A stretch of 36,991 nucleotides of DNA from the NCBI GenBank assembly GCA_003281405.1, contig QCCD01000014.1, positions 1-36,991 on the forward strand. Direction: 5' to 3'. Shown here one piece after another: positions 1 to 36,991 of the stretch (the first letter of the stretch is position 1; the number at the start of each line of letters is the position of its first letter). The notes under the pieces were generated by a model. That model worked only from the letters and a program-made list of their open reading frames with translations, was not told the origin of the DNA and searched no databases. Origin of the DNA: Prochlorococcus sp. AG-347-K16. Lineage in GTDB: Bacteria; Cyanobacteriota; Cyanobacteriia; PCC-6307; Cyanobiaceae. A program made the translations under genes and the position numbers.

Positions 1-68
1 TAAGTTCATAACTGTCGTATTGAATAACTGAGAACATCTATGAAAAACTATGAAAAATCATGCAATTG

Positions 69-85
69 TCGGCGATTTGTCGGCT
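69..85. repeat. 11-bp-phased GC-rich hexamer pair, leftmost
   Basis: TCGGCG at 69-74 and TCGGCT at 80-85 are spaced by 11 bp. They lie 73 bp from the 3' end of the tRNA-Pro fragment at 158. The geometry is the same as at 2281-2297 and 6538-6554, so this may be the right arm of a third, older element whose body lies left of the window. The hexamers differ from TCGCCC, so the relation rests on spacing and position. Confidence 0.4.
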
Positions 86-109
86 GAAGTAACCGACATA
101 ATTTCTAAT

Positions 110-132
110 AAAAAAGCGAGTTTGGGTAACTC
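110..132 (-). terminator. Weak hairpin plus U-run behind tRNA-Pro fragment 1
   Basis: On the minus strand GAGTT (rc of 128-132) pairs with AACTC (rc of 118-122) around a 5-base loop, and a run of six T follows shortly. It sits about 25 bases after the 3' end of the tRNA fragment, where a tRNA terminator would be. The surrounding 45 bp (about 112-157) resemble 2327-2372 beside fragment 2. The stem is only 5 bp, so this is tentative. Confidence 0.35.
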
Positions 133-157
133 TCTAGTATGAATTGGTTTTTAAGAG

Positions 158-212
158 TCGGGGCGACAGGATTCGAACCTGCGACCTAGTGCTCCCAAAG
201 CAACCGCCCTAC
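158..212 (-). pseudogene. tRNA-Pro 3' fragment 1 (displaced attachment remnant)
   Basis: This stretch reproduces the intact tRNA-Pro from the discriminator base through the T arm, variable region and anticodon loop. Positions 158-202 are identical to the gene at 6585. Two mismatches occur within 203-212, and similarity then stops. The D arm and the 5' acceptor strand are missing, so it cannot make a tRNA. It marks the left edge of block A. Confidence 0.85.
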
Positions 213-335
213 AATTTGAGACAGTCAATCAAATAAAAAAGTCAGGCTATGGCAAGTTAATTGCAATATCAGAGGAGTTGTGAGTCTCAAAAACAGGTCA
301 AAGGTATACAAAATTATTCATAAATATACAAATCC

Positions 336-352
336 TCGCCCGTTTGTCGCCC
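336..352. repeat. 11-bp-phased TCGCCC pair, left arm of block A
   Basis: TCGCCC occurs at 336-341 and 347-352. The preceding TATACAAATCC also precedes the pair at 2281-2297, so the two ends of block A match. The pair lies about 124 bp inside tRNA fragment 1. A 9-mer GACCTAGTG, also found in the tRNA, follows at 359-367. It may be an integrase arm-type site, by inference. Confidence 0.5.
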
Positions 353-387
353 GCCAACGACCTAGTGTTTTATGAACCAATTTTTTA

Positions 388-546
388 TTAAATAATGCAA
401 TAAGGATTACTGAAGGATTTACTACAAGATAATCTATTGCGATTAAATTCTTTTACTGATTTTGAATAAATATTAGCTGTAAGGATCGCTCCAAAATTTA
501 CTAAAACTACAGTCAAGAGAAGTAACTTTATTGCGAGGTTGGTCAT
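388..546 (-). CDS. Small secreted or membrane protein, 52 aa
   Basis: The gene has an ATG with one of the best Shine-Dalgarno sites in the window, GGAGGGAAA, placed 8 bases before it. The protein begins with a single hydrophobic segment (about residues 5-26, leucine and valine rich) after a short MTNLAIK start. A polar tail with two late cysteines (41 and 50) follows. It is the last member of a minus-strand run that starts with two hli genes, about 78 bp after the 35-aa gene. I recognise no family and propose no function. The strong ribosome site makes it more credible than a chance frame of this size. Confidence 0.6.
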   Translation of the reverse strand: MTNLAIKLLLLTVVLVNFGAILTANIYSKSVKEFNRNRLSCSKSFSNPYCII

Positions 547-623
547 AAGATTTCCCTCCTTAAACTTATATGAAAACTCTATAACGACTTTGTGATTATT
601 GAATAGAGTTTAAATTCTTATTT

Positions 624-731
624 TTAGGAGTCTAAATCTTTCTTAGTTAGTTGCTTTTTCCCCTTAGCTATCATTACTACTGGTACTAAGAGATAAGTAA
701 AGAAAGAGATTAAGAAAATGTCTATGTTCAT
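624..731 (-). CDS. Tiny membrane protein in hli operon, 35 aa
   Basis: The 35-residue frame opens with MNIDIFLISFFTYLLVPVVM, one hydrophobic helix. It ends in a lysine-rich tail (AKGKKQLTKKDLDS), giving one membrane span with a positively charged side. It starts 9 bases after the stop of the 75-aa gene, so both are probably read on the hli transcript. The family is not recognised. The context suggests a thylakoid or inner-membrane accessory to Hli proteins, which is inference only. Confidence 0.6.
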   Translation of the reverse strand: MNIDIFLISFFTYLLVPVVMIAKGKKQLTKKDLDS

Positions 732-740
732 GGGTTTTTA

Positions 741-968
741 CTATAAATTTTTTAAATCTTGCTCTATTTTTTCAAGTTTTTTGTTTAGTTCTGTTTTCTC
801 CTTCAATAGAGCTTTTTTCTTTAACTGAAGTTCTTTGTTAAATGGAGAATTGAAGTACTTTTTGTAAGCTAGAAAAAATACAGCTAGTGCTACAAGAATT
901 CCTATCGCGCCAATTATGAGTATGGGAGAAGATGGAAAATCGTAGAATGGTACAGAGAGTAAAATCAT
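741..968 (-). CDS. Small membrane protein with coiled coil, 75 aa
   Basis: Residues 1-34 hold a hydrophobic segment rich in Ile, Val and Ala. Residues 43-75 are a charged Lys/Glu/Leu heptad-like helix, probably a short coiled coil. The start codon follows the hli stop directly (TAA then ATG), so translation is likely coupled to the upstream hli gene. No enzyme motif is present. The shape suits an anchored adaptor or assembly factor, but no function is known to me. Confidence 0.75.
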   Translation of the reverse strand: MILLSVPFYDFPSSPILIIGAIGILVALAVFFLAYKKYFNSPFNKELQLKKKALLKEKTELNKKLEKIEQDLKNL

Positions 969-1229
969 TTAAACGAAACCAGGAATTATTTGGCCTGTTG
1001 TTAAGTAAGCTCCAACAGCAGCAATTAATCCAAGCATTGCGAATCTGCCATTAAGAGTTTCTGCAACAACTTTTTCTTTTTCGATTGTTTTTACTTTACG
1101 GTTTGAATTTGCCATTGGATTTGAAGTTAGATAGTTTAAATTTTCGTTTTGAAATTGCTTGGTTAGATAAGCAACGAGGATAGCTGTTAAGGATACGATT
1201 ACAGCTAAAAAGCCTGAAAGAGGAGACAT
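969..1229 (-). CDS. hli: High-light-inducible protein with N-terminal extra membrane segment
   Basis: The C-terminal part carries the chlorophyll-binding Hli/CAB motif: AETLNGRFAMLGLIAAVGAY followed by LTTGQIIPGFV. Hli proteins are one-helix relatives of plant light-harvesting proteins. They bind chlorophyll and carotenoid and protect photosystem assembly under light stress. The chosen ATG (1227-1229) overlaps the stop of the previous hli gene as TAATG and gives 86 aa with an extra hydrophobic stretch (residues 4-25) before the Hli helix. An internal ATG at 1115 would give a conventional 48-aa Hli. Longer upstream starts would read antisense to the neighbouring hli coding region and are unlikely. 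It is the second gene of the five-gene minus-strand operon. Confidence 0.85.
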   Translation of the reverse strand: MSPLSGFLAVIVSLTAILVAYLTKQFQNENLNYLTSNPMANSNRKVKTIEKEKVVAETLNGRFAMLGLIAAVGAYLTTGQIIPGFV

Positions 1230-1438
1230 TAAAAAATACCTGGAATTATTTGACCTGTAGTTACATAAGCTCCCAAAAGTGCAACTAAACCAATCATTGC
1301 CCAACGACCATTAACTTTTTCTGCGTTTTGAGGATATCCATCATAAGAGACAGTTTGGTCAACATAAGGACGAGGCTCAGTTGGAAAAATATTTTGCCTT
1401 CCGCCTGATTCCGTAGTTATGTATGAAGAGTTAGTCAT
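1229..1438 (-). CDS. hli: High-light-inducible protein, 69 aa
   Basis: The first 40 residues are polar (serine, tyrosine, proline), probably a stromal tail. They are followed by EKVNGRWAMIGLVALLGAYV and TTGQIIPGIF, a canonical Hli chlorophyll-binding helix with the E-x-x-N-G-R-x-A-M signature. This long-tailed form is common in Prochlorococcus and its phages, so phage-linked transfer is plausible. It is the first gene of the minus-strand operon and its stop overlaps the next start. The 211-bp gap to the divergent 49-aa gene should hold the promoters of both operons, although I could not identify convincing boxes. Confidence 0.92.
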   Translation of the reverse strand: MTNSSYITTESGGRQNIFPTEPRPYVDQTVSYDGYPQNAEKVNGRWAMIGLVALLGAYVTTGQIIPGIF

Positions 1439-1649
1439 TAGTTAAAAGTTTAATTGTTAACAAACGTAACATTCTTATTAACTAATGTAAAGAAAAAGCT
1501 AAAAATATGTGTAATTTGGTACTTTTAAAGCAATACTGATACATTTTCGTAACAGTTTATTTATTTTAAAGTTGAAGCTAATAATTAAAAGATCATGGAG
1601 TTTTGAAAAAGCTTCCCCGGATTTGTTTTTGATTGATCAAAATTAAATA

Positions 1650-1799
1650 ATGACTGATCCTATTCTCTACTTATCGATGATCCTTGGCTTGGGAGGTGTT
1701 TATGTCTTAATTACCTCTTTCAATGATGACGATGATGACAGCAATGATGATGGTGAAAAATATTTTTTCAATCTCGAATATGCAAAGGCGGGAAGATAG
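1650..1799 (+). CDS. Tiny membrane protein with aspartate run, 49 aa
   Basis: ATG opens a 49-residue frame. Residues 5-23 are a hydrophobic span (ILYLSMILGLGGVYVLI). The next stretch is very acidic, with seven Asp between residues 26 and 34, and a short tail ends in AKAGR. No Shine-Dalgarno site is visible. It lies divergently from the minus-strand hli operon and 126 bp before the plus-strand hli gene. The family is not recognised. Confidence 0.55.
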   Translation: MTDPILYLSMILGLGGVYVLITSFNDDDDDSNDDGEKYFFNLEYAKAGR

Positions 1800-1925
1800 T
1801 TTAATAAGTTCAGCTTATGGTGGGTATGAGAGTAAGTAATTATACTCACGCTTATAATTTTCAATTATTAGATTTGTTTCAAGATTGCATTAGGAAGCGT
1901 CTTAGCTAAACAACCAACCAAACAA

Positions 1926-2060
1926 ATGAACGAAACAAAAACAGTTGAGAAGGAAAAAATCGTAGCTGAGAAGCTTAACGGTAGATTTGCAATGATCGGC
2001 TTTATTGCCCTTATCGGTGCATATCTAACAACAGGAGAAATTATTCCAGGGTTTGTATAA
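1926..2060 (+). CDS. hli: High-light-inducible protein, 44 aa
   Basis: The protein has a short charged start (MNETKTVEKEK) and then the Hli helix AEKLNGRFAMIGFIALIGAY, ending TTGEIIPGFV. E replaces the usual Q in TTGQ. It is close in sequence to the Hli part of the minus-strand gene at 969-1229, so the two probably share ancestry within block A. The frame is open upstream to 1872, but no standard start codon is available before the ATG at 1926. The stop codon touches the start of the next gene. Confidence 0.85.
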   Translation: MNETKTVEKEKIVAEKLNGRFAMIGFIALIGAYLTTGEIIPGFV

Positions 2061-2168
2061 ATGGATTTCATATCTAAAAGACAAGGATTTGTACCTCTCA
2101 AGGTGGTTCCTTATATATTCTTTGTTGCAGTTCTTTTAAGCATCACAACAACAACAACATTCGTATAG
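2061..2168 (+). CDS. Tiny membrane protein coupled to hli, 35 aa
   Basis: Its ATG follows the hli stop with no gap (TAA ATG), so translation is probably coupled. The protein has a basic start (MDFISKRQGF), one hydrophobic span at about residues 13-28, and a run of five threonines near the end. A strong terminator lies 24 bp downstream. It parallels the small membrane protein that abuts the hli gene on the other strand at 741-968. The function is unknown. Confidence 0.65.
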   Translation: MDFISKRQGFVPLKVVPYIFFVAVLLSITTTTTFV

Positions 2169-2191
2169 TTTTTGAAACTTGCATTGTCATG

Positions 2192-2227
2192 AAAGTCAGC
2201 TGGTAGGGATACAGGCTGACTTTTTTT
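2192..2227 (+). terminator. Rho-independent terminator of plus-strand hli operon
   Basis: AAAGTCAGC (2192-2200) pairs with GCTGACTTT (2215-2223), and T continues to 2227. It directly follows the 35-aa gene and ends the plus-strand transcript. Confidence 0.85.
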
Positions 2228-2280
2228 ATTGGTGTTGCGGGTGACACACACTCCAAAGTTATCCAAAGATATACAAATCC

Positions 2281-2297
2281 TCACCCATTCCTCGCCC
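2281..2297. repeat. 11-bp-phased hexamer pair, right arm of block A
   Basis: TCACCC (2281-2286) and TCGCCC (2292-2297) are spaced by 11 bp and preceded by ATACAAATCC, as at 336-352. The pair sits 75 bp from the 3' end of tRNA-Pro fragment 2. It is read as the partner of the left arm of block A. Confidence 0.5.
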
Positions 2298-2324
2298 GCA
2301 GAGATTTTAAGACAAATGAGAAAT

Positions 2325-2346
2325 AAAAAAGCGAGTTGGGAGACTC
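2325..2346 (-). terminator. Weak hairpin plus U-run behind tRNA-Pro fragment 2
   Basis: On the minus strand GAGT and ACTC form a 4-bp stem around TCTCCCA-like bases, and six T follow. It has the same position and near-identical surroundings as the hairpin at 110-132. It may be an ancestral tRNA-Pro terminator carried along with the displaced tRNA end. Confidence 0.3.
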
Positions 2347-2372
2347 TTTAGTATGACTTGGTTTTTAAATGG

Positions 2373-2418
2373 TCGGGGCGACAGGATTCGAACCTGCGAC
2401 CTAGTGCTCCCAAAGCAC
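2373..2418 (-). pseudogene. tRNA-Pro 3' fragment 2 (displaced attachment remnant)
   Basis: The 46 bases are identical to the 3' part of the intact tRNA-Pro gene, from the discriminator base to the anticodon-loop side, and similarity then ends abruptly. The D arm and 5' strand are missing. It separates blocks A and B. Confidence 0.85.
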
Positions 2419-2707
2419 TCGATCAGCAAAATGCGACAGTACCCATGAGAACGAAGTGAGGCTATGACTTTTGCTTGAAATATTTGTTATCAAGATGAGT
2501 CTCAAGAATTGTCTTATATGCAGCAACGTGTTGCAAAGTTAAGCATTTGATCGCCCAAGGATCGCCCGGCTATGACCTAGTGTCATAAAGACACTAATAA
2601 TTTTCACGAGCCAATCATTGTCACATTGTGGCCTTAAGTATTAAATAATGCAGGCTCAGCTTTTTTATGCAAGTAGTAAGCGCTTTAATTGAGCCGCTAG
2701 ATTATAT
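2419..2707. other. Non-coding left end of block B
   Basis: I see no credible gene here. The stretch holds the left hexamer pair, a GACCTAGTG 9-mer at 2574-2582 shared with the tRNA and with 359-367, and a TATTAAATAATGCA match (about 2638-2651) to 386-399 near the left end of block A. The two blocks therefore share parts of their left ends. Confidence 0.5.
2551..2567. repeat. 11-bp-phased TCGCCC pair, left arm of block B
   Basis: TCGCCC stands at 2551-2556 and 2562-2567, preceded by GCATTTGA. The pair lies 132 bp inside tRNA fragment 2, close to the 124 bp seen at the left of block A. It matches the pair at 6538-6554. Confidence 0.5.
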
Positions 2708-2742
2708 ATCAAGAATTATTGATTATATCAAAATAATTTGAT
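2708..2742. promoter_or_regulatory. Paired ArsR-like operators before pstS
   Basis: Two 16-bp inverted repeats, ATCAAGAATTATTGAT (2708-2723) and ATCAAAATAATTTGAT (2727-2742), have centres 19 bp apart. The first is the exact reverse complement of 6091-6106 in the gap1-arsR intergenic region. The ATCAA-N6-TTGAT form suits a dimeric ArsR/SmtB-family repressor. The position about 70-105 bp before the pstS start suits repression of pstS. ArsR control of pstS is inferred from this match. Confidence 0.8.
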
Positions 2743-2813
2743 GTATTTCTTAACCTTTGAATTTCGTCTTTTGTTTGATGCTATAAATGAATTGACTTTA
2801 ATCAAAGTGGCTA

Positions 2814-3785
2814 ATGAGTATTTTCAAAAAAACTCTCATTTTATCTTCTGCAATTTCATTAATACTTGCTCCATCTGCGATGGCTTCAAAAAGATTGAGT
2901 GGAGCTGGTGCATCATTTCCTTCGAAAATTTATACCAGGTGGTTTTTTGACTTAGCTAAATCTGGAGGCCCTAGAGTTAATTATCAAGCAGTAGGTTCTG
3001 GATCTGGAAGAAAAGCTTTCATAGACGAAACTGTAAATTTTGGTGCATCAGATGATCCTATGAAAGAAGCTGATATAAAAAAAGTTACTAGAGGACTTGT
3101 GCAAATACCGATGGTAGGTGGAACAATTGCGTTTGGATATAACTATGATTGCGACCTGAAACTAACACAAGAACAAGCTGTACAAGTAGCAATGGGAATG
3201 ATAAAAAACTGGAAGGAATTAGGATGTAAGTCAGGTAAATTAACCTGGGCGCATCGTTCCGACGGTTCAGGCACGACTAAAGCTTTTACAAATTCTATGG
3301 AGGCTTTCTCTAAAACTTGGAATTTAGGTACTGGTAAATCTGTTAAATGGCCTTCAGGAGTTGGCGCAAAAGGCAATTCTGGTGTTGCAGGTGTTATTCA
3401 AAACACTCCAGGCGCAATTGGTTATGTAAACCAGTCATACATTAAAGGTAATGTTAAGGCTGCTGCACTTCAAAATCTTTCTGGTGAATTCGTTACCCCT
3501 AATACTGAATCAGGCGCGATAGCTTTGAATGGAATAAATCTTGATGAAAACTTGGCTGGTAAAAATCCGAATCCTACTGCTAAAGGAGCTTATCCAATAG
3601 CAACTTTGACTTGGATACTTGCTTATGAAAAAGGTAACGGAAGAAATACTAAGGCAATTCAAGATACATTCTATAAATTGCTCAGCGATGAATATCAAGA
3701 TAAAGCTCCTGCCTTAGGTTTCGTTCCCTTGAAAGGAGAAATTTTAAAAAAATCAATTGAGGCTGTTGGAAGAATAGGAAGGTAA
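2814..3785 (+). CDS. pstS: Phosphate ABC transporter periplasmic binding protein PstS
   Basis: PstS captures phosphate in the periplasm and hands it to the PstCAB permease, which is not encoded here. Residues 1-24 are a signal peptide (KK start, hydrophobic core, cut probable after SAMA). Phosphate-contacting loops typical of the family are visible: GAGASFP (30-36), GSGSG (61-65), GASDDPM (77-83) and RSDGSGTT (148-155). At 323 aa it is a normal length. It converges on arsJ and their 3' ends overlap by 33 bp. Its upstream region carries two operators like those of arsR, so it is probably induced by arsenic species as well as, or instead of, by PhoB. A single CTTAACCT (2749-2756) resembles half a cyanobacterial Pho box, but no clear tandem repeat follows. 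High-affinity PstS proteins discriminate against arsenate, which fits this context. Confidence 0.95.
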   Translation: MSIFKKTLILSSAISLILAPSAMASKRLSGAGASFPSKIYTRWFFDLAKSGGPRVNYQAVGSGSGRKAFIDETVNFGASDDPMKEADIKKVTRGLVQIPMVGGTIAFGYNYDCDLKLTQEQAVQVAMGMIKNWKELGCKSGKLTWAHRSDGSGTTKAFTNSMEAFSKTWNLGTGKSVKWPSGVGAKGNSGVAGVIQNTPGAIGYVNQSYIKGNVKAAALQNLSGEFVTPNTESGAIALNGINLDENLAGKNPNPTAKGAYPIATLTWILAYEKGNGRNTKAIQDTFYKLLSDEYQDKAPALGFVPLKGEILKKSIEAVGRIGR

Positions 3786-5009
3786 TTTAGAACTAGTAAG
3801 CCAAGCAATAAAAATCAAAATAGAGGAAGTATATAAACAATACTGCATACCTATAGTGGCATTTTTACCGAGCATAAATAACAAGCCAGATAGTAGGGTT
3901 CCAAATAATCTTCCAGCTGCATTAGCCATATAGTAATAACCAACATTTAAACTTACTTTCTCATTATCTGAATAAGCCAAAATCAAGTACGAATGAGTAG
4001 ATGAATTCATTGCAAAAATAAAGCCGAATATTATTAATCCAATGACAATTACAGGACCTAATGATTTATCACCGTTTAATGCTCCAGCAATAAATAAAGG
4101 AATAAAAGTTAAGATAAGTCCCCAAAATTGAACGGTAGTTTTTGTTGGGCTATTATTTTTCCCCCATACTTTTCTAAGTAATGGAGCTAATACTTGAAAG
4201 AAACCATAGATTATTATCCATCCACCCAAGAAGAGTCCTATTTTTAAATAATCCCATCCAAAAGAAATGTCTAAAAATACCGGAAGAGCTACTACAAACC
4301 AGACATCTCTTGCTCCAAATAAGAAAAACCTGGCACTTGAAAGAATATTAATACCTTGAGACTTTGAATAAAGATCTTTAAAGATTGGCTTTCTTTTCAT
4401 TTTCCCTGAATCTTTAGGAAGACATAAAGTTAAGAAGAATGCCAAGCATAGACCTAAACCCATTATTCCAACTGCATTATTAAAGCCCAATAGCTTGTAT
4501 AAGAGACCCCCTAGGAAGAATCCAACACCCTTGAGTGCATTTTTGGATCCTGTTAGAACTGAAACCCACTTAAACAATTGTTTTTGACTATTTTGATTAT
4601 TCTCTCCTGAATCTGGAACTATTGATTTAACAGCACTTTTTGCACTCATTTTATTTAAATCTTTTGCTACCCCACTAAGCGCTTGGGCTAACATAACGTA
4701 TGAGACGCTAAAGATTACTGACCAATTCTCTTTGACTGGAATCAGCATAAAAAGAGCAAGAATTTGCAGAATTGTTCCTATCCATAAAGTAAGTCTTAAA
4801 CCATATCTTGCCCCTATCCAGCCTCCAAAAAGATTTGTAATTATTCCAAAAAATTCATAGAAAAGAAAAAGTAAAGCAATTTGCAGAGTTGAATAACCAA
4901 GTTCATGAAAATGACCAACAACTAGTATCCTCAATGCACCGTCAGTAAGAGTAAATGCCCAATAGTTTGCGGTAACGACACTATATTGTTGAAGGCTAGA
5001 TAACTTCAT
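3753..5009 (-). CDS. arsJ: ArsJ, organoarsenical (1-arseno-3-phosphoglycerate) efflux MFS transporter
   Basis: This 418-aa protein has about twelve hydrophobic segments of a major facilitator and starts MKLSSLQQYSVVTANYWAFT. That start and its position next to a GAPDH gene and arsR identify ArsJ. In the known pathway GAPDH makes unstable 1-arseno-3-phosphoglycerate from arsenate and glyceraldehyde 3-phosphate. ArsJ then exports it, and it breaks down outside to arsenate. The GAPDH stop lies 5 bp upstream of the arsJ start, so the two form one operon. The 3' end overlaps pstS tail to tail. The only alternative is a generic MFS exporter, which the gene pair makes unlikely. Confidence 0.9.
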   Translation of the reverse strand: MKLSSLQQYSVVTANYWAFTLTDGALRILVVGHFHELGYSTLQIALLFLFYEFFGIITNLFGGWIGARYGLRLTLWIGTILQILALFMLIPVKENWSVIFSVSYVMLAQALSGVAKDLNKMSAKSAVKSIVPDSGENNQNSQKQLFKWVSVLTGSKNALKGVGFFLGGLLYKLLGFNNAVGIMGLGLCLAFFLTLCLPKDSGKMKRKPIFKDLYSKSQGINILSSARFFLFGARDVWFVVALPVFLDISFGWDYLKIGLFLGGWIIIYGFFQVLAPLLRKVWGKNNSPTKTTVQFWGLILTFIPLFIAGALNGDKSLGPVIVIGLIIFGFIFAMNSSTHSYLILAYSDNEKVSLNVGYYYMANAAGRLFGTLLSGLLFMLGKNATIGMQYCLYTSSILIFIAWLTSSKLPSYSSNSLN

Positions 5010-5014
5010 AAAAA

Positions 5015-6043
5015 CTAAAATTGCTTTTCTTTTTCAATTACATAAGAAGTAAGATCGGCAAGCCTGCAACTATAACCCCACTCATTGTCGTACCAAGCAT
5101 AAATCTTTAATAATTTTGAATTTACAACCATCGTTGAAAGTCCATCAATTATTGAACTTCTACAGTCATTTAAGTAATCAGCGGACACTAAGGGTCTCTC
5201 CTCGTATCCAAGAATACCTTTTAAGTATGTTTCAGATGCTTTTTTAAATTCATTATTTACTTGCTCTTCAGTTACTTCTTTATTTAATTCAAAAACTACA
5301 TCGGTTAATGAGGCGTTTAGAAGTGGAACCCTTACTGCATGACCATTTAGTTTTCCTTCTAATTCAGGGAAAATTTCAGCAATCGCCTTAGCTGATCCAG
5401 TTGTAGTAGGTATTAAGCTTTGCATGCATCCTCTCGCTCTTCTTAAGTCACTTTTATAAAAATCTACTGGAGATTGTGTATTTGTAAGGTCATGAATAGT
5501 TGTTATGACCCCATGTTTAATTGAGAAATTTTCATTAACAACTTTTACGATGGGAGCCAAGCAATTTGTAGTACATGATGCTGCTGTAATTAATTTATGT
5601 TTTTCAGGTTTATAAAGGTCTTGATTAATTCCATAAACAATATTAATTGCTTGTTCCCCTCCAACAATTCCTTTTACAGGACAGGCAACAATTACTTTTT
5701 TTATTCCAAGAGAATCAAAGTATGGATTTAATTTTTTGGGATCTTTATTTTTCCCAGTACATTCCAAAACAAGATCAACCGAAGATTTATTCCATGGAAC
5801 ATCAAGATAATTCTTTGTTGATGTAAAGGAAATTTTTTTACCTTCAATTATTATTTCGTTGTCATTCGAAGTTATATTTTTATTCCATCTACCATGAACG
5901 GAATCAAACTCTAGAAGATGAGATGCAATTAAAGAATTCCCACTTATTTCATTTATATGAGTTATTTCAATATCTTTTCTTTCCCATAAAATTCTTAAAA
6001 CTAATCTCCCAATTCTTCCAAATCCGTTAATTCCAATTTTCAT
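5015..6043 (-). CDS. gap1: ArsJ-associated glyceraldehyde-3-phosphate dehydrogenase
   Basis: This is a full-length GAPDH of 342 aa. It has the Rossmann motif GFGRIG (7-12), catalytic Cys157 in SCTTNC (156-161), the histidine of TTIHD (His185) and a typical C-terminal WYDNEWGYS. It oxidises glyceraldehyde 3-phosphate with inorganic phosphate. With arsenate it makes 1-arseno-3-phosphoglycerate, the ArsJ substrate. It leads the operon with arsJ and diverges from arsR across 111 bp that contain two operators. Its AT-rich codons match the surrounding island. It is probably a dedicated detoxification copy, since the photosynthetic GAPDH of cyanobacteria is a separate gene. The dedicated role is inferred from context. 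Confidence 0.92.
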
Positions 6044-6072
6044 AACAAATATTGAAAACTGCTTTATTATAT

Positions 6073-6106
6073 ATCAAAAATATTTGATGCATCAATAATT
6101 CTTGAT
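6073..6106. promoter_or_regulatory. Paired ArsR-like operators between gap1 and arsR
   Basis: Inverted repeats ATCAAAAATATTTGAT (6073-6088) and ATCAATAATTCTTGAT (6091-6106) have centres 18 bp apart. They lie 30 bp before gap1 on one side and 49 bp before arsR on the other. One repressor could therefore control both directions and itself. The second repeat recurs, inverted, before pstS at 2708-2723. Confidence 0.85.
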
Positions 6107-6154
6107 ATGTGTAATTAATTTTTTTAGGTTAGTATTTAATAAGTTAATGATCTT

Positions 6155-6478
6155 TTGATTTTGTTAGAACAACTTAAAAAGATTAATAGTAAGCAATTTA
6201 TTGGGATAATGGAGTCCCTCTCAGATCCGATCAGAATAAATATTCTTGAATTAATGATGGGTGGAGAGATATGCGTTTGCGACATAGTTAAAGTAACTGG
6301 ATTATCTCAATCTAAAATTTCTTATCACATAAAGATCCTAAAAGATTCAGGTCTTATCTCTGATAGGCAAGAGGGTAGATGGGTTTACTACAAATTAGAT
6401 TTGGAAGTCTTATCAGATATTAAAAATTGGATGGGTAATTTAATTCAGTCATCATCAAGTAAAAGATCTTGTGAATAA
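6155..6478 (+). CDS. arsR: ArsR-family arsenic-responsive repressor
   Basis: This is a 107-aa winged-helix repressor of the ArsR/SmtB family. Residues 39-43 read I-C-V-C-D. Cys40 and Cys42 sit at the start of the helix where classical ArsR binds As(III), so the sensor site is present. The recognition helix region is GLSQSKISYHIKIL (49-62), and the wing is around residues 70-80. A TTG at 6155 is taken as start. A second TTG at 6161 or the ATG at 6209 (residue 19) is possible, but a 6209 start would trim the first helix. Binding As(III) should release it from the operators at 6073-6106 and probably 2708-2742. Arsenate must first be reduced in the cell to act as signal, and no arsenate reductase is present here. 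Confidence 0.92.
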   Translation: MILLEQLKKINSKQFIGIMESLSDPIRINILELMMGGEICVCDIVKVTGLSQSKISYHIKILKDSGLISDRQEGRWVYYKLDLEVLSDIKNWMGNLIQSSSSKRSCE

Positions 6479-6537
6479 ATGGTTTTTAACATAGCGGGCG
6501 ATGCAGACAGCAAAGCTATGCAAGGTATAGCAAATGA

Positions 6538-6554
6538 TCGCCCAGAGATCGCCC
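6538..6554. repeat. 11-bp-phased TCGCCC pair, right arm of block B
   Basis: TCGCCC stands at 6538-6543 and 6549-6554, preceded by CAAATGA. The pair is 31 bp from the 3' end of the intact tRNA-Pro. It pairs with 2551-2567 as the second end of block B. Confidence 0.5.
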
Positions 6555-6584
6555 AGAGGATATTTAAGAATCGTGAGAAGTCAA

Positions 6585-6658
6585 TCGGGGCGACAGGATT
6601 CGAACCTGCGACCTAGTGCTCCCAAAGCACCCGCGCTACCAAGCTGCGCCACGCCCCG
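6585..6658 (-). tRNA. tRNA-Pro (UGG)
   Basis: Read on the minus strand, the 74 bases form a complete cloverleaf. The acceptor stem is CGGGGCG/CGCCCCG, the anticodon loop is TTTGGGA with anticodon TGG, the T arm contains GGTTCGAATCC, and the discriminator is A. CCA is not encoded. It is the intact attachment gene for the two displaced 3' fragments to its left, so its own 3' half was probably supplied by the last inserted element. Confidence 0.97.
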
Positions 6659-6911
6659 TTCATAAGATCTTAGTCCATAAAAGACATCTATAAAAGACCA
6701 AATTCCTAAATATTTTATAAAAAATCACTTTTAAGGCTGCAAAATTACTTTTATGGCTTTTTTTTAAAGAAAAATCATTGTCTTTCTCTTTACCTCACTA
6801 TAAACTTTAGAAAAATAATCTTTTATTTTAATATTTGTCACCCAATAGAAATATCTGAGTATTAAATCCTATGGAGGAATTATTATCAAAATATTATTTG
6901 GATTTTTTTGG
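6659..6911. other. Intergenic stretch between tRNA-Pro and apt
   Basis: AT-rich and non-coding as far as I can see. It should contain the tRNA-Pro promoter (reading left) and the apt promoter (reading right). I see no clear boxes or hairpins. Confidence 0.4.
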
Positions 6912-7424
6912 ATGGAAAAACTAGAGAGTTTGATTAAGACATATTATGATTTCCCAAAAAAAGGTATAGCTTTCAAAGACTTACTTGGAATAATTCAAGA
7001 TTCAGAAATCTTTAGGGAACTAATTCTCAGAATGTCATTAAATCATGTTATTAAAAACTCTGAGGCAATAATTTCAATAGAGGCCAGAGGATTTATTTTT
7101 GGCTCAGCAATTTCGCTTCAGGCTCGTAAGCCAATGATTGTAGCCAGAAAACCTGGAAAACTCCCTGGGGAAGTATTTCAAGAAAATTACCATTTAGAGT
7201 ACGGAAGTAACTCTCTTTCAATAGAAAAAGGAGCTCTTGAAAAATTTAGTTCATATGCAATTGTTGATGACCTTCTAGCTACAGGAGGAACAGTGGACTG
7301 TGTGACTAGATTAATTAATAAAAGTGGTAAGAAAATTGCTGGCTTATTAACTGTTGTTGAATTGATAGAACTGAATGGAAGATCAAAATTTGATTTTCCT
7401 GTGGAATCGGTACTTTCAATATAA
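6912..7424 (+). CDS. apt: Adenine phosphoribosyltransferase
   Basis: The enzyme salvages adenine by joining it to PRPP to give AMP in the cytoplasm. The PRPP-binding loop AIVDDLLATGGT stands at residues 116-127. The family's EARGF (57-61) and VARKPGKLPG (77-86) blocks are also present. At 170 aa it has the usual length. It is the first core gene right of the island boundary and stands alone. A short 17-codon frame overlaps its start at 6871-6924 and is not considered a gene. Confidence 0.95.
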   Translation: MEKLESLIKTYYDFPKKGIAFKDLLGIIQDSEIFRELILRMSLNHVIKNSEAIISIEARGFIFGSAISLQARKPMIVARKPGKLPGEVFQENYHLEYGSNSLSIEKGALEKFSSYAIVDDLLATGGTVDCVTRLINKSGKKIAGLLTVVELIELNGRSKFDFPVESVLSI

Positions 7425-7491
7425 AATTTGAAATGTATGACTTCAAGTATATATTTATAAAATCAGTAATTAATTAAGTTTTTAAAATTAA

Positions 7492-7596
7492 TCAGATTAA
7501 ACCCATCGAACCTGCTGTAAATCCTACTGCTAAAAAAAATACGAATTCTGTCAAATCTCTTGGCATAGAATTCATAATGAAACTTAATTGAGTCAT
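7492..7596 (-). CDS. Tiny membrane protein, 34 aa
   Basis: ATG is preceded by AAGG 4 bases upstream. The protein has a polar start (MTQLSFIMNSMPRDLTE) and then one hydrophobic helix FVFFLAVGFTAGSMGLI. The small-residue pattern G-x-x-x-G is typical of packed membrane helices in photosynthetic complexes. It is convergent with apt. I do not recognise the family. Confidence 0.55.
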   Translation of the reverse strand: MTQLSFIMNSMPRDLTEFVFFLAVGFTAGSMGLI

Positions 7597-7802
7597 TTTA
7601 CCTTGTGCTCCTCAGGTTTATTTCCAAAAATATAACTAATTATTTTTTTTGTTGAGGTGATTCAAAGATTTTTTTCTTTTTTCTAAAGATTTCAAATAAT
7701 TGTTGACATATAAATAAATATAAAAAAATTATGTTTTGATAGTATGTTTTCTAACGCTCTATATCCCACTTAAATGCTATAGTTTGCTTATTAATTAAAA
7801 TT

Positions 7803-7970
7803 ATGGATTATAAAAAGAAATCTTTAAGCAGATTAAAAAAAGATGAAAGTTATGAAGAGATAGATACAAGGTTAGCTTCAGGTTGGTACGTAGACGCTTT
7901 AAGCGGTAATAAAAAAAAGAAGTATAAGACTAAAGAGGTGGTATTCAAAATTTCTAAAAAGTCAGAATAG
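7803..7970 (+). CDS. Small basic soluble protein, 55 aa
   Basis: This 55-residue frame is rich in Lys (17) with an acidic patch DESYEEID (14-21) and a central ASGWYVDALSG (25-35). The composition is not that of random AT-rich DNA, because it contains Trp and Tyr and keeps a balanced helix-like pattern. It has no membrane span or signal peptide. It stands alone upstream of the porins. The function is unknown; nucleic-acid or ribosome binding would fit the charge but is a guess. Confidence 0.6.
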   Translation: MDYKKKSLSRLKKDESYEEIDTRLASGWYVDALSGNKKKKYKTKEVVFKISKKSE

Positions 7971-8188
7971 GTTATTTTATCCTTAAAACAAAAAAATCAT
8001 TTCAAGAACAAACTTTAAATTTACTTATATGAATTTCAGAAAGAAAATTCAAACAAATTAAAAATTTTTTGACTTAGAAAAAACTATTGTATAGGTCGAC
8101 AAACTGTCACATATTTTTTAAAAATGTAGCTGTTGCTACTTGATTTCGTATAGGTAAATACACTATCTTAAGGTGTACTTTAAATTTC

Positions 8189-8197
8189 GTGTGAGGA
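8189..8197 (+). promoter_or_regulatory. Yfr1-pairing site over the ribosome site of porin 1
   Basis: GTGTGAGGA is complementary to the conserved TCCTCACAC core of the cyanobacterial small RNA Yfr1. It includes the GAGG Shine-Dalgarno site and ends 5 bases before ATG 8203. In Prochlorococcus, Yfr1 is known to repress som porin mRNAs by pairing at such sites. The same 9-mer precedes the second porin. Confidence 0.75.
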
Positions 8198-8202
8198 AAT
8201 TT

Positions 8203-9339
8203 ATGAAGCTTTTTAAAAGCTTGCTTGTAGCTCCTGCAACATTGGGACTTCTTGCCCCTGTAGCAGCTACAGCAAATGAAGTTACAATCAGTGACTTCAC
8301 CCCTGCAGAACAACTTGCTATTACTAACAGCCGTGTAGACGGTCTAGAAGCAAGACTAAACAACGTTGAAGCTGGTAGTTTCTCAGAAACAACAACTGCT
8401 TCATTCTCAGCTGATTTCGCGATCGGTGCTGTTGATGGAAAAGGTGTAACAACTATAGATACAGATGGAGATGAAACTCTTCAGGCTGTTTACGGTTTCC
8501 AGATTGACTTGAACACAAGTTTTACTGGAGAAGATTCACTTGATATCTCTCTTGATGCTGGTAATGGTGCTACTACTGGCGCACTTGCTGAATTCGACCT
8601 CAATGGTGCAAATGATGCTGGTGGAGATATCTTGGCTGTTGATGGTGTTACATACACTTTCCCACTAGGTTCAGCAACTGCTTTCGTTGGTGATAACACT
8701 GACGGTAGCATGCTATTCACAACAGCTTGTGTTTATGGCGGACCATCTAACACACTTGATGATTGTGCTAATGTAACAGCTGGAATCACAGGTGGTGGAG
8801 TAGCTCTTGGTGCTTCATATGATTTCGATAATGGATTTACAACAGCAGTTGGTGCTCAATTCGTTGAAACTGGTATTGCTACTGTAGGAAATGCCGATTC
8901 TTGGGCAGCAAACCTTGCATATACAACTGATAGCTACGGTGCTTCTGTTACTTACGCAATGGTCGAAGATGGTACTGGTAACGATACATTCACAGCATTA
9001 AACGGTTACTATTCATTTGATAACGGTTTAAACATCAGTGCTGGTTATGAAATCGGTGATCTTGATGGTCATGCAGCAGCAGCTGACGAAACAGAAGCAT
9101 ACTTCGTTGGAATTAATGGTGAAGTTGGACCAGGAGAACTAGGTGCTGCTGTAGGTACTTATGGAAAAATGACTGAATCTGGTGGTGTAATGCCTGAAAG
9201 GTTGATGTATGAAGCATATTATTCATACGCAGTAAATGATGGAATGACAATCACTCCACTTATTTACACTGTTGAAAAAAGCGGCTCTACTGATAAGGAT
9301 GAAACTGGAATCATGGTTAAAACATCATTCAGCTTCTAA
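8203..9339 (+). CDS. som: Outer-membrane porin (Som-like), copy 1
   Basis: The 378-aa product starts at ATG 8203, behind GAGG. An upstream in-frame start at 8173 would only add ten residues before the signal peptide. Residues 1-25 are a signal peptide with cleavage probable after ATA. A short helix (DGLEARLNNVEAG, 46-58) follows, and then a beta-barrel of alternating polar and apolar strands rich in Gly, Asp and Thr, ending in the C-terminal phenylalanine SFSF typical of outer-membrane proteins. Two cysteines (TTACVYGG and DDCAN) could form a loop disulfide. From codon 60 to the terminator it is identical in DNA to copy 2. Only the N-terminal part differs, which may alter periplasmic anchoring. 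An intact SLH domain, usual in larger cyanobacterial porins, is not evident. Confidence 0.88.
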   Translation: MKLFKSLLVAPATLGLLAPVAATANEVTISDFTPAEQLAITNSRVDGLEARLNNVEAGSFSETTTASFSADFAIGAVDGKGVTTIDTDGDETLQAVYGFQIDLNTSFTGEDSLDISLDAGNGATTGALAEFDLNGANDAGGDILAVDGVTYTFPLGSATAFVGDNTDGSMLFTTACVYGGPSNTLDDCANVTAGITGGGVALGASYDFDNGFTTAVGAQFVETGIATVGNADSWAANLAYTTDSYGASVTYAMVEDGTGNDTFTALNGYYSFDNGLNISAGYEIGDLDGHAAAADETEAYFVGINGEVGPGELGAAVGTYGKMTESGGVMPERLMYEAYYSYAVNDGMTITPLIYTVEKSGSTDKDETGIMVKTSFSF

Positions 9340-9401
9340 ATCTAAATTTAATTTAGAAATCTTACACACATTAAAAGACCTGCATTTAGCAGGTCTTTTT
9401 T
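8380..9401. repeat. 1,022-bp perfect direct repeat, copy 1
   Basis: It is identical to 9713-10734 at a constant offset of 1,333 bp, with no indel, from the barrel-coding region through the stop codon and the terminator. Identity at silent sites and in the terminator points to very recent duplication or gene conversion. Confidence 0.9.
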
Positions 9402-9402
9402 T
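9373..9402 (+). terminator. Terminator of porin 1
   Basis: AAAAGACCTGC and GCAGGTCTTTT pair around ATTTA, and the T-run extends to 9402. It is identical to the terminator of porin 2, so the two porin genes are probably separate transcripts. Confidence 0.9.
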
Positions 9403-9478
9403 ATTTGGACAACTTTTTTTTTGTCTACCGTGACTTGTTATTAAAGATTATTTAAACTAACTTATGATTACCTATATT

Positions 9479-9487
9479 GTGTGAGGA
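9479..9487 (+). promoter_or_regulatory. Yfr1-pairing site over the ribosome site of porin 2
   Basis: GTGTGAGGA, the same 9-mer as at 8189-8197, lies outside the identical repeat and ends 6 bases before ATG 9494. Its conservation in otherwise diverged leaders supports function. By the known rule for som mRNAs, Yfr1 should repress translation here. Confidence 0.75.
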
Positions 9488-9493
9488 CACTTT

Positions 9494-10672
9494 ATGAAGC
9501 TTTTCCAACGTTTGTTGATAGCTCCAGCTGCTCTAGGATTAATATCACCTTTAGCGGCAAATGCTACTGAGGTAAATCTCAATGAGATTGAAAATTACTC
9601 AAATTCAGAGAGTATTGAATTTGTTAACTCTTTTAATGATAACGATTTAAATAAGACTCCTTTACTAGCAGGAGGTGAAGGATTAGTTGATACAGATAGC
9701 TATGACGGTGGCTTCTCAGAAACAACAACTGCTTCATTCTCAGCTGATTTCGCGATCGGTGCTGTTGATGGAAAAGGTGTAACAACTATAGATACAGATG
9801 GAGATGAAACTCTTCAGGCTGTTTACGGTTTCCAGATTGACTTGAACACAAGTTTTACTGGAGAAGATTCACTTGATATCTCTCTTGATGCTGGTAATGG
9901 TGCTACTACTGGCGCACTTGCTGAATTCGACCTCAATGGTGCAAATGATGCTGGTGGAGATATCTTGGCTGTTGATGGTGTTACATACACTTTCCCACTA
10001 GGTTCAGCAACTGCTTTCGTTGGTGATAACACTGACGGTAGCATGCTATTCACAACAGCTTGTGTTTATGGCGGACCATCTAACACACTTGATGATTGTG
10101 CTAATGTAACAGCTGGAATCACAGGTGGTGGAGTAGCTCTTGGTGCTTCATATGATTTCGATAATGGATTTACAACAGCAGTTGGTGCTCAATTCGTTGA
10201 AACTGGTATTGCTACTGTAGGAAATGCCGATTCTTGGGCAGCAAACCTTGCATATACAACTGATAGCTACGGTGCTTCTGTTACTTACGCAATGGTCGAA
10301 GATGGTACTGGTAACGATACATTCACAGCATTAAACGGTTACTATTCATTTGATAACGGTTTAAACATCAGTGCTGGTTATGAAATCGGTGATCTTGATG
10401 GTCATGCAGCAGCAGCTGACGAAACAGAAGCATACTTCGTTGGAATTAATGGTGAAGTTGGACCAGGAGAACTAGGTGCTGCTGTAGGTACTTATGGAAA
10501 AATGACTGAATCTGGTGGTGTAATGCCTGAAAGGTTGATGTATGAAGCATATTATTCATACGCAGTAAATGATGGAATGACAATCACTCCACTTATTTAC
10601 ACTGTTGAAAAAAGCGGCTCTACTGATAAGGATGAAACTGGAATCATGGTTAAAACATCATTCAGCTTCTAA
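9494..10672 (+). CDS. som: Outer-membrane porin (Som-like), copy 2
   Basis: The 392-aa product has a signal peptide (1-24, MKLFQRLLIAPAALG start, cut near ANA). A distinct N-terminal segment of about 50 residues (25-74) is rich in Asn, Ser and Asp and contains PLLAGGEGLVD. Residues 74-392 are identical to the barrel of copy 1. The N-terminal segment is the one I associate with typical Prochlorococcus Som proteins. Copy 1, with a different N-terminus, may therefore have received its barrel from this gene. The gene has its own leader and terminator, and no other gene lies between the porins. Nutrient or ion diffusion across the outer membrane is the expected role. Confidence 0.9.
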   Translation: MKLFQRLLIAPAALGLISPLAANATEVNLNEIENYSNSESIEFVNSFNDNDLNKTPLLAGGEGLVDTDSYDGGFSETTTASFSADFAIGAVDGKGVTTIDTDGDETLQAVYGFQIDLNTSFTGEDSLDISLDAGNGATTGALAEFDLNGANDAGGDILAVDGVTYTFPLGSATAFVGDNTDGSMLFTTACVYGGPSNTLDDCANVTAGITGGGVALGASYDFDNGFTTAVGAQFVETGIATVGNADSWAANLAYTTDSYGASVTYAMVEDGTGNDTFTALNGYYSFDNGLNISAGYEIGDLDGHAAAADETEAYFVGINGEVGPGELGAAVGTYGKMTESGGVMPERLMYEAYYSYAVNDGMTITPLIYTVEKSGSTDKDETGIMVKTSFSF

Positions 10673-10734
10673 ATCTAAATTTAATTTAGAAATCTTACAC
10701 ACATTAAAAGACCTGCATTTAGCAGGTCTTTTTT
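9713..10734. repeat. 1,022-bp perfect direct repeat, copy 2
   Basis: This is the partner of 8380-9401. The match starts inside the coding region at the F-S-E-T-T-T codons and ends within the terminator T-run, which has six T here against seven in copy 1. Confidence 0.9.
10706..10734 (+). terminator. Terminator of porin 2
   Basis: Same hairpin as at 9373-9402, an 11-bp stem around ATTTA followed by a T-run. Confidence 0.9.
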
Positions 10735-10845
10735 AGTTTTATATTATAAGAAAAATTTGGCTAGATAGTTTTTGAAATTAAAAATAGTTGAAGCTTGAAA
10801 CTAAAAAGTATTTATTATTAAATTAAACCTAACTTTGGAGGTATA

Positions 10846-10977
10846 GTGACTCCCATATTTAAATGTTTAATTTGTCGTAAAGATATAGAAAGGTCAACTA
10901 AAACATTCTGGAAAAAGAAAGGACATTTATTATGTTCTTCATGTTTAGATAGTATCGAAAAAAAATCAATTAAATAG
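10846..10977 (+). CDS. Mini zinc-ribbon protein, 43 aa
   Basis: A GTG start is preceded by a perfect GGAGG (10837-10841) 4 bases upstream, among the strongest ribosome sites in the window. The protein has two knuckles, C-L-I-C (7-10) and C-S-S-C (30-33), 19 residues apart, with basic residues between them. This is a minimal four-cysteine metal-binding fold. It is probably a nucleic-acid or protein adaptor. I know no named family. It stands alone between the porins and the small hli. Confidence 0.7.
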   Translation: MTPIFKCLICRKDIERSTKTFWKKKGHLLCSSCLDSIEKKSIK

Positions 10978-11203
10978 ATTTTTTGAAATACATAAATATA
11001 AAATTATTTAATAAGAATAACTTTTTCTGGATTTGAGTAATTTAGTTTGGAAACTCAAGAAATTATTAAAAAATAAAAATATTATTTATCATCAAGGTTA
11101 AAATCTCATCATAATTTTGTAGTTTTACTAGCTATTAAACTATAGATTTTTATTAAGTGAATGTAGATTTTATAAAATTTAATTGGACGATTTTATTGAT
11201 AAT

Positions 11204-11242
11204 AAAAAAAAAGTGAGAGACCTAAAATTTAGGAACTCTCAC
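11204..11242 (-). terminator. Terminator of the 35-aa hli gene
   Basis: GTGAGAG (11213-11219) and CTCTCAC (11236-11242) enclose CCTAAAATTTAGG, itself self-complementary. The minus-strand transcript ends with nine U from the A-run at 11204-11212. Confidence 0.9.
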
Positions 11243-11268
11243 GCTAATTACTTAAAATCTTGTTTGGT

Positions 11269-11376
11269 TTAGAACCAACCTGGAATGATTTGCCCAGTTG
11301 TTACATAAGCACCAACAGCTGCAACAAAACCCAACATTGCTGCCCAACCATTAAAACGTTCTGCTTCAGGAGTCAT
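11269..11376 (-). CDS. hli: Minimal high-light-inducible protein, 35 aa
   Basis: The 35 residues run from MTPEAERFNGWAAMLGFVAA to TTGQIIPGWF, essentially one chlorophyll-binding helix with almost no tail. W replaces R in the usual N-G-R motif, a variant known among the shortest Prochlorococcus Hli proteins. It is monocistronic, with its own promoter and strong terminator. It probably works by pairing with other Hli proteins or with photosystem subunits in the thylakoid. It lies outside the tRNA-Pro island and is probably a core hli. Confidence 0.93.
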   Translation of the reverse strand: MTPEAERFNGWAAMLGFVAAVGAYVTTGQIIPGWF

Positions 11377-11403
11377 AATAATAAAAAGTAATTTATGTAA
11401 ACT

Positions 11404-11433
11404 ATTGTAACAGGTATTGTGAAGCTTTGTAAA
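11404..11433 (-). promoter_or_regulatory. Probable sigma-70-type promoter of the 35-aa hli
   Basis: On the minus strand TTTACA (rc of 11428-11433) is followed after 18 bases by TACAAT (rc of 11404-11409). Each box matches its consensus at five of six bases. The start codon is 27 bases after the -10 box, implying a leader of about 20 bases. Confidence 0.5.
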
Positions 11434-11896
11434 GTATTTTTGGAAAATTGCTGTTTGGTCTAGATTTGATTATTTTGGATATCACTGATGTCACAAAAAT
11501 GGTTCATTTTTGCATGTAGTTGCATATTTTCAAATCAATTAAAGCTTGCGATTAAATTAATTATTAATTAAATTTTGCAAGTTTTATTAATTAAAGCTTG
11601 GAAATATTTGATTTAAATTTTTACAGATTTTGGAATTTCTGAACAATCTTGAATTATACAAATTTTTGTTCTAATTAATTTTTATATATTTGTATTATTG
11701 ATTTTAGTTTATACATAATGATTTTCGTTATTTCCTTTTAAGTAATAAAAGATTTCTTATGCTGTAAAAAGTAATTTTAGAAAAAGATTATTACTAAATA
11801 TCTGTAAATGAAATTATAAAAGAGGTTAGATTGGTTGAAGTTTATATTTCTTTAATTAATGAGATTCTAAATATTGGACTCAATCATAAGTAAATG
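11434..11896. other. Long AT-rich intergenic stretch
   Basis: No gene is supported in these 463 bases. A short repeat, AATTAAAGCTTG, occurs at about 11538-11549 and 11589-11600 with TTAATTAA runs between. I see no hairpin with a U-run and no RNA family I recognise. Confidence 0.4.
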
Positions 11897-11968
11897 TGGG
11901 TCGCCTGAGATTCGAACTCAGGACCAGCCGGTTAAAAGCCGGATGCTCTACCGCTGAGCTAGCGACCC
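11897..11968 (-). tRNA. tRNA-Lys (UUU)
   Basis: The cloverleaf reads on the minus strand. It has acceptor stem GGGTCGC/GCGACCC, anticodon loop CTTTTAA with anticodon TTT, T arm GAGTTCGAATCTC and discriminator A. CCA is not encoded. The top pair of the anticodon stem is a T-C mismatch and the rest is regular. Confidence 0.96.
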
Positions 11969-12145
11969 ATTTTGTAAAATCGAGTACATATGAAATTATC
12001 CCTTTTTAAGGTAAAAAAAACAACTTTTTATCTCAAGTTGAACAATAGAAAAACAATTCTTAACTTATGAAATAAAAAATTAAAATTTCTCTCTAAATTT
12101 ACAGTTAAAAGTTAAAATAATCTAATAAATAACAAGATTTCAAAA

Positions 12146-12262
12146 ATGCTAAGAACAATTGTAGTTTTTGCACCTATTATAGCTGCTTTAGCTTGGGTTA
12201 TATTCAATATACAAAAACCAGCAAGAGAGCAATTCAATAGGGACTTTTTGGGCAAGGATTAA
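12146..12262 (+). CDS. psbY: Photosystem II protein PsbY
   Basis: The 38-aa protein starts [20 protein letters not shown] and then [10 protein letters not shown], a single membrane helix followed by a basic tail. This matches the cyanobacterial PsbY pattern. PsbY sits at the edge of photosystem II near cytochrome b559. It ends 6 bp before trmFO, so the two may be cotranscribed, although the functional link is weak. The short length leaves some doubt about family assignment. Confidence 0.75.
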
Positions 12263-12268
12263 TCTAAT

Positions 12269-13681
12269 TTGTTAGATAAAGAAGTAATAGTTATTGGGGC
12301 TGGTCTTGCAGGATCCGAAGCAGCTTGGCAATTAGCAAATTCTGGTGTTCCAGTTAAGTTAGTTGAAATGAGACCTATCAAGTCAACTCCAGCTCATCAT
12401 ACGAGTGAATTCGGAGAATTGGTTTGTAGTAACAGTTTTGGAGCTTTAAGTCCTGATAGAGCCGCAGGTTTATTGCAAAAAGAACTAAGGATTTTTAAAT
12501 CGTTGATAGTTCAAACAGCTGACAAATTTGCTGTTCCCGCAGGCGGTGCTTTAGCGGTTGATAGATCTAAATTTAGTAACGCTTTGACTGAAGCATTATC
12601 AAATCATCCTTTAATCGAGATTAAGAGATTTGAACAATTAGATCTCCCAAGCGAAGAAAATATAACTATTCTTGCAACTGGACCATTAACTGCCGATAAT
12701 TTATCCCATAAAATTCAAGATTTTACTGGTGTCGATGATTGTCATTTTTTTGATGCGGCTAGCCCCATAATTCATGGAGATTCTATTGATCAAGAGATTG
12801 TATTTAAAGCTAGTAGATACGATAAAGGAGATCCGGCATATCTAAATTGTCCTATGGATAAAAATGATTATATCCATTTCAGAAATGCACTAATAGAAGG
12901 AGAACAAGCCAGCTTAAAAGACTTTGAGAAAGAATCAGCTAATTTTTTTGAGGCTTGCTTACCAATTGAAGAAATTGCTAGAAGAGGAGTTGATACAATG
13001 AGATATGGCCCCTTGAAAGCAATTGGGTTGTGGAATCCAAAATGGGGAGATTTATTCGATAAGGAAAATAGATTAAACAAGAGACCTCATGCAATTGTCC
13101 AATTAAGGAAAGAAGATTTAGAAGGGAAACTACTAAATATGGTGGGTTTTCAAACTAACCTCAAATGGTCTGAGCAAAAAAGAATATTTAGGATGATTCC
13201 TGGTTTAGAAAAGGCTGAGTTTGTACGTTTTGGAGTAATGCATAGAAATACTTTTTTAGAATCTCCAAAATTACTTTTACCTACATTGCAATTTATGAAA
13301 AGAGAAAACCTTTTTGCTGCTGGTCAAATAACAGGCACAGAAGGTTATGCAGCAGCTGCTGCAGGAGGCCTGCTTGCAGGTATAAATGCATCCTTATTAG
13401 CTAAGGGTAAAAAACCAGTAAGTTTTCCTGATGAATCAATGATTGGTTCTCTAATGAATTTTATTAGTAACAAAAATCAAATATTATCTAATCAGAAAAA
13501 GAATAAATTCCAACCAATGCCTGCTTCATTTGGTTTAGTTCCAGAACTAACTAAAAGAATAAAAGATAAAAGAATAAGGTACAAAGCTTATCAAGAAAGA
13601 TCTACAGAAGCCTTGAATGACTTTAAAAATGAACTAGATTCTTGTTCTGATAAAGACCACTTGCTCAGCAAAATTTACTAA
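12269..13681 (+). CDS. trmFO: Folate-dependent tRNA (uracil-54-C5)-methyltransferase TrmFO
   Basis: This flavoenzyme of 470 aa methylates U54 in the T loop of tRNAs, with methylenetetrahydrofolate as carbon source. The N-terminal FAD motif GAGLAG stands at residues 10-15. The family's [16 protein letters not shown] and the C-terminal [12 protein letters not shown] blocks are clear. A TTG start at 12269 is used, because it gives the expected distance to the FAD motif and no ATG is nearby. It was formerly named gid. It follows psbY closely and precedes crtH by 24 bp. Confidence 0.95.
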
Positions 13682-13705
13682 GATTAATTATCAAAGATCC
13701 AAAAA

Positions 13706-15250
13706 ATGGAATTAAATAAAGAAAACTTCGATGCAATTATTATTGGCTCAGGAATAGGAGGGTTAGTAACTGCTTCACAATTGGCAGCGAAAGGAGCCCA
13801 AGTATTAGTTCTTGAAAAATATATTATTCCAGGGGGGAGTGGAGGCTCTTTTAAAAGAAAAGGCTATACCTTTGATGTAGGGGCTTCAATGATTTTTGGA
13901 TTTGGAGAAAAAGGTTATACCAATTTATTAACTCGTGCTTTGAAAGATGTGAATGAAAAATGTGAAACTATTCCGGATCCTGTTCAACTGGAATATCACT
14001 TACCACATAACTTTAATATTTCTGTAGATAAAAATTATGAGCAATTTATAAGCAAATTATCAGCTATTTTCCCCAATGAAAAAAAAGGTATCCAGAAATT
14101 CTATGATACTTGTGCCAGTGTATTTAAATGTTTAGATTCAATGCCTCTTTTATCAATAGAGGATCCAGGTTATCTTTTTAAAGTCTTCTTTAAATCTCCA
14201 TTATCTTGTTTAGGGTTAGCTAGATGGTTACCTGTAAATGCAGGAGATGTTGCGAGAAAGTTTATAAAAGACCCTGAACTTTTAAAATTTATCGATATCG
14301 AATGTTTTTGTTGGTCTGTAATGCCAGCTCTAAAAACTCCTATGATCAATGCGGGAATGGTATTTACAGATAGGCATGCTGGAGGGATAAATTATCCAAA
14401 AGGGGGAGTTGGTACAATAGCAGAGAAGTTTGTTTCTGGTATTGAAAAATTAGGAGGAAAAGTAAGATATAAAGCCAATGTGACTGAAATCCTCTTGAAG
14501 GATGAGAAAGCGGTGGGAGTTAAGCTCTCAAATGGAGAAGAGATATATTCAAATATCATTGTATCCAATTCCACTAGATGGGATACATTTGGATTAAAAC
14601 ATAATACTAAAGGATTAATTTCAAGTGAAAACGTGCCAAAAAGTGAATATAAGTGGTCAGAAACCTATAAACCCTCACCTTCTTTTGTTTCGATTCACCT
14701 TGGAGTAGAAAAAAATCTTATACCCGATAATTTTAATTGTCATCATATAATCGTTGAAGATTGGGATGAATTAGAAAGCGAAAAGGGAGTTATTTTTGTG
14801 TCTATACCTACATTGCTTGACTCGTCTTTAGCTCCTGAAGGCAAACATATCGTGCATGCATTTACTCCTTCATCGATGAGTGAATGGGAAGGCCTAACAA
14901 GGAAAGAATATTTGCAAAAGAAAGAAAAATATTTTTCTTTCATAATTGAAAAAATATCAACAGTTCTTCCTAATCTTGAACAAAATATTGACCACAAAGA
15001 AATTGGTACTCCCAAAACTCATAAAAAGTTTCTTGGAAGATATGAAGGTAGTTATGGGCCAATTCCCAGTAAAAAGTTGCTTGGACTTTTGCCAATGCCT
15101 TTCAACACTACAAAAATTCAAAACCTTTATTGTGTAGGGGATTCATGCTTTCCTGGCCAAGGCCTAAATGCAGTTGCTTTTAGTGGTTACGCATGCGCTC
15201 ATAAAATAGGTGCAAAGTTAAACATAAACAATTTTAAATTGCCCGATTAA
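13706..15250 (+). CDS. crtH: Carotenoid isomerase, CrtH/CrtISO type
   Basis: The 514-aa protein is an FAD-dependent relative of phytoene desaturase. It has the dinucleotide motif GSGIGG (14-19), an acidic strand end at LVLEK, and the substrate-side block GGSGGSFKRKGYTFDVGASM. The C-terminal CVGDSCFPGQGLNAVAFSG binds FAD. CrtH converts poly-cis lycopene to the all-trans form, needed for carotenes and zeaxanthin. Related cyanobacterial oxidoreductases of similar length exist, so the substrate is not certain. It is followed 15 bp later by a small membrane protein gene. Confidence 0.85.
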   Translation: MELNKENFDAIIIGSGIGGLVTASQLAAKGAQVLVLEKYIIPGGSGGSFKRKGYTFDVGASMIFGFGEKGYTNLLTRALKDVNEKCETIPDPVQLEYHLPHNFNISVDKNYEQFISKLSAIFPNEKKGIQKFYDTCASVFKCLDSMPLLSIEDPGYLFKVFFKSPLSCLGLARWLPVNAGDVARKFIKDPELLKFIDIECFCWSVMPALKTPMINAGMVFTDRHAGGINYPKGGVGTIAEKFVSGIEKLGGKVRYKANVTEILLKDEKAVGVKLSNGEEIYSNIIVSNSTRWDTFGLKHNTKGLISSENVPKSEYKWSETYKPSPSFVSIHLGVEKNLIPDNFNCHHIIVEDWDELESEKGVIFVSIPTLLDSSLAPEGKHIVHAFTPSSMSEWEGLTRKEYLQKKEKYFSFIIEKISTVLPNLEQNIDHKEIGTPKTHKKFLGRYEGSYGPIPSKKLLGLLPMPFNTTKIQNLYCVGDSCFPGQGLNAVAFSGYACAHKIGAKLNINNFKLPD

Positions 15251-15265
15251 AAGGATCTTTCTGAA

Positions 15266-15772
15266 ATGATAGAAAAATTTAAAACTCTTTTTTTTGTGAA
15301 AAGTTCGTTAATTTCTCTTTATTTAGCCCTTACAATTCCTTTACCATTTATTTCAATCCAAAAATTAAAAATCCCCTCTATTATAATTTTTGCCCTAGGA
15401 CTTTATTTGATAATCAATATCACTAGTGATTATGTAGAAACTTCTAATAATAAAATTTTATATAAAACAAGCTTTATTTCTAAATTCTTAGGAAAAAAAA
15501 ATTGGGAGATTTCTTGGAAAGATATTAAGTTAATCAAATCTTTACCAACGAGTCAGGGTAGTAAAGTTTATTACTTTAATACGCATCAAGGTGAAAACTT
15601 TCTTCTCCCACAAAGAGTGGAAAAATTTGAAAAATTTTTATTAACTGTTTCGAGGAATACTGGGATTGATATCAATGAAATATCTTACATATCACCACTA
15701 TGGACTTATAAGTTATTGACGTTACTTTCAATAATGATGATTGCTGGGGAGATTTTTGCTTTTTTAAGCTAA
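15266..15772 (+). CDS. Unknown membrane protein, 168 aa
   Basis: There are two hydrophobic segments near the start (about 10-28 and 35-52) and one near the end (about 147-167). Between them lies a soluble stretch with the beta-rich look of a small PH-like domain (NKILYKTSFISKFLGKKNWEISW region). It follows crtH closely and probably shares its transcript. Its last four bases overlap the end of the convergent response regulator. I do not recognise a named family. Confidence 0.75.
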   Translation: MIEKFKTLFFVKSSLISLYLALTIPLPFISIQKLKIPSIIIFALGLYLIINITSDYVETSNNKILYKTSFISKFLGKKNWEISWKDIKLIKSLPTSQGSKVYYFNTHQGENFLLPQRVEKFEKFLLTVSRNTGIDINEISYISPLWTYKLLTLLSIMMIAGEIFAFLS

Positions 15773-16506
15773 ATATTATCAATACTGAATCTATAACCTT
15801 GTTGTCTAACAGTAGTTATACCACCACCTTCTCCCAAGCCTGCCTGTTCTAATTTTCTGCGAAGAGTTAACACCTGTGTGTCTACAGATCTCGGCCCCCC
15901 GCTGAAGGGCGGCCAGGCCATCCTTAAGAGCTCTTGACGACTCCTTACCATTCCTGGGGGCATAAGGAGAGCGCAGAGCAGCGCAAACTCCCTAGGGCTT
16001 AATTCTACGGGCTTCTCACTAAGAGTAACTTGTCTTAAAAGAAGATGAACCTCTAGAGGCCCAACCTCAACTTTTTCTTGTAATCCAATCCTTCCTCTTT
16101 TCAAAAGTGTTCTACATCGTGCTGCAAGCTCTTCGAGTCCAAAAGGTTTTCTGAGAACATCATCTGCCCCTTCATCTAATAGATTTACTAATGCTTCAAC
16201 ACCTGATCTTGCTGTTAAAACTATGACAGAGGACCCCAATTGTTGGGCAAGTCTCATTGCAGTATTCTGCTCGAGGATTTCTGCGCTAACTAATAGATCA
16301 GGTGATTGTTCTCTGCATAAGTCAATAGCTTCTGCAGCTGTACCTACTGCCGCAGCTAAATGGCCATCTTGGCGAAGCCTTTGAACAAGGACCGTTCTAA
16401 GTGTGGGGTGAGGTTCAACAACTAGAACTCTTGAGGGGGTTTGAGAACTCTGAGGCAATTGTGAACTGCCAGGAGTTGAAGCTAAGATTTGCTCAGTTGA
16501 TTGCAT
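15769..16506 (-). CDS. OmpR/PhoB-type response regulator with degenerate receiver
   Basis: The 245 aa comprise a polar N-terminal extension (1-25), a receiver domain (26-138) and a winged-helix DNA-binding domain (147-241, with LSPREFALLCALL and the GGPRSVDTQVLTLRRKL recognition region). Thr98 and Lys120 of the receiver are kept. The phosphate-accepting Asp is replaced by Ala75 (PDLLVSAEIL), and the usual D-D pair reads E31-P32. It therefore probably acts without phosphorylation, as known for NblR-like cyanobacterial regulators. The DNA is far richer in GC than its neighbours (36 of 60 bases in 15901-15960). It is convergent with the gene at 15266. Its target genes are unknown. Confidence 0.85.
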   Translation of the reverse strand: MQSTEQILASTPGSSQLPQSSQTPSRVLVVEPHPTLRTVLVQRLRQDGHLAAAVGTAAEAIDLCREQSPDLLVSAEILEQNTAMRLAQQLGSSVIVLTARSGVEALVNLLDEGADDVLRKPFGLEELAARCRTLLKRGRIGLQEKVEVGPLEVHLLLRQVTLSEKPVELSPREFALLCALLMPPGMVRSRQELLRMAWPPFSGGPRSVDTQVLTLRRKLEQAGLGEGGGITTVRQQGYRFSIDNI

Positions 16507-16592
16507 TCTTGATTACTGTTTGGCCGGGCAATTTTGGTTCATCCTTAATAAGGTATAACAAATGCTAAATAAAAATCAGAATCTATCGAATT

Positions 16593-16862
16593 ATGACATC
16601 ATTTGAAAATCCTAAAGCAATTCGTCATTTTCAATCAATTTGCGATAATCTTCAGGACTTAGTTACTCGTTTTCATACTCCATCTGATCTTAAATTATAT
16701 AGTGATGGTTATCTCCAAGCCTTAAGGAATTGCAATGGTTTAGAGCAAAATGATCAAGAAAAATTGGAAAGATTAATTGAAAGATGGATTCTAGATCCGT
16801 CAAGTTTTATTGATCCAGAGGGGGATGGAAATAAAGGCTTTTTTGATAAAAAAAGGATTTAA
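16593..16862 (+). CDS. Conserved cyanobacterial small protein, 89 aa
   Basis: A short helical protein with many aromatic and charged residues (HFQSICDNLQDLVTRF, and later ERLIERWILDPSSFIDP) and no signal peptide or membrane span. The pattern resembles a small cyanobacteria-specific family of unknown function (possibly DUF6761). It diverges from the response regulator gene across 86 bp and is convergent with grxD. Confidence 0.75.
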   Translation: MTSFENPKAIRHFQSICDNLQDLVTRFHTPSDLKLYSDGYLQALRNCNGLEQNDQEKLERLIERWILDPSSFIDPEGDGNKGFFDKKRI

Positions 16863-16909
16863 AATATTAATTTTTATTAATCAATTCAGTATTTATACTT
16901 ACTAATGTC

Positions 16910-17233
16910 TTAAGACGCTAATTCAATTTCTATTTTTTCTTTAAGTGATCCTGAGTTGTACATCTCAATAAGAATGTCTGATCCTCCTAGAAACTCTCCT
17001 TTTAGGTAAACTTGCGGAATTGTTGGCCAATCTGAATATTCTTTAATACCTTCTCGTATAGCAAAATCGCTTAAAACGTCAAACGTTCCAAATTCTACTC
17101 CCAGGGAATTTAGTATTTGCACTACATTGTTGGAAAAACCGCATTGTGGCATTAATTTTGTCCCTTTCATGAAAACCATTACTGGATTAGAATCAATCAG
17201 TTTTTGTATTTTATCTTTTGTTAGTTTGTCCAT
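16910..17233 (-). CDS. grxD: Monothiol glutaredoxin, CGFS type (Grx4/GrxD)
   Basis: The 107-aa protein carries the CGFS active site at residues 31-34 within K-x6-CGFS, with the TIPQVY and GGSD glutathione-binding blocks later. Such proteins form [2Fe-2S] bridged dimers with glutathione and deliver clusters rather than reducing disulfides. The BolA-family gene lies only 3 bp upstream in the same operon. BolA and CGFS glutaredoxins form a heterodimer with a shared cluster. The pair probably acts in iron handling. Confidence 0.95.
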
Positions 17234-17236
17234 AAT

Positions 17237-17467
17237 TCAATTTGGAGTTTCTGTTTTTAATGCCAGTGCATGGATAGCCTCTGAAGCTAATTCTTCCTTC
17301 AAAGCAGAATATACTAGCTGATGTTGTTTAACTAATGATAATCCATTGAATTCAGATGCAATTACAGTTACTTGCAAATGATCATTTCCCTTAAGGTTTT
17401 CAACAAAAACTTGGGAACTTGGAATTTTTTTAGTGATTAAATTAATGACTTCTGTTTTCGTAATCAT
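17237..17467 (-). CDS. bolA: BolA-family protein
   Basis: The 76-aa protein has the compact BolA fold. It has an N-terminal helix (TEVINLITKKIP), a variable loop, the beta strand LQVTVIASEFNGLSLVKQHQLVY containing the conserved L-x-x-x-x-R/K-H-x-x-V-Y pattern, and the end SEAIHALALKT. The His of KQH is the usual cluster ligand. It precedes grxD by 3 bp, the standard cyanobacterial pairing, and follows the TPR-like gene by 12 bp. Confidence 0.92.
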   Translation of the reverse strand: MITKTEVINLITKKIPSSQVFVENLKGNDHLQVTVIASEFNGLSLVKQHQLVYSALKEELASEAIHALALKTETPN

Positions 17468-17479
17468 AGTAAATTTTAA

Positions 17480-17995
17480 TTAACCTTTATATTTTGTCTC
17501 AACAAATCCTAGTTGGATCAATCTTTCATAAGCTTTTTTACCTTCTGGACTATTAGGTGACATTATTCTTATTGTTTCAACAAGTAAGGGTACTGCCACC
17601 TCAGGTTTTTCAGTTTTTATATACAAAGAAGCTAATCTCTCATTTGATTCTGCCAAAATTTGTAATGTTTGCTTACCTTTCCTTTGCATTTCATTCGGTA
17701 TTCTCGCATCAATTCCTTTGAATGATGAATTTAGATCAGAATAAAAAGACGCAAGTTGCTTTGCTAATTTTCTAGCGTCTAAATAAAAATCCTTAGCTTT
17801 TTCAAAATCCCCGTTATTAATATATTTATCACCTTTTTTTATAAAATATTCAACGTTTGAGATGGAAAGCTTTTTACTCTCATTTGAGAGTACTCTGAAG
17901 TCTTCTGAATTCTTTATTTCTGCATAAACTTCATTTTTGTAGGGAACATTCCCAAAAAATATAAATGCAATTGGGATTAATTTTAAGAATTTCAT
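17480..17995 (-). CDS. Exported TPR-like protein, 171 aa
   Basis: It has a signal-like start (MKFLKLIPIAFIFFG). The block from about 50 to 155 reads like tetratricopeptide repeats (DKYINNGDFEKAKDFYLDAR, then a second helix pair and KPEVAVPLLVETIRIMSP). TPRs mediate protein contacts, probably here on the periplasmic or lumenal side. It is the first gene of the run leading to bolA and grxD. The specific role is unknown. Confidence 0.8.
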   Translation of the reverse strand: MKFLKLIPIAFIFFGNVPYKNEVYAEIKNSEDFRVLSNESKKLSISNVEYFIKKGDKYINNGDFEKAKDFYLDARKLAKQLASFYSDLNSSFKGIDARIPNEMQRKGKQTLQILAESNERLASLYIKTEKPEVAVPLLVETIRIMSPNSPEGKKAYERLIQLGFVETKYKG

Positions 17996-18039
17996 TTTCT
18001 TTTTTCAATTATTAGATTTCATAGTAACTTATTGCAGAT

Positions 18040-18714
18040 TCATCTACCTACATTTTTTAATGCTTTTTCTTCCTCTTGAATCATTTTTTCATTTAGAAAT
18101 TTATTAAAGTCCTTAATATTAAAGTTTGAGTAATCATTAATTGAGATTGGTTTTCCAAAGGATAAACAAAATTCGCCCCTAAGGTTAGGAGGTATTTTGC
18201 TGTAAGCAATTCCAATTGGAATAATAGTAATAGAGGTTGTTTTTTTGGTAGCTAATCTAGCTAATCTATATAGTCCTTCTTTGAGAACTAATTTTTTTCC
18301 ATATCTATTAATCTTTCCTTCGGGGAAAACAACTAGTTGTTCTCCTTTTTCTATAAGATCAATCGCATATCTTAAAGCTGAGAGAGAGGGCGATAATTGA
18401 TTTATTGAAAAACATCCAAGTCTTTTTAAAAACCAACCTTGTATTCCTCTCATTTCGGATTTAGTAACCATAAATCTACAATCCTTTTTTGTTACCCTTC
18501 TACCCATAGCCATTGTGAGTATTAAGCCGTCCCATCTTGATCTGTGGGTTGGAGCCAAAATGATAGAGGAATTTATGGGAATCGAAAAATCATTTTTTAA
18601 TATTTTCTTTTTTCTAAAAAAGAATCTCAAAACAACGTCCTGAGTAACGAACATTGCAATATATCCCAATACAGGGTTGATTTTATGCCCAATATTTAAG
18701 GAATTCTTCTTCAA
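18040..18714 (-). CDS. plsC: 1-acyl-glycerol-3-phosphate acyltransferase
   Basis: The 224-aa protein has the catalytic HX4D motif at His57-Asp62 (T-H-R-S-R-W-D) and the glycerol-phosphate-binding F-P-E-G at 130-133, in the right order and spacing for the PlsC family. It adds the second acyl chain to make phosphatidic acid at the membrane. It is divergent from pdxJ with about 100 bp between the start codons. Substrate choice cannot be read from the sequence. Confidence 0.9.
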   Translation of the reverse strand: MKKNSLNIGHKINPVLGYIAMFVTQDVVLRFFFRKKKILKNDFSIPINSSIILAPTHRSRWDGLILTMAMGRRVTKKDCRFMVTKSEMRGIQGWFLKRLGCFSINQLSPSLSALRYAIDLIEKGEQLVVFPEGKINRYGKKLVLKEGLYRLARLATKKTTSITIIPIGIAYSKIPPNLRGEFCLSFGKPISINDYSNFNIKDFNKFLNEKMIQEEEKALKNVGR

Positions 18715-18814
18715 GTTCTATTTACTATATATTAATAATTTAAGTGTTTGCCTTTTTTTATTAGCTATTATTGGGCGGTTACTAGATTGTCTAGAAACTA
18801 AGATTTTCAAAATT

Positions 18815-19531
18815 ATGGCTACTTTAGGAGTAAACATTGATCATATTGCAAATGTAAGGCAAGCAAGGAAAACTGTGGAGCCTGACCCTGTGCAATTTGC
18901 GTTTTTAGCTGAATTAGGAGGGGCAGATTCCATAACAGTGCATCTAAGAGAAGATAGAAGACATATACAAGATAGGGACGTATTCCTTCTGAAAGAGACT
19001 ATAAAAACAAAACTCAATTTAGAGATGGCTGCTACAGAAGAAATGTTAGAAATTGCAAAAAAAATTCTTCCTGATTATGTAACGCTTGTACCCGAGAAAA
19101 GAGAGGAAGTTACCACTGAAGGCGGGTTGGATTTAAAAAGTAATGTGCAATACCTTAAGAAGGCTGTTGGGAATTTAAAGGATTCAAATATAGAAGTAAG
19201 TGCATTTATTGATCCTCTTGGTGAACAGATAAATTATTCTAAAGAAATAGGCTTTGATTTTATAGAATTACATACTGGAAAATATGCTGAACTAACAGGT
19301 TCTGAACAATATAAAGAGCTCCAAAGGATTATAGAGTCTACACATCTAGCAAATGACCTTGGATTAGTTGTTAATGCTGGTCATGGCCTTAACTACAATA
19401 ATGTTAGAAAAATTGCATCAATTAACAATATGAACGAGTTGAACATAGGTCATAGTATTGTTGCAAGGGCTTTAGCGATAGGATTAGAAAAATCTGTACG
19501 TGAAATGAAGTCCCTTATTACATCAAATTAA
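18815..19531 (+). CDS. pdxJ: Pyridoxine 5'-phosphate synthase
   Basis: PdxJ condenses 1-deoxyxylulose 5-phosphate with 3-amino-2-oxopropyl phosphate to form vitamin B6. The ATG at 18815 gives 238 aa, the normal length, starting MATLGVNIDHIANVRQAR with the conserved N-x-D-H-x-A-x-x-R-x-A-R. A longer reading from 18677 would add 46 hydrophobic residues and overlap plsC, so it is rejected. The other family blocks HLREDRRHI, LEMAATEEM and NAGHGLN are present. It is followed after 8 bp by ycf54. Confidence 0.96.
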   Translation: MATLGVNIDHIANVRQARKTVEPDPVQFAFLAELGGADSITVHLREDRRHIQDRDVFLLKETIKTKLNLEMAATEEMLEIAKKILPDYVTLVPEKREEVTTEGGLDLKSNVQYLKKAVGNLKDSNIEVSAFIDPLGEQINYSKEIGFDFIELHTGKYAELTGSEQYKELQRIIESTHLANDLGLVVNAGHGLNYNNVRKIASINNMNELNIGHSIVARALAIGLEKSVREMKSLITSN

Positions 19532-19539
19532 ATTTCAAA

Positions 19540-19857
19540 ATGACAACATACTTTTTCGTTGCGGCAAGTGAAAAGTTTTTAACAGTTGAAGAACCACTTG
19601 ATGAAATTTTGAAAGAGAGGATGAGGAACTATAAAGAAAATAATAAAGAAATAGATTTTTGGCTCTTAAAAAATCCATCATTTTTACAAACCACCCAATT
19701 TGCTGATCTAAAAGCAAAAATTCCATCTACTCCTGCAGTTGTTTTATCGACTGATAAAAAATTTATAACTTTCTTAAAGCTTCGTTTAGAGTTTGTTGCT
19801 GTGGGGGAATTCGAATGTCCTAATGCAGAAATAATTGATCCATTTAAAGTTGAGTAA
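19540..19857 (+). CDS. ycf54: Ycf54, subunit of Mg-protoporphyrin ester cyclase
   Basis: The 105-aa protein matches the Ycf54 family throughout: M-T-T-Y-F-F-V-A-A-S at the start, the central NNKEIDFWLLKNPSFL, and FLKLRLEFVAVGEF near the end. Ycf54 binds AcsF and stabilises the oxidative cyclase that forms the fifth ring of chlorophyll. It lies 8 bp after pdxJ and 17 bp before recC, so it may be cotranscribed with both. Confidence 0.93.
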   Translation: MTTYFFVAASEKFLTVEEPLDEILKERMRNYKENNKEIDFWLLKNPSFLQTTQFADLKAKIPSTPAVVLSTDKKFITFLKLRLEFVAVGEFECPNAEIIDPFKVE

Positions 19858-19874
19858 TATAACCATCTAGTAAA

Positions 19875-22800
19875 TTGCTCAATCTTTATAAGTCAAATAA
19901 AATTGAAGTAATTAGTGAGCTGTTAGCAGAGGAATTAAAAATATGTCCTCCGCCTATAAATGAGAAATTAGAAATAGTAGTCCCCAATTACTTTTTGGGA
20001 AATTGGTTACGTGAACAAATAACTATAAAAAACAAAATAAGTGCTCTTTATGAATTAAAGACAATATCAACATATACCGAATCTTTATTGACAAATTTTT
20101 TCCCTGCAATTGATATGAGCGCATGGAATTTTGAGTCAATTAAATGGGGCGTTATTGATTCCTTAGAAGAATTAAATAGTTTTAAAGAATCATTTCCGCT
20201 TAGAAATTGGATAAATAAATATTTGGATAATAAAAAGACAATTGATGGAGACATATATAATCTGACAAAAAAGATCACGAATAATTTTATTGATTATCTG
20301 ATTTTTAGACCTGAAATGATTGCTCAATGGAATAGATATGAAATTAATTCATCTAATCTATTTAAGAATTTAAACTCAGATCAATTTTGGCAACCTATTT
20401 TATATAAATTATTAGAGGAAAAGATATCTGAAAAGCCATCATGTTTATACATGATTGAAGTAATAAAGAATATAAGAAAAATTAAAAACATTCAATTTCA
20501 AGTACCAAATCAAATTTATATTTTTTCAGATAATAACTTATCTAAACTACATATTGATTTTTATTCAGAACTTTCAAAATTTATTAAGGTAAATTTGTAT
20601 TTATTATCTCCTGGAGAAGATTTATGGAATAGAATAAATCGTCTTGAAGGTGAGTTGGAATTTGATGATAATGAAAGTAAATTAAATTTAAATAATACAA
20701 ATATAGAGAAAATATTTGGTAAATTTGGAGCAAACTTTCAGAAACTAATTGATGAAAATATTTATAAAGAAGGTATAAATTTAAAAAATAATCTTATTTA
20801 TCTCGATCCAACAACTAATTTTCATAATAAGGAAGATATTCCTCTTCTTAATCAAATACAAAAAAGACTAATTGACAATAATAGCGTTGATTTTATAGTA
20901 AGTGAAAGGGATGATTCAATATTACTTTGTGAGCATTTTAATCAGAATAGTCAATTTGAATATTTAAGAAATAAAATTATAGAAATAATAAATTCTTGCG
21001 AGAATATTAAATATAGTGATATTGCTGTTTTATCTCCACAAACTAATTTAATTAAACCTTATCTAAGGTACATCTTTAATAATGAGTTAATTAATGGTGA
21101 AAAGATACCTTATTTTTTTATTGATGAGGATAATCATGACTCTTCAGGTATTTATGAATTTCTAATTGACATCACTGAAATAGCAAATGAAAAAATTACA
21201 CTTGAAAAGATAGATTATATTCTTTCGAAAAAAGTAACTCAGAACATTTTTGACTTTAATATTACTGAGAAGGATGAAATTATTTTCTTACTTACCCAAG
21301 CCGGTTTTCATTGGGGATTAGATGATAAAGAAAGATTAGGTGAAGAGAAAAATACTCTTGATTGGTGTATAAATAGAATTACTTTAGGCTTAATTTATGA
21401 CAAAGAAGTAAATTTAAGTACTTTTAATTTAAAACCATTTAGCTATAAAAATATAAGTTTGGATTTGAATAAATGGGTTAAAATATTAATTCATTTAAAA
21501 AAATATATTAATTTGATAAGGGGATCTTTTTCTTACTCAAATTGGGTTGAAAAGATAAAGTTTATATTAAAAAGTATTGCTGATTCTAATGCAAATTTCA
21601 ATTTAGAAATAAGTGAAATAAATAGAATTCTTGATAATCACGCAATAACTTTAATACCTGATGATCTTATCTTGTTAAAAGTTTTTAGAGAAATATTAAT
21701 TTCTTGCATAAATAAAGTTAAATATCAAAGCAAATCACGAGTCAACAAGATCCTAGTAAGTGATATTGAGAATTCAAGGCATATTCCACATAAGGTTATC
21801 TTCCTAATAGATATGAATAGTGTTAATTATCCAAAATTACCAAAGAGTGAAAACATTAATTTATTAAATAATAAATATCACCTAGGTGATCCATCAGTTT
21901 TTGAGAGAGAGAAATATTCATTTCTTGAGTTGTTAATTGCCTGCAGAGATAAATTTATAGTTACTTGGGTAAAAAATGATAAAGACAATAATAAATTAGA
22001 TGTTTCTTTTCCTATAAAAGAGTTAATTTCTTTTTTTGATAGTTTCTTAAACCAAAGGCAAAGAGAACTAATAATTAAAGATTCTGATTTAATTAAAAAT
22101 GAAATTATTGATCTTGATAAATCTAAGATTGTTAAAAGTAATTATTCTTTAATAAAAGATATAAATTGGAATGAAAAAAAATCTGATATTAAAAATTACA
22201 AATTATCAGAATTGATTTATTGGTTTAAAACTCCACAAAAATATTGGCTTAATAAAAATAATATTTCTCCCAAGGAAATATTTATTCATCATCCAGACGA
22301 GGAGAATGTAAGCAATCTGCAAAAGTCACAACTAATTACAAAAATAATCCAGCAAGTAGAGATTGATAATCATAATATTATTGATGATTTAAATGAATTA
22401 AATATTTATGATCAATTGGTTGAAAATGGTATTATTATGCCCAAAAATAGTATTTTTACAAAAGAAAAAGAAATCAAAGACTTATTAAGCAGTCTATGTG
22501 CAAGTTTGCGTCATCATAATAAGATTAATAGAATTTATATTAAATCAAATGCAAATAAAGAAGAATATTTAATTGCTGATGACACCGTAATTGAATTAAT
22601 TAATGCTAATTTAAGTTTAAGTCGTTTGACTGAGGCTTGGATAAAATTACTCTTTATTTCTTCTTTAAAGAGGAATATAAAAAAGACTAAAGTAATTTTT
22701 AGAACAGAAAATAATTATAAATCGCAAATTATTCAATCCCCTGGAGCAACTGAATCAAATCTAATTTTGGAGGAGTACATAAATATTTTTAAAAATTATT

Positions 22801-23057
22801 CTGAAAAATGTTTACCTCTTCCTCCAGAAAGTGCTTATAAATATGTAGAAGCAAAAATAAAATCAAAAAATGAAAAAAAAGCTTTTACAGATAAATGGAT
22901 TGGTAATAAAAATTTTTCTAAAGGAGAAAGAGATAATATCGAAATGAAAATTTGTTTTGGTAATGAAAAAGAACCAGATTTCTTTCTTGGAAATAATAAT
23001 TTTGATCAATTATCATATAGATTATATGGTCCTCTAATTAAAGCATTAAAGAAATAA
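19875..23057 (+). CDS. recC: RecC subunit of exonuclease V
   Basis: RecC holds RecB and RecD together, splits the DNA strands and recognises Chi. The 1,060-aa protein starts at TTG 19875 with MLNLYKSNKIEVISELLAEE. It carries RecC hallmarks such as VPNYFLGNWLREQI near the start and SGIYEFLIDI-like helicase-derived blocks. RecC has no working ATP-binding loop, and none is seen. Its DNA is very AT-rich and the product is rich in Asn, Lys and Ile. It heads the operon with the methyltransferase-like gene (3 bp on), recB and recD. Alignment to the E. coli protein would be weak, so the call relies partly on the operon. Confidence 0.92.
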   Translation: MLNLYKSNKIEVISELLAEELKICPPPINEKLEIVVPNYFLGNWLREQITIKNKISALYELKTISTYTESLLTNFFPAIDMSAWNFESIKWGVIDSLEELNSFKESFPLRNWINKYLDNKKTIDGDIYNLTKKITNNFIDYLIFRPEMIAQWNRYEINSSNLFKNLNSDQFWQPILYKLLEEKISEKPSCLYMIEVIKNIRKIKNIQFQVPNQIYIFSDNNLSKLHIDFYSELSKFIKVNLYLLSPGEDLWNRINRLEGELEFDDNESKLNLNNTNIEKIFGKFGANFQKLIDENIYKEGINLKNNLIYLDPTTNFHNKEDIPLLNQIQKRLIDNNSVDFIVSERDDSILLCEHFNQNSQFEYLRNKIIEIINSCENIKYSDIAVLSPQTNLIKPYLRYIFNNELINGEKIPYFFIDEDNHDSSGIYEFLIDITEIANEKITLEKIDYILSKKVTQNIFDFNITEKDEIIFLLTQAGFHWGLDDKERLGEEKNTLDWCINRITLGLIYDKEVNLSTFNLKPFSYKNISLDLNKWVKILIHLKKYINLIRGSFSYSNWVEKIKFILKSIADSNANFNLEISEINRILDNHAITLIPDDLILLKVFREILISCINKVKYQSKSRVNKILVSDIENSRHIPHKVIFLIDMNSVNYPKLPKSENINLLNNKYHLGDPSVFEREKYSFLELLIACRDKFIVTWVKNDKDNNKLDVSFPIKELISFFDSFLNQRQRELIIKDSDLIKNEIIDLDKSKIVKSNYSLIKDINWNEKKSDIKNYKLSELIYWFKTPQKYWLNKNNISPKEIFIHHPDEENVSNLQKSQLITKIIQQVEIDNHNIIDDLNELNIYDQLVENGIIMPKNSIFTKEKEIKDLLSSLCASLRHHNKINRIYIKSNANKEEYLIADDTVIELINANLSLSRLTEAWIKLLFISSLKRNIKKTKVIFRTENNYKSQIIQSPGATESNLILEEYINIFKNYSEKCLPLPPESAYKYVEAKIKSKNEKKAFTDKWIGNKNFSKGERDNIEMKICFGNEKEPDFFLGNNNFDQLSYRLYGPLIKALKK

Positions 23058-23060
23058 AAA

Positions 23061-23534
23061 ATGTCTAAATTTCAGTTGAAAATTTTTTTTAAAGCTGCTT
23101 ATGATCTAATGCTTGTTTTTTTACAGTTCTTTATTATTAGTCTTCATTTTTTTCAATGGGAATTTCTTCCACAAAAACAAATAATTCAATCAAGTCCTTT
23201 TTCTTATTTCCTGGGTATTTTAATTATCTTAATCGCTTTCATAATAATGTTAGTTTCAATTAAAGACTTAGGTAAAAATTTATCCCCTTTCCCAAGACCT
23301 ATAAACAATAGCAATCTAGTTACTACAGGTATTTATCGATTTACGCGTCACCCAATGTACTATTCTTTAATATTTATTTCCATTGGGTTTTTTATAATAA
23401 AATTATCTATTTATTATTTATTTTTGACAATAAGTTTAGCTTTAATAATAAAATTTAAGATTGCCTTAGAAGAGAAATATTTAATGAACAAATTTAAGAA
23501 TTACTTACTTTATAAAAATGAGGTCAAAGTTTAA
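23061..23534 (+). CDS. ICMT/PEMT-like membrane methyltransferase inside recBCD operon
   Basis: The 157-aa protein has about four hydrophobic segments. The signature GIYRFTRHPMY (90-100) plus the later E-E-K-Y-L-x-x-x-F-x-x-Y motif are those of isoprenylcysteine carboxyl methyltransferase-like and phospholipid N-methyltransferase-like enzymes. These bind S-adenosylmethionine in the membrane. Bacterial members of this fold act on varied lipids or small molecules and the substrate is unknown. The gene lies 3 bp after recC and 12 bp before recB, so it is firmly inside the recombination operon. A role in DNA repair is not implied by the family. Confidence 0.85.
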   Translation: MSKFQLKIFFKAAYDLMLVFLQFFIISLHFFQWEFLPQKQIIQSSPFSYFLGILIILIAFIIMLVSIKDLGKNLSPFPRPINNSNLVTTGIYRFTRHPMYYSLIFISIGFFIIKLSIYYLFLTISLALIIKFKIALEEKYLMNKFKNYLLYKNEVKV

Positions 23535-23546
23535 TTTAATAAAGAA

Positions 23547-26500
23547 ATGGATATTAATCAAATTAAATTAGATAATAAGTTTAAATTAGTAGAAGCAAGT
23601 GCGGGAACTGGTAAAAGTTTTACTTTGGCTCACATAGTTTTAAGAAATGTTTTGGAGAAAAAAGTTAAACCAGATGAGATACTCTTGCTAAGTTTTACAA
23701 AAAATACTTGTTCTGAATTAAGAGATAAAATACTCTCGAGATTTCATAATTTAAAATTATATTTGCAAACTAATAATGAAATTAAGATAGATAATACTCT
23801 TAAGGATTGGTATTTGAATTTTAAAGATAAAGATAAATCTAAGGAAAAAATAATTTCCGAAATTGATAATTTTATAAATCAATTCTATAAGTTAAAAGTA
23901 ACTACATTCCATGCTTTTTGCAGTAATATTATTGATGAATATAGTATTGAAATAGGGATAACTCAAGATCCATGCATTGAGAATAATATAGATAATTTGT
24001 ATCAAGATGTAATAGATAATTTGTGGATTGATGATTTTCTAAATCTTAATCCTGAGCTTATTTCAGCAGTAAACAAAAAAAAAATAAGTTCTAGATTTGG
24101 AAGTAGAATCAATAAGTCATTTTTTGTAGAAATTTTAAAAAATATTGATCAAGAAAATATTTGTAGATTTCAAGTAAATAATAAATATAAGATTAGTGAT
24201 TTAAATAATTATTTTAATGATTTTTTTTATTTAAATTGGAATGAGTTTTGTATTGAATGGAATAAGCAAGGTAAGGAATTATTTTTACAACTTAAAGAGT
24301 TGGGAAAATTAATTAAGGAGAGTGGTGGAAAAAGTCAAATATATGCTGCAAAACCAAGAAATGATAAGTTTAATCAAATAATTTGTTGGATTGAAGAGAT
24401 TAACAAAAGGCTTAATTCTAAAAATGTTATTGATTTTATATATGATATTTCTAAGGATGATCTTTTATTTAAATATTTTTACATTGAAAATATATCTAAA
24501 GAAATTAATAAACATAATCTAAAATTAGATTTTACTAAATTTAACTTATTACAAGATAAAATTTATAAAATAAAAGAAGGTTTCTTTACTGAATTTGTAA
24601 GAATATTTACCCAATTAGCTTATATAAAATTAATTGAATTAAAGAAAAGTTTTTCTATTTTCAACTTCAATGATCTTATAAAGACTGTAGAAAATACATT
24701 TGTAGATTCGGAAATTAGTAATAGTAATACTCTATCTAAAATTCAAAAAAGATTTAAATGTGTCTTAGTTGATGAGTTTCAAGATACAGATATTACTCAG
24801 TGGAATTTAATAAAAAAGTTCTTTAATACAAAAAATCATTTTTTACTTTGCGTGGGTGATCCAAAACAAGCGATTTACAAATTTAGAGGTGGAGATATCG
24901 AAACTTACTTAGATGCAAGATCTAATGCAATTGAAGTTTTTAGTCTTACTGATAACTATAGATCCTCAAAAAAGTTAATCGATGTTCTTAATAAACTTTA
25001 TAAGAATGGACTTAAACAATCAAAACTAAAGTATATTAAATTAACTTCTAGAGTTAATGATAATATTAAGCCTGAATTTAAATTTAAGGATGTATTTGAA
25101 ATTGTAGAATTTTCAAAAAAAGAGAATGATATAGAGGATCTTGTAACTCATTACATAGTAAACTTTATTTTAAATAATAAAGAGATTGATATTAATAAAA
25201 TTGCGATTCTTACATTAAATAATTCGCAATGTTTAGATTTTAAAAAAAAATTAAATCAGTTTAACCTCCCATGCAAAATTCAAAATAAACAAAATATTTT
25301 TGATACCGAAGCAAGTTCTCTACTATTTTTATTCATTGAATGTTTATTAAATCCGAGGTCTTTAAAAAATATAACTTTGCTTGCTACTTCAAAGTTTATA
25401 GAAATAAATTTAGAAGATTTACTTGATCATGGAATTAGTAATAATTTAGAAATTTTAATTAATAAATGCATTACTTGGTCCCAAGAACTAAGAGAAAAAG
25501 GCTTTTTAAACATTGTTAATGAACTACTTATAAATTACAAGTCATCCTCGATTATTCAAGATACAGATTTAAATTCAAATTTATTTCAACTTTCAGAAAT
25601 TGTTGAAATAGAATTAATAAATAGTGATTTTGATCTCAATATAGTCTTCAACTGGTATAAAAATCAATTAGATCATATTTTAAGAATTTCTACTGGAGAA
25701 GATTTTTTGACGAAAGATTATAATCTTCAAAATGGAATAAATCTTTCTACCATTCATAGTAGTAAGGGCCTCGAATTTGAAATAGTCCTATGTCCATATC
25801 TCTCAATTATTTCAAATAAGTCAAATAAAATAAAAGGACCTCTGTGGAAATCAAATATTGATAGAAATCTATACGTTAATATTTCTAATAATTACGCGAA
25901 GGTTGAAAAATTTAAATTTATAGAAGAAGAAGATTTATTTAAAGAGAGTGAGAGGTTAATTTATGTAGCACTTACAAGGAGCAAATATAAACTTATTCTT
26001 TTTAATGATGTAGAGGATACAAATAATATTTTAAATAATGATTTACTTAATAATTTGGAAAATATTAATATTTATAAGTCTACTTTTGAAGTCAGGATAG
26101 AAAAAGAGAAAATAAAAGAAATTTTTTCTAAGTTCCAAACTAACCGATTGAATAAAAATCTTTGGAAAATCGATAACGTTAATAAAAAAATATCTAATGT
26201 ATTTAATTCTGATCAATTTATTTCTTATTCAAGTTATTCTTCTTGGATACGTAAAGATAAAAATATTGATGCAGTCATTAATCAATATAGGGATTATGAA
26301 GATAATATATCAATTATCAAAGATTCTAATATTAAGAATTCAAAGAATTATCCTAATTATTTTTCTTATCCAAATCCCTTAAGTGAATTTCCAAAAGGAA
26401 CTATTGCTGGGACTTGCCTGCACAAAATAATAGAAAGATTTGAATTTAGAAACGATAATAATCAAGAATTAATTGATTTAATTATTGAGGAATTGAACTT

Positions 26501-27173
26501 TCATCAAATCGATACCTCTTTAGCTTTTAAAGTAAAAGATGCAATTTTAAGAATCATAAATACATCTTTAGGAAGAGAATTACAAAATAAGAAATTAGTT
26601 GATATTCCAAATAAATACTTAATTAAGGAACTCAAATATGATTTAACCCTATCTTATGAAGGTAGAAATATTAATTCTAATGATATATCAAATTGCTTTT
26701 TTTTAGATCAGGAATATGAATTTGGTGAAGAATATGCAAATAAGATAAATGATCTTCAAATTATGAATAAAGGCTTTCATTCAGGATGTATTGATTGTGT
26801 TTTTCCTGTAGGAAATAAATTAGAAGATAGTAAATGGTGGGTAATTGATTGGAAAAGTAATTTGATTTCTGGAAGTGATAATAGTGATTGTTTACCAAGA
26901 AACTATAACTATGAAAACATGAGAAATGAAATGATTAAACATCATTATCCATTGCAATCTCATCTTTATTTATTAGCATTGCATAGATTATTAAAGTGGC
27001 GACTTAAAAATTATCAACCACATAAACATCTTGGAGGATATATTTATTTGTTTTTAAAGGGATTGCCAGATTTTGAATTATTTGAAAAATCTAAGTCTGA
27101 AGATATATCTCCAGGTATTTTTATTAGCAAAGCACCTTTAAAAAGAATTAATTATTTAGATAACCTTTTTTAG
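23547..27173 (+). CDS. recB: RecB helicase-nuclease subunit of exonuclease V
   Basis: The 1,208-aa protein is a complete RecB. Walker A is ASAGTGKS (17-24), the DExx box is LVDEFQD, and VGDPKQAIYKFRGGD and the C-terminal helicase blocks ITLSTIHSSKGLEF-like and YVALTRSK are present. The nuclease domain holds CLHKIIE, the acidic D in GCIDCVF (about 1083) and VIDWKSN (D1101, K1103), so the catalytic residues are kept. It is a 3'-5' helicase that degrades broken ends until Chi and loads RecA. The stop is one base before the recD start. Very AT-rich, as in 24181-24240 with 6 of 60 G or C. Confidence 0.96.
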   Translation: MDINQIKLDNKFKLVEASAGTGKSFTLAHIVLRNVLEKKVKPDEILLLSFTKNTCSELRDKILSRFHNLKLYLQTNNEIKIDNTLKDWYLNFKDKDKSKEKIISEIDNFINQFYKLKVTTFHAFCSNIIDEYSIEIGITQDPCIENNIDNLYQDVIDNLWIDDFLNLNPELISAVNKKKISSRFGSRINKSFFVEILKNIDQENICRFQVNNKYKISDLNNYFNDFFYLNWNEFCIEWNKQGKELFLQLKELGKLIKESGGKSQIYAAKPRNDKFNQIICWIEEINKRLNSKNVIDFIYDISKDDLLFKYFYIENISKEINKHNLKLDFTKFNLLQDKIYKIKEGFFTEFVRIFTQLAYIKLIELKKSFSIFNFNDLIKTVENTFVDSEISNSNTLSKIQKRFKCVLVDEFQDTDITQWNLIKKFFNTKNHFLLCVGDPKQAIYKFRGGDIETYLDARSNAIEVFSLTDNYRSSKKLIDVLNKLYKNGLKQSKLKYIKLTSRVNDNIKPEFKFKDVFEIVEFSKKENDIEDLVTHYIVNFILNNKEIDINKIAILTLNNSQCLDFKKKLNQFNLPCKIQNKQNIFDTEASSLLFLFIECLLNPRSLKNITLLATSKFIEINLEDLLDHGISNNLEILINKCITWSQELREKGFLNIVNELLINYKSSSIIQDTDLNSNLFQLSEIVEIELINSDFDLNIVFNWYKNQLDHILRISTGEDFLTKDYNLQNGINLSTIHSSKGLEFEIVLCPYLSIISNKSNKIKGPLWKSNIDRNLYVNISNNYAKVEKFKFIEEEDLFKESERLIYVALTRSKYKLILFNDVEDTNNILNNDLLNNLENINIYKSTFEVRIEKEKIKEIFSKFQTNRLNKNLWKIDNVNKKISNVFNSDQFISYSSYSSWIRKDKNIDAVINQYRDYEDNISIIKDSNIKNSKNYPNYFSYPNPLSEFPKGTIAGTCLHKIIERFEFRNDNNQELIDLIIEELNFHQIDTSLAFKVKDAILRIINTSLGRELQNKKLVDIPNKYLIKELKYDLTLSYEGRNINSNDISNCFFLDQEYEFGEEYANKINDLQIMNKGFHSGCIDCVFPVGNKLEDSKWWVIDWKSNLISGSDNSDCLPRNYNYENMRNEMIKHHYPLQSHLYLLALHRLLKWRLKNYQPHKHLGGYIYLFLKGLPDFELFEKSKSEDISPGIFISKAPLKRINYLDNLF

Positions 27174-27174
27174 A

Positions 27175-28878
27175 ATGACTAAAACTACTACAGATATTGA
27201 AAAGTTCCAATACGATCATATATTTAATTTAATCTTAGGTATTTTCAAATTTAGTGAAAAAAAATATGGAAATTTCGTAAAAGATGTAATAAGAATTTTA
27301 TTAGAGTTTGAAAAAAATGGTGAAACTATTATTGATCTTGATAATAGTTTAATAATCTTTGAATTATTAGAAGATGGCTGGCCCAATAAACATATAGATG
27401 TTCTAAAAAATATAGGTTTGATTGGTCCCCTTCATTCGCCATTCGTATTAGTAAATAGAAAATTATCCTTATCAAAATGGTCAAAAAAGATAGAAAGAGT
27501 TATTAATTTATTTCTAAAAAAAATAGATACCGATAATTTAATGAACTCAATAATTTATAAACATGATAATAAAATTGATCAAATTAAAAATATATTTAAA
27601 TATTCAAACTTAGTTTTCCTTCAAGGAGGACCAGGTACGGGTAAAACCACTTTAATAATAAAGTTAATAATAGAACTCCTTCAAATTGATAACTTTTTAA
27701 ATGTTGGTTTATCCGCTCCAACTGGTAAAGCTACAGCTCGTTTAAAAGAAGCTCTTAATGATAAAAAAAATATTTCCTTTAGCAAATTTCTAGACCAAAT
27801 AGAATTTCAAACTTTACATAGATGGATTTTAAATTCTCAAAATAAATCTCTTAAGTTGAAATTTAAACTAAAAGAGCTTGATATTTTCATAATTGATGAA
27901 ATGTCAATGGTTAATATCGATTTGATTGAATCAGTTTTAAATTTGCTAGCAAAGGACTGTAAAATTATTTTAGTTGGAGATAAAAATCAATTGTCTCCAG
28001 TAAATAACTGTTCTATATGGAATTATTTGTTTGAATATTCAGATAATAGTTCAATTAAATCTTGTGTAGTAAATTTAGAAAAAACTTATAGAAATATTGG
28101 AGATATAGCATTAATTAGTAGTTTAATATTTAATAATGATTTTTCTTTACTTAATCAAAAGATAAAAGAATTAGAAAAAGATAATAGTTCAAAAGAAATT
28201 ACTATTTCAAAGAGTAGAGAAAAAGATATTCCAAAAAATCTATTATTTTCGATTACAAGTCATCTAAAACAGTTAAATATTTCAACTTCAAATTTAAGTA
28301 AAAAAAAATATATATTTGATAAGTGTATTGATAATTTATTGCTTAATGAAAAAGATTTAATAGATAAGATATTTCTTGATTTACAAAGTCACTTGATTTT
28401 ATGCGAAAAAAATTCCGGAATATGGAGTGTTGAATATTTGAATGAAATCGTTTTTGGTCAAAAAAAACCCTATGACCTTAAAACTCTTAATGAGGGTGTT
28501 CCGATCATGTGTACAAAAAATAATATTGAACTTGGATTGTCAAATGGAGATATCGGAGTACTCATAGGTTTTAAAAATAAAAGAAAATATCTTTTTAGAA
28601 AATTTAATGATAATAACGAAGAAATTGTCGCATTAATTGATCCATCTAATTTAGAAAATGTTGTACCTGCAATAGCCATCACTATTCATAAATCTCAAGG
28701 AAGTGAATCTGAAAAAGTAAATATTTTATGGTCCCAAAATTATAGAAGAAATCAATATGCTGTAAAAGAAAAAAAGGAAAAACAAAATATCTTTTGCAGA
28801 GATAATTTTGAAAGAAGGTTATTTTATACTGCTGTTACAAGAGCGAAAAAATCTTTAAATATATATTATTTAAATTAA
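27175..28878 (+). CDS. recD: RecD helicase subunit of exonuclease V
   Basis: The 567-aa protein has Walker A GGPGTGKT at residues 151-158, the DEMSM box (I-I-D-E-M-S-M), the GDKNQLSPV motif and the C-terminal AITIHKSQGSE and YTAVTRAKK blocks of the RecD family. It is the fast 5'-3' motor of RecBCD. The start follows the recB stop with one base between. It is the last gene of the operon, and no clear terminator follows. The length is typical for RecD beside RecBC rather than for the longer RecD2. Confidence 0.95.
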   Translation: MTKTTTDIEKFQYDHIFNLILGIFKFSEKKYGNFVKDVIRILLEFEKNGETIIDLDNSLIIFELLEDGWPNKHIDVLKNIGLIGPLHSPFVLVNRKLSLSKWSKKIERVINLFLKKIDTDNLMNSIIYKHDNKIDQIKNIFKYSNLVFLQGGPGTGKTTLIIKLIIELLQIDNFLNVGLSAPTGKATARLKEALNDKKNISFSKFLDQIEFQTLHRWILNSQNKSLKLKFKLKELDIFIIDEMSMVNIDLIESVLNLLAKDCKIILVGDKNQLSPVNNCSIWNYLFEYSDNSSIKSCVVNLEKTYRNIGDIALISSLIFNNDFSLLNQKIKELEKDNSSKEITISKSREKDIPKNLLFSITSHLKQLNISTSNLSKKKYIFDKCIDNLLLNEKDLIDKIFLDLQSHLILCEKNSGIWSVEYLNEIVFGQKKPYDLKTLNEGVPIMCTKNNIELGLSNGDIGVLIGFKNKRKYLFRKFNDNNEEIVALIDPSNLENVVPAIAITIHKSQGSESEKVNILWSQNYRRNQYAVKEKKEKQNIFCRDNFERRLFYTAVTRAKKSLNIYYLN

Positions 28879-28980
28879 ATTTTATTTTTGAGAAATTAGT
28901 AATATCTTAACCACGAGATGTTAGATTAATAATTCGGCTCTGCAAGGCTAATCAACAATTTAAGTTAATTTAGATATTTG

Positions 28981-29015
28981 TTGAATGCCTAATCAGAAGA
29001 TTATTAGGCATTTAA
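28981..29015 (+). promoter_or_regulatory. Long hairpin directly before the DEAD-box helicase start
   Basis: AATGCCTAAT (28984-28993) pairs with ATTAGGCATT (29003-29012) around a 9-base loop. Three more pairs (U-A, U-A, G-U) extend the stem to 28981-29015, one base before ATG 29017. No U-run follows, so a terminator is unlikely. It may block ribosome entry until it is opened, by temperature or by the helicase itself, but that is inference. Confidence 0.65.
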
Positions 29016-29016
29016 A

Positions 29017-30798
29017 ATGGCTTTAAAAAAAAATAGTAACTCTCTTGGTAGTGAGCAGGAAAACTCTCAGAATGAAGATTCTTCACTACTAGAGTTCAAG
29101 AACTTAGATAACAAAAAAGAAATTGAATCTCAACTATTGGAAGTATCGAAAGGAGATGATAATGAGAATGGATTTCTCGATTTTGGGTTTAATCAATCAA
29201 TCTTAAACTCGTTAAAAAATAAAGGATATAAAAATCCAACTCCCATCCAAAAAGCTGCAATTCCCGAACTAATGTTAGGCAGGGATTTACTAGGCCAAGC
29301 ACAAACAGGAACAGGAAAGACTGCAGCTTTCGCATTACCATTAATAGAAAAACTAACAGATAATAAAGAATTAAATGCCAAGGTTTTAGTTATGACTCCT
29401 ACAAGAGAATTAGCAACTCAAGTGGCAGAATCTTTTAAAAGTTATAGTTCTGAATCTAGCAATTTTAAGACGGTTGCAATATATGGAGGTACCGACTATC
29501 GAAATCAAATTTCTGCATTAAAAAGAAAAGTTGACGTAGTAGTTGGGACCCCAGGCCGAATAATGGATCATATAAGGCAGGGGACTTTTAAAATTAAAGA
29601 TATAAATTGTCTTGTTTTAGATGAGGCAGATGAAATGTTAAATATGGGTTTTCTTGAAGATATTGAATGGATAATAGATCAACTTCCAGAAAATAAGCAG
29701 ATGGTATTGTTTTCAGCAACAATGCCTAGTGAGATAAAAAATATAGCAAAAAAATATCTAAATGATCCCGCCGAAATATTAATCAAAAGTGTCAAAAAAG
29801 AAACTCAATTAATTTCGCAAAAATTTCTATATGTACAAAGGCATCATAAGTTAGATGCTTTAAAAAGAATACTAGAACTTAATAACGAGGGAGTAATTAT
29901 TTTTGTTAGGACAAAACTACTTACTACTTCAATAGCAGAAGCTTTAGAGAATTCTGGTCATACTGTGGCAGTACTTAATGGAGATATACCTCAAAATCAA
30001 AGAGAAAATACTGTAGATAGATTGAAAAAAGGATTTATTGATATCCTTGTTGCAACTGATGTCGCAGCTAGAGGATTAGATGTTGAGAGGATAAAACTTG
30101 TTGTTAATTACGATTTTCCTTTTGACAAGGAAACATATACTCATAGAATTGGAAGAACTGGAAGGGCAGGCAGATCAGGAGAAGCAATTTTATTTGTTAA
30201 TCAAAGAGAAAAACATTTTCTAAGAAATTTAGAAAACTCAACAAGAACCAAGATTGAAGAAATTAATATACCAAGTAATAAAATAATAAATGAAAAAAGG
30301 ATGGAAAAACTTATAGATAATGTTAATGAGAGTTCTTTAGCTAAAGATGAAAATGAAGAAAATAAAGCTTTGATTATTGATGTACTTGATAATTTAAAAG
30401 AAAAATACTCTATGGATGACTCAAATATTGCAATGGCGGCGATTAATTTAGTAATAGGTAATAAATCATTTTTTGTTAATGACGATGATTCTTGGATTAA
30501 TAAACAAAATAATACTGATCGCAATAGATCAAATAGAAATATTAATAATCGTATGAGAAATTCAAATAGAAGAAATAATTATCAAAATGATTCTTTTGAA
30601 ACCTACAAATTTAACTTTGGTAAATTTGATGGAATTAGAGTTGCAAATATTATATCCTCAATCTGTAATTCAACTAATATAAATGGTAGATCCATAGGTA
30701 AGATACAGATTTTTAATGATTACAGTTTGGTAGATTTACCCAAAGATTTGCATAGAGAAACTAAAAATAAATTAAAAAAAATTAAAGTCAGAAACTAG
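29017..30798 (+). CDS. deaD: DEAD-box RNA helicase with DbpA-like RNA-binding domain
   Basis: The 593-aa protein has a low-complexity N-terminal tail (1-50), then the helicase core with the Q motif region (TPIQKAAIP), AQTGTGKT (95-102), PTRELA, DEAD (202-205), SAT and the C-terminal HRIGRTGRAGR. A linker rich in Asn and Arg (about 490-530) precedes a last domain (about 535-590) that looks like the DbpA RNA-binding fold. It is the DeaD/CsdA kind, acting in ribosome assembly and mRNA unwinding, often cold-induced. A hairpin at its start codon may regulate translation. Confidence 0.94.
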   Translation: MALKKNSNSLGSEQENSQNEDSSLLEFKNLDNKKEIESQLLEVSKGDDNENGFLDFGFNQSILNSLKNKGYKNPTPIQKAAIPELMLGRDLLGQAQTGTGKTAAFALPLIEKLTDNKELNAKVLVMTPTRELATQVAESFKSYSSESSNFKTVAIYGGTDYRNQISALKRKVDVVVGTPGRIMDHIRQGTFKIKDINCLVLDEADEMLNMGFLEDIEWIIDQLPENKQMVLFSATMPSEIKNIAKKYLNDPAEILIKSVKKETQLISQKFLYVQRHHKLDALKRILELNNEGVIIFVRTKLLTTSIAEALENSGHTVAVLNGDIPQNQRENTVDRLKKGFIDILVATDVAARGLDVERIKLVVNYDFPFDKETYTHRIGRTGRAGRSGEAILFVNQREKHFLRNLENSTRTKIEEINIPSNKIINEKRMEKLIDNVNESSLAKDENEENKALIIDVLDNLKEKYSMDDSNIAMAAINLVIGNKSFFVNDDDSWINKQNNTDRNRSNRNINNRMRNSNRRNNYQNDSFETYKFNFGKFDGIRVANIISSICNSTNINGRSIGKIQIFNDYSLVDLPKDLHRETKNKLKKIKVRN

Positions 30799-30807
30799 TG
30801 ATAGAGA

Positions 30808-31101
30808 ATGAAAGCTAGCAAATATAATTTCTTTATTTTTGTGAATCTGATAATACTATTCAACTCCTTTAATAGTTATTATTTAGCCCAAACGAAACAA
30901 AATTCAATCATAAAATTATTTTGTCTTCAGAGTGTCAAAGAGGAGATGATGAAAGCAGAAATGTTATATAGTGAAGAAATTGCGAATGGAACTTGTGATT
31001 GTTACTACGAAGAATTTATAAAAACTGCAAGTCATCAAGATGCAAAAACAAAATGTAAATTAGAAACTAAAGAAAATTTAAATCATAATAGAAAAATTTA
31101 A
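30808..31101 (+). CDS. Exported small protein with cysteines, 97 aa
   Basis: A hydrophobic start (FFIFVNLIILFNSFNSYYLA, about 8-27) looks like a signal peptide. The rest is helical and charged with four cysteines: C39 (FCLQS), the C-D-C in GTCDCYYEEF (about 69-71), and a later one in TKCKLE. The cysteine pattern suits a lumenal or periplasmic protein with disulfides. It starts 9 bp after deaD and ends 11 bp before the ABC exporter. The family is not recognised. Confidence 0.7.
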   Translation: MKASKYNFFIFVNLIILFNSFNSYYLAQTKQNSIIKLFCLQSVKEEMMKAEMLYSEEIANGTCDCYYEEFIKTASHQDAKTKCKLETKENLNHNRKI

Positions 31102-31112
31102 TTATTATTTTC

Positions 31113-32885
31113 ATGAGATCTAAGAACAATCAAAATCCAATAATTAGACTTTATTTAAATCTGATTGAGGAGAGAAGGTTACTATTTTTTGCTTTTCTTA
31201 GTTCCATAATTAATAAAATATTAGATTTAGCTCCCCCTGTAATAATTGGTCTTGCAGTAGATATCGTTGTTAAAGAACAGAATTCATGGATTGCTGGTTT
31301 TGGAATAAAAGAAGTTCCAGCACAATTAATTTTTCTTGCATTTGCTTCAGGAATAGTTTGGTCTGGTGAATCCTCCTTTGAATATTTATATTCGATTTTA
31401 TGGAGAAATTTGGCTCAGCTATCGCAACATAAATTAAGAATAAAAGCTTATGAGCATATACAGGAATTAGATATGGATTTTTTTGAAAATGATAATACTG
31501 GAAGGCTATTATCTATTTTGAATGATGATATAAATCAACTCGAGAGATTTCTAGACCAAGGGGCTAATCAGATTATTCAGTTATTTATAACTGTCTTAAT
31601 AATTGGGGGCACTATGATTTTTGTCGCTCCAAAAATCGCTTTATTTGCTTTCTTTCCTATTCCAATTATATTTTTAGGATCAATTAAATTTCAAAGGAAG
31701 CTTGCTCCAAAATACAGAGATGTTAGAAATAAAGCTGGACTATTGGCATCAAGGCTTAACAATAATTTAAGTGGAATACTAACCATAAAAAGTTTTACTA
31801 AAGAGAAATGGGAACTAAATAGATTAAATAAAGAAAGTCTCGATTATCAAATAAGTAATAAGGCTGCGATAAAATTATCTTCTGCTTTTATCCCTCTTAT
31901 AAGATTTGCAATTTTATTTGCTTTTATAGCGATTCTATTAATTGGAGGTTTCCAAACTTGGAATAAGACACTTGATGTAGGTACTTATAGCTTTTTGGTG
32001 TTTATTACACAAAGATTATTATGGCCTTTAACTACTTTGGGGCATGTTTTAGATGATTTTCAGAGATCTATGGCTTCAATAGATAGAGTAATTGATCTCA
32101 TAGATACACCTATAAAAATAAAAGATGGAAAAATAAAAATTGAACCTAAAGATATCAAAGGAGAAATTATTTTTAATAATGTAAATTTTAATTATCCTGG
32201 ACGAGATTTAACTTTAAAAAACATAAATTTCAAAATTGAAAATAACTCAACATTAGGAATTGTTGGTTTAACAGGTTCTGGGAAAAGTACAATAATAAAA
32301 CTACTACTTAGAATTTATGATAGTAATAACGGGTCAATAACCTTGGATGGGGTTTCTATTAAAGAAATAAATTTGAGGGATTTAAGAAAGTGTATCTCTT
32401 TAGTAAGTCAAGAAACTTATTTATTTCATGGCAGTGTACAAGAAAATATTGCTTATGGCTCAATCAACCCAAGTCTTAAAGATATCATTAAAGCTTCAAA
32501 GATTGCGGAAGCTCATAAATTTATTGAACAATTACCAGATGGTTATAAAACTATAGTGGGTGAAAGGGGCCAAAGGCTCTCAGGCGGGCAACGTCAAAGA
32601 ATTGCCTTGGCGAGAGCTGTTTTAAAGGATGCTCCAATATTAATATTAGATGAAGCTACAGCTTCAGTTGATAATGAAACAGAGGCTTTAATTCAAAAAT
32701 CGTTATCTAAAATTACAAAAGAAAGAACTACTATAGTAATAGCTCATAGATTAAGCACTATAAAAAATGCCGATAATATTGTAGTTATTGATAAAGGTAA
32801 AATAGTTGAAAGAGGAAAACATGAAAAACTATTAGATCAGAACAAAATATATGCTGATTTGTGGAATGTTCAAGTAGGAATATAG
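31113..32885 (+). CDS. ABC exporter half-transporter (MsbA/multidrug type)
   Basis: The 590-aa protein fuses six membrane helices (about 1-320) to an ATPase domain. The ATPase has Walker A GLTGSGKST (about 385-393), the Q loop VSQETYLF, signature LSGGQRQRIALARA, Walker B ILILDEATASVD and the H loop IAHRLST. It probably works as a homodimer exporting lipids, peptides or toxic compounds. The substrate cannot be told from the sequence. It follows the small exported-protein gene and may share the deaD transcript. It converges on psbP. Confidence 0.92.
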   Translation: MRSKNNQNPIIRLYLNLIEERRLLFFAFLSSIINKILDLAPPVIIGLAVDIVVKEQNSWIAGFGIKEVPAQLIFLAFASGIVWSGESSFEYLYSILWRNLAQLSQHKLRIKAYEHIQELDMDFFENDNTGRLLSILNDDINQLERFLDQGANQIIQLFITVLIIGGTMIFVAPKIALFAFFPIPIIFLGSIKFQRKLAPKYRDVRNKAGLLASRLNNNLSGILTIKSFTKEKWELNRLNKESLDYQISNKAAIKLSSAFIPLIRFAILFAFIAILLIGGFQTWNKTLDVGTYSFLVFITQRLLWPLTTLGHVLDDFQRSMASIDRVIDLIDTPIKIKDGKIKIEPKDIKGEIIFNNVNFNYPGRDLTLKNINFKIENNSTLGIVGLTGSGKSTIIKLLLRIYDSNNGSITLDGVSIKEINLRDLRKCISLVSQETYLFHGSVQENIAYGSINPSLKDIIKASKIAEAHKFIEQLPDGYKTIVGERGQRLSGGQRQRIALARAVLKDAPILILDEATASVDNETEALIQKSLSKITKERTTIVIAHRLSTIKNADNIVVIDKGKIVERGKHEKLLDQNKIYADLWNVQVGI

Positions 32886-32899
32886 TATGAATTTTTAAA

Positions 32900-33457
32900 C
32901 TATATTAAGAAGTTAAATGATTCAATTACGTTACTAAACATACCGTCAACTTTATTCCACCTTTCTTCATTTGTTCCAACAGCGAAAGTGTAAAGTGTTC
33001 CTCTATCAATTACGACAGTAGCTAATTCATGTCTCGTCTGATCATTTAAATTTAATTCATACTCTAAATCATAGAAAATATGATTGGATGCCTCCCTCTT
33101 ATTTGAATTTATAAGTTTTACCTCTCTACCCGAACCTTCGGGAGCAATGACTTTATCAATTAATGTTTGACCTACTTCACTTGGGCTTCCTAATTGCTCT
33201 AATTGAACCTCTTTATTTACATCAGAAATAACTAAACTTAAGGTCTCATTACTATTAATTAAATCATGATAGATAATTTCAGGTCCTCCATCGACTTTTA
33301 CTCTAGTCCATCCTGTTGGATACAAAAATGCATATCTACCATCTGGACTTTGATAAGCTTCTAATCCCGCATTTAGTCCGCCACTACAAGCACTCAGTGT
33401 TAAGCACAAAAAAACCAAAAATAAATATTTGAAAGGGTTAAATTTAATATTTTTCAT
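32900..33457 (-). CDS. psbP: PsbP-family thylakoid lipoprotein (CyanoP)
   Basis: The 185-aa protein has a lipoprotein signal with lipobox L-S-A-C and lipidated Cys24. A PsbP fold follows: YQSPDGRYAFLYPTGWTRVKV, a central strand region and TLYTFAVGTNEERW near the end. Cyanobacterial PsbP-like proteins sit on the lumenal side of thylakoids and help assemble or stabilise photosystem II. It stands alone, converging with the ABC exporter 14 bp away and diverging from recR. Confidence 0.93.
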   Translation of the reverse strand: MKNIKFNPFKYLFLVFLCLTLSACSGGLNAGLEAYQSPDGRYAFLYPTGWTRVKVDGGPEIIYHDLINSNETLSLVISDVNKEVQLEQLGSPSEVGQTLIDKVIAPEGSGREVKLINSNKREASNHIFYDLEYELNLNDQTRHELATVVIDRGTLYTFAVGTNEERWNKVDGMFSNVIESFNFLI

Positions 33458-33560
33458 TTTGTTTGAAATTACTAACTAAAAACATAATAAGACATTAAAA
33501 GCAAACAATTATGGCAATTAGGAATTTTGCGTCTAAATTATCTCTAGAAATAGTTTAATT

Positions 33561-34160
33561 TTGATTACTTATACCAAACCACTTTCAAAATTAATAGCTC
33601 ATTTTGAGAAATTCCCAGGGATTGGTCCAAGAACAGCGCAACGATTAGCCCTGTTTATTTTAAAACAACCTGAAAGTACAATAAGAGAATTTTCAAAGGC
33701 TCTGTTAGAAGCACATAGTAATGTTGGTCGTTGCAAAAAATGTTTCAATTTGACTTCAGAAGATGAATGCGAAATTTGTAGAAATACTGAAAGAAATCAA
33801 AAACTAATCTGTGTAGTAGCAGAAACTAAAGATTTGCTTGCATTGGAGCGAGCAAGAGAATTTAAAGGTGTTTACCATGTAATTGGTGGTTTAATTTCTC
33901 CAATGGATTCAGTTGGACCCGAACTCTTAGAAATAAGAAGCTTGGTAGAAAGAGTTAGTAAGTCTGAAATAGATGAGATCATATTGGCATTGACCCCAAG
34001 TATTGAGGGAGATACAACAAGCCTTTATATTGGAAAATTGTTAGCCCCTTTTACTAAAGTTACGAGGATTGCATATGGCCTCCCAATGGGTAGTGAACTT
34101 GAATATGTGGATGAAGTTACACTAGCAAGGGCGTTAGAAGGAAGAACAAAACTAAATTAG
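33561..34160 (+). CDS. recR: Recombination protein RecR
   Basis: The 199-aa protein has a helix-hairpin-helix near the start (F-P-G-I-G-P-R-T-A, 18-26), the four zinc cysteines at 58, 61, 70 and 73, and a Toprim domain (about 80-170, [12 protein letters not shown] and [10 protein letters not shown]). RecR works with RecO to load RecA on gapped DNA. It starts 103 bp after the divergent psbP start, with its start codon read as TTG or similar at 33561. It is followed 3 bp later by lipA. Confidence 0.96.
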
Positions 34161-34163
34161 ACA

Positions 34164-35063
34164 ATGAAAGATAATAATCTATTCAAGAAAGAAAAAATCT
34201 TAAGACTTCCCTCTTGGATTAAATTTCCTATTAGTAAAGCTTCAGAATTCGAAAAAATACAAACACTCATCAAAAAATCAAATATTCATACTATTTGTGA
34301 AGAAGCAAGATGTCCAAATAGAGCAGAATGTTATGCCTCAGGAACAGCCACCTTCTTACTGGGTGGATCGATATGTACTCGTTCATGTGCTTTTTGTCAG
34401 GTAAATAAAGGTAGACCTAGTTCTATCAATATTGACGAATGTACTCAAGTCGCTGAAGCAGTGAAAGTACTAAATTTGAAATATGTTGTTTTGACATCTG
34501 TAGCTAGAGACGATCTCCCTGATCATGGTGCAAATTTATTTATATCTACAATTGATGAGATTAGAAAAATTGATTCAACAATTAAAATTGAAGTTTTAAC
34601 TCCTGATTTATGGGGAGGAGGCAAAAATCTTGATGAAACAAATAACCTTCAGACTGAGAGATTGAAGATGATTTTAGAAAAAGATCCAATATGCTTTAAT
34701 CATAATCTTGAAACTGTTGAAAGACTGCAAAAAGAAGTTAGGAGGGGTGCAAATTACAAAAAATCCCTTGGGTTACTAAAAAAGTCAAAGGATATTGCTC
34801 CTCATATTCAAACTAAATCAGGCATTATGCTAGGACTTGGGGAAACATTGGATGAAGTAAAAAATACAATTTATGATCTTAAAAAAATAGATTGTGATCA
34901 AATTACAATTGGCCAATATTTGAGGCCATCATTCACTCATTTGGCAGTTAAGAAATATTGGGATCCATCAGAGTTTGAATATTTATATCACTTCTCTAAG
35001 GAATTAGGATTCAAAAAAGTATCTTCTGGTGCTTTAGTTAGAAGTAGTTATCACGCGGGTTAA
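34164..35063 (+). CDS. lipA: Lipoyl synthase
   Basis: The 299-aa radical-SAM enzyme inserts two sulfurs into protein-bound octanoate. The sacrificial-cluster cysteines are C45, C50 and C56 (C-x4-C-x5-C). The radical-SAM cysteines are C71, C75 and C78 (C-x3-C-x2-C). The C-terminal R-S-S-Y-H-A, whose serine ligates the auxiliary cluster, is present. It lies 3 bp after recR. Its last 26 bases overlap the convergent unknown gene. Cyanobacteria often keep two LipA copies, and this may be one of them. Confidence 0.96.
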   Translation: MKDNNLFKKEKILRLPSWIKFPISKASEFEKIQTLIKKSNIHTICEEARCPNRAECYASGTATFLLGGSICTRSCAFCQVNKGRPSSINIDECTQVAEAVKVLNLKYVVLTSVARDDLPDHGANLFISTIDEIRKIDSTIKIEVLTPDLWGGGKNLDETNNLQTERLKMILEKDPICFNHNLETVERLQKEVRRGANYKKSLGLLKKSKDIAPHIQTKSGIMLGLGETLDEVKNTIYDLKKIDCDQITIGQYLRPSFTHLAVKKYWDPSEFEYLYHFSKELGFKKVSSGALVRSSYHAG

Positions 35064-35562
35064 CACTTTCTTCAATCAATGAGAGTTTCTTTTCAAGTCT
35101 TTTCAATATGGAAATACATTCCCCGTTCATAAGTGTACCTGCACCTCCCCAAACCAATCTTAATAAAAGATCTACTGGGCTAGAACCAACTTCTTTGACA
35201 ATTTTGAATCCTGTTAACTTGAAATATCTTACAAGTTTTTTACTATATCCTTCACTATCAAAAATAGCTAAAAGTCTTACTTTGTTGCTTGATTTTTTTT
35301 CAATTGCCCAAGCCATAGTTGTTGCCCATATTAATTCCGAAACAAAAGCAGGAGCTTTACTAAGGATTCTTAATGTATCAAGTTGAATACCTTTTTTATT
35401 TAAATAAGTCCAACCTTTCATTTCGGCCCAAATCTTAATTATGTTATCTTTTTGTTCTGCAATCACGATTCTAAAGAAACATAATCCGATAGTTTCTCTA
35501 ACTTGAATTTTAATTAATAACCCAATGGAACCTGCTAATTTTTCTAATTTTTCAACTTTCAT
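35038..35562 (-). CDS. Conserved unknown protein with GNAT-like end, 174 aa
   Basis: A soluble protein with no membrane span or signal. The C-terminal half (VRLLAIFDSEGYSKKLVRYF, then LTGFKIVKEVGSSP) has the strand-helix-strand look of the acetyl-CoA acetyltransferase (GNAT) fold, including the G-F near the last strand. The classical R/Q-x-x-G-x-G/A loop is not clear. A conserved-looking RLVWGGAGTLMNG follows. It is the last gene of the minus-strand run bioB-trhO-this, and 11 bp separate it from trhO. The catalytic role is unproven. Confidence 0.7.
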   Translation of the reverse strand: MKVEKLEKLAGSIGLLIKIQVRETIGLCFFRIVIAEQKDNIIKIWAEMKGWTYLNKKGIQLDTLRILSKAPAFVSELIWATTMAWAIEKKSSNKVRLLAIFDSEGYSKKLVRYFKLTGFKIVKEVGSSPVDLLLRLVWGGAGTLMNGECISILKRLEKKLSLIEESVNPRDNYF

Positions 35563-35573
35563 GATTTTGAAAA

Positions 35574-36506
35574 CTAGTCCTCATAAATTTTATGATTTTC
35601 CACTTTTGATCTATCGATTTGTTTTTGTCTTTCTTCAAACCTTTTCCTATCATCATCGCTAAATTGGTCTATGCAGAAATGACATTGGATACCCTTTCTA
35701 TATTCTTTTCTTTCTTGATCTTGAATTGAAATTGGCATTCCACATGCATGACAAATCGAGTAAGAGCCTTTTTCTAAATCTTGATCTAAAGCAACTCTTT
35801 TATCAAAAACATAACATTCACCTTCAAATAAGTTTTTTTCTTTTGGTATATAGTCAAGGTATTGAAGGATACCCCCTTGTAGGTGATAAATATTTTTATA
35901 ACCTTTCTTTTTCAGTAAACTAGTAGCTTTTTCACATCTTATTCCTCCGGTACAAAACATTGCTATATTTGTATTCTGTTTATTTTCTAAATGGGTTTCT
36001 AAATGATCATCTACCCACTTGGGGAATTCGCTAAAGTTTCTTGTATTTGGGTTTATAGAGTTCTGAAATGTACCTAAAGAAACCTCATAATGATTTCTAG
36101 TATCAATGACTATTGTATTTTGATTTTTAATTAACTTATTCCAATTAGCTGGGTCAATATAGGTCCCATTATTTTCTGCAGGGTTTATTTCAGGGACACC
36201 CATGGTAACTATTTCTTTTTTGATTTTTATTTTTAATTTTTTGAAGACTTTCTCTTTTGAAAAGTTTTCTTTAATATTTAAATTTCTATTACCTGCATAT
36301 TTATTAAGTAAATTGATAACAAAATCAATTACATTTTTCTCGGCACAAATAGTTCCATTAATACCCTCACTTGCAAAAATTAACAAACCTGAAAGATCAT
36401 TTTCATTTTCGATTTCTAATAATTTATTTTTTAGATTAAGAATTAAGTTTTCTTGAAATGGGAAGAAAGAGTAAAGAGAAACTATTTTATAATTTTTGCC
36501 TTTCAT
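35574..36506 (-). CDS. trhO: tRNA uridine(34) hydroxylase TrhO (rhodanese-like)
   Basis: The 310-aa protein has an N-terminal ferredoxin-like domain, then a rhodanese domain with active-site Cys185 in F-C-T-G-G-I-R-C. A cysteine-rich tail follows with C-H-A-C and C-H-F-C, possibly a metal site. The family (formerly YceA) makes 5-hydroxyuridine at wobble position 34 of certain tRNAs with oxygen. Its ATG overlaps the bioB stop as ATGA, so translation is coupled. Sulfur transfer would be the alternative role of a rhodanese. Confidence 0.93.
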
Positions 36507-36991
36507 AGAGAAGATATTGTTTTTTCACTAGTTTCAAAATCTTTGTTAAATGATACCCCTACCTCTTTAAGAAGTTTTCTGTCTGATTGAAAAGATGGAT
36601 TTGAAGTTGTGAGTAACTCATCTCCATAAAAAATTGAATTTGCACCACATTGAAAACATAATATTTGGGCTTCTTTTGAAAGCTTTTCTCGCCCTGCACT
36701 TAATCTTATTTTACTTTTAGGCATGAGAATTCTTGCTGTAGCTATCATCCTTATCATTTCAATAGAATCAATTTCTTGATTATCTTCTAAACCAGTACCT
36801 TCAATAGCTACTAATGAATTTATAGGAACACTTTCAGGGTGTGGATTCATGTTTGAAAGCACTTTTAAAAGAGATGCTCTATCGCCATTAGTTTCACCCA
36901 AACCTATTATCCCTCCACAACAAACATTTATTCCTGCATTCCTTACTCTTTTGATAGTATCTAGTCTATCTTGATAAGTTCTTGTCGTAAT
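36503..36991 (-). CDS. bioB: Biotin synthase, C-terminal part (runs off the right edge)
   Basis: The frame is open to the last base. The 162 residues present begin [12 protein letters not shown] and include [27 protein letters not shown] and the FCQFCGANSIF-like [17 protein letters not shown], all BioB blocks. BioB is a radical-SAM enzyme that makes biotin from dethiobiotin. The radical-SAM cysteines lie outside the window. The gene is not truncated biologically as far as can be seen. It overlaps trhO by 4 bp. Confidence 0.95.

Follow-up and report, generated by a model that had tools for sequence, protein, structure and literature searches.

Two porin genes, A and B, lie head to tail on the plus strand of the stretch of DNA analysed here, which is called the window throughout: a contig of 36,991 nucleotides, contig 14 of the 37-contig, 1.57 Mb genome of Prochlorococcus sp. 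AG-347-K16, a member of an abundant genus of photosynthetic microbes of the ocean. Both are som-type porins of Prochlorococcus (Table 1), and their starts are taken at MKLF, the open reading frame listing also giving A from an upstream GTG at 8173. A sequence-only reading of this DNA had reported that the two genes have 1,022 bases in common, and the stretch is confirmed as a maximal exact match, with an offset of 1,333 between its copies; a match of such length is far beyond chance. In protein terms it sets in at residue 60 in A and at residue 74 in B, and its far end lies within the T-run after the terminator hairpin, which in A folds with -16.1 kcal/mol (z -6.6). Since the block spans the first barrel strand to the terminator, the identical unit is the barrel together with its stop codon and terminator. 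Upstream of it, the N-terminal DNA of the window pair is 60% identical over aligned bases. That the N-terminal parts differ had been recognised as well; their length had been put at 50 mature residues in each protein, and comes instead to about 34 in A and about 48 in B, on the assumption of a signal peptide of about 25 residues, estimated without a signal-peptide tool. Within this genome, 95.7% complete, no copies of the A/B DNA other than these two were found; one further porin, on a different contig, is distant (33% identity).

Table 1. Coordinates of the porin pair and its associated elements in the window
Feature	Position	Strand	Basis
Yfr1 site of A: GTGTGAGG, complementary to Yfr1 core, starts 14 nt before A ATG	8189..8196	+	
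Porin A, som-type, 378 aa	8203..9339	+	NCBIfam por_somb 54.5 bits, below 100-bit cut-off; 16-strand model
A-type N-terminus: signal peptide (by eye) + short helix stretch NSRVDGLEARLNN	8203..8379	+	alignment; N-terminal tree
Identical block, copy 1: whole barrel, stop codon, terminator	8380..9401	+	maximal exact match
Terminator hairpin of A, within identical block	9373..9399	+	stem, folding
Yfr1 site of B: GTGTGAGG, complementary to Yfr1 core, starts 15 nt before B ATG	9479..9486	+	
Porin B, som-type, 392 aa	9494..10672	+	NCBIfam por_somb 33.6 bits, below cut-off; 16-strand model
B-type N-terminus: signal peptide (by eye) + EVNLNEI...LLAGGEGLVD stretch	9494..9712	+	alignment; N-terminal tree
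Identical block, copy 2	9713..10734	+	maximal exact match
Terminator hairpin of B, within identical block	10706..10732	+	stem

In the AlphaFold models, the first of the 16 strands begins at residue 63 in A and at residue 77 in B, and the residues ahead of it (1-60 and 1-74, respectively) have pLDDT values below 50. Foldseek ranks solved bacterial porins highest (E 1.6e-11), with a TM-score of about 0.56 to the query. Porin-like barrels also came up among phage records in a fold search of viral proteins (best E 4e-12); these are read as generic.

A relative of A is present in at least 186 of 200 genomes of the genus. From the matches listed, ranked by similarity to A, 60 regions were chosen in a non-random manner, with visible pairs, few-contig genomes, and then single hits being taken. 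Together with the window these make 61 loci: 42 A-B (one of them with a third porin), 3 A-A, 14 A only, and 2 in which the first gene was left unclassified (L040, L050). One A-B locus, L068, is cut by the fetched region and was excluded from the trees, which therefore hold 41 pairs. A second scan covered named genomes and took 78 loci from the best 80 of 172 matches; these nearest named loci are all Prochlorococcus, except two Synechococcaceae. After L112, L121 and L138 had been left out, the 75 parsed loci gave 45 pairs: 28 were repeats of first-set pairs and were set aside, and 17, with new A proteins, were added. The total is 59 A-B pairs, all with distinct A proteins, and as they were mostly picked for similarity to the window, their counts do not give a genus-wide share. 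Most of the genomes are fragmented and many are single-cell assemblies, where an isolated difference can be lost, or a repeat collapsed, during assembly. At two A-only loci, L060 (G105) and L075 (G010), a B-like N-terminus sits at a contig end or elsewhere.

In all 59 pairs gene A is upstream of gene B. This constant order, together with the finding of no inverted repeat of at least 30 bases in 7500-11500, led to the rejection of a site-specific switch as an explanation. Barrel DNA is at least 99% identical in 47 of the 59 pairs and exactly identical in 30 (33 and 23 of the 42 pairs in the first set, 14 and 7 of the 17 added), and the 32 equal-length pairs at or above 99% hold 23 differences in 29,649 nt. 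The N-terminal DNA of A and B, by comparison, is 51-74% identical in the first-set pairs. At the residue level, over 41 pairs, barrels have a median identity of 100% inside one genome, dropping to 48-51% from genome to genome, and for the N-termini the medians are 45% within a genome and, between genomes, 81% for A-A and 60% for B-B. The spacers of the first set fall into two classes, of 140-172 bp or 2.03-2.12 kb, a related gene being found inside all four of the long spacers that were read; pairs with the 2 kb spacer are also homogenised. Six single-contig genomes have the pair, and in four of them the barrels are at least 99.3% identical: G171 (978/978), G109 (888/888, its spacer being 2 kb long), G041 (742/744 in the fetched part), and G015 (903/909; locus L067), which we take to be Prochlorococcus MED4. 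The other two have unmatched barrels, at 72.9% (G182) and 47.7% (G022).

The trees and the individual sites point the same way. In the N-terminal tree (82 rows), one branch with support 100 parts 41 A from 41 B, a split that is partly built in, as the labels were assigned from N-terminal motifs. Gene position gives an independent check: of 45 two-gene loci in which both N-termini could be read, 42 have position and label in accord, and the other three are A-A. In the barrel tree, A and B of the same genome are sisters in 34 of 41 cases and not in 7. The sequence-only reading had proposed a comparison of the two barrels in related strains. Between the window and G157, the nearest relative found, all 74 differing barrel sites are common to A and B of each genome, and the same holds for G127 (133/133), G190 (142/142), and G171 (153/153). 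Silent barrel sites follow the same A = B pattern within each genome, with dS of 0.14-0.35 between the window and the four others, 0.14 being the value to the nearest genome. As judged from these alignments, the pattern is one of concerted evolution, the two paralogues of one genome resembling each other more than either resembles its orthologue in another genome.

As for the limits of the identity, its upstream end in the 33 homogenised pairs of the first set lies 0-8 nt ahead of the FSETT-type codon. Past the stop codon it runs for 47-93 nt in 30 of the 33, with shorter runs in L049 (30 nt) and L067 (4 nt), the tail of L068 not being covered in these lengths. In the three A-A loci (L047, L053, L063), near-identity extends on through the N-terminus and ends 4-15 nt upstream of the ATG. 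In L055 and L058, uninterrupted identical stretches of 131 and 156 nt adjoin parts that differ. Of 2000 random placements, one reached such a length for L055 and none for L058, in a control that ignores conserved stretches; these are possible partial tracts.

Not all pairs are homogenised, and 12 of the 59 stand apart. The barrels are 68-93% alike in L043, L044, L046, L055, L058, L111 and L134, and 57-59% alike in L061 and L150, and in L066, L071 and L092 a distant barrel is carried on the B N-terminus (47.7-48.8% identity in DNA, 34-38% in residues). One natural reading is that a barrel too diverged to recombine would halt conversion. Another group is formed by loci with A only. In 5 of 14, the sequence downstream of the A terminator matches, in register to within 8 nt, the flank known to follow B at other loci, which is the product expected of a crossover deletion, and these loci may be called deletion-like; among the remainder, 6 match the B flank only further in, 1 is too short, and 2 are without a match. 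Some A-only loci in fragmented assemblies could be collapsed repeats. In G170 (5 contigs, one of the five with the B flank) and G050 (1 contig, B flank further in), no B-type N-terminus was found beyond matches of 27-34 bits to other porins, compared with 70-138 bits in four genomes with the pair.

Variation is unevenly spread over the protein. With the sides of loops and turns assigned from the model, and the N-terminus placed in the periplasm, the mean pairwise identity of 55 A proteins is 0.83 in the N-terminus, 0.71 in the periplasmic turns, 0.59 in the strands, and 0.38 in the extracellular loops. Between the window and G157, differences affect 28 of 121 loop residues, 10 of 171 in strands, 0 of 27 in turns, and 2 of 59 in the N-terminus (loops versus the rest of the barrel, Fisher p 3e-6). 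Over four comparisons with the window, dN/dS is 0.36-0.49 for the barrel, and 0.05-0.16 and 0.14-0.23 for the N-termini of A and B, respectively. The loop excess and these ratios would fit relaxed or diversifying selection on the outer face. In three of the four comparisons, barrel dS (0.26-0.35) is lower than that of the B N-terminus (0.62-0.92, from about 50 silent sites), and this may mean either that barrels also pass between strains or that their silent sites are constrained. An emphasis on the loops is countered by a coastal Synechococcus porin homologous to SomA/B, for which extracts of PMC3170327 describe a dN/dS raised at the N-terminus and not in the barrel.

Other-genus porins of the family align with B over roughly residues 1-49 and pick up the match at 68-71; the interval holds about 90 residues in them and about 20 in B. 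A stretch of about 70 residues, from the N-terminal start to the barrel, is present in L237 and L234, which come from two other genera, and absent from A and B. An N-terminal SLH domain is typical of SomA/SomB porins, and the longer stretch, judged by eye, resembles an SLH domain with a coiled coil. Pfam searches of 55 A and 44 B proteins gave neither an anchoring domain nor an SLH match; SLH matches were absent from 61 genomes and present in 4 of 14 control genomes. A loss of SLH from the genus was considered and dropped, as Pfam likewise finds none in the longer relatives L233, L234 and L237, so that the model may miss SLH here. The alignments suggest that a longer N-terminus was shortened in two different ways in A and in B; A would have kept a helix stub and B the first stretch, followed by LLAGGEGLVD. 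Candidate roles for the N-termini are anchoring, trimer assembly or folding.

The leaders of the two genes also have an element in common. The motif GTGTGAGG occurs only twice in the window, at A and at B. Among the genes compared, 60 of 62 of type A (40 nt searched) and all 44 of type B have it, with its start 13-18 nt ahead of the ATG. The host genome contains a Yfr1 gene (58 bits, against a gathering threshold of 38) and also a Yfr10 gene, and by this complementarity both A and B carry a predicted Yfr1-type sRNA target before the start codon. A promoter scan was uninformative (8 found versus 9.3 expected). Richter et al. 2010 is said to be the first report linking Yfr1 to porins. In extracts of later work, Yfr1 represses the MED4 PMM1121 leader 4.7-fold in E. 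coli reporters (PMC6778093), PMM1119 and PMM1121 are both termed validated Yfr1 targets (PMC3142192), both Prochlorococcus porins are described as highly expressed and inducible by P limitation (PMC3898218), and Som and similar porins are found in Prochlorococcus vesicles (PMC9298688).

What process could produce identical barrels on unlike N-termini? Very probably, A and B are old som paralogues in which recurrent gene conversion homogenises barrel and terminator, and the N-termini stay distinct. Each paralogue would have its own leader, signal peptide and short N-terminus, and the agent would be homologous recombination, a RecA-type gene conversion, between the two direct repeats. Conversion would stop where likeness ends, at the N-terminus upstream and at the flank downstream; as it halts where the copies diverge, the boundary would be self-maintaining. 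Both N-termini would be retained by selection, and a new barrel variant, with changes mostly in the outer loops, would be carried into both copies soon after its origin. Conversion that homogenised the barrels and spared the N-termini had been suggested in the sequence-only reading as a recent event; the process is supported, in a form that recurs across many strains rather than as a single event.

Other explanations have to be weighed against recurrent conversion. Purifying selection alone could be thought to keep the barrels alike, and barrel dN/dS is indeed below 1; yet silent sites are near-identical within a genome and differ between genomes, so protein-level selection alone is insufficient, and we give this idea practically no weight. 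An assembly artefact, in which a single gene is counted twice or two differing barrels are merged, was the refutation that the sequence-only reading had foreseen. Assemblers do struggle at this site, a contig ending inside an A-type porin in 10 of 14 chosen genomes, and no overlap was found between contig ends of one genome in the five end pairs checked. However, flanks and N-termini of the window copies differ, the single-contig genomes G171, G109 and G015 show the same matching, and an artefact would not preserve two N-terminal lineages over 41 genomes; for the pattern as a whole the objection fails, and an artefact is highly improbable. No better is the chance of birth and death, that is, a recent and independent porin duplication in each strain. 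The near-100% identity within genomes and the existence of the A-A loci would suit it, but the A and B N-terminal lineages span all the genomes on the tree, A invariably precedes B, and the spacers form two classes, the long ones read holding a related gene.

A different matter is whether matched barrels bring any gain. With a probability that we put slightly below even, conversion is a neutral by-product of close direct repeats, selection acting only on the N-termini or on dosage. This would require homologous recombination alone, and agrees with strains that appear to have lost B or escaped conversion; on the other side, pairs persist in many strains though such repeats should delete readily. 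Pair persistence would follow equally if dosage or the N-termini were what is selected. The sequence-only reading had also raised selection for two pores that differ in their anchoring; A would be the version with a helix and B the one without, and we consider this somewhat less probable again. It draws on the conserved N-termini (high pairwise identity in A, low dN/dS) and their distinct, retained motifs, and on the longer stretch in L234 and L237, which lies between the same N-terminal start and the barrel. Set against it are the lack of any Pfam anchoring domain in the A and B proteins and the low pLDDT of both modelled N-termini, and it accounts for the distinct N-termini but not for the identical barrels. 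As the reason for keeping both N-termini, two anchored versions are plausible.

Recurrent conversion of the barrels leads to a broader and more speculative idea, which we think rather unlikely: a system of constant sockets and a variable barrel, in which fixed N-terminal and leader cassettes serve as docking and control ends and the barrel is a fast-changing surface cassette. If so, new barrels would come from loop mutation, other strains or paralogues, and would then be converted into both sockets. The whole surface pore would change at once, removing, for example, a binding site for a phage or grazer that would otherwise stay accessible on the one unmatched copy. If the outer loops change fast, and in both copies together, these genes offer a natural test of what drives cyanobacterial surfaces: phages, grazers or nutrients. 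There is also a practical side, for in most strains examined barrel peptides or short reads cannot separate A from B, and the tendency of assemblies to break at this site probably leads to too low a count of copies.

How does this pair compare with known systems? A and B share the 16-strand barrel of SomA/SomB porins (NF033921) but match that family below its 100-bit cut-off, as does the A protein of MED4 (61.5 bits); among the longer relatives from other genera, two pass (144 and 115 bits) and a third scores 87. In G015, gene A is located at 1068277-1069407, and an extract of PMC2518516 places Yfr21 at 1069553-1069757 beside PMM1121, a proximity that supports the identity of G015 with MED4. 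We infer that the MED4 A-B pair is PMM1121 and PMM1119; it has the same order and the same Yfr1 site as the window pair, and differs in its 2 kb spacer and in 6 barrel differences in 909 nt. That the two MED4 porins arose by duplication is stated in an extract of PMC6778093. The open-licence papers searched held no account of conversion or concerted evolution of Prochlorococcus porins; PMC3349580 makes no mention of porin, som, PMM1119 or PMM1121, and PMC11753881 none of porin, PMM1119 or PMM1121. The kind of conversion pair and the duplication of the porins are known; within these papers, their concerted evolution was not found described.

The closest parallels come from other bacteria. Brucella omp2a and omp2b, following an extract of PMC7050475, are adjacent genes for porins that undergo gene conversion, their identity ranging over 82-100% according to species; they have opposite orientation, only omp2b has been shown to be expressed, and conversion is segmental, whereas the genes described here are direct repeats with mostly whole-barrel identity and distinct N-termini. 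The Helicobacter pylori pairs babA/babB and homA/homB represent a known kind of conversion pair (PMC3960876, in extract). Those are adhesin-type genes at loci A and B; here, by contrast, the partners are tandem porins of a free-living marine genus, and the boundary of the homogenised unit falls at the start of the barrel.

The A-type porin gene is interrupted by contig ends in 10 of 14 selected genomes. Such breakage of assemblies is the effect that a near-identical second copy, here putative, would cause. When five pairs of contig ends were compared, no sequence common to both ends was found.

As for the SLH domain, the Pfam model gave zero matches across 61 genomes of the genus and did find matches in the Synechococcus elongatus control. 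The same model is also without a match in longer porins from other genera; consequently, the absence of matches in the 61 genomes does not prove loss.

N-termini of the two classes, assigned by motifs, also appear in other combinations. Distant barrels with a B-type N-terminus (table) share 34-38% residue identity with the A barrel. The second porin of another locus, L050, opens with the A-type start EVTINDFNP and continues with the B-type stretch LLAGGEGLVD; its N-terminus looks like an A/B hybrid.

Porin pairs can also be accompanied by extra genes. A related gene lies inside the 2 kb A-B spacer in all four loci read (L062, L065, L067, and L083), and its product, inspected by eye, appears TPR-like and sulfotransferase-like.

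Porin loci and features of their surroundings
Locus	Positions	Feature
Window	2814-3785	Gene for PstS-like phosphate-binding protein (by eye), 4.4 kb upstream of porins
L056	4435-5631	Third tandem porin, downstream of A-B pair; N-terminus of another kind
L066	1511-2755	Distant barrel joined to B-type N-terminus
L071, L092		Second gene: distant barrel joined to B-type N-terminus
L215, L217, L218, L220, L221, L222, L224, L225, L227, L228		Contig ends within A-type porin

With regard to RNAs, Yfr10 adjoins the Cyano-1 RNA in locus L094, and this Cyano-1 RNA begins with a sequence that closely resembles the GTGTGAGG motif. In Prochlorococcus MED4, relatives of the porins are termed P-limitation-inducible in PMC3898218.
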